Shown one piece after another: positions 1 to 64,000 of a stretch of 64,000 bases of DNA; positions within the stretch are counted from its first letter, which is position 1; every line of letters begins with the position of its first letter. Origin of the DNA: Thermoplasmata archaeon (GTDB lineage Archaea; Thermoplasmatota; Thermoplasmata; Sysuiplasmatales; Sysuiplasmataceae); assembly GCA_021806165.1 (NCBI GenBank), contig JAJZXY010000010.1, positions 1-64,000 of the forward strand. Reading direction: 5' to 3'. The position numbers and the translations under genes are program-made. The notes below the pieces were generated by a model. The model made no database searches. It worked only from the letters and a program-made list of their open reading frames with translations, and was not told the DNA's origin.

Positions 1-38
1 AATCAGAGGGCGCTATCAGTAGCCAGATAGGCTCGGAT

Positions 39-125
39 GGGCCCATAGATCAGTGGATGCATCTGCCACTATAGATCGCCGCCTTCGCAAGGCGGAGGCC
101 GCGGGTTCAAATCCCGCTGGGTCCA
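39..125 (+). tRNA. tRNA-Ala (anticodon CGC) with a 14-nt insertion (putative noncanonical intron) in the D-loop
   Basis: Acceptor GGGCCCA/TGGGTCC with G3:U70 (Ala identity pair), D-stem GATC/GATC (48-51/74-77), anticodon arm CCGCC-TTCGCAA-GGCGG (anticodon 86-88 CGC), T-arm GCGGG-TTCAAAT-CCCGC, discriminator A125. D-loop 52-73 is 22 nt. T-run at about 130-135 downstream. Confidence 0.93.
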
Positions 126-249
126 TACCCTTTTTAGTATGGATAAACGAAATGACCATAAATATAGATTACATTGGAAGAGATTTGAGATGAGCGAATC
201 CTCATCTTAATCTGGTAAAAATGAGCGCCATTTCTCTTGACCAGTAGTG

Positions 250-1399
250 TCACGAATCCTGTGTAAGCACGGGATACCTCACGTCAAACATTTCCTGAAT
301 CTCTTCCCTGCAGGCAGCGAATCCGTTCAGTGTTCTGTTCGACCAGTTGCTGTTCAACTCAATGACTCTTGAGTATATGATTTTTACAGCACTGTCTTCC
401 GTTGGAAGGGAATCGATGATATTGATTCTCCTCCTCACCGCCCTGTTCATCCTCTCTATGATGTTCGTGCTCCGTATGGATCTCCTGATTGCCTCGGGAT
501 AGCCGTAATACCTTGTCAGCACGTCGAAACTCCTTTCCAGTGCATATACCATCTTAGGATACCGTTTGTTCCAGCTGCCGCTGAATGACTTGAACCGCTT
601 ACCTGCCTCTTCCCTCGAAGAGGCATTGAACACCGTCTTCAGCTCCATGGTGACGGTGTACCTGTCCGATGCCCTCACCTTCGACAGTGCATTCCTCATT
701 GCATGCACTGTGCAGGACTGGAAGTCAGAGCGTGGATACTGCCGTTTCACGCTCTCCTCAATGCCTGAGAGCGCATCGGCAACGAATAGGAGCACCTCAG
801 CTGCTTCTCTTCTCTTCAAATCACTGAGTATTGATTCCCGGCCTGTTGATGATTCAGTCGGATTGAGCCAGAAACCGGGTATCTCCTCATGGCCTTCGTC
901 GTCAATGCCGAGTGCGAAGTGCACACACTCCTTCTCGACAGTCCCCCTTCTCATGTTGAAGAAAATGGCATCGATCATGATGGCTGTGTACCGCTGCTTC
1001 AGCGGCCTGCCATGCCACTTGTCGATGTCCTCGACAAGGACATCGGTCAACCTTGAGATTGTGGAACGGGAGTAGCTGTGGTGGAACAGCTCCTCCAGTA
1101 TGCCTTCAATCTTCCTTGCACTGATGCCCTTCGCATACATGGCATCGATGGAATGTAATGCCAGTGTACCGCTGCCATGGCTGGAAGATTTGTGTCCTGA
1201 AGGTGCCTTCCCTGTCCCTTGGCACTCTCAAGTCGCCTATGTGCCCGTACTTTGTTGTCAGGTCCCTGCAATAATGGCCGTTCCTGGTGCCATTGGACTG
1301 TTCCAGGAACACATCCCGTTCGATTCCCATTATACGCTCAAGCTCTTATTTCACGACTCTTTTAATGGCTGAGTCCAGTCCTGTTTCGATATCCTCCAT
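250..1399 (-). pseudogene. IS256/Mutator-family transposase, disrupted
   Basis: 250..1140 (-) encodes an IS256-like catalytic/C-terminal part (...TAIMIDAIFFNMRRG..., VADALSGIEESVKRQYP, STNIIERMNRAVRRR). The N-terminal part (MGIERDVFLEQSNGTRNGHYCRDLTTKYGHIGDLRVPRDREGTF) is in another frame. Frameshift near 1160; in-frame TAA at 1346-1348 after MEDIETGLDSAIKRVVK. Confidence 0.85.
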
Positions 1400-1458
1400 G
1401 ACTTACACTCTCCAAGTGCGTCCTGGAGATATCCTTTGCTTCTACACAGAATTTATGA
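250..1458. mobile_element. IS256-like insertion sequence with imperfect terminal inverted repeats
   Basis: Left end TCACGAATCCTGTGTA (250-265) matches the reverse complement of the right end (1443-1458, TCATAAATTCTGTGTA) at 13/16 positions and brackets the transposase. No clear target duplication seen. Confidence 0.6.
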
Positions 1459-1469
1459 CTCTATCTTCA

Positions 1470-1800
1470 TACCATTCGCGGAAGGTTACCGTTGGATAGC
1501 ACCATACGCTGTCCCGAAGAAGGACGGAACGGATAGGGTGAGGCTGATTGCATTCGGTCCCGGAGTTCTTCTGGGAATTCTTTCCGCCTTCGGTGGAGGT
1601 GTGCTAAGATTCGGCGGAGTCTCCGGACTGTTCGGCCCCTCTTTGCATGGATGGTAGACCAAAGGATGCTGACAAGCACTATACCGCCGTTCTACTACCT
1701 TTCATCGGGAATGCTCACAGTGGTCACATTTATCCCCTGCACATGCAGCATATGCCTCGCGCTGGAGTGGATCGGCAGGCCGTTTCCTGAGTACAAGTAA
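1470..1800 (+). pseudogene. Possible remnant of a membrane-protein gene next to the IS
   Basis: Hydrophobic segment GPGVLLGILSAFGGGVLRFGGVSG ends at a stop near 1657. Another frame continues FAWMVDQRMLTSTIPPFYYLSSGMLTVVTFIPCTCSICLALEWIGRPFPEYK* to about 1800. Confidence 0.3.
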
Positions 1801-1892
1801 GGGGTCCAGCCGACCTGGACAGGTTATACGCGGCAGGAAGGGGTGAGGGCGTCCGATGCGAAGCAGTACAGAATTCCCGTGCCACCAGCAAC

Positions 1893-2924
1893 CTAAGCAG
1901 TCAGCGACTCGGCAAGCCTGATTCTATCCCCGGAAATTTCTGCCTCCACGCCTACGGGTATCGGGAAATAGGGGTCGGTGTGGCCGAAATCCAGGCCAGC
2001 CGCCAGCGGTTTATCTCCACAGCCGAACTCCACGCGCATCACCCTTGCTATCCTCTCCATAACATCATTGCGCTGCTTCGGGCTGTATCCCCTGAACCTG
2101 CCGAACGCCATGCCTGCGGATGCCTCAAGAAAGCCCATGATGCCCAGGTTGCGAACGTAGCGCTCGACTGTAAGGGGAGATGGCGTCTCTTCCGAAGTTT
2201 CCAGAAGGATGAGAGCGCCATCGAAATCCTCGGCGCTCTTCAGCCATGGAGTACCCCTGAGCGAATCGACTGTTTCAATGCATCCGGCAAATATTCTTCC
2301 CTTCATGCTTTCGCCAACAATCCACTGCCATTTAGGCGACCTTTTCTTCCTGTTGACTGAACCCGTGGCACCCTTCCCCCTCCAGTCAGGATAACCCTCC
2401 GAATATGAGCGGTAGCGCTCCATTGACAGCCCGGCACTGTCTGACATGAGCATCCCGCGCCAGTAGGATGTAAATGTATCGGGAAAGTTTGACATCTGTG
2501 CAAAACCGGCCATCATGGCACCGCCGTAGATTGAACAGACCTTTCTGCTCCAGAGGAAGACTGTTATTGTCGTGCAGTCTGAAAATCCGCAGAATACTTT
2601 CGCGTCTCTTCTCGGCAGTTCAGGGTCGAGGTGATTCAGTATTCTGACGGATTCGTCGCCGCCTATGGTGCTGATTATGCCCCTTATAGCCGGATCGGCA
2701 AGTGCCGTGTTGATGTCCTCAGCCCTGTATTCCGGGTGGAGGTACCCCTCCTCAGGAGATGACATTGCGTGGGGGAACAGCACAGGGTTAAGGCCAAGAC
2801 TCTCTCTTATGTTGTCCATCCCCCTTGAGACAAGCACCGGGAAGAGTGAAGCAATTGTCCTGGAAGGTGAGACAACGGCAACGCTGTCACCCTGCCTGAG
2901 CCTGGCGGGCTTCTTCCACTCCAT
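1893..2924 (-). CDS. Peptidase S66 family (LD-carboxypeptidase / MccF-like)
   Basis: LRQGDSVAVVSPSRTIASLFP, IRGIISTIGGDES, FCGFSDCTTITVFLW; start taken at MEWKKPARL. Confidence 0.85.
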   Translation of the reverse strand: MEWKKPARLRQGDSVAVVSPSRTIASLFPVLVSRGMDNIRESLGLNPVLFPHAMSSPEEGYLHPEYRAEDINTALADPAIRGIISTIGGDESVRILNHLDPELPRRDAKVFCGFSDCTTITVFLWSRKVCSIYGGAMMAGFAQMSNFPDTFTSYWRGMLMSDSAGLSMERYRSYSEGYPDWRGKGATGSVNRKKRSPKWQWIVGESMKGRIFAGCIETVDSLRGTPWLKSAEDFDGALILLETSEETPSPLTVERYVRNLGIMGFLEASAGMAFGRFRGYSPKQRNDVMERIARVMRVEFGCGDKPLAAGLDFGHTDPYFPIPVGVEAEISGDRIRLAESLTA

Positions 2925-2979
2925 GCGCCGGTCAGTGTTCTGATGCTTATTAAACTGACATGGAATTCTGTGTGCATGA

Positions 2980-3816
2980 TCATAGGGAGCTTTCAACACC
3001 CATCGAGCAGTAGGAGAGTATCTGCATCATCCTGAACCCGTCGGATGCGGAGGAGGTGCGGAATTTCAGGGTGTAGCCATCCGTCCGCTCCACTCCAGGC
3101 AGCATCTCTCCCACATCTGCGTAAACAGAGCGCTTCATCTCGAATGTGAATTCAAGCCTGCTGCCCATATTCAGCGGTCTGGCACCGCCGCCTGACAGTT
3201 TTTTGACAGAGGATGAAACAGCCCTGCTCACACCGGGGCGCAGGCTCTCAAGCGAGTCATATGCTGAACTCCAGTAGCCGGAGGATTCCTTGAGCTGCAC
3301 ATACTCTGCCCAGGGGGTTCTTGACACTACATCCCCCTTCAGCTTGTCGTCACCAGCCACCAGGATTACAGGGACTCCCGACTCACCTGCAACCAGGGAG
3401 CAGAGCAGATATTCACTTGCAGCCTCGCCGTTGACAAGAATCCTGTGGAAGGAGTCGCCGTCATAGGTGTGGTCGAAACTCGAATGCGCAATTCCTGCAG
3501 CAGAATGGTAGCCTATGAGGGCAATGCCGTTGAAGCTGCCGTCCACCCCATAGACCATGTCAAGCGGCCTTATTCCGCCCTTCACGAGTCTGACAAAAGG
3601 AGGCATCTCTTTGTAGAGCAGATTGGTCATGTCTCCGTGTGCATCCTCAACGACTATCTCCTCAACGCCGGCCCTGTGATACTCCTCGGCAAAGAGCGAT
3701 GCGCAGCGGGTCATGGTGAGCCTACCCTCCTGGTACTTGGGCTCGGAACGCGCATCCCCTCCCGTGTGGAATATATCAGGTATCCCTTCCATGTCCACCG
3801 AAATCATTACCTTCAT
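2980..3816 (-). CDS. M55 family D-aminopeptidase (DppA-like)
   Basis: MKVMISVDMEGIPDIFH, VVEDAHGDMTNLL, ALIGYHSAAG. Confidence 0.88.
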   Translation of the reverse strand: MKVMISVDMEGIPDIFHTGGDARSEPKYQEGRLTMTRCASLFAEEYHRAGVEEIVVEDAHGDMTNLLYKEMPPFVRLVKGGIRPLDMVYGVDGSFNGIALIGYHSAAGIAHSSFDHTYDGDSFHRILVNGEAASEYLLCSLVAGESGVPVILVAGDDKLKGDVVSRTPWAEYVQLKESSGYWSSAYDSLESLRPGVSRAVSSSVKKLSGGGARPLNMGSRLEFTFEMKRSVYADVGEMLPGVERTDGYTLKFRTSSASDGFRMMQILSYCSMGVESSL

Positions 3817-3982
3817 GATCGGCAGTTAGCAGCCTGCAGTTATTAACTTATTACTTCAAAAATCGCGAACTGCCACCGTGAAACAGGTGATTTCTGCCAT
3901 TCAGACATGCCCCCTGGGAAGCTGGCGCTGTGAGTGGATATCCGGGTAAGATTTAAATTACGCCTTTGTCCCTCTCACCCCT

Positions 3983-5584
3983 GTGTTTGACAAAAGCGAC
4001 GACATGAAACTGAGCGCCGTGCTTCCTTACCAGGTTGCCTCATTCATTTTCACCGCTACGCTCGCTTCAGACGGGAATCACATCAGGCTCCTTGACTATT
4101 CGGAACGCAACCACCCTCTTGGCAGCCTTGATACGGAGGATGCGCTGACAGACCTCTTCGTCCCGATGAAGCTCCCATCAGCGAGGGAATACCAGGAGCT
4201 GTCGGCATTTTCATCTCTCTCGAGCGAGGCGGCCGAGAAGCTTATGGGCTCTGTCAGGAGGCATCCGGAGGAGGATGAGTATGACTGGATGCTCTATGAG
4301 ATTTTCAAGAGGAAGGTGAGAACGCTTTCATTCGAGGAAGCTGTGAAAATCACATTCCTCAAACTCGCCTCAGTCAGAGGGGTGGTTGTGAATGAAGGAG
4401 AAGAGCAGGGGTGCAGAGCAGATGTTTCAGTCTACGCTCTTCTCAAGTGTACTGATGGCAGTGGGCACATGATCAGCCCGGTAGTCAACATAGTGGTTCT
4501 GATTGAAAGGATGGGGGCCGTGAGCGGCAACGGAAGTATGCCTTTGCTTCCAGTAGACTTCAGGTACATGCGTCTGAAGGATGGCCTGGGTGAGGAACTT
4601 CTGCAGAAGAGGGTCATTCATATGTTCAATGAGCGGTTCGTGGAGAGGCTTGCAGCTGCGCTTCAAGCAGGTCCCGCCCCGATCCCCACGAGGCCTCTCC
4701 TGGGAAAGACATATAAGGTGTTCTCCTCCGCTCTTGACTCATTCAGCAGATTCTCACCAGATCCGCTGTCATCCTTTGCGGAGGGCAGAAGGGGCGGAAA
4801 GGAGCAGGTGCTGGTTGCGCTCTACCTCCTGAACCTTCTCTTCGTCGACTACGACAGGTTCGAGAGGGCGGAGGAGGAGCTCTATGACCCGTCTTTTGTG
4901 GAGAAGAGGCTTCGCAAGGTGCTTACATTCAATGAAACATCCACCGTGACGTATGTTGCACCTGGAAGCACCGTTACGATAGACGATTATTCAGACCCGG
5001 ATGTCAGGGTACATGTTGCAGAGGCACTGGGCGGTTCAGGCGAGGAGGCGGACCATAATCTGGGCGGCCCGAGGGATGAGATAGCATACCATACACTGAT
5101 TCTCTCGGCCGTGTCCTCGAGGAACAGCGTGCTGAATCGGTACCAGAATGAACTTATGGAATCGCTCAGAACAGATGGAGGCACAGGAGCGAAATTCATA
5201 TCCAACGCCGCGAGGATCAGGCAGGTTGTTGAGAAGGCAATCACTGAATTCTCACTGAACTCGCTCGGCATGTTCCAGTCGGCCGAACTTGAGGACGAAT
5301 ACGAGCAGATTCTTGCAGCGAATGCGGGCAATGACATACTTGTCCGATTCAGGCAGAATGTTGACTTCTACGGCAGGTATGCGGTCGACGAACAGCAGCT
5401 CAGGCTTATATCGGAGCAGAGTGCGAAGCTTGACGAGGAGAAGCTGGTGCTCAACGAGCTGAGAGATGTTCTTAGGCACATAAACGAGAGCAACATGAGG
5501 AGCGAGCGGCTGACGCGGGTTCTGATACTCCTTTCAGCTGCCTCAATAATCATAGCCCTCCTTCTTAGCATTCACCTGCTATGA
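3983..5584 (+). CDS. Uncharacterised 533-aa protein with C-terminal coiled coil and tail anchor
   Basis: Long ORF with GTG start. C-terminal heptad-like region followed by VLILLSAASIIIALLLSIHLL*. TATA-like TTTAAATTA at about 3952-3960. Confidence 0.75.
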   Translation: MFDKSDDMKLSAVLPYQVASFIFTATLASDGNHIRLLDYSERNHPLGSLDTEDALTDLFVPMKLPSAREYQELSAFSSLSSEAAEKLMGSVRRHPEEDEYDWMLYEIFKRKVRTLSFEEAVKITFLKLASVRGVVVNEGEEQGCRADVSVYALLKCTDGSGHMISPVVNIVVLIERMGAVSGNGSMPLLPVDFRYMRLKDGLGEELLQKRVIHMFNERFVERLAAALQAGPAPIPTRPLLGKTYKVFSSALDSFSRFSPDPLSSFAEGRRGGKEQVLVALYLLNLLFVDYDRFERAEEELYDPSFVEKRLRKVLTFNETSTVTYVAPGSTVTIDDYSDPDVRVHVAEALGGSGEEADHNLGGPRDEIAYHTLILSAVSSRNSVLNRYQNELMESLRTDGGTGAKFISNAARIRQVVEKAITEFSLNSLGMFQSAELEDEYEQILAANAGNDILVRFRQNVDFYGRYAVDEQQLRLISEQSAKLDEEKLVLNELRDVLRHINESNMRSERLTRVLILLSAASIIIALLLSIHLL

Positions 5585-5655
5585 CAGACTGTGGCACCCA
5601 GGGAAGCATAGATTCCAGCATCCACCCCGATGCGGCCTGGTGGAAAGACAATACG

Positions 5656-5759
5656 CCTCAGGAAAAGATGTGACTTTGCAACCTTTGAACAAGGAGGCTC
5701 TTCCGATCCTGGTTGCCGGGGTTCTGATACGGAACCATTGTCCCTCTCTTTTCCTGAGG
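5656..5759. repeat. Intergenic perfect 13-bp inverted repeat (possible structured RNA)
   Basis: CCTCAGGAAAAGA (5656-5668) and TCTTTTCCTGAGG (5747-5759) are exact reverse complements; inner GGTTC-TGATACG-GAACC hairpin. Confidence 0.6.
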
Positions 5760-5852
5760 TGGTCTGTATATGGTCTGACAGTTACTTAGCAGGATTGTAG
5801 TTATCCTGGGGAGAGTAAGTATTCCGGACTGCAGAGGCATTCATATGCTGGT

Positions 5853-7037
5853 TCAGCATGCCTCCAGCACCATGGAGTATCCCTGTCCCCCTCCCACGCA
5901 CAGCGCCGCAACGCCCTTCTTCCCGCTGCCGCGTGGCAGCATTCGGGCGAGTGTTCCGGCAATCCTCCCGCCAGTGGCGCCCAGCGGATGGCCCAGTGCA
6001 ATGGCACCGCCCCTGATGTTCATCCTCTCCTCCCCGATGCCGAGCTCCCTGGCGGCATTCAGCGCCACGACTGCGAATGCCTCGTTGATTTCCCAGACGT
6101 CTATGTCATCGGCGGAGAGGCCGGCCCTTTCAAGCGACTTCCTTGCTGCGGGAACGACTGCTGCTCCCATGATGGAAGGGTTCACAGCTGCCCATCCGAA
6201 GGAAACTATCCGCGCCAGCGGCCTTGCGCCTGTCTCTTCAACCATCCTGCCCGACATGATGGTAACTAGAGAGGCGCCTGCATTGAGCGGGGATGAATTG
6301 CCTGCTGTCACCAGCCCATCCTCCATGAAGGCCGGAGGGAGTCTGCGCAGCGCTTCCATCGATGTATCCCTGCGCATGCTCTGGTCCGTGTCGACAGTCA
6401 TACTCCCCTCGGCTGTTTCGACTGTCAGCGGAAGTATCTCCCCTTTGAAGTAGCCCTCGTCATATGCACGAGCCGCAAGTGTGTGGCTCCTCAGCGAATA
6501 TGCATCCATCTCCTCCCTTCCGATGCCCGCCTTCCTGGCGAGCTTCTCGGCGGTGAGGCCCATGTAGTAGCCCGTCTTCATGTCGTACCTGGCAAACCGC
6601 TCATCCTCCAGAAGAGCGTCGCAGAGCCTATTGGAAAGGCGCGGGACGTGCGTCATGTGCTCCATTCCCGCGGCCATGACCACATCGGCATTCCCCGTCA
6701 TTATCTCCATGGCGCCTATCGAGATGGCGTTGAGTGACGATGAGCATGCGCGGTCGACAGCCATGGATGGCACGGTTTCAGGCAGACCGGCAAGGAAGAC
6801 CGGGTGCCTGCCGCCGAATGTCCAGTTCTCATCCCTCTGGTATGCGCAGCCGACAATGAAATCATCGACCCTGCCCCCCTCCAGTCCCGTGCCATCCACT
6901 GCATCGGAAACAAGTGCGGCAAGTGCCCTGTCCATTCGAATAGAGTTGAATAGATCCTTCTCCGGCTGGTTCGGCCTGGATCTGGTGAAGGCCGTGCGCC
7001 TGAACCCTGCTATGTATGCTTCCGGGTTACCGGACAT
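5853..7037 (-). CDS. Thiolase family protein (acetyl-CoA C-acetyltransferase-like)
   Basis: VDRACSSSLNAISIGAMEI, GGAIALGHPLGATGGRI, AALCVGGGQGYSMVLE. Confidence 0.92.
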   Translation of the reverse strand: MSGNPEAYIAGFRRTAFTRSRPNQPEKDLFNSIRMDRALAALVSDAVDGTGLEGGRVDDFIVGCAYQRDENWTFGGRHPVFLAGLPETVPSMAVDRACSSSLNAISIGAMEIMTGNADVVMAAGMEHMTHVPRLSNRLCDALLEDERFARYDMKTGYYMGLTAEKLARKAGIGREEMDAYSLRSHTLAARAYDEGYFKGEILPLTVETAEGSMTVDTDQSMRRDTSMEALRRLPPAFMEDGLVTAGNSSPLNAGASLVTIMSGRMVEETGARPLARIVSFGWAAVNPSIMGAAVVPAARKSLERAGLSADDIDVWEINEAFAVVALNAARELGIGEERMNIRGGAIALGHPLGATGGRIAGTLARMLPRGSGKKGVAALCVGGGQGYSMVLEAC

Positions 7038-7064
7038 GCTTCCTACCGATTGTATCGAACAGTT

Positions 7065-8258
7065 TTACTGACTTAAGTGTTTGCCGCCGGTCCCTGGATT
7101 CAGCGGCACATCCTGCGATGCCATCTCCCTGTATTCCACCCTCAGGGAGTCCAGCGGAAGCAGCTTTCCACTTCGCTTCACGAACCAGTAATCCCAGCCG
7201 TTTGAACGCTCACGTCCCTGCAGCATGGCAGAGATACGGTGAATGCTCCCCCGCTCGCCGTCTGCGGTCACCGAGGCATCTGCGTTGACGCGCGCCTTCC
7301 TGCCCCCGTCTTCGGAATAGAGTATTTCGCCCGGGCGAACCATTCCGCTTTCAAGGAGTGCACCGAATGGCACCCTCTTCAGCTCCCGCCTGGAGGGATA
7401 CAGGTCAAGAACTTCGCCGCCAAGCGGCGGAGAGCGTTCGGCCAATGATTCAATGCGCCCTGCTGCCACCTCCACATATCTCTCCTCACGCTCTATACCA
7501 ATCCACCTGCGGCCGAGCGTCTGGCAAACGGCGGCAGTGGTCCCCGTCCCGAGGAATGGATCCAGAACAGTGTCTCCGGGCCTGGTTGATGACAGAACCA
7601 CCCTGTAGAGAAGTGCCTCTGGCTTCTGGGTTGAGTGTGCCTTTATGCCCCCTTCACGGATTCGTTCGCCGCCTCCGCAAATGGGTATATGCCAGTCGCT
7701 CCTCATCTGCAGTCCCTCATTGAGCGACTTCAGGTCCCAGTAGTTGAACGTGTAACCGGATGACTTCCCGCGTTTTGCCCATATCAGCGTCTCATGAGCG
7801 TTGGCAAAGCGCGCACCACGGAAGTTTGGCATCGGATTGGTCTTCACCCACACCACGTCATTCAATATCCAGTAGCCGAGGTCCTGCATGATCTTCCCGA
7901 TCCTGAATATATTGTGATAGGTCCCGATTACCCATATTGAACCGTTCTCCCTGAGCACCCTCCTGCACTCCGTCAGCCATGAGGTTGTGAAGGCATCATA
8001 CTCACTGAAGGATGAAAACCTGTCCCATCCGTCGTTCACGGCATCCACCACGCTGTCATCTGGCCTTCTCAGCTCTCCCTCCAGCTGCAGGTTGTACGGA
8101 GGGTCTGCGAATATCATGTCGGCGCTGCCGTCGCCCAAGGAGCCGAGCGCTTCAATGACATCGCCATGGAGGATCGTGCCGCTGCCCGCCTCTCTGCTGA
8201 GGACGCCGCCATGCCTGCCGGAGCCGCCGCGACCGCTGCAGGAAATTTTATTCGGCAT
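7065..8258 (-). CDS. CcrM-like (beta-class) adenine-specific DNA methyltransferase with C-terminal RAMA-like domain
   Basis: MIFADPPYNLQL (DPPY); IWVIGTYHNIFRIGKIMQDLGYWILNDVVWVKTNPMPNFRGARFANAHETLIWA; DPFLGTGTTAAV; C-terminal VPFGALLESGMVRPGEILYS...GSIHRISAMLQG...NGWDYWFV. Start taken at MPNKISCSG. Confidence 0.9.
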   Translation of the reverse strand: MPNKISCSGRGGSGRHGGVLSREAGSGTILHGDVIEALGSLGDGSADMIFADPPYNLQLEGELRRPDDSVVDAVNDGWDRFSSFSEYDAFTTSWLTECRRVLRENGSIWVIGTYHNIFRIGKIMQDLGYWILNDVVWVKTNPMPNFRGARFANAHETLIWAKRGKSSGYTFNYWDLKSLNEGLQMRSDWHIPICGGGERIREGGIKAHSTQKPEALLYRVVLSSTRPGDTVLDPFLGTGTTAAVCQTLGRRWIGIEREERYVEVAAGRIESLAERSPPLGGEVLDLYPSRRELKRVPFGALLESGMVRPGEILYSEDGGRKARVNADASVTADGERGSIHRISAMLQGRERSNGWDYWFVKRSGKLLPLDSLRVEYREMASQDVPLNPGTGGKHLSQ

Positions 8259-8365
8259 ATGGAGTGCAAGTGCACAATGGATATATCTACCATCCACCGC
8301 CACCACCCACTGAGCCGATGCGCATATTGAACTGATTTATACCTGCCTGCAGATTAGCCGGACAG

Positions 8366-10057
8366 ATGAAAGAGGAGAGGTGGTACATCCTAGCGCTCTT
8401 TTCAATATTCTTTGCAGCGCTTGCACTCCGCCTCATACTTCCGCTTGAATTCAACGTGTGGGGACCCGACACAGGCGAGAATTACTACATAACACACTAT
8501 TTCGCAGTCAGCGGGGCAATGCCCTCCCCCTACTATGGCTTCGGCAGGACGTACACCGAGTTTCCAGCTGTCTACGTCCTGGTTGCTCTGATCGCAAGGC
8601 TGACAGGCATCTCAACCGCGGCCGCTGTTGAACTCTCCATGCCCTTCATCACATCCCTCCTTGTCTTCCCCATGGCTGGCATTGCTGTGTCGCTTACGGG
8701 GAGGAAGCAGGTGGGACTGATGGCCTCCATCTTCTATGCGACCTCTGTGGTAGTCATAGGCCACACATCGATAATCGCCTCCGACACCATGGGGGAGGTG
8801 ATACTCGTTTTCTTCATCTACTTCTACCTCGCTTCCGGAAGGGACCGCCTCACGATCGCCCTGGCAATGGCAACCGCACTTGCAATGATTCCTACATACC
8901 ATCTCGGCACCGTCATACTCCTCCTCTTCCTCTTCTCGGCATTATTCTACTATTCACTCTTCAGGAGGAGCAACAGTGCAGAGCTCCTCAAGGCGCTGGC
9001 ATTTATTCTTGTGATAACCACACTCACCTGGGCTTACTGGATGACAATGGCCCCCAACTTCCTTTCCACCTTCGTACTGAAGAACACGGGTCTCGGCATT
9101 GAGGAGGCGGTATCCGCCCCCTACATACTCACATTCCTCATATTCATCGCGGGCTCATTCGTCCAGAGGAGGGGACGGGCGTCGGGCGGCAGCGGCCAGG
9201 GAAGGGACGGCATGCCGCTCGCTTATCCGGTGGCTGCATTTGCTGCATCGGCGGCTGCGGTGGGCTACATAGCCTATTTCGGCTATCCGTCCGTCCCGCT
9301 CTATCCGGGCCCTGTCATCCTGTTCAACATACCTACCGTCGCAGTAACACTCCTTGCCTTCACTGCGGTCATCCCATCCATGAGGGATGGAAGGAAATTC
9401 CATTCCATAGGCATCACACTCTTCCTTCTTGCTTCGCTCATTGGCCTTGGGGTGGTCACAAACATACCCTACCTTGTCCCGGAGAGGTTGGTTGAGTATC
9501 TGCTGCTGTTCGCTGCGACATTCGCCGGCATTGCGATGCTCTCCTTCCTGGATCTCCTGCCAAGGAGCAGGAGGACTGCGGCAGCTCTTGCACTTTGCCT
9601 TGTGCTCATACTTGCGGCCGGACTGTCCACGGCGCTTGTGGGGGCGACAACAACCCCTTCGAAGATAGGCGGGACACCAGCCGCCGATCTCTCGGCCGCA
9701 CAGTGGCTCCATATCAGTACACCCGGTGCCTCTACAGTTGCATCTGATCACAGGCTGAGTTCCATAGTTTTCGGATTTGCCCAGAGGAATGCGACATGGG
9801 AGATGGGCTCATACCCGATATACACCGCGGCGAATGCGAGTTCGATGGAGAATCAACTGAACCTGACATTCACGCCATCGGGCTACAAAACAGTGAATTA
9901 CCTACTGATGGACACGTACATGATACAGGCAGGCAACTTCTACCCAAACCAGACTGCCATCCCCGTCTCCCCTGCAGTGCTTGCCGCGGTTAGGGGCGGG
10001 AACTTTGTTAATGTCTATTCCAACGGCTTTGCAACTGTTTATGCCTACACCCGCTGA
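8366..10057 (+). CDS. Multi-spanning membrane protein, GT-C / PMT-like glycosyltransferase candidate
   Basis: Many TM segments after an N-terminal TM and GPDTGENYYITHYF loop; soluble C-terminal part. Confidence 0.65.
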   Translation: MKEERWYILALFSIFFAALALRLILPLEFNVWGPDTGENYYITHYFAVSGAMPSPYYGFGRTYTEFPAVYVLVALIARLTGISTAAAVELSMPFITSLLVFPMAGIAVSLTGRKQVGLMASIFYATSVVVIGHTSIIASDTMGEVILVFFIYFYLASGRDRLTIALAMATALAMIPTYHLGTVILLLFLFSALFYYSLFRRSNSAELLKALAFILVITTLTWAYWMTMAPNFLSTFVLKNTGLGIEEAVSAPYILTFLIFIAGSFVQRRGRASGGSGQGRDGMPLAYPVAAFAASAAAVGYIAYFGYPSVPLYPGPVILFNIPTVAVTLLAFTAVIPSMRDGRKFHSIGITLFLLASLIGLGVVTNIPYLVPERLVEYLLLFAATFAGIAMLSFLDLLPRSRRTAAALALCLVLILAAGLSTALVGATTTPSKIGGTPAADLSAAQWLHISTPGASTVASDHRLSSIVFGFAQRNATWEMGSYPIYTAANASSMENQLNLTFTPSGYKTVNYLLMDTYMIQAGNFYPNQTAIPVSPAVLAAVRGGNFVNVYSNGFATVYAYTR

Positions 10058-10060
10058 GTA

Positions 10061-12079
10061 CTAGCGCCTCCTGTACTCCACTATCAGATCCCTGAGCAGG
10101 TCTGCAACGTCCTCGCACTTGTCGGTGACCACCTCCAGATCATCATAGATTTCCTTCAGCTTGATAATCTGCCTTGTGTCCTCTGTCTCGAACAGGCTCT
10201 TCAGTGAACTCCTGAGCAGTTCGTCTGCCCTGTTCTCAAGCTCATTTATCCGGATGCAGCTGTTCTCGATCCTGTCAAACCTCCTTGAATATAGGTCATT
10301 GATGAACGATATCCCCTTCCTGACTTCCTCGACAGATGAGACGATGAGCTCCATGAAATCTCTCATCGGAGCGGTCGGAGCCTCTATCCCGTACATGCCG
10401 AGCCTGGCGCTGGTGGCCTCCAGGTAGTCCATTATGTCGTCCAGCGCCTGCGTCAGGTAGACTATATCCATCCTGTTGATCGGCGCGACAAACTTTGTGT
10501 TCAGCCGCACGAAAATCCTGTGGACGATCTCGTCACAGTCATGCTCTATGGCCTTCATCCTCCGCCCCTCCTCATCGGTGTCTCCCCAGTTGCCGACGAA
10601 TGAGCGCAGTTCCCTTGCCCCCTCGAGAATCCTGTCAGTCAGACCGGTGATAAGGTCCGAGAATTCAGAATACGTCTTTAGCAGCCTCTCCTCTCCGGAA
10701 ATGTCCTCAAGCCTCCTCTCCTGCCCCTCCGGTATCAGCACGGCTGTCACCAGCAGGCCCAGCAGGGCCATTATGGTCAGCCAAGTGAAAACACCGGGAA
10801 GATGTATTGTTTTCAGTGCAAACGGGAAGAGGAATGCGCTCATAGAGGCGCCGACCTTTCCTGCCGAGGCGGCGATGCCGTGGCCTGTGGTCCTCACCTG
10901 CGTCGGGAATACCTCTACGGGCACGACAAACGTTGTGGTGTTGGGTCCCATATTGATGAAAAAGAATGTGGAACCGTAGACAACAAACAGTGCGAGTAGA
11001 TTGTCAACGATGCCCGGGATTGAGGCTATGGCCGCATAGGCGACCACCATGAATGCGAAGCCGAGAAGCTGCAGCTTCTTGCGTCCTACGTTGTCTATCA
11101 GGAATACCGCTGCCCAGTAGCCTGGAAATGCGAAGAAGAGGAATATCAGGGATGTGATCTCGGTCGACCTGATGAGAGAGGCGTAGACCGCGACACTCCC
11201 TGCTGCGCCTGTGGAAATGAGGTTGTGTATTATTGTGTTGGAGAAGATGGAAGTTCCGTAGAAGGCCACGTCGAGGGTGAACCAGGAAATCGCCGTTCCC
11301 AGTATCAGCGGGACATATGCGGAAAGTATCCTACCGCGAGGTATGGAGAAGAGAGAGGCGCGGTCCTGCGCGGCGGATTCCTCGGAAAGCCCAACCTCCC
11401 TGGCTGTGGTGCGGTCTATCCGCCCCGAAGCCACCATGAACCTTGGTGTTTCAGGGACCTTCCTCCTCGCATATATCACAGTTACCGCCGGAACCGCCCC
11501 GAATGCAAGGGGTATGCGCCATACGAGCCATGTCGGGAGGTGCAGCCAGAGGCAGATGAGCGTGACGACGGCACCGGAGAGAAGTCCGAAACCCTGCATC
11601 GCGAAGACAGATGATACAAGCTTCCCCCTGTCCCTTCTGTTGGCGTATTCAGACATCAGAGTGGCGCTGACCGGATAGTCTCCGCCTACACCTATTCCCA
11701 GAACAAATCTCCACGCAATAAGTTCGAGCGGATTCGCGGAGAAGGCGGAACCTATGGCGGCAACTATCAGTATCGCAAGGTCGACAGCATAAACGATCTT
11801 CCTGCCGAACCTGTCTGAGATGGGGCCGAATATGATCGGCCCTATTATGGCTCCGAACAGTGCGGAGCTGGAAATGAATGCGTAATTCAGGCTGAAGCTT
11901 GATATGCCGAAGTAGATGGCAATGACAGGAAGGAGGGCACCAATGACAAAGAGGTCGTAGGCGTCCGTGAAGAAACCCATACCTGAGACTATGAGCGTCC
12001 TGATGTGAAAGCCCCTGACCCCTCCCTCATCCAGGGCTGTGAAGACACCTGAAGACGGCTCAGATGCCAGGCCATCCAC
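10061..12079 (-). CDS. MFS transporter, phosphate:H+ symporter (PHS)-like, fused to C-terminal PhoU-like/DUF47 domain
   Basis: MFS motifs GPISDRFGRKIVYAVD, GIGVGGDYPVSATLMSEYANRRDRGK. C-terminal about 210 aa: MKAIEHDCDEIVHRIFVRLNTKFVAPINRMDIVYLTQALDDIMDYLEA. Confidence 0.88.
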   Translation of the reverse strand: MDGLASEPSSGVFTALDEGGVRGFHIRTLIVSGMGFFTDAYDLFVIGALLPVIAIYFGISSFSLNYAFISSSALFGAIIGPIIFGPISDRFGRKIVYAVDLAILIVAAIGSAFSANPLELIAWRFVLGIGVGGDYPVSATLMSEYANRRDRGKLVSSVFAMQGFGLLSGAVVTLICLWLHLPTWLVWRIPLAFGAVPAVTVIYARRKVPETPRFMVASGRIDRTTAREVGLSEESAAQDRASLFSIPRGRILSAYVPLILGTAISWFTLDVAFYGTSIFSNTIIHNLISTGAAGSVAVYASLIRSTEITSLIFLFFAFPGYWAAVFLIDNVGRKKLQLLGFAFMVVAYAAIASIPGIVDNLLALFVVYGSTFFFINMGPNTTTFVVPVEVFPTQVRTTGHGIAASAGKVGASMSAFLFPFALKTIHLPGVFTWLTIMALLGLLVTAVLIPEGQERRLEDISGEERLLKTYSEFSDLITGLTDRILEGARELRSFVGNWGDTDEEGRRMKAIEHDCDEIVHRIFVRLNTKFVAPINRMDIVYLTQALDDIMDYLEATSARLGMYGIEAPTAPMRDFMELIVSSVEEVRKGISFINDLYSRRFDRIENSCIRINELENRADELLRSSLKSLFETEDTRQIIKLKEIYDDLEVVTDKCEDVADLLRDLIVEYRRR

Positions 12080-12257
12080 CCCCGAGCAGGTGAGCCACCG
12101 GATAGAATCTGCCCCCGCTCAGATGACAAATGGTCATTCCCACCATCTCAGCTGCCGGATGCCGAGATTGTTTGGCGGTAAATATAGATTATGTTAACTA
12201 TATAGAAAATAGCAAAATATATATTGTAGGCCATAGTTCAGCCGACAAGGAAGAAAT

Positions 12258-13262
12258 ATGGAGACAAGAAAGGTTCAGTTTACCGGCAATTCGACCTACA
12301 CCATCTCGCTACCGAAGGACTGGATTGACAAGATGGGCATCAGGAGAGGCGACGTTGTGGGGCTGCTGAGGGATGAGAGGGGAACCATCACAATCACCCC
12401 CAGCATAGATGCGAGGAAGGATTACAGGAGCAAGGTCATCAACATACAGAAGGAGGCTCCTGTGCACCTCGAGAGGATGCTGATAGGCACCTATGTGATG
12501 GGTTTCGACACAATAACAGTCAGGGCGAGGGAGAGGATAGACAATGCTGTCAAGGAGAAGGTGAGACAGTTTACACGCTCGGTCACAGGGGTGGAGATAG
12601 TGGAGGAGACAATCAACAGCATAACAATCAAGGACCTGAGCGACCCCCTTGAACTCTCTCAGGAGAAGGGAGTGAGAAGGCTGCACCTCATAGTCCGCTC
12701 AATGGCGGTGGATGCCATGGAGGCGCTGCAGTCGAGGGACCGTTCTCTGGCTGTCGATGTCATCAACAGGGACTCGGACGCGGACAGGATCTACTGGATA
12801 ATCATGAAGGAGCACAACATGATGAGCATGGACCTCAGGCTTGCCGAGAGGCTGAAGATGACCATCGAGGAGAGCAACTCCTACTTCCAGATAGCACGCT
12901 ACCTTGAAAGGATTGGTGACCATGCGGTACAGATTGCCAAGTCCGTGACAGCTGTGTCCGACTACCAGATACCCAAGGAGATGCTGTCGAAGTTCAGGGC
13001 TGCGCATGAATATGCGCTCAACATGCTCGACGGCTCGATTGCAGCCTATTTCAGAAGGAATGCGATGGATGCAAACGAGGTCATAGACAGGAGGGACGGC
13101 CTCAAGAACACGCTCCGCGAAATTTCGATTGGAATACAGAAGATAAAGGCTGAGGAGGCTGTCCAGCTTGCCCTCATAGAGGAGTCCATACGGAGGATAG
13201 CCTACTACGCCACCGATATTTCAGAGGTGACAATCAACTACTGCATGCTCACCGAGAAATAG
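12258..13262 (+). CDS. Phosphate uptake regulator, AbrB-type N-terminus plus PhoU repeats
   Basis: METRKVQFTGNSTYTISLPKDWIDKMGIRRGDVV (AbrB/SpoVT-like) followed by PhoU-type helices (ARYLERIGDHAVQIA). Confidence 0.9.
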   Translation: METRKVQFTGNSTYTISLPKDWIDKMGIRRGDVVGLLRDERGTITITPSIDARKDYRSKVINIQKEAPVHLERMLIGTYVMGFDTITVRARERIDNAVKEKVRQFTRSVTGVEIVEETINSITIKDLSDPLELSQEKGVRRLHLIVRSMAVDAMEALQSRDRSLAVDVINRDSDADRIYWIIMKEHNMMSMDLRLAERLKMTIEESNSYFQIARYLERIGDHAVQIAKSVTAVSDYQIPKEMLSKFRAAHEYALNMLDGSIAAYFRRNAMDANEVIDRRDGLKNTLREISIGIQKIKAEEAVQLALIEESIRRIAYYATDISEVTINYCMLTEK

Positions 13263-13313
13263 CCGGGTGGCACTTTCGGAAAGGTTCAGATACTCCGAGC
13301 AGATGGACCAGCC

Positions 13314-14156
13314 ATGAAGTGGGGCGTTGTTGCGCATGGCGGCGCAGGCTCGCCGTCTTCACTCAGTGACGGCCCGGCAGCTGCAGCTGCGGCCGCAGGA
13401 AGACTGCTAGGTGGCGGCGGTGGCGCCGTTGACGCGGCGACAGAGGCCAACAGAGTTCTGGAGGATGACGAGAGATTCAACGCAGGCACGGGCTCCGTGA
13501 TAAGGATGGACGGGGTGGCCTACATGGATGCGGCCGTCATGGATTCAGAGGAGGGATGCGGTGCGGTGGCCTACCTGACCAGGACACGAAACCCGGTTCT
13601 CGTCGCCAGAAGGGTCATGGAGACTCCTCACATCCTGCTCGTGGCCGACGGTGCGCTTGACTTCGCAAGGAAGTGCGGTTTCGGGGATTATGACCCACAG
13701 ACCGAGCGTTCACGCAGCAGGCTCGAGAAGGGACTGCTTGATTTCAAAAACGGGAAGAGGCCGGAATGGCCAAGGAACTGGAAGCATTATGAGGTGGACA
13801 CCGTAGGCGCGGTGGCCATGGATGCCCGAGGGAGATTCGCTGCCGCAGGCTCCACCGGCGGTACATTCCCTGCACTCCGCGGAAGGGTGGGTGACATAGC
13901 AATGATCGGCTGCGGCATCTACGCCGGGAGGAATGGTGCAGTTGCGGCCACAGGCATAGGCGAGGAAATCATAAGGAAGGTGCTCTCGCTGACAGTCTAC
14001 AGGTTCATGGAGGAGGGCATGTCGCCACAGGAGGCAGTTGACAGGGGCATATCCCTTTATGACAGGAGCGTCAGCGTTGGAATCATCGCAATAAACAGGG
14101 ATGGGACTGGAATAGCTTCCACGACTGAAATGGCCGCCGCCGCGCTGACAGACTGA
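13314..14156 (+). CDS. Isoaspartyl peptidase / L-asparaginase (Ntn hydrolase, type 2)
   Basis: VVAHGGAGSPSS, ERFNAGTGSVIRMDG, catalytic-Thr region YEVDTVGAVAMDARG, STGG. Confidence 0.92.
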   Translation: MKWGVVAHGGAGSPSSLSDGPAAAAAAAGRLLGGGGGAVDAATEANRVLEDDERFNAGTGSVIRMDGVAYMDAAVMDSEEGCGAVAYLTRTRNPVLVARRVMETPHILLVADGALDFARKCGFGDYDPQTERSRSRLEKGLLDFKNGKRPEWPRNWKHYEVDTVGAVAMDARGRFAAAGSTGGTFPALRGRVGDIAMIGCGIYAGRNGAVAATGIGEEIIRKVLSLTVYRFMEEGMSPQEAVDRGISLYDRSVSVGIIAINRDGTGIASTTEMAAAALTD

Positions 14157-14164
14157 AGGCGCAC

Positions 14165-14479
14165 TTACCGCTTGGGAGCCAGTCCCTTCCTTCTCAGGAT
14201 GAGCCAGGAGACCTTGGCTTCAAGCTCCCCTCCCTTCCCCTCGAAATAACAGCGGGCGTCGCCGGCTCTCCTGTGTGTGGTCTCGTACTGCGGGACCCTG
14301 GGCCTTATCTCTGACAGGCGCATCACGCCGCAGATGCCTGTAAGCACCTCCACACTCCTCAGACCCTCTGCGGTCTTCCTCTTCAACTCCTGTGTGAATG
14401 TCTGTGTGAAGAATGGGCAGACGCCGCAGCTTTCAGGTAGGGCCTGTTCTGACAATCTTGCACTTCTCCTTGATTCCAA
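14165..14479 (-). CDS. Small Cys-containing hypothetical protein
   Basis: 104-aa ORF between two well-supported genes; cysteines in CGVC, ICG and RCYF. Confidence 0.5.
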   Translation of the reverse strand: MESRRSARLSEQALPESCGVCPFFTQTFTQELKRKTAEGLRSVEVLTGICGVMRLSEIRPRVPQYETTHRRAGDARCYFEGKGGELEAKVSWLILRRKGLAPKR

Positions 14480-14569
14480 AGGTTAGCGTGCTGTGGAGTA
14501 GGCGGGGATGGATATTAAAGCTGTACGATGCATCCGCAATATGGCCGCCTTACCTGCACACCGCTCCGC

Positions 14570-15349
14570 TCAGTCGTATCTCTCGTAGTAGACATTGTCT
14601 GGCAGGACACCTTTCGACACTGCCAGATCCTTGACCTGATCGACCATGATCTGAAGGCCGCAGATGTAGACCCCCTTCTTCTCTGGGTCGCTGAGGTACT
14701 TTGTGAGCGTCTCCTGAACATGGCCCCTGTGTCCGGTCCAGTCGTCTCCAGCCCGGCTGAGCGTGGGGAAATAGTGGAAGTTGGAGTACTTCTTCTCCAT
14801 CTCCTCGAAATGCGAACGGTAGATGATGTCTTCCGGATGCCTGCTGCCGAAAACCAGGTAAACGTGCGTCTCCGTGTTTCCTTCCTTCACGAGAAGGGTG
14901 TCGAGCATGGCTCTGAACGGAGCAACGCCCGTTCCCGTTGAAACGAAGAACAGCTCCTGCGGCAGCGGGCGCCTGAGTATGAAGCCGCCCATCGGGCCTA
15001 TGGCGTTAATCTTGTCGCCCTTCTTGAGGTCGCAGAGGTAGTTGGACATGAATCCTCCCTCAACCCTCTTGACACAGAGCTCAAATCCATCCCTGTATGA
15101 AGGAGGGGAGAAAATGGAATAGTCGCGTGCAATCCTCTTCCCGTCAGGCTTGACGGCGGCGATTGATACGAACTGGCCCGCCTCAAACTCGAACATCTGG
15201 CTGTTCGTCGGGATGAACCTGATGACATTCACGTCGGGATTTACTTCTTCGTTGTAGTCTATCACATACTCTGCCCTCGATACCTTCTTCCGCGGTGCCG
15301 GGGCAGCCTGTTGACCTGCCGTTGCGCTAGCTTCAGCCATCCTCATCAC
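14570..15349 (-). CDS. Ferredoxin--NAD(P)+ reductase-like flavoprotein
   Basis: RDYSIFSPPSYRDGFELCVKRV, FFVSTGTGVAPFRAMLD, VYICGLQIMVDQVK. Confidence 0.9.
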   Translation of the reverse strand: MMRMAEASATAGQQAAPAPRKKVSRAEYVIDYNEEVNPDVNVIRFIPTNSQMFEFEAGQFVSIAAVKPDGKRIARDYSIFSPPSYRDGFELCVKRVEGGFMSNYLCDLKKGDKINAIGPMGGFILRRPLPQELFFVSTGTGVAPFRAMLDTLLVKEGNTETHVYLVFGSRHPEDIIYRSHFEEMEKKYSNFHYFPTLSRAGDDWTGHRGHVQETLTKYLSDPEKKGVYICGLQIMVDQVKDLAVSKGVLPDNVYYERYD

Positions 15350-15442
15350 TCAGTTCGACAAGAAAAACACGCATTATAAATACGTACCGTGCCGAATAAC
15401 TGCAAGGGCTCATGGGAGACACCCCGTAACGGACCGGATTGT

Positions 15443-16870
15443 TCACCGTTTGCGCGATCCCTTTGCCTTCTTTCCCTTCACACCAGGCTCGGTCATTGCA
15501 TACAGGTCAAGTATGCTCTCCACCTCATCCACCGAGAGCCACCCCTTCTCCACGACAATATCCCTTATAGGCCTGCCCGACTTGAGCGATTCCTTCACTG
15601 CCGCGGCAGCCTTCTCGTATCCTATGTAAGGGTTGAGGACGAGCGCAATGCCCGGTGTCCGCTCAACCATGTCCCGGCACCGTTCCGCATTCGCAACAAT
15701 GCCGTCCACCATCTTCTCCCTCACCATGCGCAGGCCGTTCTTCATGATGCGGAGCGTGAATGCCATGTTGAATGCAATCAGCGGCATCATCACATTGAGT
15801 TCAAGCTGCCCTGCCTGGGCCGCCATGGTAACTGCAAGGTCGTTGCCGAAGGACTGGAATGCGACCATGTTCATGCACTCCGCAATCACCGGATTGACCT
15901 TGCCGGGCATTATGGATGAACCTGGCTGGACAGCAGGGAGCATGATCTCACCCAGACCCGTGATTGGTCCCGAATTCATCAGGCGCAGGTCGTTTGCTAT
16001 CTTGGTCATGTCCGTCGAGAGGGCCCTGACGGCACCGGATGCATCGACAAAATCGGCCATTGACTGAGTAACCGCCATCAGGCTTGAAGCATTTCTCAGC
16101 CTGAATCCCGTGATCTTCTTCAATTCAACCACAACCTGTCGGACGTAGACTGGATCTGCGTTAACTCCTGTCCCAACGGCGGTTGCGCCTATGTTCAGCG
16201 CGCCGAGCACGTCCCTGACCTTTTCAAGCCTGGCGAGGTCATATTCCAGCATGTCCGCATACGCTTTGAACTCCTGCCCCAGGCGCACGGGTGCCGCATC
16301 CTCGAGATGCGTCCTCCCCGATTTTACGATCCTGTCGAACTGGGCCGCCTTCCTATTCAGGCTCCTTGTCAGCAGCTTCAGCTCAACGCATAGCTCGCCT
16401 ATCATGCGTATTGACATCAGCCTGATTGCCGTCGGCACAGTGTCGTTGGTGGACTGTGCCATGTTGACATGGTCGTTTGGATGCACAATGCTGTATTCCC
16501 CCCTCTTACCGCCCAGTAGCTCGATGGCCCTATTTGCAATGACCTCGTTAGCATTCATGTTGTGCGAAGTTCCAGCACCTGCCTGGAATACATCAACCAC
16601 AAACTGTTCGTGCAGCTTTCCTTCAAGCACTTCCGAGGCGGCTGATGCAATTGCACCCCCACGTTTGGCATCGAGCCCCCCTGCCTTCATGTTGGCCTTT
16701 GCCGCGGCCATCTTGACTGCTGCTGTTGCCCATATGAATTCGGGAAACGGCCTGAGCCCGCTTATACTGAAATTCTCAACAGCCCTCTGCGTCTGGGCGC
16801 CGTAATACGCATCAGACGGGACCTTCATTTCTCCAAGGGAATCAGATTCCTTTCTGTATTCCATCAGCAC
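15443..16870 (-). CDS. aspA: Aspartate ammonia-lyase (class II fumarase/aspartase superfamily)
   Basis: HPNDHVNMAQSTNDTVPTAIR, GRTHLEDAAPVRLGQEF, superfamily signature GSSIMPGKVNP. Confidence 0.88.
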   Translation of the reverse strand: MLMEYRKESDSLGEMKVPSDAYYGAQTQRAVENFSISGLRPFPEFIWATAAVKMAAAKANMKAGGLDAKRGGAIASAASEVLEGKLHEQFVVDVFQAGAGTSHNMNANEVIANRAIELLGGKRGEYSIVHPNDHVNMAQSTNDTVPTAIRLMSIRMIGELCVELKLLTRSLNRKAAQFDRIVKSGRTHLEDAAPVRLGQEFKAYADMLEYDLARLEKVRDVLGALNIGATAVGTGVNADPVYVRQVVVELKKITGFRLRNASSLMAVTQSMADFVDASGAVRALSTDMTKIANDLRLMNSGPITGLGEIMLPAVQPGSSIMPGKVNPVIAECMNMVAFQSFGNDLAVTMAAQAGQLELNVMMPLIAFNMAFTLRIMKNGLRMVREKMVDGIVANAERCRDMVERTPGIALVLNPYIGYEKAAAAVKESLKSGRPIRDIVVEKGWLSVDEVESILDLYAMTEPGVKGKKAKGSRKR

Positions 16871-17148
16871 ACCAGTACCTCCAGAGAGCGGCGGCTATTA
16901 GTCTTTGCGGAAGTGCAATTGCTGCAGGGGCGCGGCTGACGCACACCTGCTGCCGTCCGTTGCGAAACGATAATATGGAGGAAAGTAATTGCTTGGCAAA
17001 GCAATCATGTCGCATTTCAACATGAAGGGGCATACGATTTTCCCTCAGGTTAAGGCACCGGGTTTCGGTGGGGGAAGCAGTTACCCGGCCGGGCTCCGGA
17101 CAGTGGATTTGGCCAAATGACGCGCAACAAAATCGAGTGTTTGATCGA

Positions 17149-17664
17149 ATGACGTCTGGTGAATTCTTCAAGAACAACCTATCGGTAAAAAAGTTCTCAC
17201 AGGCTCCGGTGGAGGAGGAGAAGCTGAAGGCGCTTACTTCCGCCATAAAGTGGTGCGCCTCCATGGACAACAGGCAGCCCTGGAAGGCGATTGTTGTGAG
17301 AGATGAGCAGCTCAAGCGAAACATTTCATCCGCATGCAACAATAACAAGTCATTTGTCGAGGCCCCCCTCGCAGTTGTCGTCTGCGGCCTCCCGGATGAT
17401 GCCTACCCCACCCTTGGCGGATTCCTGAACAGCTATTCCGTGGACGCGGGTATGCTCATCGAGAGGATTTCGATGGCGGCCAGGAGCCTTGGCATGGCCA
17501 CGGAATGGTCTTTCTCATTCAGGGAGGAGAAGATAAGGGAGATTGTCCAGGCTCCGCAGGAGGGCAGGATAATCTCACTCTCCCCCCTCGGTGTTCCGGT
17601 AGAAACCAGTCACCTGCCCCCGGCTAGGCCGGTGCAGGAATTGGTAAGCTACGACCACTACTGA
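17149..17664 (+). CDS. Nitroreductase family protein
   Basis: NNLSVKKFSQAPVEEEKLKALTSAIKWCASMDNRQPWKAIVVRD; start taken at MTSGEFF. Confidence 0.85.
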   Translation: MTSGEFFKNNLSVKKFSQAPVEEEKLKALTSAIKWCASMDNRQPWKAIVVRDEQLKRNISSACNNNKSFVEAPLAVVVCGLPDDAYPTLGGFLNSYSVDAGMLIERISMAARSLGMATEWSFSFREEKIREIVQAPQEGRIISLSPLGVPVETSHLPPARPVQELVSYDHY

Positions 17665-17700
17665 TCCGCGGCGTGGTGCTCCCGCGCGTGGCGGCCGACG

Positions 17701-20562
17701 GTGATGGACCTGATTGAAAGCAAAGATATGTTCAGCATTGAAGAGAAGTGGCAGAAGAGGTGGGAAGAGGATCACCTCTTCGAGGCCAATCCTGACGGCA
17801 GGAGGAAGTTCATGGCAACCTACCCGTACAGCTACATGAACGGCCTTCCGCACATAGGCCACGGTTTCACAAGCCTGAGGGTCGACTTCATTTCGAGGTA
17901 CAAGAGGATGAGGGGGTACAATGCCCTCTTTCCATTCGCATTCCACTGCACAGGACTGCCGATTGTTGCTTCCGCGACCAGGATAAGGGAGGGCGAGGAG
18001 AAGCAGCTTAGCATCATGAAGGACATGGGCATCGGAGAGGCCGAGATCATGCGCTTTGCCGATCCCATCTACTGGACTGATTACTTCCCAAGGCGGTGGG
18101 AGCAGACCATGAGGAGGCTGGGCATGTCCATTGACTGGAGAAGGAAGTTCATCACCACCTCCCTCAACAAGTCATACGACTCCTTTGTGAGCTGGCAGTT
18201 CAACAGGCTGAAAGACGGGGATTTTGTCAGGAAGGGCTCGCACCCGGTGATCTGGTGCCCGAAGGACGGAATTCCGGTCGGAGACCACGACAGGAGAAGC
18301 GGTGAGGGGGAGACTCCCACCGAATACACGCTGATCAAGTTCAGGCTGGATGACGGCCTCATCCTGGTTGCAGCAACGCTGCGGCCAGAAACCGCCTATG
18401 GCCAGACGAACCTCTGGGTCAATCCTGAAACAAGATATATCATAGCGGGGAATGGAAGCGAGAGATGGGTGCTGAGCAGCGAGGCGGCGATGAAACTTGC
18501 CGAGCAGGGTGTGCAGCTGCATGAGGAGGGAACCCTGGAAGGGGGAAGTATCGTCGGCAGGAAGGCATACTCATTCACCATGAAGACTGAAATACCTGTG
18601 CTCCCGGCACTTTTTGCCGATCCCGGGAAGGGGACAGGCATAGTCAGCTCGGTTCCCAGCGATTCCCCCGACGATTATGTCGCCCTCATGGAGCTGAAGA
18701 GGGGCGCGAAGGAGGGAAGCATCAAGGGGGCTGCTGCTCAGGCTGTTGAAGGCATATCTCCAATCGAGATCATTGAGACACCGGGATATGGCAGGCTCCC
18801 CGCCAGGAAGGTGGTGGAGCGCCTCGGGATACGAAGCCAGTCGGAGAGCGCAAAGCTCGAGAGCGCCAAGGAGGAGATCTACAGGGAGGGTTTCTACAAA
18901 GGAGTCATGGTTTCATCCCTCCCGGAAATAGGCGGCATGCCTGTTGAGGCGGCGAGGGTCAAAATCAAGGAGAGGATGCTGAAGGAGGGCATTGCCGCTC
19001 TGATGTACGAGCCGTCCGGAGAGGTCATATGCAGGTGCCTTACCAGGTGCATTGTCAAGATAGTGGACAACCAGTGGTTCCTTGCATACGGAGACCCGGA
19101 ATGGAAGAAGCTTGCGCACGAGGCGGTGGCGGGCATGAACTTCTATCCAGCTTTCCTCAACAGGCAGTTTGACAACGTCATAGACTGGCTCAAGGACTGG
19201 GCATGCGTCCATCATACAGGACTCGGCTCCGCCCTGCCGTGGGACCAGAAGTGGAAGATAGAATCTCTGTCAGATTCCACGCTTTACATGGCATACTACA
19301 CGATAGCGCACAGGCTGAAAAGCACTGCGGACGGTATGGCGCAGGACATTTCATTCTACGACTATGTATTCCTCGGCAGGGGAAGCGCGAAGGAGGCGGG
19401 CAGGAAGTCTGGCATCGATCCCGCCAAGGTGGAGGAGATGAGGAGAGAATTCCTCTACTGGTACCCCCTGGATCTCAGAGTTTCGGGGAAGGACCTAATA
19501 GGTAACCACCTTACATTCGCCATATTCAACCACACGGCAATCTTCAGCCGGGAGCTCTGGCCGAAGGCTTTCGCAGTGAATGGGTGGATTACAATCAGCG
19601 GTTCCAAGATGAGCAAGTCAGCAGGCAATTCCATGATGCTGGACACAGCACTGGAGAGGTACGGCGCCGATGTGACAAGACTCACATCCGCATATGCAGG
19701 CGAGGGTTTCGACGATCCCAACTGGGATGACGATTTTGCTGAATCGGCTCTGAAGAGGCTCTACCAGATGCAGGAGGCGGCCTCATCGGCATCGGGTGAG
19801 GGGATGGAGGAGGACGATGTGGACAGGTGGCTGCTTTCCACGGCAGCCAGCATCTACGGCCGCTACACGGACAACATGGAACAGCTCCTCTTCAAGAGCG
19901 CCGTAAAGCTCGCGCTTATCGACATGCAGAACGCACTGAAGTGGTACGCGCGTAGGAAGCGCGGTAAGGTCAACGCATCGGCGCTCCGCCCTTTCATCAG
20001 GCTGCAGGTGATGATGATGGCCCCGTTTACGCCGCACATATGCGAGGAGATATGGCATTCCATGGGCAATGCCGGCTACGTCTGCGCCTCCGAGCTGCCG
20101 GAGCCGGGTGAAATGCAGGTGGACGCACCGGCACTGCTCAGGGAGGAGTACTTAGAGAGTGTTATGGGGGACATTGACGAAATTGTGAAGGTTACCGGCA
20201 TCAAGCCATCCTCGATTTACATATACACCGCTGCGGAATGGCAGAAGCAGCTTCTAGAAAACGAGACCGGCAGCGGAGATCCGGCTGCCAGGAAGAGGAT
20301 AATGTCTGCGGCGAAGGGCAAGGCTGCTGAGAGGTTCTTCAAGAAGTATGCCATGGAGAAGGGGCAGGGGAGGCTGGAGTTCAGGAGGCTGATTTCATCA
20401 AGCTTCGACGAGCGGGAGTTCCTCGCTTCGACCAGGGAATTCCTGGAAGGGGAGCTGGGTGCATCGGTTGTGATACAGATGGCGGATGACAGCGACATCG
20501 AGGACCCGGCTGGAAGAAGCGGCAATGCATTCCCAGGCAGGCCGGCGATATTCGTCAAATAA
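17701..20562 (+). CDS. leuS: Leucyl-tRNA synthetase (archaeal type)
   Basis: YSYMNGLPHIGHGFTSLR (HIGH), FPFAFHCTGLPIVASA, GSKMSKSAGNSMML (KMSKS). Confidence 0.97.
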   Translation: MMDLIESKDMFSIEEKWQKRWEEDHLFEANPDGRRKFMATYPYSYMNGLPHIGHGFTSLRVDFISRYKRMRGYNALFPFAFHCTGLPIVASATRIREGEEKQLSIMKDMGIGEAEIMRFADPIYWTDYFPRRWEQTMRRLGMSIDWRRKFITTSLNKSYDSFVSWQFNRLKDGDFVRKGSHPVIWCPKDGIPVGDHDRRSGEGETPTEYTLIKFRLDDGLILVAATLRPETAYGQTNLWVNPETRYIIAGNGSERWVLSSEAAMKLAEQGVQLHEEGTLEGGSIVGRKAYSFTMKTEIPVLPALFADPGKGTGIVSSVPSDSPDDYVALMELKRGAKEGSIKGAAAQAVEGISPIEIIETPGYGRLPARKVVERLGIRSQSESAKLESAKEEIYREGFYKGVMVSSLPEIGGMPVEAARVKIKERMLKEGIAALMYEPSGEVICRCLTRCIVKIVDNQWFLAYGDPEWKKLAHEAVAGMNFYPAFLNRQFDNVIDWLKDWACVHHTGLGSALPWDQKWKIESLSDSTLYMAYYTIAHRLKSTADGMAQDISFYDYVFLGRGSAKEAGRKSGIDPAKVEEMRREFLYWYPLDLRVSGKDLIGNHLTFAIFNHTAIFSRELWPKAFAVNGWITISGSKMSKSAGNSMMLDTALERYGADVTRLTSAYAGEGFDDPNWDDDFAESALKRLYQMQEAASSASGEGMEEDDVDRWLLSTAASIYGRYTDNMEQLLFKSAVKLALIDMQNALKWYARRKRGKVNASALRPFIRLQVMMMAPFTPHICEEIWHSMGNAGYVCASELPEPGEMQVDAPALLREEYLESVMGDIDEIVKVTGIKPSSIYIYTAAEWQKQLLENETGSGDPAARKRIMSAAKGKAAERFFKKYAMEKGQGRLEFRRLISSSFDEREFLASTREFLEGELGASVVIQMADDSDIEDPAGRSGNAFPGRPAIFVK

Positions 20563-20629
20563 TCCGGTGGCAGCAGTCGATAGAAAGTGCTAAATCAGGT
20601 CTGACCGGTTTCGCATCTGGAGCTGCCGC

Positions 20630-21265
20630 ATGAAAGAGCACAGGGTGAGGATGGGGGACACCGATGTGCAGTGCATCGAGTCCGAGGACAGGGGGGACAG
20701 GGTCTTCATACTCCTGCACGGCGCCCATTTCAATTCAACCATATGGGCCAAGGTAGGAACCCTCAGGCTCCTGGAGTCGCACAGCCTCCCCTTCATTGCG
20801 CCAGATATGCCCGGCTTCGGCCGCACGGCCAGGAGCAGAGTCTACTCCGACAGGAGCGGACTGAACAGGCTGATGCTTGACCTGTGCAGCCACATGGGCG
20901 CAAGGAGCACCGTCCTGATTGGTGCCTCGATGGGTGGAGGGATAGCGCTCTCGTTTGCCAAGGACAACCCGCCAATGATAGACGGCCTCTTCCTTGTCGG
21001 GAGCGTGGGACTGGATTCCCCCGGCATGCTCGAATTCCTGTCGCTGCTGGAAAGGCCGGTGCAGCTGGTCTGGGGATCGGAGGATGAAATCATACCGGTG
21101 ACCAGGGCCAGGGAGATAGCAAGGAAGCTGCCCAATGCACTGCTGACGGTCATGGATGGTGCCTCCCACCCGGCATACATATCATCCCCGGAGAAGTTCA
21201 ACTCCATACTGGACGGGTGGCTGGCCAGGAGCGGTTTTGCAGGAGCAGGGATTATGCGGAGGTAG
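20630..21265 (+). CDS. Alpha/beta hydrolase
   Basis: ILLHGAHFNSTIW, GASMGGGIALSFA nucleophile elbow, late His in DGASHPAYI. Confidence 0.85.
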   Translation: MKEHRVRMGDTDVQCIESEDRGDRVFILLHGAHFNSTIWAKVGTLRLLESHSLPFIAPDMPGFGRTARSRVYSDRSGLNRLMLDLCSHMGARSTVLIGASMGGGIALSFAKDNPPMIDGLFLVGSVGLDSPGMLEFLSLLERPVQLVWGSEDEIIPVTRAREIARKLPNALLTVMDGASHPAYISSPEKFNSILDGWLARSGFAGAGIMRR

Positions 21266-21296
21266 GCGCCCCCGGGTGCTAGGCGTGCAGGATAGC

Positions 21297-21304
21297 TTTA
21301 AATA
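21297..21304 (+). promoter_or_regulatory. TATA box candidate for the eS19 operon
   Basis: TTTAAATA in an AT-rich intergenic stretch upstream of the operon. Confidence 0.5.
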
Positions 21305-21385
21305 AACATTCACTTTAATGAATTTTCAGAAGCGCACTGACAGCACGTATGCTGCCAGCATACTACACAGCGACGAGGAAATCGG

Positions 21386-21865
21386 ATGACAACAGCATAT
21401 GACGTTCCTGCGGGTCAGCTTGTCGACATGCTGACGAAGAGACTGATGGAGATTGACAGCGTTAAGGCTGTCGACTGGACCAACTACGCCAAGACAGGAA
21501 GGCACAGGCAGAAGGCGCCAATGGATCCCGAGTGGTGGCAGAAGCGCGTTGCCTCGGTCCTGAGGAAGGTCTATCTCATGGGCCCTGTTGGGACATCCAG
21601 GCTCTCGGCAGAGTTCGGTGGCGCCGCAGACCGCGGTTCCAAGCCGAACAAGGCTGTGAAGGGAAGCGGCTCGGCCACAAGGATGGCGCTGCAGCAGCTC
21701 GAGCGTGCGGGCCTTATCACGCAGCAGAAGAACAGGGGCAGAATAGTTTCGGGCAAGGGCAGGAGCTTTGTGGACAATGCCGCATTCGATGTATTCAAGT
21801 CATATGTGAAGGAGGAGCCTTCACTGGAGAAGTACGGGACAGCAGCCAAAAGTGAAAAGAAATGA
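21386..21865 (+). CDS. rps19e: 30S ribosomal protein eS19
   Basis: VPAGQLVDMLTKRL...WWQKRVASVLRKVYLMGPVGTSRLSAEFGG...RKALQQLE-like region. Confidence 0.96.
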   Translation: MTTAYDVPAGQLVDMLTKRLMEIDSVKAVDWTNYAKTGRHRQKAPMDPEWWQKRVASVLRKVYLMGPVGTSRLSAEFGGAADRGSKPNKAVKGSGSATRMALQQLERAGLITQQKNRGRIVSGKGRSFVDNAAFDVFKSYVKEEPSLEKYGTAAKSEKK

Positions 21866-22203
21866 GCAGTGACGAGGAGCTTGAACTCATAAGGAGGAGA
21901 CGACTTGCCGAACTGCAGATGCAGCTGGAGAGCGAGCAGCAGACCGCCGAGATAAGGAGAAGGAACTCGGAGGCGCAGGCACAGAGGCAGGCGGTCCTCA
22001 GGACGATACTCACCCCGGAGGCGAGGGAGAGGCTTGCGGCACTCAGGATGACGCGGCCCGAGATAGTATCGGACGTGGAGCAGCAGCTCTTCATGCTTGC
22101 CCAGCAGGGCAGGATAAACAGGCAGATCGACGACAACACGCTGAAGGATCTGCTTTCGAGGATCATACCGAAGAAGAGGGAAATCTCGATAGAGAGAAAG
22201 TGA
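21862..22203 (+). CDS. PDCD5-family DNA-binding protein
   Basis: [53 protein letters not shown] overlap with eS19. Confidence 0.94.
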
Positions 22204-22213
22204 AGGTGCAGTT

Positions 22214-22369
22214 ATGGCAAAGAACAAGCCGCTGGCAAGGAAGATCAGGCTGCTCAAGGCGGGGCGCGCGAACGCAAGGGTCCCGCACTGGGTCATGATG
22301 AAGACGAACAGGAATGTCACAAGGCAGCCGAAGAGGCGGACCTGGAACAGAGGAAAGGCAAAGCGGTGA
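22214..22369 (+). CDS. rpl39e: 50S ribosomal protein eL39 (absent from the ORF track)
   Basis: 51-aa [51 protein letters not shown]. Confidence 0.95.
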
Positions 22370-22373
22370 TCCA

Positions 22374-22652
22374 TTGGCAGAAGAAGCAAGCTCTGAAGAG
22401 AGTGTTTTCAACATCAACATAGGCAGGGCGATGGATGTGCCGGTCACACGAAGGGCGGGCACTGCCGTCTCGGAGATAAGGCGGTTCATCGTAAGGCACA
22501 TGAAGACAGACCCCGCGGATGTTTGGATAGACGGGCATGTAAGCGAGTTCATCTGGGCGAGGGGCGCAAGGAACCCGCCGCGGATGGTGACTGTGAAAGC
22601 TGTCAAGTTCGAAGACGGTCTGGTAGAGGTTTCATTTCCTGACGAAGAATGA
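22374..22652 (+). CDS. rpl31e: 50S ribosomal protein eL31 (likely TTG start)
   Basis: EESVFNINIGRAMDVPVTRRAGTAVSEIRRFIVRHMK...VWIDGHVSEFIWARGARNPPR; TTG at 22374. Confidence 0.93.
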   Translation: MAEEASSEESVFNINIGRAMDVPVTRRAGTAVSEIRRFIVRHMKTDPADVWIDGHVSEFIWARGARNPPRMVTVKAVKFEDGLVEVSFPDEE

Positions 22653-22664
22653 GGAGAAGCCGGG

Positions 22665-23321
22665 ATGATTGCTTTTGCTGATTTTGGCGGAAGCAGCTTC
22701 CTTGGCATTTATGCCGAGGCGTCGGATGCGCTTGCGCTGGTGCCCCGATCGGCATCCAGGCGGTTTGTGGAGAAGCTGGAGAAGTCTCTCAGCGTCAGGG
22801 TTGTGCAGACAACAATTGCAGGCACCAACCTGATCGGCGCCCTTACAACGATGAATATCAACGGTCTGGTTACAAGCGCTTTTGCGACGGAGGCTGAAAA
22901 GCTGCTTCTTGCAAAGGAGTTCAACATGACAGCGCTGAGGGACAAATTCAATGCTGCGGGCAACAACATAGTTGCAAATGACAGGGGGGCTGTGGTAAAC
23001 CCTGACGTAAGCAGCAGGTCGCTGAAGCAGATTTCAGAAACGCTTGGCGTGGAGGCCGTAAAGGGGACGGTCGCTGGGCTGAAGACCGTGGGCTCGGCAT
23101 GCGAGGCGAACAACAGGGGCATCCTCTGTCATCCCGAGGCAACGGATGAAGAAATAGCGCTGCTTGAGGATGTGCTGAAGGTGAAGGCGAAGATAGGGAC
23201 TGTCAGCTACGGCATCCCTCTGGTCGGCGCATGCCTTGTAACAAACTCAAACGGGGCGCTGACAGGCGACAGGACGACCCCGATAGAAATGGGACGCATC
23301 GAGGACGCACTCGGCCTCTAG
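22665..23321 (+). CDS. eif6: Translation initiation factor 6 (aIF6)
   Basis: Repeated fold units with GTNLIGALTTMNINGLV, ANDRGAVVNPDVS, SYGIPLVGACLVTNSNGAL. Confidence 0.95.
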   Translation: MIAFADFGGSSFLGIYAEASDALALVPRSASRRFVEKLEKSLSVRVVQTTIAGTNLIGALTTMNINGLVTSAFATEAEKLLLAKEFNMTALRDKFNAAGNNIVANDRGAVVNPDVSSRSLKQISETLGVEAVKGTVAGLKTVGSACEANNRGILCHPEATDEEIALLEDVLKVKAKIGTVSYGIPLVGACLVTNSNGALTGDRTTPIEMGRIEDALGL

Positions 23322-24145
23322 ATGCTCTTTGAGGCCGGCGTGGCCTCAAGGGATGCGTACAGACCCAGTCCAACAAGTATGGATGCGGGTATTATGAGCA
23401 TGTACATTTCAAGCTGCCCGATGTTTGCGGACAGAAGGAATGAGATTGCATAGACCACGAGGCCTATCACAATCGATCCCATTGTCATACCCCTGATCTT
23501 GAATGACAGGCCTCCCCCGCTGGAAGACCCCTCGCCTGAAAGGGCCGTGGCCGATGGTGCCGGGACTGGCGACGCGATGCTGCTGAGAGCCCTGGGAACA
23601 ACTTCCGCTGCAGCCTGCTGCGGCCTCGCCGACGGCCTCACAACAACTGCATCCTGGGCCTGAACAGCGGCAGCGGCTGCATGCGCTTCCGGCTGCTTCT
23701 CCTTGCCCTGCCCCAGAAGCTTCGATATGACGTCCAGCTCCTTCTCCGCATCCGAAAGCTGCTTCTCCAGCTCCTTAATCCTCGTCTGCGGATCTGCATC
23801 CGTTTCAGGTCCTTCCGCTTCAGACGGGGACTCGACGGCAGTCTCCTCCTGCACCGAAGTCTCCTGAGTGCGTGAGAGGCGCGTGTTGCCATTCCTGCTT
23901 CCGTTTGGCTTGCGCTGCGACTTGGAGGCCGACTTCCTTGAGCCGCTTGAACCCTTCTTGGAGCCGTTCCTGGTTGACTTAGACTGCCCCCTTCCCTGCG
24001 AAGGGGTCTCAGGCACCCTTGCCGAAGGCTGTGAGGTGGCCGTGGCAAAGGACTCGAACTCATATCCACAGAAATCACATGACTTCGAGCTGGCCTTTAT
24101 GCTGAACCCGCAGGCAGGACAGTTGATCAAGCTTTCTTTAGCCAC
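23318..24145 (-). CDS. N-terminal zinc-ribbon protein with disordered linker, coiled coil and two C-terminal TM segments
   Basis: CPACGFSIKASSKSCDFCGYEF; Ser/Lys/Arg-rich linker; RIKELEKQLSDAEKELDVISKLL; two hydrophobic helices. Confidence 0.8.
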   Translation of the reverse strand: MAKESLINCPACGFSIKASSKSCDFCGYEFESFATATSQPSARVPETPSQGRGQSKSTRNGSKKGSSGSRKSASKSQRKPNGSRNGNTRLSRTQETSVQEETAVESPSEAEGPETDADPQTRIKELEKQLSDAEKELDVISKLLGQGKEKQPEAHAAAAAVQAQDAVVVRPSARPQQAAAEVVPRALSSIASPVPAPSATALSGEGSSSGGGLSFKIRGMTMGSIVIGLVVYAISFLLSANIGQLEMYMLIIPASILVGLGLYASLEATPASKSI

Positions 24146-24277
24146 TTCTTTCCCCTAGAATGGATATAGATACTCTATGTTAATCTTTTCATTCAGCTAT
24201 CGCGCGGAGATAACAGCATCCGGTTCCCTTCAATTGTTCTTAATATTAGGTAGGGTATAGAAGACAATGGTGCAAGG

Positions 24278-24805
24278 ATGAAACTCGCTGACATAATGAA
24301 GAAGGACTTTCTCAAGGTGGATGAGGATACAAGTGTCTTTGATGCTGTGAAACTCATGGTGGACAACAGGGCGTTCGGTCTTGTCGTCGTTGACAGGGAG
24401 GGCAGGCCGGTAGGCCTGCTGAGCGAGAGGAGCCTCATCAAGCGATTCATACTCAGGAACAGGAAGCCGGACGAGGTGCCTGTGAAGAAGGTGATGCGCA
24501 GGCCCGTCCCGGCGGTACCTGTCAAAATGTCCCTTCAGGGGGTAGCCGAATACCTGGTCCAGCACGGTCTGGAAAGGACAACCGTGACGGACAGGGACAA
24601 GGTGGTGGGCGTTGTCACACTTACAGACCTGAGCCGCTTCCTTTCGCGCGACAGGATATGGAATGTGCTTCTATCCCACAGGACTGAGGAGTTTACATTC
24701 TTCTGCCCGAGGTGTGCAATTGGCACACTGCGGCCAGTGTTCGGAGAGCACGGCGAGATAAACGTCTACATGTGCACAAACGGCTCATGTGACTATACAG
24801 AGTGA
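24278..24805 (+). CDS. Tandem CBS-domain protein with C-terminal zinc ribbon
   Basis: Two CBS units; C-terminal FFCPRCAIGTL...MCTNGSC. Confidence 0.9.
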   Translation: MKLADIMKKDFLKVDEDTSVFDAVKLMVDNRAFGLVVVDREGRPVGLLSERSLIKRFILRNRKPDEVPVKKVMRRPVPAVPVKMSLQGVAEYLVQHGLERTTVTDRDKVVGVVTLTDLSRFLSRDRIWNVLLSHRTEEFTFFCPRCAIGTLRPVFGEHGEINVYMCTNGSCDYTE

Positions 24806-25377
24806 GCACCCCTGCTGCTGAACCCGGCCGCCAGCCTCACCCTTTCTGTGAAGGAACGGAGAGCCTCCATACCCCCCATGTCCATTGACTGGCACTCTTC
24901 TGCAAGACTCCTGCCCCTTCCCGGAAGCACTATTAAGGGGTCGAGTTCAAGCAGCCCGGCCGCGAGGAAGGGGCGTTCAAGTATGTCCGGGTCGGGGACG
25001 GTGAGCCCCAGCCCGTCGACTACCGCACTGCCATAAATCAGTATGTCAATGTCAATCGTCCTTGGTGCGTACCTGTCCTCACCGCGCTCCCTCCCCAGGC
25101 ACTGCTCTATGCGGCGGAGCAGGCCGAACTTCAGCTCCTCCGGCTGCAGTGCTGTCTCTGCACGAAGCACGCAGTTGTAGTAGTCAGGCTGGCTGCCGCC
25201 GAGCGCCTTTGTCCTGTATACTGTGGAGATGCCTGTGATCCTGACCTCCCTTCCAAGCTCGCGTACCGCCGCCATTACGTTCGCCTCCGGATCAATATTG
25301 GACCCGAGGGAGAGGTATACGGCTGCCCCGCCTTCACTTCTTTTCCCTGGTGACCTCAACGCCAACGCTCCCGGCAA
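24793..25377 (-). CDS. folK: 2-amino-4-hydroxy-6-hydroxymethyldihydropteridine pyrophosphokinase
   Basis: YLSLGSNIDPEANVMAAVREL, GRERGEDRYAPRTIDIDILIYG, VPDPDILERPFLAAGLLELDP. Confidence 0.95.
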   Translation of the reverse strand: MPGALALRSPGKRSEGGAAVYLSLGSNIDPEANVMAAVRELGREVRITGISTVYRTKALGGSQPDYYNCVLRAETALQPEELKFGLLRRIEQCLGRERGEDRYAPRTIDIDILIYGSAVVDGLGLTVPDPDILERPFLAAGLLELDPLIVLPGRGRSLAEECQSMDMGGMEALRSFTERVRLAAGFSSRGAHSV

Positions 25378-25690
25378 ACCTGAGCGCTCCGGGCTTCTCT
25401 ACAAGCACACGCGCCCTCTTCACCTTCTCATGTGAGAGGCATATGTCAGCTATGGAGGATGCGAGTGCTTCCACGAGGTAGAAGGATGAATTCTCGACCA
25501 TGGCCACAATCTCCTTGTTGACTGTCTTGTAGTCCACGGTGTGGGACACATCGTCGCTTCCCACAGCTTCAGATATGTCTGCCCACATGTCCACGTTTAT
25601 GAGCACATCCTGGCGCTGCTTTCGCTCGATGTCGTTGATGCCTACAATGCACCTGAGGAAAAGATCCTTTATGATTATCCTGTCAAGCAC
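25334..25690 (-). CDS. folB: Dihydroneopterin aldolase
   Basis: MLDRIIIKDLFLRCIVGINDIERKQRQDVLINVDMW, HTVDYKTVNKEI, VEALASSIADICL, RARVLVEKPGALRFAGSVGVEV. Confidence 0.94.
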   Translation of the reverse strand: MLDRIIIKDLFLRCIVGINDIERKQRQDVLINVDMWADISEAVGSDDVSHTVDYKTVNKEIVAMVENSSFYLVEALASSIADICLSHEKVKRARVLVEKPGALRFAGSVGVEVTREKK

Positions 25691-25793
25691 CCGACTTCAC
25701 CACCCAGACCATTCCGGAATCCCAGCGCTCCACTGGACAGGTTAGGCGGGACCGCCTAAAGAAATTTCCCACACGGTGCGCAGGCCCGGGACC

Positions 25794-26552
25794 TCACCTC
25801 TTCTCCCTGTTGTCCCCGAAAATGTGTGGTAGGAGGTGCTGCCCGCCGTCGACGAAGATTGTCTGGCCGGTTATGAAATCGCTCGAGAGTAGAAATTCCA
25901 CCGCTGCGGCGACGTCCTCAGCCTCACCATGCCTCAGCATGGGGACTGCTTTCGCAACCTTCTTCAGGTATTCCCCGCCCCTTCCCTCCGGGGCAAGTAT
26001 CAGCCCGGGGGCCACAGCGTTGACCCTGAGCGACGGGGCGTACCTCAGTGCCTGGTTTGCAGTAATGTCGGCAAGCAGCCTCTTGCTTGCATAGTAGGGG
26101 AAGTTGGAGAAATCATAGCCGCTGACGCGCGTGTCTAGCATGTTGACAACTGAGATGGATTCATCGGTGGATGAAAACGAGGCTGTTAACCAGTATGGGG
26201 CGAATGCATTTACCAGCATCGGCTCCTCGAAGTCCTCTCTACCGGCCGATGCTATATCCCCGGCAGGGAAGACGGATGCATTGTTTATGAGAAAGTGAAC
26301 GCCGCCTGACTGCTCCGAGGCACTGCGGATGAGCTTTTCGCACTCCTCCCTGCTGTTGAGTGCGGAGTGCACGCTCCATGCACCGGCCCCTGCCTTCTCA
26401 ACCTCTGCCGCCACCTTCCCCGCATCGGCAGCGGATGACCTGTACTGGATGACAATGTTGCATCCCCTCCCCGCCAGGCGGAGGGAGATTGCACGACCCA
26501 GGCGCCTTGATGCGCCCGTGACAATCGCTGTCCTGCCTCTCAGGTCGAGCAT
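25794..26552 (-). CDS. SDR oxidoreductase, pteridine reductase (PTR1/FolM)-like
   Basis: TGASRRLGRAI fits the TGxxxRxG signature of pteridine reductases; YxxxK in YYASKRLLA; pterin-gene neighbours. Confidence 0.82.
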   Translation of the reverse strand: MLDLRGRTAIVTGASRRLGRAISLRLAGRGCNIVIQYRSSAADAGKVAAEVEKAGAGAWSVHSALNSREECEKLIRSASEQSGGVHFLINNASVFPAGDIASAGREDFEEPMLVNAFAPYWLTASFSSTDESISVVNMLDTRVSGYDFSNFPYYASKRLLADITANQALRYAPSLRVNAVAPGLILAPEGRGGEYLKKVAKAVPMLRHGEAEDVAAAVEFLLSSDFITGQTIFVDGGQHLLPHIFGDNREKR

Positions 26553-26636
26553 CGGTCACGTGGAAGTGCATGTGGCGCTTATAAACCTGTGCAGCGCATC
26601 CGCATTCAGGCAGGCACGCTCAATTTCATATAGGAT

Positions 26637-27233
26637 ATGGCCATGAATCCTGTGAGCAGCGGCAATATGAGTTCTTCATCTTCACAGAAGAAAATCGAGG
26701 AGGCGGTGAGGACAATACTCACCGAGATAGGCGTGGAAAAGGGAAGCGAGGTATTCAGGAACACTCCCAAGCGGGTTGCAGGCATGTACGCAGAGCTCTT
26801 TGCGGGCATGAAGCAGGAGAATGAGCCTGGCATCACATCATTCAGGAATCCCGGCTACAGGGACATACTGGCCATCAGGGATATACCGTTCTACTCCATG
26901 TGCGAGCATCATCTTCTTCCCATCTTCGGGGCGGTGTCGATAGCATACATCCCCGGGGAGAGGATAGTGGGTCTCTCCAAGATACCCAGAACAGTAAAGT
27001 ATTTCGCCACGAGACCGCAGGTCCAGGAGAAGCTGACAAGCCAGATTGCCGACTTCCTGTTCCAGAAGCTTGGGGCCAAGGGGGTCATGGTGACTATCAA
27101 GGCGAGGCACATGTGCATGGAGATGAGGGGGGCGAAGGCGAACCACTCCGAGACAATATCCAACGCAATAAGGGGCAGCTTTGAAACGCACCCCGAAACA
27201 AAGGAAGAGGCGCTGAAGCTTCTTTCCAGCTGA
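26637..27233 (+). CDS. folE: GTP cyclohydrolase I
   Basis: FYSMCEHHLLPIFGAVSIAYIPGERIVGLSKIPR, MVTIKARHMCMEMRG. Confidence 0.96.
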   Translation: MAMNPVSSGNMSSSSSQKKIEEAVRTILTEIGVEKGSEVFRNTPKRVAGMYAELFAGMKQENEPGITSFRNPGYRDILAIRDIPFYSMCEHHLLPIFGAVSIAYIPGERIVGLSKIPRTVKYFATRPQVQEKLTSQIADFLFQKLGAKGVMVTIKARHMCMEMRGAKANHSETISNAIRGSFETHPETKEEALKLLSS

Positions 27234-27292
27234 GCTGACTGCATCCTCCTCGCACATCATGTTAAAATATCGATTTGTGGATCGTCCGCTGC

Positions 27293-27610
27293 ATGACCTG
27301 GCATAAAGCTGCATTGATTGACGAGGTTGCCGACAACGCACTCACACGGGTTGAGGTGCAGGGACGCGAGATACTTCTTGTCAGATCGGGCGGGAATATA
27401 TTCGCAACCCAGCTCAGGTGCACGCATGAAGACGACGATCTGTCGTCCGGCACCCTGGAGGACGGCAGGATTGTGTGCGGCTTCCACTATGCCACATACG
27501 ACCCGCAGAGCGGTGATGTCGTTGCGCCGCCCCAGGACGGCGGCGAGGCATCCAGACTCATGACTTATGGGGTCAGGGTGGAACAGGGCGAAGTGCTGGT
27601 AGATATCTGA
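27293..27610 (+). CDS. Rieske-type [2Fe-2S] ferredoxin
   Basis: CTHEDDDLSSGTLEDGRIVCGFHYATYD (CxH...CxxH). Confidence 0.9.
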   Translation: MTWHKAALIDEVADNALTRVEVQGREILLVRSGGNIFATQLRCTHEDDDLSSGTLEDGRIVCGFHYATYDPQSGDVVAPPQDGGEASRLMTYGVRVEQGEVLVDI

Positions 27611-29352
27611 TGGATATCATTGTTTTCGCCAAGCAGATTCCTGAGGTCGGCAAGATAGAGTTTGATGAAGCGACAGGCAGAATTAGACGCGATTCGGTGC
27701 CCCTGGTGACGAATGCATTCGACAGGAGGGCGATAGAGGAGGCCCTCAGGATAAGGGAGCGCCACGGAGGGATGGTGACGGTCGCCACCATGGGTCCCCC
27801 CTCGGCCGAACAGGTTCTCAGGGATGCTGTCCTCATGGGCGCCGATGCGGGCTTCCTGATAACCGACCGTAGATATGCCGGTGCGGATACGCTTGTCACC
27901 TCAAGGATACTGGCGAAATTCTGCGGCAGGGTGCACTATGATGCAATTCTAATGGGCAAGTATTCTCTCGACGGTGAAACATCCCAGGTCCCTCCTGAGG
28001 TCGCCGAGATGCTTGGTGTCCCGTTCAGGTCCTCAGTGAGCAGGATTGATACGGATGGAGGCGGGAGCGCTGTTGTGGAGGTTGAAAATGAACTTGGCAA
28101 AGCAGACTACCGCGTCACGCTCCCGGCGCTCTTTTCAGTTAGCGAGAAGATCAACAGGGCAAGAGGTCCGGCAAGGGAGATACAGGATTTCACCCCCTTT
28201 CTGACAGTGCTCGGCGAGGATGAGCTCCGGACAGGAGTGAGCGGAGCGGATTCCCCCACCGCAGTGGTCGGTACTGAGCGCATTGACAGCTCGAGGAATG
28301 TAAGGATGCTGCAGCTGAATGACGAGAGCATCGACTTGCTGATACGCATTGCTGCAGAAGCCGCGGTGCGTGCAGGTCCGGAGAAGCTGGAGCCCTATTC
28401 AGGCAGGAAGGAGGGGGAGATATGGGGTGTGGCCATCGATGATCCGGATACGGCAATGGAGATAGCAGCCCAGATTTCCCGCCTTTCCCATCAGGCAAAA
28501 CTGCTTGTCAGGATGATCGGAACCCTGGACCCCGGGAGACTCACTGGGATGTCATGCACGGAGTACATGCACACAGGCACGGCAGGCAATGCGACTGTTG
28601 CAGACAGGCTGTGCAGCCTGATTGCAGAGGAGCGGCCTGACCACATAATATTCCCGTCGACTGTGAACGGCAGGGAGATAGCCGCAACCGTGGCCGCAAG
28701 ACTTGGCCTCGGACTCACCGCAGACTGCATAGACCTCAAGGTGGAGGACGGGAAGCTTGTCCAGTTCAAGCCTGCCTTCGGCGGCGGCGTTGTTGCAAGG
28801 ATTCTGTCGAAGACGTCCCCGCAGATGGCGACTGTGAGGCCGGGTGCAATGAAGGCAGGCGTCTCCGCATCCCCTTTCAGGGTTATGGATATTGGCGTTG
28901 GCGATACCGGGGATGAGCGGCCACTTTCATTCAGGGGAAGAGATACGGCTTACAGGAGCATGGCTTCCAGCAGCGTAGTGATTGGAATAGGCAGGGGCAT
29001 CGGGGGGAGGGAGAGGATGCCTGAAGTCATGCATCTTGCATCACTGCTCGGTGCTGCAGTTGGGGGAACGAGGCCCGTAGTTGACGCAGGATACATGCCC
29101 GTGCAGCAGCAGATCGGCCTCACAGGCTATTCTATCGCACCGGGACTCTACATTGCGCTTGGAATTTCTGGAAGGGACAACCACATGGTGGGAGTGAGGT
29201 ATGCGGGATGCATTGCAGCTGTCAACAGCAGGAGCGATGCACCCATATTCCGCTATGCTGACTACGGCATGGTTGCAGACATGTACGATTTCATTGCGCG
29301 CATGACGGCGAGGCTCGAAGGCGCTTCCGCGGGTCAGCGACATATCACTTGA
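27610..29352 (+). CDS. Fused electron transfer flavoprotein (beta-alpha)
   Basis: N-terminal ETF-beta (MDIIVFAKQIPEVGKIEFDEATGRIRRD); C-terminal ETF-alpha (IGLTGYSIAPGLYIALGISGRDNHMVGVRYAGCIAAVNSRSDAPIFRYADYGMVADM). Confidence 0.95.
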   Translation: MDIIVFAKQIPEVGKIEFDEATGRIRRDSVPLVTNAFDRRAIEEALRIRERHGGMVTVATMGPPSAEQVLRDAVLMGADAGFLITDRRYAGADTLVTSRILAKFCGRVHYDAILMGKYSLDGETSQVPPEVAEMLGVPFRSSVSRIDTDGGGSAVVEVENELGKADYRVTLPALFSVSEKINRARGPAREIQDFTPFLTVLGEDELRTGVSGADSPTAVVGTERIDSSRNVRMLQLNDESIDLLIRIAAEAAVRAGPEKLEPYSGRKEGEIWGVAIDDPDTAMEIAAQISRLSHQAKLLVRMIGTLDPGRLTGMSCTEYMHTGTAGNATVADRLCSLIAEERPDHIIFPSTVNGREIAATVAARLGLGLTADCIDLKVEDGKLVQFKPAFGGGVVARILSKTSPQMATVRPGAMKAGVSASPFRVMDIGVGDTGDERPLSFRGRDTAYRSMASSSVVIGIGRGIGGRERMPEVMHLASLLGAAVGGTRPVVDAGYMPVQQQIGLTGYSIAPGLYIALGISGRDNHMVGVRYAGCIAAVNSRSDAPIFRYADYGMVADMYDFIARMTARLEGASAGQRHIT

Positions 29353-30718
29353 AGAATCTTACAGTGACCACCGGCTCATCCCTGTCCTCGCGGAGGGCGT
29401 GGTAGAGTATGAGTGTGACAAGCACCAGGCTGATGCCTGCGCTCAGCGCTATTGTGGGGAAGCCGAAGAAGAATGTTATTATGAGTATCACGCCAGCAAC
29501 AGGAAGGGCCGGGTAGAGAGGCATCCTGAAGTCGGGGCGTTCAACGATCCCCTCCGCCTTCATGTCGCCGAGGTGCTTCTCAGGGTGGTGGCGCATCCTC
29601 CTCACCTTCATCAGTGCAAATCCGCTGATGAGGTAGCTGAACAGCACCCCGAAATTGCTGATGGCCGCTATCGTGTATATATTGCCTGAGAAGAGCATGC
29701 ACATACCCAGTACGCCTGTTATGAGAAGGGCGAATGATGGTATGGAGCCCTCCCGCTTCTCCCTGCCCAGGAAGGTGGGGAGCAGGCCGTCCCTGCCAAG
29801 CTGAGCCATCAGCTCGGAGCCTGCAATCAGCATAGAAAGCGTGGCGGATGTGGTGGCTGCAAGCGCCGCAATGTCCACGAGTTCGAAGAGCCAAACAGGT
29901 GCACTCGCGGTGCGCAGGGCTGCGCTCAGCGGGTCTGCGGTGAAGCTGAACGAAGAGAGTGGTGTGAGCGCAAGCAGTGCAAAAGTCACGGCAACGTAGA
30001 ATACAAGACTGATTGCGACTGCAACAAGGATTGCCCTGGCCGCTGTTCTTCCACCCCCCTTGATGGAGGGTGCCATCGTTGCTATGGACTGGAATCCCGC
30101 ATATGCGAACATCGCAATCACGCTGGCGGCAAATATGCCGCTTACGCCTCCAGTAGGCGGTACTCCGAGGTTTGCTGGAAGATGACGGCCGAACAGCAGT
30201 GCAAATACGACAAACAGGACGAGCACGCCCACCTTGAACACAACAATGTAGGTGTCGGCTCGCGCTGCCTCGGTGATGCCCCTGAGGTTGAGGAGTATCA
30301 GCGCCGCAACCAGAATGATGGCAAACATGTACCTGTAGCCGGTTGTGGTGATGCCCGCCATCGAGGCGAGGTAAGCGCCGAAGCCGAGTGATATAGCCGA
30401 GATGGATGCGACAAAGCTGAGATAGAGCAGTACGCCTGTGATAAAACCAAGTTCGCTGCCGAACGCAGCATAGACAAACGAGTAGGATGCGCCTGTCTTA
30501 CCCGGCATGGATGAGGTGAGCTCTCCCATCTCGAGCGCGACGATTATTGCCACCACTCCTGTTATGAAAAATGCCAGAAGCGCTCCGCTGCCTGAGAGCT
30601 TGATCATTGTGCCGCTCAGGACGAAAATGCCCGCACCGATGATTCCCCCTAGCCCCACGGCGACGGCCTGCAGGAATGATACCTGCTTCATTGACCGGCT
30701 GATGGCGTGTTGAGCCAA
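29345..30718 (-). CDS. APC-family amino acid permease
   Basis: VSFLQAVAVGLGGIIGAGIFVLSG followed by 12-TM-like hydrophobic pattern. Confidence 0.92.
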   Translation of the reverse strand: MAQHAISRSMKQVSFLQAVAVGLGGIIGAGIFVLSGTMIKLSGSGALLAFFITGVVAIIVALEMGELTSSMPGKTGASYSFVYAAFGSELGFITGVLLYLSFVASISAISLGFGAYLASMAGITTTGYRYMFAIILVAALILLNLRGITEAARADTYIVVFKVGVLVLFVVFALLFGRHLPANLGVPPTGGVSGIFAASVIAMFAYAGFQSIATMAPSIKGGGRTAARAILVAVAISLVFYVAVTFALLALTPLSSFSFTADPLSAALRTASAPVWLFELVDIAALAATTSATLSMLIAGSELMAQLGRDGLLPTFLGREKREGSIPSFALLITGVLGMCMLFSGNIYTIAAISNFGVLFSYLISGFALMKVRRMRHHPEKHLGDMKAEGIVERPDFRMPLYPALPVAGVILIITFFFGFPTIALSAGISLVLVTLILYHALREDRDEPVVTVRFFK

Positions 30719-30754
30719 TATAACTGTCGGACAGTGCGCCAGGTCCGGGGCAGC

Positions 30755-31234
30755 TTATTCACCGAGCTCCTTGGACATAATCAGGTCTGTCACAAGGTAA
30801 CCAGACTTCCTGTAAAGCCCGATGGCAGTGGTGTTGTGACCGAACACGTGGAGGGTAATCCTGTGGGCGCCGAGCTGCCTGACCTTCGACTCCAGTGCTG
30901 CAAGCGCCCCCTTTCCATACCCCTTGCCGCGGAACTCGGGGTAAACCATTATATCCCAGATGAAGGCGCCGCCGTAGTCCTGATTCCCGCCTGAAATTCC
31001 AACCCACAGAATGCCCACCTTCGCCGATGTATCTCCCTCGACCATCTTGAAAAGGTGCATATTGTCGCTCTTTCTCCCGGCGGGAAGGAGATGGCTGAAT
31101 TCCTCCCTGGACCTGCGCAGCGCATCATCAGCAGGCCAGGTTCCCGCCCTGACCTTCTCATCTGCGTAGTTCTTCACACTCCAGTCGAGGTAGCTGTCAA
31201 AGTCTGAATCGTCCATGTACTCGAGGCTGAGCAT
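30755..31234 (-). CDS. GNAT family N-acetyltransferase
   Basis: FIWDIMVYPEFRGKGYGKGALAALE, LHVFGHNTTAIGLYRKSGY. Confidence 0.92.
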   Translation of the reverse strand: MLSLEYMDDSDFDSYLDWSVKNYADEKVRAGTWPADDALRRSREEFSHLLPAGRKSDNMHLFKMVEGDTSAKVGILWVGISGGNQDYGGAFIWDIMVYPEFRGKGYGKGALAALESKVRQLGAHRITLHVFGHNTTAIGLYRKSGYLVTDLIMSKELGE

Positions 31235-31317
31235 GATACCACATTGCCTGAGGCTGTTAAAAGCATGGCGAGGCGCGTTTGAGATGCATTAATTGAGGGA
31301 ACAGACAGTGGTCTGCA

Positions 31318-32117
31318 ATGGATTCTGGGAGAGGGGGCAAGAGGCATCCGGGCATATTCGACCTCGACCCTGAGCTATATGACGTGTTGAGGAGCGGATA
31401 CCCTGCTGCCATGTTTGAGTCCATGGTTGAGCCTGCATCCCTGCACCCGGGAGGCAGGCTGCTTGATACTGGCTGCGGCACCCGCAAAGTCACCTCATGG
31501 TTAGCCGAAAGGGGTTACAGTGTGAGTGCGGTGGAAAAGGGCCCCAGCCCTTCAAATTTCGCAAGAAGGCGTTTCGCAGCCGTTGGCAATGTCAGCGTAT
31601 TGAACACAGCCTTCGAAACATACTGTGATTCCAGCGAGTACGACCTTGTCTATGGGGCAGTTCATTTCACTGGATTGACAGGGATGCGGCATTCTCAGAG
31701 TGCGCCTCCCAAATATGCGGATGCGGACATCCACCACTGTTCTGGAGCGACCTCATTATCACAGATATCTCCAGGAGGAATGCGCAGCTTGTGGAGAAGG
31801 TTTAAGCGAAGATACCGCCTGAATGGTATGATCGGTCCATTGGATACAACGCAGGCGCTGTAGGCGAGGGAAGGGGGAGGGTGATTTCGGAGTTGTGTCT
31901 TTTCAAGACCCAGGCCACATTGGATTTCCCTTTCACTGAGACATACACGCCATCCGGCTGCACACTCCTTCTGAGCGCAACGTCCGACCATGAGGCGCTC
32001 GGCGAGATGACAGGGAGGCTGCTGTTCGGTGAGATAGAGTATATAATCGGGGAGGAATGCGGTGGCACCTTCACCAAGGAGCACCGCATATCGCTGTCGG
32101 TTGCAGTGAAGGTGTGA
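31318..32117 (+). pseudogene. Class I SAM-dependent methyltransferase, disrupted
   Basis: RLLDTGCGTRKVTSWLAERG motif I in one frame up to YDLVYGA (about 31657). The next motif SFHWIDRDAAF continues in another frame, which has an in-frame TAA at 31803-31805 and then runs to the stop at 32117. Confidence 0.85.
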
Positions 32118-32160
32118 GGGCAGGACACATGCAGCGGAAAGCGGAGCAGATGGATTGTAA

Positions 32161-32257
32161 TGGGCTCATCCGGATTTGAACCGGAGACCTCCGCCGTTTC
32201 GACCCGCATCAGGCGCGGGATGTCAAGGCGACGTCATAACCACTAGACCATGAGCCC
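32161..32257 (-). tRNA. tRNA-Val (anticodon GAC) with a 24-nt canonical intron at 37/38
   Basis: Acceptor GGGCTCA/TGAGCCC plus A; T-arm TCCGG-TTCAAAT-CCGGA; anticodon stem TCGCC/GGCGG; loop TTGACA[TCCCGCGCCTGATGCGGGTCGAAA]C; BHB central helix TTGA/TCGA with bulges CAT and AAC. Confidence 0.95.
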
Positions 32258-32346
32258 TTTCGAGCACACCGCCGCAGTTGAGAACCTAACATCATCAGAT
32301 ATAAGTAACCTTCAATAGGGGGCTGGACGAGCTCCGGCTGAAGCCC

Positions 32347-32949
32347 TTACCATATGTAGCTGCGTGTGGATTCCGTGTCAAACTTACCCACCACGCGCGC
32401 ACCTCTTCCGCCCGTGTGCGATGCAAATCTGAGGAACGGGTAGAGCTGCCAAAGATCCCCGCCCGCCATGGCTGTAGCGGGGTGGGATGCACCCATTGCC
32501 TTGCTGATGACACTGAAGGTGACCTTCCTCACCTCACCTTCATCAATATAACCGATCGAGTGCAGGTACTCGTGGGCCAGCACAACGAAGACATATGAGT
32601 TGAACTCCCTCGTGGACGAGGACATGGCACGCATCGCATCGACAAGCGACTCGTTGAGCACTATGTAGTTGCCTCCCACCTCCCAGAAGGCACCGAGTGC
32701 CGGAGGGAGGTCTGACAGTATGAGACCCAGGCCACTGCGCTCCCTGTTGATGGCATACCTGACCGCCTTCCTGACAACGGAGAATATGCCGTCATAGTCC
32801 ATCTCACTGTCGAGCGAGGTTGAAAAGGGGGCGTCGGCAGCCTGCGCGGGGGGCGTCGGCCCTGCCCCGTGTACGGTTATACTTCTCCGGGGAGCGTCAT
32901 CGGCATCTCGAGGTCCCGGTGCCAGCAAACATGGGTTGTATGCGTCCAT
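32347..32949 (-). CDS. Putative small metalloprotease-like protein (HExxHxxGxxD)
   Basis: VVLAHEYLHSIGYIDEGEVRK; start taken at MDAYNPCLL. Confidence 0.65.
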   Translation of the reverse strand: MDAYNPCLLAPGPRDADDAPRRSITVHGAGPTPPAQAADAPFSTSLDSEMDYDGIFSVVRKAVRYAINRERSGLGLILSDLPPALGAFWEVGGNYIVLNESLVDAMRAMSSSTREFNSYVFVVLAHEYLHSIGYIDEGEVRKVTFSVISKAMGASHPATAMAGGDLWQLYPFLRFASHTGGRGARVVGKFDTESTRSYIW

Positions 32950-33058
32950 TGCCTTCTGTACCTGGCTGATGTTAGCGCTTCCATGCCTTAAACCTTCACA
33001 AAAGGGGGCCGATTCGTGCAGTCGAAGGATTATTAAGCATGTCGGCCTAGGGCATTTT

Positions 33059-34039
33059 GTGTTATGCCTTGGCATCGAGGGGACGGCTCACACCGTAGGC
33101 GTGGGGCTCGTGGATTCCTCAGGGAGGGTGCTGTCTGATGCCAGCGACATGCACCGCCCGGCGAAGGGCGGAATTCATCCGAGGGAGGCAGCAAACCACC
33201 ACTCCGAGCTCGTGGCCGGTCTGATTGACAGGGTTGTTTCCGTGGCCGGCATCGGCTACGGTGACATAGACCTGATAGCGTTTTCGCAGGGACCTGGACT
33301 CGGACCCTGTCTGAGGACGGTAGCGACGGCAGCCCGCGCCCTCTCAATCTCACTGTCCAGGCCGCTCATCGGTGTGAACCACTGTGTGGCCCATATAGAG
33401 ATAGGAAGGATGGGGAACCGTGCAAGCGATCCCCTGATGCTCTATGCGTCGGGCGGAAACACACAGGTCATTGCATACTCGCGCGGACGTTACAGGGTGT
33501 TCGGCGAAACAATGGACATTGGCGTAGGCAACATGATCGACAAGTTCGGAATAATGGCAGGCCTCGGATTCTACGCCGGACCCGCGGTGGAGAAGCTTGC
33601 ATCGCAGGGACACGAGCTGCTCGACCTCCCCTATTCAGTCAAGGGAATGGATGTATCATTCTCAGGCATACTTACCGCGGCCAGGCACCACCTGAAGAAA
33701 GGCTGCAGGCTGGAGGACCTCTGCTTCTCCCTGCAGGAGACTGTGTTCGCGATGCTGACTGAAGTTACAGAGAGGGCTCTTGCTCAGGCAGACAAGAACG
33801 AGGTTGTCCTCGCCGGCGGTGTGGCAAGGAACAGGAGGCTGAGCGAAATGGTTAACATCATGGCGGAGGGCAGGGGGGCGAAGGTCTACGAGCCGCCATT
33901 CAGGTACCTTGTTGACAATGGTGTCATGATCGCATGGAACGGCCTGCTGGCCTACGGCTCCGGGCAGAGGATGAGCATTGTCGACACGGTCATCAACCAG
34001 AGATACAGGACCGACCAGGTGGATGTCACCTGGCGATGA
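33059..34039 (+). CDS. kae1: Kae1/TsaD-family tRNA N6-threonylcarbamoyladenosine protein
   Basis: LCLGIEGTAHTVGVGLVD, GGIHPREAANHHSELV, GVNHCVAHIEIGR, VVLAGGVARNRRL; likely GTG start. Confidence 0.95.
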   Translation: MLCLGIEGTAHTVGVGLVDSSGRVLSDASDMHRPAKGGIHPREAANHHSELVAGLIDRVVSVAGIGYGDIDLIAFSQGPGLGPCLRTVATAARALSISLSRPLIGVNHCVAHIEIGRMGNRASDPLMLYASGGNTQVIAYSRGRYRVFGETMDIGVGNMIDKFGIMAGLGFYAGPAVEKLASQGHELLDLPYSVKGMDVSFSGILTAARHHLKKGCRLEDLCFSLQETVFAMLTEVTERALAQADKNEVVLAGGVARNRRLSEMVNIMAEGRGAKVYEPPFRYLVDNGVMIAWNGLLAYGSGQRMSIVDTVINQRYRTDQVDVTWR

Positions 34040-34041
34040 GC

Positions 34042-35394
34042 TCAGCCTGCAAGCTGCTTTCCAGTTATTGTGTCCAGTGCATCGAGAAATGTCATGAGGG
34101 AGTCCCTGGGAATTGTTGCGCCGGATGCAATCACATGCCCTCCGCCGACCCCCGACACGCCGGCAGCCGCCTCAGAGAGGCCTGCTGCAAGATCCAGCCC
34201 CCTCGCGACAAGTGCCTTCGTTCCCCTTGCGCTTATCTTGTAGCTCTCCTCCACGAGCGAGTAGGCGATGGTAGGCTTCTCCTTGTCCCCTATGAATGAC
34301 ATGAACAGTCCGCACAGCGCCCCCGCCAGCGAGGAGTCGTCGGACCTGAAGCACTGAATGTGCTTCATCTGCTCAATGCCCTCCTCCATCGGAATGAGTC
34401 TTTCCAGAACCTTCGAGTTGTACTCCCCGCGCAGAAGGCGCGCCTCGTCAGCTGCATTACCGTCACCCAGCGCCATCGACAGCCCAACGGCATACCTCTC
34501 ACTCCTCCCGCATGCATTCGCAAGGCTGGATATTTCGGCAATAGACATGCCTGACGCGGAGGAGAAATGCTGTGGTGAAACGACCTGAAACAGCTGCTCT
34601 GAATCACATCCGCCAGATGCGAGCAGCAGAATCATGATGGACGAAAGGCGCCTCCACTCCCCCTCCGAGAATGACCTGAAATCCTTTGCGGGGTCTATGC
34701 CCATCTGCAGCGAGAGATCGGCCACAAGGTCCTTCCTGCCCGAGTAACCGCGCAGGTATGGTTCGGCAGTCTCGCCCAGCGCCTCTGTCACATTCCTCCC
34801 CTGGAGGGAGGACGCCCTCCTCTCCTCGATGACTCCCCTGCGAACAGCCTCATTCAGAATCTCAAGGTTGAGGCCCTTGAAACCACCAAGGTGCTGCATA
34901 TCTCCGTACGCACCCGCCAGCGCAACAGGGGAAAGGTCCCAGTTTGCATCATCCACGCGCGCCGCTAGAAGGAAGGAGGTGGTCGCCCCGCTTACCTCCG
35001 TGGTGCCATTGACGCCAAACATCGACGGGTTTATGTGCACCACCCCTTCAACGTCGCCGGATGGCTTGTGGTGGTCAAGCACTATCGCCTTGGTGCCAAG
35101 ACCGGATATCAGATCCAGCTGTCCGCTGCCCATGTCCGAGAATATAACAAGTGGATTCCCCTCCCCCGCAACCCTCTCTATAATCTTCCTGTCCAGGCTG
35201 CGGGTCATGGTGGTATGGAAGGGTTTGGACAGCCTTGCAAGCATCCCGCTCAGGACTGCTGCAGAATTTATGCCGTCCGAGTCATAATGACTGATAACCC
35301 TTACCCGTCTTTCCCCTTCCAGCATGCGCGCTGCCGCGTCAACCCTTTCGGCCAGCTCCGGCGGCAGTGGAACGGGACTCATTTCAGATTTCAC
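34042..35394 (-). CDS. DHH/DHHA1 phosphoesterase, archaeal RecJ-like
   Basis: RVISHYDSDGINSAAVL, IVLDHHKPSG, GVGGGHVIASGATI. Confidence 0.92.
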   Translation of the reverse strand: MKSEMSPVPLPPELAERVDAAARMLEGERRVRVISHYDSDGINSAAVLSGMLARLSKPFHTTMTRSLDRKIIERVAGEGNPLVIFSDMGSGQLDLISGLGTKAIVLDHHKPSGDVEGVVHINPSMFGVNGTTEVSGATTSFLLAARVDDANWDLSPVALAGAYGDMQHLGGFKGLNLEILNEAVRRGVIEERRASSLQGRNVTEALGETAEPYLRGYSGRKDLVADLSLQMGIDPAKDFRSFSEGEWRRLSSIMILLLASGGCDSEQLFQVVSPQHFSSASGMSIAEISSLANACGRSERYAVGLSMALGDGNAADEARLLRGEYNSKVLERLIPMEEGIEQMKHIQCFRSDDSSLAGALCGLFMSFIGDKEKPTIAYSLVEESYKISARGTKALVARGLDLAAGLSEAAAGVSGVGGGHVIASGATIPRDSLMTFLDALDTITGKQLAG

Positions 35395-35403
35395 AGAGAG
35401 TGA

Positions 35404-35847
35404 TTAGAATACACCCTCAAAAGAGTATTTCCAGCCGCGCGGGAGTATTCCTTCCTTGACATAATACCGCACGAGCCTCCTGATCTTTGCATCTATCAGG
35501 TTAAGGCCATGCCTGTTGCTCTCATCCTTTTTGTTTTCAGTGAGATGCTTTGAAACATTCCTTGCGCGCTCAATGAGGGATGTGAGGTCTTCTGGAATCT
35601 GAGGCTTTACACCCCCCTCCTCAAGGATCTGGACAACGGACTTCCCGGTAAGCAGCCTGACGCTGGGAACGCCGTACTGGTCCCTCAGGGTCAGACCTAT
35701 CTGCGAGGCTTTCTTGCCGAGCTTCCCCATCTGAAGTATAAGTTCGACGGCTTCATCCTTTTGAACCTGGACCCATGAAGGGCTCTCCGTCACCATCGGC
35801 CTCCTGGAGGAGGCCCTGCCCTTCTTGCTTGAATGCATTCTAGACAT
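35404..35847 (-). CDS. rps15: 30S ribosomal protein uS15
   Basis: MSRMHSSKKGRASSRRP...GLTLRDQYGVPSVRLLTGKSV...DLTSLIERARNVSKHL...HGLNLIDAKIRRLVRYY. Confidence 0.96.
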   Translation of the reverse strand: MSRMHSSKKGRASSRRPMVTESPSWVQVQKDEAVELILQMGKLGKKASQIGLTLRDQYGVPSVRLLTGKSVVQILEEGGVKPQIPEDLTSLIERARNVSKHLTENKKDESNRHGLNLIDAKIRRLVRYYVKEGILPRGWKYSFEGVF

Positions 35848-35988
35848 TATTGCACCAGTTACTCTATCTGCCGATTAAACTGCTTGTATTTAATCAGTAC
35901 GCCTCCGGGAATAGGCGGCGGGGCAGGGCAGGTGGGTACCGCGGGGCACTTTTCGGTATACTGGAAATTATATTAGAACGAATTCCGT

Positions 35989-38514
35989 TTGGCGGCCGAT
36001 AAAATGGAAAACGGGGAAAGCGTACTTCAGGATCACCATGCCCGGTTTGAACTGCCCAGAGCGAAACCCCACTATGCAAGAAGCATGGAATTCAGGATTG
36101 AGCACCTCCTGCTGACACTTGCCGTGGATATGGACAGGAGGCACATCAGGGGAACGGCCGCGTACTCCATAAGCTTCATCAGGGGTGTCAGGCCGAAGAG
36201 CATCACACTGGATGCAAGCGAACTCGACATTGATGAAGTGAGGTGCGGCGGCAGGAAGGTGGAATTCACCCACGTTGGTGATGAGCTCACCATCAGCGTC
36301 GCCGGCAGGGCTTCGGGGCTTGAGGTGGAGATTGACTACTCCGGCTTCCCCGAGTCTGGCATACACTTCATCCACCCCTCGAAGGAGACGCCGGGCAGGC
36401 CCGTGCAGGCATGGACGCAGGGCGAGGATGAGTATTCCAGATACTGGTTTCCATGCTTTGATTCGCCAAACATGAAATTCACCACGGAGCTCAGGGTGAC
36501 CGTGCCATCGAAATTCACTGTGATATCCAACGGCAGACTTGCCGGTGTGAAGGATGGGGAAAAGGGGAAAACCCGGACATTCACCTGGGTCGAAGGGGTG
36601 CCGCATTCCTCATACCTCAACTCCATCGTCATAGGGGAATTTTCACTGATTGAGGACAGCTGCGGCAAAGTGCCTCTTTACTACTACGTGAGAAAGGGGA
36701 GAGAGGAGGAGGCAAGGCGCTCATTCGGGAAGACAGCAGACATGATGTCATTCTTCTCCAGGACCATTGGCGTAGACTACCCGTATGAGAAGTATGCGCA
36801 GGTTGCTGTTGCAGACTTCATCTGGGGAGGTATGGAGAACATAAGCGCCACGACACTGACCGAAGACACCCTCCATGAGGCGAGGGCCGATAACGACTTT
36901 CCCAGCCACCCACTGGTGGCGCACGAGCTGGCGCACCAGTGGTGGGGTGACCTTCTTACAACAAAGGACTGGTCGCATGTGTGGCTCAATGAGGGTTTTG
37001 CAACATACTTCGAGGCGCTCTACAGGCAGCATGACAGGGGGCAGGATGAATTTGAATACGAGCTTGACTCCCTTTCACAGGTCTACTTCAGGGAGGATGC
37101 AGGAAGATACAGGCGGCCGATAATGCAGAGGTCCTTCCTCATGCCCACTGAGATGTTTGACAGGACAACATACCAGAAGGGGGCGCTCGTGCTCCACATG
37201 CTCAGGACTGAGCTTGGCGATGATCTCTTTTTCGCCGCCATAAGGAAATATTGCGAGGACAACAGGGAGAGGAACGTGGAAAGCAGCGATCTGCTGAAGG
37301 CTGTGGAGCAGGCAACGGGCAGGAATATGCAGCTCTTCTTCGATCAGTGGGTTTACGGCGCGGGTTATCCTGAATTTGAGGCATCGTATTCATACAACAG
37401 CAGCAGGAAATGCGTGGAGATCGGTCTGAAACAGGTCCAGAAGTTGGATGACATGACACACACATTCAGCGTCGACCTCGACATTTCCATATGTCTCGCC
37501 GGAGGAAGGAGGAAGGAGGGTGTTATGCGTGTCAGGTCGTCGGAGGCGAAGTTTGAATTCGAGACAGGAGAGAGGCCGCTCTTCGTAAGCATTGACCCGC
37601 ACAACAGCATACTGAAAAAGCTGAAGTACGAAAGGCCGACCGAGGATGCAATCGCTCAGCTCGCTGGGGGGAGCGCATTTGAGAAGGTCCAGGCCGCAAG
37701 GGAGCTGTCCAGGGTAGCGAGGAAGTCCTCAGTTGAGGCTCTTGCAAAGCAGCTTGGAAGGAAGAATTTCTGGGCTGTCCATGCGGAGTGCGCCCAGGCA
37801 CTGGGCAGGCTAAACAGGAGCGATGCGCTCGAAGTCCTGATGAAGGTCGATGCTTCAGATTCAAGGGCAAGGAAATTTATCGTCAGCGCCATCGGAGCCT
37901 ACAGGGATTCGTCCACCCTGAGGAAACTGGAGTCGTTTCTCAGGGATGACAGTTACGCCGTGCAGGCGGAGGCTGTCACTGCAATTGCAGGTCTGCAGGA
38001 CACCGATCCCAGGAAGATACTCGACAGGGCAATGGGCATGGATTCGCACTTTGAAATTGTGAGGCAGGCTGCGCTGTCGGGCTATGCTGACTTCGGCGAT
38101 GCGGGAGACATTGAAAAGCTGAAGAAATACACCACCCCTGACCGGCCCACGCGGGTCCGTGTGGCAGCAATGAAGGCAATCGCGAGACTCGGGAGAGAGG
38201 ATGAGAAGGTCAGGAAATTCATATTCAGCGGGCTCGGCGACGTCAACACAGTGTTCAGGCGTGGCGTTGTTGCTGCATGCGAACTCACTAGGAGCCCGGA
38301 GGCGGTGCGCGAACTTCAGAATCTCATAGAGAGGGAGAGGGACGGTGTCATCAAGAGGGATGCATTTGATGCAATAAACTCGCTCCGCGGAGGCATGAAG
38401 GCGCAGGGGGAAATCAGGGTTCTTGAGAAGGAGGTTGCCGAAGTCAGGGGAGAACTCAGGGAGCTGAGGAGGGCGGTGGAACTGCTTCAGCAGAAGAAGG
38501 GCCGCGGGAAATAG
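35989..38514 (+). CDS. M1 family aminopeptidase with C-terminal HEAT-like repeats
   Basis: GGMENISATTLTEDTLH, HELAHQWWGDLLTTKDWSHVWLNEGFATYFE (HExxH-18-E), C-terminal HEAT-like helices. Confidence 0.94.
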   Translation: MAADKMENGESVLQDHHARFELPRAKPHYARSMEFRIEHLLLTLAVDMDRRHIRGTAAYSISFIRGVRPKSITLDASELDIDEVRCGGRKVEFTHVGDELTISVAGRASGLEVEIDYSGFPESGIHFIHPSKETPGRPVQAWTQGEDEYSRYWFPCFDSPNMKFTTELRVTVPSKFTVISNGRLAGVKDGEKGKTRTFTWVEGVPHSSYLNSIVIGEFSLIEDSCGKVPLYYYVRKGREEEARRSFGKTADMMSFFSRTIGVDYPYEKYAQVAVADFIWGGMENISATTLTEDTLHEARADNDFPSHPLVAHELAHQWWGDLLTTKDWSHVWLNEGFATYFEALYRQHDRGQDEFEYELDSLSQVYFREDAGRYRRPIMQRSFLMPTEMFDRTTYQKGALVLHMLRTELGDDLFFAAIRKYCEDNRERNVESSDLLKAVEQATGRNMQLFFDQWVYGAGYPEFEASYSYNSSRKCVEIGLKQVQKLDDMTHTFSVDLDISICLAGGRRKEGVMRVRSSEAKFEFETGERPLFVSIDPHNSILKKLKYERPTEDAIAQLAGGSAFEKVQAARELSRVARKSSVEALAKQLGRKNFWAVHAECAQALGRLNRSDALEVLMKVDASDSRARKFIVSAIGAYRDSSTLRKLESFLRDDSYAVQAEAVTAIAGLQDTDPRKILDRAMGMDSHFEIVRQAALSGYADFGDAGDIEKLKKYTTPDRPTRVRVAAMKAIARLGREDEKVRKFIFSGLGDVNTVFRRGVVAACELTRSPEAVRELQNLIERERDGVIKRDAFDAINSLRGGMKAQGEIRVLEKEVAEVRGELRELRRAVELLQQKKGRGK

Positions 38515-38523
38515 GCGACCGCG

Positions 38524-40638
38524 TCAGCGGATGCACAGCATACGCACGTCCACCGGCCAGAGGCCCTCCACGTTAGCTATCACTGGATTCATGTCCATCT
38601 CGGCTATCGAGGGATTTGATGCCAGCATGCGGGATGCAGCAACAATCATCTTCTCCAGACTGCGTGCATCGATGCGCATTCCCCTGTAGCCCTCCGTCAG
38701 CGGGCGAAGTCCGCTCTCCTCAATCATTGCACGCGCCTCCTCCCTGCCCACCGGACAGAGTGCGTATGATTTCATTCCCACAAGCTCTATGAGGGTACCC
38801 CCGAGACCGACCATTATGACTGAGCATCCGAGGGCTCTGAATGATCCGATGGCAAGCTCGACGCCTCCCTCCACCTGTCTTGAAATGTTGAATGAGAAGG
38901 GGGAACAGGATGGCAGGGATGCAGCAACGCCGCCCAGGCGGCGGAGCGCATCTTCCAGTTCACCCCTGGAGCGTATATTGAGAATGACCGCACCTGACTC
39001 GCTCTTGTGCACCAGCCCCGGCGAAATCAGTTTTGCGACGAGGGGGTATCCAATTCGGCCCGCCCCCTCCAGCACTTCGTCTGCTGTCCCGGCAGTGAGC
39101 GATTCTGGCATGCTGATGCCTGCCTCTGCCAGGCGAGCGGCGATTTCAGGCTGCTCAAGCCATACCTCCCTTCCCCCGCGTGTTTCGGCAAAAGAAGGTT
39201 GCTGATATCCTTCCATCCTTTTCAGCCTCTCCATCATGCCGGCGGCTGAGGAGAGGGACGATGCTGCAGATTCGGGTGATGTGAATGCGGGGATTCCGAG
39301 TCTGCCCAGATCACGTATCCCCTTCAGCACCGACCCGGTATCGCCGGTCCATACAACCACGGAGGGCACGTCAGCGGAACTCGAGGCATCGGTCATTGCC
39401 TTCACGAATCCTGAGGTCGAGTAGGATGTGGGTGCGCCCACGACGATAACGTCGAATCCGCCCCCGGAAATTGCACGTATGCATTTGCTGTAGATTGTTG
39501 TGTCAGCCGTTGCGGCCATGGTCAGGTCCAGAGGATTCCTGACAGCGACCACCCTCGGCACAGCCTCCTGCAGCCTTTCGATCTGCGCTGCTGTGAAATC
39601 GGGAAGGGTGAAGCCAGTCCTGTCAAGCGCATCTGAAAGGGAGACGCACAGACCGCCGGGTGCTGAAACAACCGCCGCCCTCTTCCCTCTGACAGGTGTG
39701 CCCGCAGATGCGAGTATGACTGAGTCCACAAGCTCGCCATAGCTGCCTGCCTGCACCACACCAGCCTTCCTGAACAGGGCGGAGTATGCCTCCCCGGTGC
39801 CGGCTATTGCGCCCGTATGTGAGGAAGCGGCACGCCTGCCCACGGCAGTCATCCCCGCCTTGTATACAACCACCCTCCTGCCCGGGCCGAGCGCACGGCA
39901 TGCGCGGACAAACTTCTCGGGATCCCTTATCTCCTCAACATACGCGGCAACGGTGTTCACACCAGGCATGGAAGCGGCTGTCAGCATGAAGTCGGATACA
40001 GTAAGCATCGCTTCGTTTCCTGTGCTGACTGCCAGGGCCGTTCCAATGCCCCTTGCCGCCATGGAGAGGAGGAATATCTCTGTCATCGAACCGCTCTGGG
40101 ACAGGAATACTACATTTCCTGCGTCGGAGGAGAGGGACTGATTGAATGTCACCCGTGCCACGGGATTGTGAATTCCGAGACAGTTGGGGCCGAGGAGGAG
40201 CGTGCCTGACTTGTGCAGCATTCCCACAAGCTCCCCCATGTCCGCAGGCATCCCCTGACCGCCGAATTCGATGGATGACGCTACAACTGTAATGCTCTTT
40301 GCCCCCGCTGAAACGGAGTCGAGTATGCATCCCAGGACCTTTGACGGCGGCACGGTGATGTAGACGCTGTCCGGAGGTGAGCCCGCCGCTTCAGCAGCAG
40401 ATCTGACATCTGGAAAGCACCTGAGGCCCAGAACGCTGTCAGACCTTGGGTTGACAGGCATGATGCGGCCGGAAAAACCGAATTCAAGGAGGCTGCGCAT
40501 GAGCATGTTGCCCAGCTTTCCCGCGCTCCCGGTGGCACCGACAACTGCAATCGAGTCCGGGGATGTGAGCGGCCGGATCATATCCTCCCGCAGCCCGTCT
40601 GTTGAATACACCACCAAGCCGACCTCCTGTGAATGCAT
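38524..40638 (-). CDS. NDP-forming acyl-CoA synthetase (fused alpha-beta)
   Basis: CoA-binding DSIAVVGATGSAGKLGNMLMRSLLE, SASHTGAIAGTG-like region, C-terminal ATP-grasp (GYPLVAKLISPGLVHKSESGAV). Start taken at MHSQEVG. Confidence 0.93.
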   Translation of the reverse strand: MHSQEVGLVVYSTDGLREDMIRPLTSPDSIAVVGATGSAGKLGNMLMRSLLEFGFSGRIMPVNPRSDSVLGLRCFPDVRSAAEAAGSPPDSVYITVPPSKVLGCILDSVSAGAKSITVVASSIEFGGQGMPADMGELVGMLHKSGTLLLGPNCLGIHNPVARVTFNQSLSSDAGNVVFLSQSGSMTEIFLLSMAARGIGTALAVSTGNEAMLTVSDFMLTAASMPGVNTVAAYVEEIRDPEKFVRACRALGPGRRVVVYKAGMTAVGRRAASSHTGAIAGTGEAYSALFRKAGVVQAGSYGELVDSVILASAGTPVRGKRAAVVSAPGGLCVSLSDALDRTGFTLPDFTAAQIERLQEAVPRVVAVRNPLDLTMAATADTTIYSKCIRAISGGGFDVIVVGAPTSYSTSGFVKAMTDASSSADVPSVVVWTGDTGSVLKGIRDLGRLGIPAFTSPESAASSLSSAAGMMERLKRMEGYQQPSFAETRGGREVWLEQPEIAARLAEAGISMPESLTAGTADEVLEGAGRIGYPLVAKLISPGLVHKSESGAVILNIRSRGELEDALRRLGGVAASLPSCSPFSFNISRQVEGGVELAIGSFRALGCSVIMVGLGGTLIELVGMKSYALCPVGREEARAMIEESGLRPLTEGYRGMRIDARSLEKMIVAASRMLASNPSIAEMDMNPVIANVEGLWPVDVRMLCIR

Positions 40639-40735
40639 GGAATGGCATCGATAAGACACTTGCCCCCCGCCGGCAAAGGTTAAATCAGGAGGCGTCAGTG
40701 TACAACCGGGTGAAGCTGAAAGGAGAGCATGCGGC

Positions 40736-41203
40736 ATGAGTGAAGAGCTGATTGATGAAATACTGCTGAAATACAGGACGGTGGCTGTTGTGGGACTGTC
40801 GAAGGACGAGGGAAAGGACAGTCACAGGGTTGCATCATTCCTCCAGAAGAGGGGTTTCAGGATCATACCTGTAAACCCTACAGCAGATTCCATCCTTGGT
40901 GAGAAAGCCTACCCCTCCCTTGGCGCCATACCGGAGGAGCTGAGGAGGCAGGTTGAAATTGTGGACATATTCAGGCCCTCGAAGGACGTTCCTGCGATTG
41001 TGGATGAAGCCCTGTCCATCAGGAGGGAGGGAGGCAACCCCAAGGTGATATGGATGCAGCTGGGCATCACGAGCAGCGGCGCGGCCTCCATTGCCGAAGA
41101 GGCGGGCATGAAGGTTGTCCAGGACAGATGCATGATGGTTGAAGCGGGAAGCAGGAGTGAAATGCTCGATTTCAGCCGTCTCCCTGAAGAAGGGCAAGGG
41201 TGA
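40736..41203 (+). CDS. CoA-binding domain protein (YccU-like)
   Basis: TVAVVGLSKDEGKDSHRVASFLQKRGFRIIPVNPTADSILGEKAYPSL. Confidence 0.93.
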   Translation: MSEELIDEILLKYRTVAVVGLSKDEGKDSHRVASFLQKRGFRIIPVNPTADSILGEKAYPSLGAIPEELRRQVEIVDIFRPSKDVPAIVDEALSIRREGGNPKVIWMQLGITSSGAASIAEEAGMKVVQDRCMMVEAGSRSEMLDFSRLPEEGQG

Positions 41204-41233
41204 CAGTCAGTAGCAACGGTAATTAAGGTAATT

Positions 41234-42676
41234 TTGCTAGACGGTAAAGCAGGTCAACAAATGCCCAAGTCACCAAGCTACGGAAACAGGACGATGAAAA
41301 TCGAGCCATACGGTATAGAGCACATACCGGATGAGGAGAGACACGGGACGCCCAGAAGGCTTTTCACACTCTGGTTTGCATCCAATGTGACTGTTGGAAG
41401 CTATGCAGTGGGCTATCTGGCTGTATCGCTGTTCAGCCTCCCGCTGGATTATGCGCTCATTGCACTTCTGGCCGCCAACCTGGTTGCCGGCCTCCTTCTT
41501 GGACTTGCAAGCTCGATGGGGCCATCCTTCGGCTACCCGCAGATGATCATCACAAGGCTTTCATTCGGCAGAAAGGGGGCATATCTGCCTGCCTCGCTGC
41601 AGTGGATAAGCTCGATTGGCTGGTTCACTGTCAACGCGGTCCTGGGTTCATTTGCACTGAATGACCTGACCGGCATAGGATACATCCCATCTGCGGCAAT
41701 ACTCCTCACGGCCATGGTGCTGATAGGCCTCTACGGCCACAATTTCATACACCAGTTCGAGAAGCTGATGGCAGTTGTTCTGGGTATATTCTTTGTCATT
41801 GCAACAGGAATCATATTGTCGCACATGGGACAGATAAACGCGTATGTGCCTGCCTCACACCCTGGGAGCGCCGATTTCCTGCCCGGGATGGTCCTGCTTG
41901 CAGGAGCTGCGCTGTCATACCTGATGAGCTGGGGGCCGTATGCATCCGACTACTCCAGATATCTGAATAGCGGCACACCGGTAAGGCGTTCGTTCATCAA
42001 CACATTCCTCGGAGGTGTGATGGCATCCTTCTGGTTCGAGGCAATAGGCGCGCTGGTGGCAGCGTATGTCTACGGAAGCGTTCCTCTTGCTTCAGGCGTC
42101 AGCATCACTCACTCGATTTACCTCGTCCTCGGTTTCCTGGGAGGTGCCGGGCTGGTAGCGGTCGTACTTGGCACCCTCTCCGCCAATGCGCTCAATATCT
42201 ACACAAGCGCCCTTTCCTCCCTGGTGCTTGACATAAAGGCCAAGCGCTGGATGGCCGTGGTGGCAGGCGGGATAGTCGGCGGTTTCATAACAATGCAGGT
42301 GGGCGGTACATTCGTATCATTCTATGAGGGATTCCTCCTGCTGCTCGACTACTGGGTCACCCCGTGGCTCGCGATCATACTGCTTGATTTCTTTGTATTC
42401 GGCAGGCGGAGCCCGTCTGATGTGGAGTCAGCTCCACGCTTCGGCGTGAATGCACTGCTCAGCTATTTCGTGGGTCTCCTTGCATCCGTCCCTTTCATCT
42501 CCTGGGGGTACAGCACTCTTGAATTCCAGGGTGTAATCTCATCCAGCTACCTCGGCGGTGCTGACATAAGCTACTATGTGGCACTGGTTGTCACATCCTT
42601 GCTTTACTTCATACTTCAGAGGCGTTCCCTCATGAGGAGACATCCGGCCGAGGGGAAGGCTGTCAGGAGCACCTGA
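41234..42676 (+). CDS. NCS1 family (purine/cytosine) permease
   Basis: LFTLWFASNVTVGSYAVGYLAVSLF, GYPQMIITRLSFGRKGAYLPASLQWISSIGWFTVNA. Confidence 0.9.
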   Translation: MLDGKAGQQMPKSPSYGNRTMKIEPYGIEHIPDEERHGTPRRLFTLWFASNVTVGSYAVGYLAVSLFSLPLDYALIALLAANLVAGLLLGLASSMGPSFGYPQMIITRLSFGRKGAYLPASLQWISSIGWFTVNAVLGSFALNDLTGIGYIPSAAILLTAMVLIGLYGHNFIHQFEKLMAVVLGIFFVIATGIILSHMGQINAYVPASHPGSADFLPGMVLLAGAALSYLMSWGPYASDYSRYLNSGTPVRRSFINTFLGGVMASFWFEAIGALVAAYVYGSVPLASGVSITHSIYLVLGFLGGAGLVAVVLGTLSANALNIYTSALSSLVLDIKAKRWMAVVAGGIVGGFITMQVGGTFVSFYEGFLLLLDYWVTPWLAIILLDFFVFGRRSPSDVESAPRFGVNALLSYFVGLLASVPFISWGYSTLEFQGVISSSYLGGADISYYVALVVTSLLYFILQRRSLMRRHPAEGKAVRST

Positions 42677-42762
42677 CCCCCTGCCCGGACGATTACGCTT
42701 CTTGTATGACGGAAAAGTATAATACGGCGCTCAATTTCATGCGGATAAAGGTGGAACGTTCG

Positions 42763-43152
42763 ATGGCTGATTTCAAGGCTGTGATAAATGACCCGAAGAC
42801 AGGCCAGTCCTATCAGGTGGATGTTTCGGGTGCCCAGTCCTCCGCTCTGGTCGGAAAGAAGATCGGGGAGGTTGTTGACGGGATTTATTTCAAGCTGCCC
42901 GGTTACAAGCTCGAGATAACAGGCGGCTCAGATAAGGATGGATTCGTGATGAGAAAGGACTTGCCGGGCCAGCAGAGGGGAAGGCTGCTGCTTTCTGGTG
43001 GAATCGGTTTCAGGCCGGCCAGGAAAGGGGTTAGGAAGAGGAAGACCGTCAGGGGAAACACAATTTCACCCGCGACCGTCCAGCTCAACCTCAAGATATC
43101 CACCCCTGGTCCCACGCCGCTTTCCGAGATATTCCAGAAGGAGAGCAAGTGA
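42763..43152 (+). CDS. rps6e: 30S ribosomal protein eS6
   Basis: [63 protein letters not shown]. Confidence 0.95.
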
Positions 43153-44384
43153 TGCATGCTTCAAGACAGCCCGAAGTTAATGTAGGACTTGTCGGCCACG
43201 TCGACCATGGAAAAACGAGTCTTGTGAAGGCGCTCTCGGGTGTTTCCACGGACAGGCACTCCGAGGAAATCAGGAGGGGCATTTCCATAAAGCTCGGCTA
43301 CGCCGATGCATCTGTATACAGGTGCGAGGACTGCGATGGCCCCGAGTGCTACGGTACTGACCCTGCAGACATGAACTGCAAGAAGAAGGCGCAGCTCGCA
43401 AGATCCATTTCATTTGTTGATTCACCCGGGCACGAAACACTTATGGCCACCATGCTTTCAGGCGCGGCCATAATGGACGGCGCCCTTCTGATTGTCGCCG
43501 CCAATGAGAAGTGCCCGCAGCCCCAGACAAAGGAGCACCTGATGGCGCTTGATGTTATAGGCGTCAAGAAGGTCATCGTGGTGCAGAACAAGATAGACAT
43601 TGTCACCGAAGAACAGGCGAAGAAGAATTATGAGGAGATAAGGCAGTTCGTAAAGGGCACGGTCGCGGAGGGCTGCCCCATTGTGCCAATCAGCGCACAC
43701 CACAGGATCAACATTGACTATCTCCTCTTTGCAATCCAGAGCCAGATTCCAACCCCGGTGAGGGATCTTGGTAAGCCATCCAGGTTTTATGTGGCCAGGT
43801 CATTCGATGTCAACGTCCCCGGCACTCCAATAGAGAAGCTCAGGGGCGGCGTCATAGGCGGTTCCATATCACAGGGCAAGATTTCTGTCGGGGATGAGCT
43901 CGAGATATCCCCTGGAAGGAGGATTGAGAGCAGCGGCAAGACATCATGGCAGCCTCTTGTCTCCACCGTGACCTCCATCCATTCGGGAGGGAGCACATTC
44001 GAGAGCGCGGGACCGGGCGGCCTGATAGCTGTTGGAACAAAGCTCGACCCCGCGATAACCAAGTCGGACAGCCTGGTGGGCAAGATAGCGGGCAAGCCTG
44101 GAACCCTGCCTCCTGTTCTGAGCTCGTTTGCAATGGAAACGCATCTCCTTGAGAGGGTTGTAGGCAGCATCGAGGAGCAGAAGGTGGAGAACATAAAGAC
44201 AAGCGAGCCCCTGATGCTTAATGTCGGGACCTCCACAACCGTCGGCCTTGTGACGAGTGCGAGGAGGGACAGCTGCGACGTCAACCTCAAAATACCGCTC
44301 TGCATAGATGAGGGACAGAGGATTGCCATATCCAGGAGATTCGCAGGGAAGTGGAGACTCATCGGATACGGCATAGTGCAATGA
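43149..44384 (+). CDS. eif2g: Translation initiation factor 2 gamma subunit
   Basis: [31 protein letters not shown] zinc knuckle, [25 protein letters not shown]. Confidence 0.97.
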
Positions 44385-44764
44385 GTATTATGCTGCAGAC
44401 AGTCGTTGTGGACACGAGCGCCCTGATATCCGTCTTTGAGAGGAGGCTAAGCCTTGAAAGCCAGCTCAGGGAGCTGGCGGGAGATTGCAGGATTGTTGTG
44501 CCTTCAGCTGTCAGGGTTGAGCTCTCAAGAATGGACAGCCATGCAGCAAGGGCTGCATCTGCGCTCTCGGCCCGCTATGATGTGTATGAATGCGGGAAGA
44601 GGGGGGATGAGGGAGTAATCGAAGCTGCCACATCCATCGGTGCGTTCGCGGTCGTCACGAACGATTCAATCCTTGCGGACAGGCTTGTATCACGCGGCAT
44701 CAGGGTGATAAGGATGAAGGGGGAGAAGAGATTTGCATTCTACAGGTCTGACGAGGTGCAGTAA
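44381..44764 (+). CDS. PIN-domain protein (rRNA-processing Fcf1/Utp24-like position)
   Basis: [43 protein letters not shown] overlap with aIF2-gamma. Confidence 0.88.
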
Positions 44765-44779
44765 TGATTTATCACACCG

Positions 44780-45469
44780 TTGCCCATCACCGGCAGGGAG
44801 GCTGAAGGGATGAAGGGGGACCATACGACTGCTCTCAGGCACCTTGCCATCATGGGGGCGCTGAACTCCTTCGCAGACATCACCTCCGGGAGGCTGGGGG
44901 AGTCGCTCGGCATAAGCCAGCAGGCTGCCTCGAGGGAGATACTCAAGCTTGCCGAGATGCGCCTGGTCGAAAGGCAGATAGGGCGTAAGGGGCAGAGGCT
45001 GACCATCACGAAGGCGGGTCAGGAGCTCTTGAAGAGGGAATACCTTGAATACAAGCTTCTATTCGAGCCGGCTGGCAGGCTCATGATACACGGCACAGTT
45101 TTCAGCGGCCTCGGTGAGGGGAAATACTACATATCGCAGCCGAGGTACAAGCAGCAGTTCACTAAGAAGCTGATGTTCACCCCCTACGAGGGAACGCTGA
45201 ACATCAGGGTGAATTCTGCAGACATGCCTCTGTTCGAAACGCTCACATTCTCGGAGGGAATAAAGATTGACGGGTTCGTGAGCAGGGGGAGAACCTTCGG
45301 CGACGTAAAATGCTTCCTTGGCATGATCCAGGGGATGGAATGCGCTGTCATCATACCTGTGAGGACGCACTACACGGATGTCATGGAAGTGATTGCGAGC
45401 GCTCACCTCAGGAGCGAACTGTCGCTGAATGACGGCGATCTTGTTGAGGTAGTCGTCCCGATGGAATGA
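44780..45469 (+). CDS. ribK: CTP-dependent riboflavin kinase with N-terminal HTH
   Basis: N-terminal HTH (LGISQQAASREILKL); GTVFSGLGEGKYYISQPRYKQQF...TPYEGTLNIRV...DVKCFLGMIQGMECAVIIP. Confidence 0.93.
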   Translation: MPITGREAEGMKGDHTTALRHLAIMGALNSFADITSGRLGESLGISQQAASREILKLAEMRLVERQIGRKGQRLTITKAGQELLKREYLEYKLLFEPAGRLMIHGTVFSGLGEGKYYISQPRYKQQFTKKLMFTPYEGTLNIRVNSADMPLFETLTFSEGIKIDGFVSRGRTFGDVKCFLGMIQGMECAVIIPVRTHYTDVMEVIASAHLRSELSLNDGDLVEVVVPME

Positions 45470-45470
45470 T

Positions 45471-46307
45471 TCAGAATTTCGAAACGATGTAGTCGAATGC
45501 AGAGTCGAAAAGCTGCCTTCCGTCCCCCTCCATTCCTCCCTCCAGACCGGCTCTCGTCCAGTCGGAGTGGAGATAGCGCCAGTATGTGCGCTCGGGGTGA
45601 GGCATCATGCCAAGGACGAAGCCTGTCTCGTCGGTAATGCCCGCTATGTTGTAGACACTGCCGTTCGGATTCCATGGATAGCCTGCATAGGCGCCGGAGC
45701 GGTCCACATACCTGAAGACCAACTCATCCATCTCCTCCAGCCTGGCAAACCATTCATCAGTCTTTCCAGGCGGAAAGGTCATCTTCCCCTCCGCGTGAGC
45801 TGTGGGCACGGCGAGAATGCCGCCCGGCCGGATCCTGCGGGTGAAGACGCAGTGCCCCTTGTTGACATTCTTCAGCAGGGCGGGCCTGCACTCATACCTC
45901 GTGGAAATATTGGTTGTGAGAGCCGCCTTCGGCAGCAGCTCCCCCTTCTCCCCGCCGGCTGGAAGGATTCCAAGCTCTACGAGCACCTGGAAGCCGTTGC
46001 ATATGCCGAGGACAGGGTGCCCGTCGTCTATGAACCTGAGGAACTCCTGCCCGAGGGAGCTCTTGATGCGGGATGCGAATATGGCGCCCGCCCTGACGTA
46101 GTCCCCCGCCGAAAAGCCCCCCGGAAGTATTACCATGTGGTAGTCACCCAGCGACCTGCGCAGCCCGGGCGGGCATCTTCCCTCGAGCTGTTTCAGGTGT
46201 ATCAGCTCTGCTGCCGCTCCGGAGGCTCCGGCGGCCGCGGCAGCCTCCTCTGCCATGTTAGTCCCCTCTATCCTGAGGACAGCCACCCTGATCTCCGGGA
46301 GTTTCAT
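45471..46307 (-). CDS. purQ: Phosphoribosylformylglycinamidine synthase subunit PurQ
   Basis: VILPGGFSAGDYVRAGAIFA, VLGICNGFQVLVELGILP, GMMPHPER; start taken at MKLPEIRV. Confidence 0.95.
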   Translation of the reverse strand: MKLPEIRVAVLRIEGTNMAEEAAAAAGASGAAAELIHLKQLEGRCPPGLRRSLGDYHMVILPGGFSAGDYVRAGAIFASRIKSSLGQEFLRFIDDGHPVLGICNGFQVLVELGILPAGGEKGELLPKAALTTNISTRYECRPALLKNVNKGHCVFTRRIRPGGILAVPTAHAEGKMTFPPGKTDEWFARLEEMDELVFRYVDRSGAYAGYPWNPNGSVYNIAGITDETGFVLGMMPHPERTYWRYLHSDWTRAGLEGGMEGDGRQLFDSAFDYIVSKF

Positions 46308-48634
46308 GATGAGCCCATCCTGTCCCACAGGGGCTGAGACCAGAGCCGCCTGAGATATGCAATTTCCTCGCTGTACTTCACTGCGCTCTCCTCCATTATG
46401 GTGATCTTTGAGCTTCCTGTGGTGCCGAGAAGCGTGGCGTTCTGCCCGAAGATGGACTGCAGCCGTTCGCTGTTCCGCGGGGAAACCTCGACGAGCCACC
46501 TCGTCGGAGCTTCGGAAAAGAGCTTTGCCCTTATGTCCCCCTTCCCCAGATCGGTGGTGTCAATCAGCACTCCGGTATCGCCGCCGAAAGCCATCTCGGC
46601 AGCGCCTGTCAGAATGCCCCCCTGGGATACATCGTGGCATGAAAGCACCAGCCCCTCCGACATGGCCCTGTTCAGGGCGGATGACAGAGTGTGGAGCCTG
46701 TTTAGTTCGACGGGCGCGAAATCAATGTCGCCCGTACTGTATATCCTGGAGAGTTCGGAGCACCCGAGCCTGTTGTCCTGCTTTCCTATGAGATACAGGT
46801 AGCTCCCGTCCCGTTTTATGTCCGAGGTAACGGACCTGCGGACATCATCCACCAGTCCGACGCCCGTCAGTGCGATGGACGGAAGGATGGGCCCGTGCTC
46901 GCCATCGTTGTAGAAGCTTACATTGCCCGAGGGGAGGCAGAGGTTCATGCGCGCGGCCGCGTCGGCCATTCCCCTGACCGATTCATAGAATTCCCACATG
47001 ACACCAGGCTTTTCCGGATTTGCGAAATTGAGACAGTTGGTGACTGCGTCGGGCTTCGCCCCGACCGCTGTGAGCTGCCTGCAGAGCTCATCCACCGCCG
47101 CAACGGCACCCTGGTATGGGTCGACCGCTGAAATCCACGGCTGCGAAGAGACTGCGATTGCCAGGCCTGACCAGCTGTCCCTGAGCGGTTTGAGCACCGA
47201 TGCGTCGCCGTGGGAGAGAGTCCCTGTCGCGCCCTGGAGCGGTTTGACAACTGTCCTGCCGCCAACCTCATAATCATACATGTGCACGATCCAGTCCCTG
47301 CTTGCCACGTTGATGTCGGATATAATGCGCTCGACCATCCTGTTTAGCCCGTCTAGCATGTCGATGGGTTTCACCCTTGGCCTTTCAATCTTCCTCTTCT
47401 GCATGGGCCTGTTGTATTCGGGCGCCTTCACGAAGAATGATGTGTCCAGATCGACTATGCGGCTGCCTGCATGCATGACCACCACGCTGCTCCCCGACTC
47501 AACCCTGCCTATCTTCGATGCCCTGACATCCCAGAAGTCGAATACATCGAGAACATGCTTCAGATTCTTCTCGCTCACTGAAAGGAGCATCCTCTCCTGC
47601 GACTCCGATACCCAGATCTCCCAGGGGAGCATCCCCGTCTCCCTTAGTGGCATCTTGTCTATGTCAATGACAGCAGCATGGCCGCCGGAAAGGGCCATCT
47701 CGCCCACGACAGCCGAAAGACCTCCTCCTCCGAGGTCCTTCATCGAATCTATTGCACCCTCCTCGACAAGCTGGAGCACTGCGTTGATAAGCGGCTCCTT
47801 GGTGATGGGGTCGCCGAGCTGGACCGCACCCCTGTCGCTTTCGTGCGACCCGGCTGTGAGTATCTGAGACGCGAAATTCACTCCGTGTATTCCGTCCCTG
47901 CCCGTAAGGCCGCCCGCTATGACTATTGCATTTCCCTTGTGCCTGAATCCGTTGCCTACGATCTTGTCCTTCCTTCCGAAACCGATGCACGCTGCATTCA
48001 CAAGGCAGTTGGAAAGGTATCTGTCGTCGAACCATACGCCGCCTGCAACAGTGGGGACACCGATCCTGTTTCCATAGTCTCGAATTCCGCCTACAACGCC
48101 GGCAAGCAGATACTTGGGATGCTTGTCGCCCGGAGGAAGCTCTGAGAGCGCTGTGTCAAGATCGCCGAAGAAGAGCGGGTCTGCGAGCGCAACCGGCTTT
48201 GTCCCCATGCAGAGTATGTCCCTGACGATGCCGCCTATCCCGGTCCCCGCCCCCCCGTAGGGCTCTATGGCGCTGGGATGGTTGTGGCTCTCCATCTTGA
48301 GCGAGTAGACGTGGGAGTCGTCAAATTCCATAACACCCGCATCGCCGACTGCATAAGCCCTCTTGGCGAGCGGGAAGACGAACCTGCGCAGCACCGGCTT
48401 GGATGTCTTGTAGCTGCAGTGCTCACTCCACGCCTGTGCTATCGAGTGCAGTTCAATGTCTGTGGGCTCCCTCCCAAGACCGCGGAAGTATGACTGTACG
48501 CGCTTCATCTCTTCAGATGACATTCCGAGGCGCATCTGGTCATTGAGTGAGGCAAGTTCCCTCTCTCCTGCCCCCGAAAGTCTGACCCTCATAACGCCCT
48601 GTATTCCACTTTCCTCGAACAGTGTGCCATTCAT
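46304..48634 (-). CDS. purL: Phosphoribosylformylglycinamidine synthase subunit PurL
   Basis: AQAWSEHCSYKTSKPVLRRF, KMESHNHPSAIEPYGGAGTGIGGIVRDIL, SMKDLGGGGLSAVVGEM. Confidence 0.96.
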   Translation of the reverse strand: MNGTLFEESGIQGVMRVRLSGAGERELASLNDQMRLGMSSEEMKRVQSYFRGLGREPTDIELHSIAQAWSEHCSYKTSKPVLRRFVFPLAKRAYAVGDAGVMEFDDSHVYSLKMESHNHPSAIEPYGGAGTGIGGIVRDILCMGTKPVALADPLFFGDLDTALSELPPGDKHPKYLLAGVVGGIRDYGNRIGVPTVAGGVWFDDRYLSNCLVNAACIGFGRKDKIVGNGFRHKGNAIVIAGGLTGRDGIHGVNFASQILTAGSHESDRGAVQLGDPITKEPLINAVLQLVEEGAIDSMKDLGGGGLSAVVGEMALSGGHAAVIDIDKMPLRETGMLPWEIWVSESQERMLLSVSEKNLKHVLDVFDFWDVRASKIGRVESGSSVVVMHAGSRIVDLDTSFFVKAPEYNRPMQKRKIERPRVKPIDMLDGLNRMVERIISDINVASRDWIVHMYDYEVGGRTVVKPLQGATGTLSHGDASVLKPLRDSWSGLAIAVSSQPWISAVDPYQGAVAAVDELCRQLTAVGAKPDAVTNCLNFANPEKPGVMWEFYESVRGMADAAARMNLCLPSGNVSFYNDGEHGPILPSIALTGVGLVDDVRRSVTSDIKRDGSYLYLIGKQDNRLGCSELSRIYSTGDIDFAPVELNRLHTLSSALNRAMSEGLVLSCHDVSQGGILTGAAEMAFGGDTGVLIDTTDLGKGDIRAKLFSEAPTRWLVEVSPRNSERLQSIFGQNATLLGTTGSSKITIMEESAVKYSEEIAYLRRLWSQPLWDRMGSS

Positions 48635-48650
48635 CTCAATTCACGTTCAG

Positions 48651-48899
48651 TCAGTCGACCGGGGAGGTTGTGTAGCTGTAATTGTGGATGGCCGGATTGG
48701 CAAGGAGCCTCCTGCACATCTCCTCCACTTCCTTCTTCGCTCCCTCTGCCTCCCCTTCGACTGAAATTGTGTAGACCTTCGAGAAGGAGACCTGCTTGAC
48801 GTTCTCAAAGCCGAGCAGCTGAAGTGTCTTCCTGGTGTTTTCACCCTCGGGGTCGACAATCCCCTCCTTCAGCGTGATTTTGACCTCAAATACGGGCAT
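48651..48899 (-). CDS. purS: Phosphoribosylformylglycinamidine synthase subunit PurS
   Basis: MPVFEVKITLKEGIVDPEGENTRKTLQLLGFENVKQVSFSKVYTISVEG. Confidence 0.95.
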   Translation of the reverse strand: MPVFEVKITLKEGIVDPEGENTRKTLQLLGFENVKQVSFSKVYTISVEGEAEGAKKEVEEMCRRLLANPAIHNYSYTTSPVD

Positions 48900-48942
48900 T
48901 TACTCAACTGGACTGGTATATTAATCTCTATTTAAATCCGTA

Positions 48943-50190
48943 TCACACGTGCTGCACCTTGGTCTCCCTGTGTTCCATTTCCACCAGGCCCCTCTGCCTG
49001 ATTGCAATCATGATGAGGAGGGAGAGAACTCCAAATACCTCAAGCGCGAGCCATATCAGCAGATTGCTGCTGAACAGGAGGTAGAGGAAGAATGAGCCTG
49101 CTGCTGGACCCATTGCCCTGCCTGCAGACCGTGCCATCCCGTTGAACGCCATGTATCTGCCGATCTTGTCGGAGGGAGCTATCCTGGACACTATGCTGGA
49201 TATTGTCGGGGTTGTGAAATTCTCTCCGAGCGTGATTACCACCATGTCGAACATGAGTGCCGGAAGAGTGGTGGAAAGACCAACCATGAGATAGCCTGCC
49301 ATGTACAGCAGGATGCCTACTATGACACCGTCAATCTCCCTCATCCTGCCGACGACGGCTGTCACGGGGAACTGCCCCACAACCACAACAACGCCGTTGA
49401 CAGCGAAAATATAGCCGATCAGGTTGCTTGCAATGCCTGCCTTCAGCGTAGCGTAGAGAGGAAGAGTGACGGAGAACTGCGCTGTGAGTACCATGAGCAG
49501 CAGCGTGCCAGCCGAGAATATCATGAGCGGTCTGTCCAGGACTATCAGGTCGGAGAGCCTCTTCATCCTGTATGCGGCTGGTCTTCCTCCTGCAGGACGT
49601 ATTGCACTGATGAGCGTCACTATGAGCGCAAACTGTATCAGAAGCGTGACCTCAACCACTGCGAATATCCATATGACACCCGAATTGAATATCTGCGAGC
49701 CAATGAGGGGCCCAACTGCCCAGCCGAAGTTGGCCATTATCCTGTATATGGCGTACCCCTTCTCCCTCTCCCTGCTGCTTGTCACATCGGCAACCATCGC
49801 GGTCGCCGCCGGGAATAGAAGGCCGCCCGAGACGGATGTTGCCACGAACATCACCACTATCAGCTCGGTTGAGCCGTGGAGGTAGAGGGCGGCGATTATG
49901 CCCATGTAGATGATTATACCGGCCCCGCTTCCGTACAGCATCGTCCTCTTCCTGCCTGAGAAGTCGGTAAGGTAGCCGCCGGCGATCTGGCAGAATGTTG
50001 ATGCAACGGCCAGTGCACCGAATATCAGGCCGACAAGATAGATTGGCACTCCAAGGTCCCGTTCAAAGAAAATCGCCATGAATGGCCATGTAGCGCCAAA
50101 GCCTATGGAGCGTATCAGCACAACTGAGCCAAGTGACCACAGCTGCCTGTTCCCGAGCAGGAGGGATTCTCGAACATCTCCGCCTCTCAT
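48943..50190 (-). CDS. MFS transporter
   Basis: Hydrophobic 12-TM-like ORF with GYLTDFSGRKRTMLYGS. Confidence 0.9.
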   Translation of the reverse strand: MRGGDVRESLLLGNRQLWSLGSVVLIRSIGFGATWPFMAIFFERDLGVPIYLVGLIFGALAVASTFCQIAGGYLTDFSGRKRTMLYGSGAGIIIYMGIIAALYLHGSTELIVVMFVATSVSGGLLFPAATAMVADVTSSREREKGYAIYRIMANFGWAVGPLIGSQIFNSGVIWIFAVVEVTLLIQFALIVTLISAIRPAGGRPAAYRMKRLSDLIVLDRPLMIFSAGTLLLMVLTAQFSVTLPLYATLKAGIASNLIGYIFAVNGVVVVVGQFPVTAVVGRMREIDGVIVGILLYMAGYLMVGLSTTLPALMFDMVVITLGENFTTPTISSIVSRIAPSDKIGRYMAFNGMARSAGRAMGPAAGSFFLYLLFSSNLLIWLALEVFGVLSLLIMIAIRQRGLVEMEHRETKVQHV

Positions 50191-50331
50191 TCTTCAGCCT
50201 TCTCCCTGCGGGGGGACCCGAAGACGGAGACCTGCCCATTTCGAACGCTGTTGGGGAACATCTGGTTCGCATTTCACACGACTGAACCACCAATATGAAC
50301 ATTGCCGTCGCCGCATGGACTGGTCCTGCGG

Positions 50332-50961
50332 TCAGATCGTGTGCACTATTGCTATGATGCCTGTAATTATAAACTGGATGGCCAGTGCGGAGAGGAGTAT
50401 TCCCTCTATCCTTGAGAATGCCATGGCACCCATCCTGCCAAGCCTGTTGAACAGCGGCGCGGAATAGCGAAGGGAGAAGTAGGAGGCCAGGGCGGTCACC
50501 AGTATGGCCACCATCACGAAGGAGAGGTTGACAAGCGAGCCTGCCTCACCAGAGAATATAATCACGGTGGTTATTGCGCCCGGTCCGGCGAACAGGGGAA
50601 TCCCCAGGGGCACGATGCCTATGGACTCCCTCTCGAGTGCCTCGTCCCGATCCTCGACGGTTGTCTTGGACTTTGGATTTTCCCCGTGGAGCATAGAAAA
50701 TGACGTGGAGAAGAGGAGTATCCCTCCTGCAATCTCGAATGCGGGCAGGGTGATGCCGTACAGCGCAAATATGGCCGTGCCCAGCAGGCCGAACATGACG
50801 AGGGCGCCGAGCGTGATCCAGAAGACCTTTGATATCACACGCTTCTTTGTTGCATCGTCGTAGCCCAGTGTCAGGGAATAGAAGATGGGTATGTTGCCGA
50901 TAGGATTGACAACCACGAATACTGAGGCCACCGCGGCAGCCAGGAAGTCCGTGTTCACCAT
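50332..50961 (-). CDS. MarC family membrane protein
   Basis: FVVVNPIGNIPIFYSLT, PLGIPLFAGPGAITTVI. Confidence 0.92.
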   Translation of the reverse strand: MVNTDFLAAAVASVFVVVNPIGNIPIFYSLTLGYDDATKKRVISKVFWITLGALVMFGLLGTAIFALYGITLPAFEIAGGILLFSTSFSMLHGENPKSKTTVEDRDEALERESIGIVPLGIPLFAGPGAITTVIIFSGEAGSLVNLSFVMVAILVTALASYFSLRYSAPLFNRLGRMGAMAFSRIEGILLSALAIQFIITGIIAIVHTI

Positions 50962-51009
50962 TAAAGCTCACCCTGCAGGCATCTGAAAGGGGCGGCCCTT
51001 CTATTTATG

Positions 51010-51753
51010 CTAACCGACCTTCCTGAATATCGATATATAACCTGTATGGCCGGGCCCGTCAAAGCTGTGGCGCGTTGCGCCCTCAGTGACTTCGAGCTTT
51101 CTCATCATAATCTCGAAGCTGGTTTCATGCCAGAAACCGGATGAGGCCGCCTGGGACACAGTCCTTTCCGTCTGGTTCACTGTGGGCGAATAGGAGGATA
51201 GCATCCTTCCAGGCCTGAGAGCATGCCAGCATGACTCGAGCGCGTTCCAGGGATCCGGTATGTCTATGGAAGCTGCATCCGCGAAGGAGGTGCCTGTGAA
51301 CTCCCTCCCGTCGGCAAGGATCGGATGCCATGCGCCGCCAATCCCCGACCTCGAAATGTTGGTGGAGGCAACCCTCAGGTGCTCAGGCCTGTTGTCCATG
51401 GTGATAACCATCCCATTCTCCCCGACAGCTGAGAGAAGCTTGAGAGAGAGTGAGCCGGAGCCTGCACCGATCTCAAGCACCGTGTGACCGCATCTAACGT
51501 CGAGGAAGTGGGCGATCATAGATGCATCCTTCTCCGTGATGACCTGCGGTCCCCTCTCGAGTGTGTTCATCAGGTCGCTCACAGTAGGGGCGAGTATCAT
51601 GAAGCGCTTCCCTGCTATGGCGATGGCGCTTCCGGGTGAGGCGGCTGAAGCCGCACCCGCGTCAACCACACCCAGCGCCCTGACCCTTACCTTGCCCTCC
51701 GATTCGGGTACGAAATACCTCCGCCTCTTCTCGTCGACTAGAATGAATGACAT
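51010..51753 (-). CDS. trmI: tRNA (adenine-58-N1)-methyltransferase TrmI-like
   Basis: GPQVITEKDASMIAHFLDVRCGHTVLEIGAGSGSLSLKLLSAVG; start taken at MSFILVDEK. Confidence 0.88.
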   Translation of the reverse strand: MSFILVDEKRRRYFVPESEGKVRVRALGVVDAGAASAASPGSAIAIAGKRFMILAPTVSDLMNTLERGPQVITEKDASMIAHFLDVRCGHTVLEIGAGSGSLSLKLLSAVGENGMVITMDNRPEHLRVASTNISRSGIGGAWHPILADGREFTGTSFADAASIDIPDPWNALESCWHALRPGRMLSSYSPTVNQTERTVSQAASSGFWHETSFEIMMRKLEVTEGATRHSFDGPGHTGYISIFRKVG

Positions 51754-51890
51754 CTGACAGCAGCACTGAACATTGCCCACGTAATATTTATTGTAGTAAT
51801 AAGACGGGGGTGGTTTTGCTACACACCGGCATTGCCTGGTATTGGGTACGTTTTTTAACTCATAACCAATACCCGTTTTGTGAGTCCCTC

Positions 51891-53081
51891 ATGGCTATGC
51901 TGAACAACTATGTGACAAAGGAAACTTCCAGGGCCAAGTCTAGGAAAAATGTATCCGGGGATGAGATGAACAGGATGCTGGAGCACGCACTGGGTTATCT
52001 GGACTACGACAGGAAGCTAACCTGGGACGCAAATATAAACGGCATAGTTGTGAGATATACCGGCAACAGCCAGCACCAGTATGATTTCTGGATGGAAAAC
52101 TGGTGGCCTGCCCCCAACAACTCCAGCATGCTGCCGCATGCGTTTGTCTATTCTGTTGTCGGAGTGCCTAACATGGAGGCGGAGGCGCTCTACTGCCCTG
52201 AACTCAACACCGCCCTGTTCATAAACACCGAGTACTACGGCCAGGCAAAGAGCTGGGCGCTGGGCATGGCGGCTGCTGTGCTCGAGAGGCACTACAACAC
52301 ACATTCAATTCATGGCGCATGCGCCGAGCTTTCAGGAAGGGGAGTGGTGATAGTCGCACCCACAGGCACCGGAAAGACGACGCAGGTCAACCAGCTCTTC
52401 CAGGCTGAGAGCGGCAAGGTAGTTGGCGATGACTGGGTGTACATACAGCACCCGCCAGGGCTTGAGGACGGCAGGAACCACAGGTTCCTCGTCAGACAGC
52501 CGGAGAGGAGGCTGTACATAAGGACGGAGAACGAGGAGAATGAGCCGTGGCTCAGGCCGATTCTCGATGGGTGCAAGTGCGAGAACGTGGTCATGAGAAA
52601 GCAGGACTGCCAGAACAGCATCTGCTGGGAAAAGTGTGAGAAGGGGGAAAGGAAATGCGTCTTTGACGAGGGAAAGGACTGGTGCTTCTATGCGTTCGGC
52701 AACTCGCGCGCACTACTTCCGAGGGAATGGATGAAGGGAGAGGGAAAGGTCGCAGACCTTGCAGAACTCAATCTGCTTGTCCTCCTCAGGAGGGACAGCA
52801 CATCTCCCGCACAGGTAAACCTTGACGCAGACCAGGCCATTGAGGTTCTCAAGGAGGGGAGATACATGATCAGGCCCGGGTCCGGTCCAAAGGAGAAATG
52901 GGGAACGATGGCCAACGAGCCATGGTACAACCCATACCTCCTTGTCAGGGACGACAGGAAGCAGGAGGAGTTCTTCAGAAGGGAAGTGGAGTCATCCAGG
53001 TGTGTCCTTCTCAACACAGGCGTCGAGGGAATAACCCAGACGCACGACAGGATTGTGAAGGAGCTGAAAGCCTCAGACTGA
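51891..53081 (+). CDS. PEPCK/HPr-kinase-superfamily P-loop protein with Cys-rich insertion
   Basis: Walker A VIVAPTGTGKTTQVNQL, then KVVGDDWVYI; CKCENVVMRKQDCQNSICWEKCEKGERKCVFDEGKDWC. Confidence 0.75.
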   Translation: MAMLNNYVTKETSRAKSRKNVSGDEMNRMLEHALGYLDYDRKLTWDANINGIVVRYTGNSQHQYDFWMENWWPAPNNSSMLPHAFVYSVVGVPNMEAEALYCPELNTALFINTEYYGQAKSWALGMAAAVLERHYNTHSIHGACAELSGRGVVIVAPTGTGKTTQVNQLFQAESGKVVGDDWVYIQHPPGLEDGRNHRFLVRQPERRLYIRTENEENEPWLRPILDGCKCENVVMRKQDCQNSICWEKCEKGERKCVFDEGKDWCFYAFGNSRALLPREWMKGEGKVADLAELNLLVLLRRDSTSPAQVNLDADQAIEVLKEGRYMIRPGSGPKEKWGTMANEPWYNPYLLVRDDRKQEEFFRREVESSRCVLLNTGVEGITQTHDRIVKELKASD

Positions 53082-53543
53082 GGCGGAAGCGGCGGCCGGC
53101 CTGATGAGCTGGCCGCACCTCAGGCATTTGACGTCGTAGAAGGAGACAGCTGTGCCGCATTCGGGACAGCGCGGCAGACCCTGCGTGACTGAAGCATTCC
53201 TGAAGCCGGACGCAGCTCCTGCGGATGCCTCCTCATGGCGGTGCACAGCGGTGGTGACAGACTCAGTGATAGCCGGTTCGGCAGCTGGTCTGGCGGCGTC
53301 AACCGGCCTGAGGTCATACTCAGGAATGGCTGCTGACTGCTTGTGCCTTCCTGGAAGCCTGGAGCGGAGCAGGTAAATGCCAAGGCCGAACGGTCCCGCT
53401 ATTGCAGGCGCCACCGACCATGCCCTTGACAGTGCTCGAAGCCATGCGTCGTAATATGTCCAGATTCCCATGCCAAACGAAATGAGCAACCATGCAGATA
53501 TGGCCAATTCTAACGAAAGCTGCATCCCAAACCCTGTCCTCAT
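53073..53543 (-). CDS. Membrane-anchored protein with C-terminal zinc ribbon
   Basis: Two N-terminal TM segments; C-terminal CPECGTAVSFYDVKCLRCGQLI. Confidence 0.8.
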   Translation of the reverse strand: MRTGFGMQLSLELAISAWLLISFGMGIWTYYDAWLRALSRAWSVAPAIAGPFGLGIYLLRSRLPGRHKQSAAIPEYDLRPVDAARPAAEPAITESVTTAVHRHEEASAGAASGFRNASVTQGLPRCPECGTAVSFYDVKCLRCGQLIRPAAASASV

Positions 53544-53694
53544 TAATGTGAGAATCTTTATTTAATTCTATCTAAACAGCTGACATTTGTCAGACCACAT
53601 CGCGCCTCGCACCTCCCCCGGCGCGCTGCAGCACCTGACAAAGGATGCCGGAACAGTTCAAGCCAGTCCGCACGATCATATTCACGGGGCAGTT

Positions 53695-54862
53695 GTGGCT
53701 GGAAGAATTCTGATAATGGGGGCAGCTGGAAGGGACTTCCACGATTTCAACACATATTACAGGAACAACAGGGACTTCGAGGTTGTGTTCGCATACAGCG
53801 ACCTCCCGCACCCTGAGGTGACGCACAAGGCGTCGCTCGCGCTCTCCTGCCAAGCTGATTCCACTCTGTTGGGAGGGAGGCAGATAAGGCTTAAATCGTC
53901 CAAGTCCCCGATCTCAATACTTGCAGTCCGTACAGCTTCGGGGGAGAGCAAGACTACACGAAGAGTGGCTGCCCTCCTGCGGGAGATGGGGAAGAGGGTG
54001 GCGGTGGTAAGGCACACTATGCCCTATGGCAACCGGAAGGAGCAGGAGGTCAAGAGATTCGCCTCATACGAGGACCTTGACAGGCACCACACAACGATAG
54101 AGGAGAGGGAGGAGTATGAGCCGCACATAGACAGCGGGACCACAGTCTTTGCAGGTGTGGACTACTGGAAGATACTCGGGGAGGCTGAGCAGGAGGCGGA
54201 CGTGATACACTGGGACCGCGGAAACAATGACTTCTCATTCTACAGGTCGGGTCTGGAGATAGCCGTGGCGGACACCTTCAGACCTGGCCACGAGCTCACA
54301 TACCATCCTGGAGAGGTGAATTTCAGGAGCACCGACGTTATTGTGTTAAACATGGTTGATAACGCCGGGCGGAGCAACGTGGAGGAGGTGCGCAGCAGCG
54401 CGGAAAGGGTTAAACCCGGGCCACGAACATTGAATGTGCATCACCTGTAACACTTGAGTGTGACGGGAACATGGAGGGGAAGAGGGCCATAGTGGTGGAG
54501 GATGGACCGACGCTCACCCACAGGAGCAAGAAAATCGGGGCGGCATATGTCGCTGCGAAGAGGGCGAAGGCGACTGTTGCTGATCCCGGGAGGTGTGCGG
54601 TCGGAAGCATCAAGGCGGTGTACGAGAAGTTCCCGCACCTGGCTGAGGTGGTGCCCGAAATGGGTATCGGGAGAAGCAGATAGGTGAACTGCAGGAGACG
54701 CTTGACAGGGCGGACTGCGACCTTATCCTCACAGACACTCCGATTGACACAAGGAGACTGATAAAACCGAACAGGCCGATCATACACTGCAGGTATAAAC
54801 TTGAGGAAATGACGAAGCCCGGACTGAGGGAGATACTGTCTGAATTCCGGGCGGGCAGATGA
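53695..54862 (+). pseudogene. COG2403-like (cyclic 2,3-DPG synthetase-like) GTPase, decayed
   Basis: RILIMGAAGRDFHDFNTYYRNN...EREEYEPHIDSGTTVFAGVDYWKIL, then frameshift (about 54415-54421) to ATNIECASPVTLECDGNMEGKRAIVVEDGPTLTH, then frameshift (about 54668-54671) to EKQIGELQETLDRADCDLILTDTPIDTRRLI to the stop at 54862. Confidence 0.87.
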
Positions 54863-54947
54863 GTGCATTTCCAAAAGTCTTAAAGATGTAGTGCAACAAT
54901 CAGTAAGACCTAACAGACAGGATAAGAGACAGCAGAAGGCGGTTTAA

Positions 54948-56732
54948 TTGACAGACAGGGACGTTACAATCAGGCTAGGAGCCTCGGCCGGCGACGGCAT
55001 ACAGAGCGCCGGTGAGATATTGACAAGAATGCTTTCAGTGAGCGGACAGTATGTCTGCACATACAACGGGAACCAGTCGCTGATCAGGGGGGGACATGTC
55101 TGGTTCCATTTGCATGCAGGAAACTGGAGGGTGACATCGCTCGGCTTTGGCATCGATTACATGCTGGCGCTGACCCAGACTGCATTTGACGAGCATATAG
55201 GGCGGATTAACAGGGGTGGCGCGATAATATTTGATCCGAAGGTGGTAAAGTCGGGGGCTATGCCGGACGGCGTCACCGCGATCGAGCTTCCTCTGACGGA
55301 GATTGCGCTGAAGTATGACAAGAGACCGCTCATGAAGAACACGGTTGGAATTGGTTCGATAGCAGCGCTTCTCGGCCTGGACAGGAAGGAGATTGGCGAG
55401 GTGATAGAGCTGCAGTTCGGGTCAAAGGGGAAGGCCATTGTAGAGGGGAACATAAATGCAGCCCTCGAAGGGTATGAACTCACATCGAAGAAGTTTGTCC
55501 CCACCAAGACACTCGAGTTTGATTATTCAAAGAAGAGACTTTTCACCCATGCGGACTTTGCACTTGCGGCAGGCGCTGTGAATGCGGGCTGCAGGTTCTA
55601 CGCGGCATACCCGATGTCGCCGGCGAGCCCGATACTCCACTACATGGCTGCGAATGCTGAGAAGATGGGAATTACGGTGCTGCTTGCCGAGGACGAGATA
55701 GCCGCCATGGGTGCAACAATAGGCGCCGGCTTCACGGGCGCCAGGGCAATGTGCGGCACGAGCGGAGGCGGTTTTGCACTCATGCAGGAGGGCTTCGGCA
55801 TGGCCGCAATGAACGAAACACCCCTTGTGGTTGTGGACGTCATGCGCGCAGGGCCAAGCACAGGCCTTCCCACAAAGACGGGCCAGGGCGACCTCAACAT
55901 GATGCTCGGAATATCACAGGATGATTTCCCGAGGGTAATACTCGCGCCAAGGAATCCCGAGGAGACATTCAACATCATGGGCAAGGCATTCAATGTTGCT
56001 GAAAAGTGGCAGGTGCCTGTCATTGTGCTACTCGACTTCGGCATCGGCGACGGAGGATATGCCACACTTGAGAATCTCGATTTCGAAAAGCCCATAGACA
56101 GGGGAAAGATTGTGACAGAGGTTGATGCTGAAGGCACATGGTTCAAGAGATACGAGCTCAATGAGGACAATGTCTCTCCCAGGACCATCCCGGGGACCCC
56201 AAATGGCATGTTCGTGGCGAAGACGGATGAGCATGACGAGTACGGCCATGATTTGAGCGATGTAGAGGCTGGTTTGCAGCACGCTGTGGAAAAGAGGGTG
56301 AAGATGATGAAGAAGAGGATGGGGAAACTCGACGGCATTGCCGCTGAGCTCAGTCTTCCTGAGGTTGTGGGGCCGAAGGATGCTGACATTACACTTGTTT
56401 CCTGGGGGAGCAGTTCCAACCCGATCAGGGAGGCGCTGAAGAAGCTGTGGAGTGAGGGTGTCAAGGTCAACTCAATAGAGTTTACGGACGTATTCCCTCT
56501 ACGCTGGAATGAGGTGGCTAAGCTGCTGAAGGGCGCAAGACACCTCGTTGATGTGGAGGCAAACTACACCGGCCAGATGGCCGGGCTGATTGCAAGGGAA
56601 ACAGGGCTGGTGATCGGGGACAGGCTCCTGAAGTATGACGGTGAGCCGCTCGAGCCGGCCGAAGTGGTGGAGAAGGTAAAAAGCATAGCTGAAAAGGAGA
56701 GTGGAATAAGTGTTGAACACCAAGCTGTTTGA
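54948..56732 (+). CDS. 2-oxoacid:ferredoxin oxidoreductase alpha subunit (gamma-alpha fusion)
   Basis: N-terminal gamma domain (IRLGASAGDGIQSAGEILTRML), AAYPMSPASPILHYMA, AEDEIAAMGATIGAGFTGARAMCGTSGGGFALM; TTG start. Confidence 0.94.
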   Translation: MTDRDVTIRLGASAGDGIQSAGEILTRMLSVSGQYVCTYNGNQSLIRGGHVWFHLHAGNWRVTSLGFGIDYMLALTQTAFDEHIGRINRGGAIIFDPKVVKSGAMPDGVTAIELPLTEIALKYDKRPLMKNTVGIGSIAALLGLDRKEIGEVIELQFGSKGKAIVEGNINAALEGYELTSKKFVPTKTLEFDYSKKRLFTHADFALAAGAVNAGCRFYAAYPMSPASPILHYMAANAEKMGITVLLAEDEIAAMGATIGAGFTGARAMCGTSGGGFALMQEGFGMAAMNETPLVVVDVMRAGPSTGLPTKTGQGDLNMMLGISQDDFPRVILAPRNPEETFNIMGKAFNVAEKWQVPVIVLLDFGIGDGGYATLENLDFEKPIDRGKIVTEVDAEGTWFKRYELNEDNVSPRTIPGTPNGMFVAKTDEHDEYGHDLSDVEAGLQHAVEKRVKMMKKRMGKLDGIAAELSLPEVVGPKDADITLVSWGSSSNPIREALKKLWSEGVKVNSIEFTDVFPLRWNEVAKLLKGARHLVDVEANYTGQMAGLIARETGLVIGDRLLKYDGEPLEPAEVVEKVKSIAEKESGISVEHQAV

Positions 56733-57570
56733 AAGCGACACAAGGGCTGACTGGTGCCCCGGCTGCGGAGACTTCGGGGCCCTTTCGGCTGTCAAGAACG
56801 CACTCGCGTCGCTTGACATTGAACCTCACAATGTGGTCATATCTTCCGGGATAGGATGCTCGTCAAACTTCCCTGGCTACATAAGGACATACGGACACCA
56901 TGGACTTCACGGCAGACCGCTTCCGGTGGCTGTCGGATCGAAGATGGCTAACCCGAACCTGACTGTGCTTGCTGTTGCGGGCGACGGTGATGAATATGGA
57001 ATCGGGTTCAACCATGTCGTGCATACAGCGAGGAGGAATCATGACGTCAAGCTCCTGGTCCTCAACAATGAGATTTACGGCCTGACAACTGGACAGCTCT
57101 CACCGACATCAACCTACGGGCAGAGGACGAAGACCACTCCGTACGGCAGCTCAATCTATCCTCTAAACCCGCTGTCGACGCTGCTCGGCATAGGTGCCAC
57201 ATTCGTTGCCAGGGGTTTTTCAGGCAAGGTCAAGGAATTGTCTGAGATAATACAGGCGGCAATAAAGCACAGAGGGTTCGCGCTGGTCGACATACTAAGT
57301 CCCTGCGTCACCTGGCATGACATATATGACCAGGTGAGGTCAAAGATGTATACGCTTGAAAGCGTCGGCCATGACAGCAGCGATCTCCACGCGGCGCTTG
57401 ACAGGTCGAAGGAGACAGACAGGATACCTCTTGGCATATTCTACCAGAACGAGGACAATCCATCCTTCGACGAACTTCTGCGCAAGGGTGTCGGCAAGCA
57501 GTATCCGGTTGACGGCATCAGGCACATGACGGCGGAAGAGCAGAAGGTCGCTCTCTCGATATTCAGCTGA
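56710..57570 (+). CDS. 2-oxoacid:ferredoxin oxidoreductase beta subunit
   Basis: DWCPGCGDFGALSAVKNAL, GIGCSSNFPGYIRTYGHHGLHGR, VAGDGDEYGIGFNHVVH. Confidence 0.95.
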   Translation: MLNTKLFESDTRADWCPGCGDFGALSAVKNALASLDIEPHNVVISSGIGCSSNFPGYIRTYGHHGLHGRPLPVAVGSKMANPNLTVLAVAGDGDEYGIGFNHVVHTARRNHDVKLLVLNNEIYGLTTGQLSPTSTYGQRTKTTPYGSSIYPLNPLSTLLGIGATFVARGFSGKVKELSEIIQAAIKHRGFALVDILSPCVTWHDIYDQVRSKMYTLESVGHDSSDLHAALDRSKETDRIPLGIFYQNEDNPSFDELLRKGVGKQYPVDGIRHMTAEEQKVALSIFS

Positions 57571-57609
57571 TGCGGACTGCATGACGAGCTCTGCCCGCAC
57601 GGGCCGCAA

Positions 57610-58305
57610 GTGGTGGAGATGACATCACGTTATGCAGGCTTCAGGGGAGCTGTTGTCGATTTCGACATGACGCTGGTCTACCTGTTCGACTATGTGGACA
57701 TGTACGGCCTGCGCCGTGAGCTCAGGGAGATGCTGTCAAGGAACCTTTTCAATCCGGACGGCATAAGGAGCCTTCCTGTGGACCTGCTCAGGAGGGCGTA
57801 TGAAAGGGACGCAGGCGATCCCGGGAGCAGGGAGGAGAGATGGCTTGAGGCGTCGAGGCTTGTCTGCAGCTACGAGATCAGGGGCGCCGAAAGGGCTGTT
57901 CCAACGGCCGACACCGCCCTGTTCCTCGAAGACATGGCGGCTGCCGGACTGAGAATCGGGATTGTCACATCCAACTGCGAAGAGGCTGTCGAGGCGTGCC
58001 TGGACAGGCTCTCCCTGCGGAGCTACTTCAGCTGCGTTGTGGGACGGGATGCGGTCGGGTGGAAGATGAAGCCTTCACCGGCGGGAGTGGAGATTGCACT
58101 CAGGCAGATGGGTGTGCAGCCGGAGGAGGCATTCGGCATTGGAGACAGCGCTGCAGACATGGCTGCATACGCGTCTGCGGGCATTCTTCCCATAGGCATA
58201 ACAGGCGGAGTATCGACGAGAAGGGAGCTTATTGAGGCTGGTGCGAGGGGTGTAACAGTAAGGCTCTCTGGCACCGAAGTGGCGCTTGTTCAGGCCACCA
58301 GGTAG
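57610..58305 (+). CDS. HAD-superfamily hydrolase
   Basis: AVVDFDMTLVYLFD, GIVTSNCEEAVEACLDRL, KMKPSPAGVEIAL, GIGDSAADMAAY. Confidence 0.9.
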   Translation: MVEMTSRYAGFRGAVVDFDMTLVYLFDYVDMYGLRRELREMLSRNLFNPDGIRSLPVDLLRRAYERDAGDPGSREERWLEASRLVCSYEIRGAERAVPTADTALFLEDMAAAGLRIGIVTSNCEEAVEACLDRLSLRSYFSCVVGRDAVGWKMKPSPAGVEIALRQMGVQPEEAFGIGDSAADMAAYASAGILPIGITGGVSTRRELIEAGARGVTVRLSGTEVALVQATR

Positions 58306-58757
58306 ATTTCATCGCTGTCGGAATCGTAGCGCAGAAGTTCAGCATATCTCGCCCAGTTGAGTATGACACGAAACAGCTGCTCGGGGTGGAGCGACTTCAT
58401 TGTAGTTGAGAGGTACTCTGTGAACTCCTCCTTGCTCATCTTGAGCTCCTCCGAGTTTCTGAGAGTGGCGATAAGCTTGCTGACGCTCTCGATATTGAGC
58501 ATCTGCTCCCTTATCATGTCCTTCCTTCTCTGAATGTCTGAGCTGAGAAATGCCCGCCCCTCATCAGTGAGCTTGATGTCGCCCGACGGGGTGGAAACAA
58601 AGCCGAGCATTTCAGCCGCCTCGATGGCTGGATACACCTCGTCTATCTCCAGATCAAAATCATCCGCGAGGACTGCAGCGTCCACGCTCCCGGAAAAATC
58701 GTTAACAGCTTCGAGGAGTCCTATTATCTCGCTGACCCCTGCGTGAGGATTGGCCAA
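58290..58757 (-). CDS. Stand-alone AAA-associated-domain-like winged-helix protein
   Basis: IIGLLEAVNDFSGSVDAAVLADDFDLEIDEVYPAIEAAEMLGFV...ELKMSKEEFTEYLSTTM; resembles the C-terminal AAA-associated domain of some ABC ATPases. Confidence 0.7.
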   Translation of the reverse strand: MANPHAGVSEIIGLLEAVNDFSGSVDAAVLADDFDLEIDEVYPAIEAAEMLGFVSTPSGDIKLTDEGRAFLSSDIQRRKDMIREQMLNIESVSKLIATLRNSEELKMSKEEFTEYLSTTMKSLHPEQLFRVILNWARYAELLRYDSDSDEIYLVA

Positions 58758-58912
58758 TTTCCATTTACCTCTGGTTTAATTGGCATAGGTTGATGGTGTC
58801 TTAACCCTTTCGCAGCTGTTTTCGCTCCCGGTAAGGCATCCCTTTCGAAAAATGCACTCAGCGGAGCTGGAGCGGCATATCATATATATCCGCCGAGCGG
58901 ATTCGCCATGCG

Positions 58913-60097
58913 TTGGGCAAGGGAAAGGAAAGGACTGGGCTCAGCGTCAGGGAGCGCATCATGCTCCACATCTACAGCTCGCTCAGGAGGAGCGGCGGGA
59001 GGACTGACGTGGAGTCGCTGACACAGACTGGCATTGCGGAGGCTCTGAATATAACCAGGGGCCACGCCGCCATTGAGCTTGAAAGGGGGGCCGACAAGTC
59101 TGTCTTCCATTCCAGGAAGGTGAAGATGAAGAGCGGAAGGAGGGAGGTCACAGTATACCTCCTTACTCCGGGGGGGCTCGATCTGGCAAGGCGACTTGCA
59201 GAGGGGGCTGCTTCAGACCGGATGATAGAGGAGGCGGTGGCGAATCCGTCACGCCATTCGCCAGAGAGCGTGTTCAGGGAGCTTGGCGATGACAAGCTGA
59301 CACTCCTCTGCGCCCTAAGGATCGGGGGACCGCTGGACGCCAGATTCACAGCCGGTTACGGCAGGGTGCCGTTCGCGGTGCATGAAGACGGCAAGGTCAG
59401 GCTGTCGGACGTGGCATCTGCTGCAGTGGACAGGCTGCTCTCATCGGGAGACAGGATGAAGCTTGCACTCTCCCTCCTTGCGGACCATTCGCTCTACACA
59501 GGCAACAGCGCAGGCAGGCTCAGCTACCTTGTTGCATCAGGCAGGCTGCCTGAGGCGGAGAGGCACATACGCTTCCACAGCGAGGAGATACAGGCGTCCG
59601 ACCCCGCGGAGGTTGAAGCCGCTCTGCTTGAGATGGCGGCTCTGGGAGGTGATGACGGGGAGTTCAGGCTGCTCCTTGCGAGGACCCTGCTGCAGCTGAA
59701 AAGGCCGGGGGAGGCGCTGAAATGCCTTGCAGGCGATAACAGTTCAGTCGAATGGAGGCTTACAGCGCTGACAGCGAGAAGCGAGGTGGAGGGGCCGGTT
59801 GTTGACAGGAGGGCTCTGGCAGTCCTGAAGGAGCAGGCATCCACAGACAGGGAACGCTCACTGCTGCTGAGGCTCTCTTCCCTTACAGCACTGGGCAGCG
59901 GGGAAGAGGAGAGGGCCGAGCGCGAGGTTGTAAGGGCGGCGAAGGTAGCCGCAAGGGCGGGCGATGTCTCGGAACTGAGACTCAACTACGCACTCCTTTC
60001 GAGGATTGAAAGGGCGAGGGGTGAATACATGGAGGCGGCAAGGGTGGAGTCAAAGCTGGAGGGGCTGACCGGTTCGCGTCGCGGTGCCTCAGACTGA
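58913..60097 (+). CDS. Winged-helix protein with TPR-like C-terminus
   Basis: RERIMLHIYSSLRRSGGRTDVESLTQTGIAEALNITRGHAAIELERGADKSVFHSRKVKMKSGRREVTVYLLTPGG, then repetitive helices; TTG start. Confidence 0.75.
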   Translation: MGKGKERTGLSVRERIMLHIYSSLRRSGGRTDVESLTQTGIAEALNITRGHAAIELERGADKSVFHSRKVKMKSGRREVTVYLLTPGGLDLARRLAEGAASDRMIEEAVANPSRHSPESVFRELGDDKLTLLCALRIGGPLDARFTAGYGRVPFAVHEDGKVRLSDVASAAVDRLLSSGDRMKLALSLLADHSLYTGNSAGRLSYLVASGRLPEAERHIRFHSEEIQASDPAEVEAALLEMAALGGDDGEFRLLLARTLLQLKRPGEALKCLAGDNSSVEWRLTALTARSEVEGPVVDRRALAVLKEQASTDRERSLLLRLSSLTALGSGEEERAEREVVRAAKVAARAGDVSELRLNYALLSRIERARGEYMEAARVESKLEGLTGSRRGASD

Positions 60098-61606
60098 AGG
60101 CATCTTCTTCAGGGCGGATATGTCGCTGATGTACAGGTCCCTGACATCCGTCAGCCCGTTCCTGAGCATCACAAGCCTCTCCAGGCCAAGCCCCCATGCA
60201 AGGACCGGATGCCTTATGCCGAGTGGCCGAAGCACCTCGGGCCTGAATATGCCTGAACCCCCCATCTCTATCCATTTCCCGTTGTACAGGACATCGACCT
60301 CCATCGACGGTTCGGTGTAGGGGAAGTAGCCTGGCCGGAGTCTGATCTCGCTCAGACCCATCTTGCGGTAGAATTCCCGGAGGACGCTGCAGAGCATGTC
60401 CATGGATGCGCCCTTCTCCATTAGAACGCCCTCGATCTGGTAGAATTCGGAGAGGTGTGTGGAATCCATCGCCTCGCGCCTGAATATCCTGCCAACCGAA
60501 AACACCTTGACAGGCGGCTTCCTGTGGGAGGCAAGGTACCTGATCGTTGCAACCGTGGTATGTGTCCTGAGCAGAGTCTTCCTGGCCTCTGACGCGCTCC
60601 AGCAGTATCTCCATCCCGATGAGCCTGTCCTTCCGCCAGTCTCGTGCGCTTCACGAACCCTGCGCGCAACGGCAGCTTCGGGCTTTATTTCGGCAGGGGA
60701 CGACAGGTAGAATGTGTCTTGCATGTCGCGCGCAGGATGGTCCTGCGGGGTGAAGAGTGCATCCATGTCCCAGAAGGTGTTCTGAACATATGCATCCTCA
60801 ATCTCGCTGAAGCCCATCTCCGCGAAGACACCCGATATCTGCCTGATGGTCCTCGCAACAGGGTGGAGCCTTGCCCCCGCCATCGCAGGAACGGGTGCAC
60901 TCATGTCATAGGGGCGGAGCCTGAACCCCCTCCACTTGCCTGATTTGAGCAGCTCGGGGGTCAGCTGCGCAAGGTCCTCCTCCAGCGAGAGGCCGGCCCT
61001 GACCGCCTCCTCGCCCTTGGGAAGCATGCTTACCTCCCTGACCATCCTTTCGATGAGACGGATGTAGTCGCGCCTTGAAAGCAGGTCCTTCAGTACAGCC
61101 GCATTTCCCACGTTCTCCTCGACCTCGCCGCGCAGCATGCTATCGAGCAGGAGCTCATCCTCGCCCGGCATTGAGAGGGCCTTTCTGCCAGAATCTGTGA
61201 GATGGAGTTTCTTGTCTTCGGTGAGATCGGCCCACCCCTTCCTGCGCAGCCAACCAACGCCCACGCCTATGAGCCGCCTGTCGCTGAGCTTTGAAGCGGC
61301 CTCCTCGATGCTGATATCGCCCGAGGAGATTGTTTCAAGCAGAACCCTTTCCGGGAGCTTCTCCCTGGCGCCCTGCTCCTTCAGCGCGTAGAAGCGGAGC
61401 ATCTTCTCATCCACCCGGACATACCCTTTCGCCTTCAGCCAGTTGAGTGCGTTCATCAGCTGTACAGGTCCCTTGAAATTAACCGTGTTCGATATCTCGC
61501 CGAGCGTTGCCTTCCCTCCGAGAGAGGCAAGCGCAGACAGTATCTTGCGCTCCGAAAGACTGAGCTCCTCAGCACTTCTCTTTGACCCGGCAGGAATATC
61601 ACTCAC
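60089..61606 (-). CDS. pheS: Phenylalanyl-tRNA synthetase alpha subunit
   Basis: Class II motifs: FWDMDALFTPQDHPARDMQDTFYL, KVFSVGRIFRREAMDSTHLSEFYQIEGVLM, PVLAWGLGLERLVMLR. GTG start at 61606 preceded by GGGGAGGTGA. Confidence 0.95.
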   Translation of the reverse strand: MSDIPAGSKRSAEELSLSERKILSALASLGGKATLGEISNTVNFKGPVQLMNALNWLKAKGYVRVDEKMLRFYALKEQGAREKLPERVLLETISSGDISIEEAASKLSDRRLIGVGVGWLRRKGWADLTEDKKLHLTDSGRKALSMPGEDELLLDSMLRGEVEENVGNAAVLKDLLSRRDYIRLIERMVREVSMLPKGEEAVRAGLSLEEDLAQLTPELLKSGKWRGFRLRPYDMSAPVPAMAGARLHPVARTIRQISGVFAEMGFSEIEDAYVQNTFWDMDALFTPQDHPARDMQDTFYLSSPAEIKPEAAVARRVREAHETGGRTGSSGWRYCWSASEARKTLLRTHTTVATIRYLASHRKPPVKVFSVGRIFRREAMDSTHLSEFYQIEGVLMEKGASMDMLCSVLREFYRKMGLSEIRLRPGYFPYTEPSMEVDVLYNGKWIEMGGSGIFRPEVLRPLGIRHPVLAWGLGLERLVMLRNGLTDVRDLYISDISALKKMPSV

Positions 61607-62714
61607 CTCCCCTGAACACGAAATCATCAAGCCTATCCCTTGCCTTCTCCCTGTTCTCGCGGTGCTTCTGCATGAAGGGCAGTATCTTGGAGAGGAGATG
61701 CTTCTTGCAGTCGCCGCAGAGCAGGGCGCCGCTCCTGCAGTCCGAGTATATGCGGCCAAGAGCCTCATCGCTGGGCTCTAGCAGGAATTCATAATGGTGG
61801 TAGACCGGGCAAATGTCCGGGTCCGCACCAAGCCTCCTCTGTTCCTCGACAGTTGACCTGCCGCCTGTGAACGCATTCATGACCTTCTTGCGTATCTCGG
61901 CGTCGCTGTCGGTGGTGTATATTGCCGCGTTTCCCGAGCTGGACATCTTCCCGCCCGAAAGTCCAGGGAGCATCTTCCCGTGGATGAGTGCGGGCTTGTT
62001 GTAGCCCAGCAGGGGTGCAACATCCCTGGTGATCCTGAAGTGGGGGTCCTGGTCGATGCCGCATGGTATCAGGCATGGAACGTTGGTGCCAGCAATGTCT
62101 GACCCCAGGAATGCAGGCGCGGACTGGATGGCTGTGTAGAAGATGGAGCCTATGTTGGTGCTGTTCTTGAAGCCGAATACAGCCTTGGCTGTTGAAAATG
62201 TAACCTTCTTCGAAACCCTGAGGGCTATGTTGTAGAGGTGGGAGATGTCCCTCGTGTCAACGATAATCCTTGTCCTGGCAGGGTCGAATCCCACGGCAAT
62301 AATATCGAGCATGTTGTCAAGCGTCGCCCTCCTTGTGTCATCAAGTGTAAGCTGCTCCTTGAAGAGGAATTTCTCGTCGTCCGTCATCTGGAAATAGAGG
62401 TGCACGTCGAACATCTCCTGCAGCTGCCTGGTGAATATCCACGGCAGCATGTGGCCGAGATGTGTGCCGCTTGACGGACCGCGGCCGGTGTAGAGGTAGA
62501 ATGGGTTGCCCCTCTCGTAGCTGTCGAGGAGCCATCCAATGTCCCTGTGGGAATAGAATATTTTCCTCCGCAGGAACATGTTCTCCCTGCCGCCCGGCAT
62601 CCGGGAAATGAGGTCGTCTGTGAGATAACTTGTGCCGAATCTGGAAACAAGCTTGTCGTAGTCGACATCGCCCGTCACCTCCCATGGGGTGACCTTGAAA
62701 TCATCCTTTTCCAT
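61599..62714 (-). CDS. trpS: Tryptophanyl-tRNA synthetase
   Basis: YLYTGRGPSSGTHLGHMLPWIF, QMTDDEKFLFK, GLSGGKMSSSGNAAIYTTD (KMSKS-like). Confidence 0.96.
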   Translation of the reverse strand: MEKDDFKVTPWEVTGDVDYDKLVSRFGTSYLTDDLISRMPGGRENMFLRRKIFYSHRDIGWLLDSYERGNPFYLYTGRGPSSGTHLGHMLPWIFTRQLQEMFDVHLYFQMTDDEKFLFKEQLTLDDTRRATLDNMLDIIAVGFDPARTRIIVDTRDISHLYNIALRVSKKVTFSTAKAVFGFKNSTNIGSIFYTAIQSAPAFLGSDIAGTNVPCLIPCGIDQDPHFRITRDVAPLLGYNKPALIHGKMLPGLSGGKMSSSGNAAIYTTDSDAEIRKKVMNAFTGGRSTVEEQRRLGADPDICPVYHHYEFLLEPSDEALGRIYSDCRSGALLCGDCKKHLLSKILPFMQKHRENREKARDRLDDFVFRGGE

Positions 62715-62839
62715 CCGGACGCCCTCGCGTATAGAAAGGTGCCTAACTATTAACATTGCTGTTATCATCCGGGAGAGCCGCGGGAGAAGACAGATAAGCG
62801 CTCCCGCGTTTCGGCATTAACAGAGCCGGGAGGCGGGTC

Positions 62840-63622
62840 ATGGTGGAAGACCCCAGGTACGGAAGGATAATGTCTGTTAGGGGGCTGGACCTTTCAACGC
62901 TCAGAAGGTTCAGCATCTGCGTCGTAGGTGCAGGTGCGCTCGGGAACGAGGTGCTCAAGAACATTGTGCTCTACGGCCCGAGAGAACTGACTGTTCTGGA
63001 TTTCGACAGCGTCGAGAGGTCTAACCTGGGCAGATGCTTCCTGTTCAGCAGAGAGGATGCCGAAACAGGCATGAGGAAAGCGGATGCGGCAGCCAGGGCA
63101 ATCGGTCGGATGAACGATGATGTGGCGGTTAAGGCTCTGGTGGAGGATGCGAGGAGCCTCGACCACGAGTTCTTCTCTGGTTTCGACATGGTCCTCGGCT
63201 GCATGGACAACATAGCCTCCAGGCTTCATGTCAATGCGAACTGCTACTACTGCGGTGTGCCATACGTGGACGGAGGCATTGACGGCCTTGCAGGCAGGGT
63301 CCAGGTGGTTATCCCACCGGACGGTGCATGCTATCAGTGCACTGTCAACGCAACGCACATGTCGGTGGTGGACCTCGGATACACCTGCACAGGAAGAGAG
63401 GCGAACGTTCCGAGGAGGCTGGTGCCCTCCGAACCGTCTGTTTCATCCCTGACGGGGTCGCTGCAGTCGCTTGAGGCTGCAAGGATAGCGGCAGGGAAGG
63501 GGGAGGCTGGAAGAATGCTTCTGTACAACGGCCTCAGGAATGAGCTGGATTCTGTAATTGTTTCGGTAAGCGGCGTTTGCGACAATCATGGTTGTGGGAA
63601 AGATGAAAATCACAAGGATTGA
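62840..63622 (+). CDS. E1-like ubiquitin-activating superfamily protein (ThiF/MoeB/UBA fold)
   Basis: ICVVGAGALGNEVLKNIVLYGPRELTVLDFDSVERSNLGRCFLF; Zn ligand pairs CYQC and CDNHGC; candidate catalytic Cys in YTCTGREANVPRR; SSLTGSLQSLEAARIA. Confidence 0.92.
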   Translation: MVEDPRYGRIMSVRGLDLSTLRRFSICVVGAGALGNEVLKNIVLYGPRELTVLDFDSVERSNLGRCFLFSREDAETGMRKADAAARAIGRMNDDVAVKALVEDARSLDHEFFSGFDMVLGCMDNIASRLHVNANCYYCGVPYVDGGIDGLAGRVQVVIPPDGACYQCTVNATHMSVVDLGYTCTGREANVPRRLVPSEPSVSSLTGSLQSLEAARIAAGKGEAGRMLLYNGLRNELDSVIVSVSGVCDNHGCGKDENHKD

Positions 63623-63845
63623 GGTAAGGAATTCCCAGAGCGGGAACAGCACTCTGATGGAGGTTGAGGGAAGGACGAAGGTGCAGGAGATACTCGACAG
63701 CGCTGTTGCATTCTGGTCGATGTCCAGGGACGCCTACCTGATAAGATGCGGGAAAAAGCTGCTCTCCGCTTCAAGCACAGTTGAGGAAAGCGGGCTAAAG
63801 GACGGTGACACCGTTGAACTCCTGCCCGACCCGGAGGGAGGCTGA
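63603..63845 (+). CDS. Ubiquitin-like protein with C-terminal Gly-Gly
   Basis: MKITRIEVRNSQSGNSTLMEVEGRTKVQEILDSAVAFWSMSRDAYLIRCGKKLLSASSTVEESGLKDGDTVELLPDPEGG*; beta-grasp-like pattern; overlaps the E1 stop by 20 nt. Confidence 0.85.
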   Translation: MKITRIEVRNSQSGNSTLMEVEGRTKVQEILDSAVAFWSMSRDAYLIRCGKKLLSASSTVEESGLKDGDTVELLPDPEGG

Positions 63846-64000
63846 TTCCGCTCCCGGTTGAACTTCTCCAGAGAAGGATTACGAGGGAGATGGAGATGCT
63901 GTCGCACAGCGGGCGTGCGACTGTTGAGGGGGCAGAGGTGTCGAATGCACCCGCATCCTTCCCGATGGAGTTCCGAGTCAGGCTCAGGGGCGTCACCGGG
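63842..64000 (+). CDS. Partial E2/UBC-like protein (runs off the window; start uncertain)
   Basis: Open frame (L)IPLPVELLQRRITREMEMLSHSGRATVEGAEVSNAPASFPMEFRVRLRGVTG... resembles a UBC N-terminal helix plus first strands; GGAGGGAGG upstream; no ATG/GTG/TTG before ATG at 63890. Confidence 0.55.
   Translation, partial: MIPLPVELLQRRITREMEMLSHSGRATVEGAEVSNAPASFPMEFRVRLRGVTG

Follow-up and report, generated by a model that had tools for sequence, protein, structure and literature searches.

The window analysed here is a 64,000-nt stretch of DNA from a Thermoplasmata archaeon. Near its start lies a tRNA-Ala(CGC) gene whose D-loop (52-73) is 22 nt long, while the D-loops of the genome's remaining tRNAs measure 7-11 nt, tRNA-Thr(GGT) and tRNA-Lys(TTT) excepted. 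This locus raises the question of whether the loop carries an intron, where such an intron would be cut, and what kind of endonuclease would cut it.

The tRNA-Ala(CGC) gene and its surroundings

The region 39-125 was identified as a tRNA by Rfam (61 bits). Both features that assign it to tRNA-Ala were found: positions 86-88 hold the anticodon CGC, and G41 and T122 form G3:U70, the identity pair for alanine. This bears out the identity given in a preliminary description of this DNA. All stems and G3:U70 are intact. ARAGORN called the unspliced gene tRNA-Tyr(ata) and, once the insert was removed, tRNA-Ala(cgc); the former call is an artefact caused by the insert.

Upstream, the 3′ end of purB (adenylosuccinate lyase) occupies positions 1-30 on the forward strand, and its stop codon TAG (28-30) lies 8 nt ahead of the tRNA. 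purB was also found immediately upstream of the intron-bearing tRNA-Ala(CGC) of the family members G001 and G003-G007 (the contig in G002 is too short) and of G354, as well as upstream of an intron-free tRNA-Ala(CGC) in G040, and the loci are therefore orthologous. On the other side, a gene for a Mutator/IS256-type transposase (PF00872; 250-1140, reverse strand) immediately follows the tRNA. Since the assembly breaks exactly at the 3′ end of tRNA-Ala(CGC), this element may vary in the population.

Another intact tRNA-Ala(CGC), a possibility raised in the preliminary description, was not found in the genome, whose other tRNA-Ala genes are GGC and a TGC gene with an intron at 37/38. An apparent second copy at G000:C8:92251-92337 was rejected because the end of contig C8 and the start of contig C16 are identical over 127 nt, an assembly overlap; the gene is thus single copy.

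Boundaries and conservation of the predicted intron

The D-loop is flanked by GATC (48-51) and GATC (74-77). The sequence at 52-73 reads as previously quoted, and the AGTGG/CCACT pairing described beside the GATC/GATC D-stem is indeed part of the minimum-free-energy fold (−43 kcal/mol, z −3.64). The archaeal bulge-helix-bulge (BHB) standard has a 4-bp central helix, flanked at the exon-intron junctions by a 3-nt bulge on either strand. In this frame, 52-73 shows such an arrangement, with the following parts:

39-57 (+): 5′ exon of tRNA-Ala(CGC), positions 1-20 (Rfam 61 bits); D-loop exon part near-invariant across 17 homologues
58-72 (+): predicted 15-nt intron TGCATCTGCCACTAT at position 20/21, with a canonical-frame BHB; intron-free orthologue with D-loop AGTGGAA in G040
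73-125 (+): 3′ exon, positions 21-73, including the anticodon at 86-88
48-51 (+): BHB outer helix, D-stem 5′ strand GATC, pairing with 74-77
52-55 (+): 5′ strand AGTG of the 4-bp central helix, pairing with CACT at 67-70; third pair T-A, T-G or C-G in homologues
56-58 (+): 5′ bulge GA^T, predicted cut after 57; of 17 homologues, 13 have T and 4 have A as third base
59-60 (+): inner helix 5′ strand GC, pairing with 65-66; extended from 2 bp to 3-6 bp in relatives
67-70 (+): central helix 3′ strand CACT, on the intron side, assigned by homologue comparison
71-73 (+): 3′ bulge AT^A, predicted cut after 72; bases 1-2 vary, base 3 is A in 17/17 homologues

Excision of 58-72 restores a standard tRNA of 72 nt with the D-loop AGTGGAA. 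The preliminary description had proposed the excision of 14 nt (59-72) and a product of 73 nt. Comparison of the homologous sequences favours an excised piece of 15 nt (58-72) over one of 14, given the 4-bp helix with its inner helix, the variable position 58 and the product seen in G040, and the spliced tRNA would then have 72 nt, as has the intron-free gene of G040. Of the two 3-nt bulges described earlier, the 3′ bulge ATA (71-73) keeps its place, while the 5′ bulge is GAT at 56-58 in the 4-bp frame and had to be moved. A profile built from 14 intron-free tRNA-Ala(CGC) genes, which includes that of G040 and is thereby slightly biased towards the 15-nt form, scored the sequence at 68.5 bits unspliced, at 78.7 bits with 15 nt removed and at 74.8 bits with 14 nt removed. 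For the sequence of this gene alone, 0.65% of intron shuffles paired as well as the real intron, and energy folding prefers a 5-bp helix without the inner helix. We give more weight to the comparative evidence than to the folding energy of a single sequence in placing this boundary; it is from sequence comparison that the gene, the motif, its boundaries and its conservation are read.

A search of 60 related genomes recovered insert-bearing tRNA-Ala(CGC) in all eight sampled family members and also in G042, which belongs to a different family. With a pattern search of 400 Thermoplasmata genomes, the insert was found in 18 genomes of three families (f1, f20 and f30), comprising eight of the window's own family (that of Candidatus Sysuiplasma) and ten from the two others, and the reversed control pattern gave zero matches in the 400 genomes. 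Among the 17 distinct homologues, the intron varies from 15 to 23 nt with a variable loop sequence, and the D-loop's exon residues do not change except for T/C at position 16. The four standard central pairs are kept in 17/17 sequences and are joined by 2-6 inner pairs. Compensatory changes occur at the third central pair (T-A in 8, C-G in 5, T-G in 4) and at the third inner pair (G-C in 10, A-T in 3, C-G in 3, T-A in 1), and the pairing summed over the 17 D-loops is 142, whereas none of 2000 shuffles exceeded 60. The first intron base is either T (13 sequences) or A (4 sequences), the last two are free, and A always follows the 3′ cut (n=17). The predicted spliced D-loop is AGTGGAA, with AGCGGAA as the f20 form. 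In G040, the intron-free tRNA-Ala(CGC) has 72 nt and a D-loop AGTGGAA, exactly the 15-nt splice product, and the D-loops of 13 further intron-free homologues end in GGAA, GGTA or GGCA. Conservation, compensatory changes and the intron-free orthologue thus lend strong support, at the level of sequence, to the D-loop intron put forward in the preliminary description.

The same genome contains a second 20/21 intron:

G000:C26:1861-1964: tRNA-Thr(GGT) (L036) with two introns, at 20/21 in the D-loop and at 37/38 in the anticodon loop

This D-loop intron shares its architecture and position with that of tRNA-Ala(CGC). It is present in 8/8 family members and, by pattern, in 14 of 400 genomes of the class, in five other families. 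Its third central pair is A-T, C-G or T-A, and in the window genome the central helix has a U-U mismatch, which makes the motif imperfect. In G017, G028 and G094 the fifth pair of a 5-bp frame is impossible, and the inner helix is kept. Intron-free orthologues were found here too: G037 and G045, of the same genus as the carrier G017, have a 72-nt tRNA-Thr(GGT) with the D-loop AGAGGTA, the product predicted by the 4-bp frame. Taken together, the D-loop introns of these genes extend across several Thermoplasmata families; the literature bears out the earlier remark that Thermoproteales are the main group in which such introns have been described.

We consider it very probable that 39-125 is a functional tRNA-Ala(CGC) gene with a 15-nt BHB intron at position 20/21 (58-72), to be removed by EndA and its exons joined by RtcB. 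The same intron might be removed as 14 nt (59-72) through a 5-bp central helix, leaving the D-loop AGTGGATA. Such a helix is present in the minimum-free-energy fold, G56-C66 is conserved among the Ala homologues (G-C in 14, G-U in 3), and the inner helix of the window's gene has just 2 bp. However, a fifth pair departs from the 4-bp archaeal standard and is lost in the three Thr homologues that retain the inner helix, and position 58 varies between T and A, as an intron base would. Moreover, intron-free orthologues end in GGAA and not in GGATA, and the products of the 5-bp frame, AGTGGATA or AGTGGAAA, were seen in no intron-free homologue. The 5-bp frame was rejected on these comparative grounds, and a 14-nt excision appears improbable.

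It is very unlikely that the gene has no intron and that the mature tRNA carries a naturally enlarged, hairpin-bearing D-loop. The otherwise complete tRNA body and the stable hairpin would agree with this, but the insert varies in length and sequence while the splice-motif geometry is kept in 17 distinct sequences, G19 lies within the 5′ bulge, where its tertiary contact with G18 would suffer, and the syntenic gene of G040 cleanly lacks the insert. We find it scarcely credible that the gene is a decaying or silent copy or an assembly error. It does lie at a contig end, with a transposase gene adjoining; yet no other tRNA-Ala(CGC) was found in the genome, the stems and G3:U70 are intact, gene and insertion are conserved in 18 genomes, and the contig-end duplicate is accounted for by the 127-nt overlap.

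The splicing enzymes

Genes for both enzymes that splicing of a BHB intron calls for were found in the genome, EndA on contig C19 and RtcB on contig C33. For the 15-nt intron, the transcript would form a BHB from the D-stem, the 4-bp helix AGTG/CACT, the inner 2-bp helix and two 3-nt bulges. The single EndA of the genome, a fused two-unit chain of the homodimer type, would make its two cuts 3′ of A57 and T72, and RtcB would ligate the exons to a normal 72-nt tRNA with the D-loop AGTGGAA. We infer this cutting and joining from the established archaeal pathway together with the presence of EndA and RtcB.

EndA has 361 aa, with the Pfam EndA N and C domains twice each. Its catalytic residues Y300, H308 and K339 are invariant and lie in the second unit, so that two units share one triad, as in alpha′2-type EndA. 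The best solved match of its structure model (pLDDT 89, pTM 0.82) is the fused Methanopyrus kandleri EndA 5X89 (TM 0.85); the TM to the dimeric Archaeoglobus fulgidus EndA 1RLV is 0.76. From the fusion and its relatives, the enzyme is presumably a homodimer. It is 64% identical to EndA of Candidatus Sysuiplasma superficiale and 76-80% identical to those of other Thermoplasmata MAGs, and the named relatives in this search are MAGs only. G006, a member of the window's family, has the same EndA sequence as Ca. S. superficiale, which places the source of the window in the Sysuiplasma family. The G042 (f20) enzyme shares 97% identity with the EndA from a Methanomassiliicoccus MAG.

Broad-specificity EndA with a Crenarchaea-specific loop (CSL) or an ARMAN-specific loop (ASL) has a lysine-bearing loop insertion of 11-18 residues beside the active site. 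The preliminary description had suggested inspecting EndA for such insertions. Neither loop was detected: in alignment, the CSL-forming insertion of Aeropyrum pernix is absent from the genome's EndA, and in 110 related EndAs the spacing at the CSL site is 25-27 residues, with no longer insertion. A CSL-like insertion at residues 244-251 (KSARTGKNA) was considered and rejected, since the Aeropyrum CSL lies elsewhere and this stretch aligns without an insertion.

Archaeal EndA reportedly recognises the BHB motif regardless of the mature tRNA body, and the homodimeric EndA of Ferroplasma, another Thermoplasmata archaeon, reportedly cuts minimal BHB substrates (PMC8707768). A strict BHB in a D-loop is therefore a plausible EndA substrate. 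The preliminary description had held that a permissive endonuclease is required, a premise that becomes needless for the Ala intron, because the intron is a strict BHB and the fused dimer-type EndA has no CSL, ASL or other known broad-specificity loop. Imperfect motifs, such as that of tRNA-Thr(GGT) with its U-U mismatch and that of tRNA-Lys(TTT), in which an internal loop adjoins the helix, may be tolerated by this EndA as well.

The genome's tRNA introns and known systems

A census, read partly by eye, took in 42 Rfam genes plus three weak candidates, tRNA-Lys(CTT), tRNA-Lys(TTT) and tRNA-Trp. Of these 45 tRNA genes, 22 are interrupted, a level typical of Crenarchaeota; they contain 24 introns, of which 19 lie at 37/38 and five elsewhere. 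Eighteen of the canonical-position introns fit the 4-bp frame, with standard central pairs at 62/72. Besides the Ala and Thr introns, the T-loops of both tRNA-Lys genes are interrupted:

G000:C8:8398-8492: tRNA-Lys(CTT) (L253), T-loop intron at 59/60, strict BHB TTCG/CGAA with GACA/TGTC
G000:C19:18469-18588 (−): tRNA-Lys(TTT) (L254), T-loop intron at 59/60, strict BHB TCCG/CGGA with GC/GC

Both genes score under the Rfam cut-off. The intron of tRNA-Lys(CTT) also occurs in six other family members. tRNA-Lys(TTT) has a D-loop insertion in addition, probably a 20/21 intron, and comparable inserts occur in many other families. A pattern search of the genome for an initiator tRNA-Met gave no match, nor was tRNA-Arg(CCG) seen in the census; the MAG may lack both, or additional unusual introns may conceal them.

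Among the non-canonical tRNA intron sites listed in the literature is position 20/21, and lineages with alpha4 (homotetramer) or alpha2 (homodimer) EndA are described as having one intron each, at the canonical site (PMC4090602). In Euryarchaeota about 8% of tRNA genes have introns, versus about 48% in Crenarchaeota (PMC4090602). Homotetramer and homodimer EndAs are stated to cut canonical BHB only (PMC4033280), and varied tRNA introns have been tied to CSL or ASL loops (PMC6379350, PMC12397907). The genome of the window does not fit this link between varied introns and CSL/ASL or EndA type. Its introns resemble the non-canonical BHB introns of Thermoproteales and other Crenarchaeota, Nanoarchaeota and Thaumarchaeota in position class (20/21), motif and short length, and in the co-occurrence of 20/21 and 37/38 introns in tRNA-Thr(GGT); in contrast to those, they occur in a Thermoplasmata archaeon, whose EndA is of the fused dimer type. 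Like the alpha′2 EndAs of A. fulgidus (1RLV/2GJW), Thermoplasma acidophilum (2OHC) and Ferroplasma acidarmanus, this EndA has both units in one chain, catalytic Y/H/K solely in the C-terminal unit and no ASL/CSL; unlike them, it has a complete N-terminal repeat within its 361 aa, and its best fold match is 5X89. Many introns in unusual places are also found in genomes with CSL (Aeropyrum pernix) or ASL (ARMAN-2, epsilon-2) EndA, whereas the present EndA has no loop insertion despite a similar intron load.

There is about an even chance that Thermoplasmata of this group combine a crenarchaeal-style intron programme (20/21 and 59/60 introns, a tRNA with two introns, central helices that are imperfect, and interruption of roughly every second tRNA gene) with an EndA of the fused dimer type that has neither CSL nor ASL. 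If so, broad intron tolerance in archaea would be independent of CSL/ASL. In the accepted view, unusual tRNA introns go with EndAs that are heterotetrameric or bear a loop, and 22 of 45 genes interrupted alongside a loop-less EndA makes this co-evolution testable. On its own, the Ala intron adds modestly to a known kind; the noteworthy part is the intron-rich tRNA set together with a loop-less fused EndA. A literature search covering few subscription papers and no tRNA databases found no account of non-canonical tRNA introns in Thermoplasmata, and we claim no priority for them.

Such genes are mis-called or missed by standard tools, as with Ala called as Tyr and both tRNA-Lys below cut-off, and tRNA sets then falsely look incomplete. 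Within the window, a tRNA-Val(GAC) gene (32161-32257, reverse strand) with a 24-nt canonical 37/38 intron was overlooked by ARAGORN. At the ends of contigs C26 and C31 of G000, the long anticodon-loop intron of tRNA-Trp(CCA) (L251/L252) is split over a 127-nt contig overlap; it resembles the known box C/D-bearing kind.
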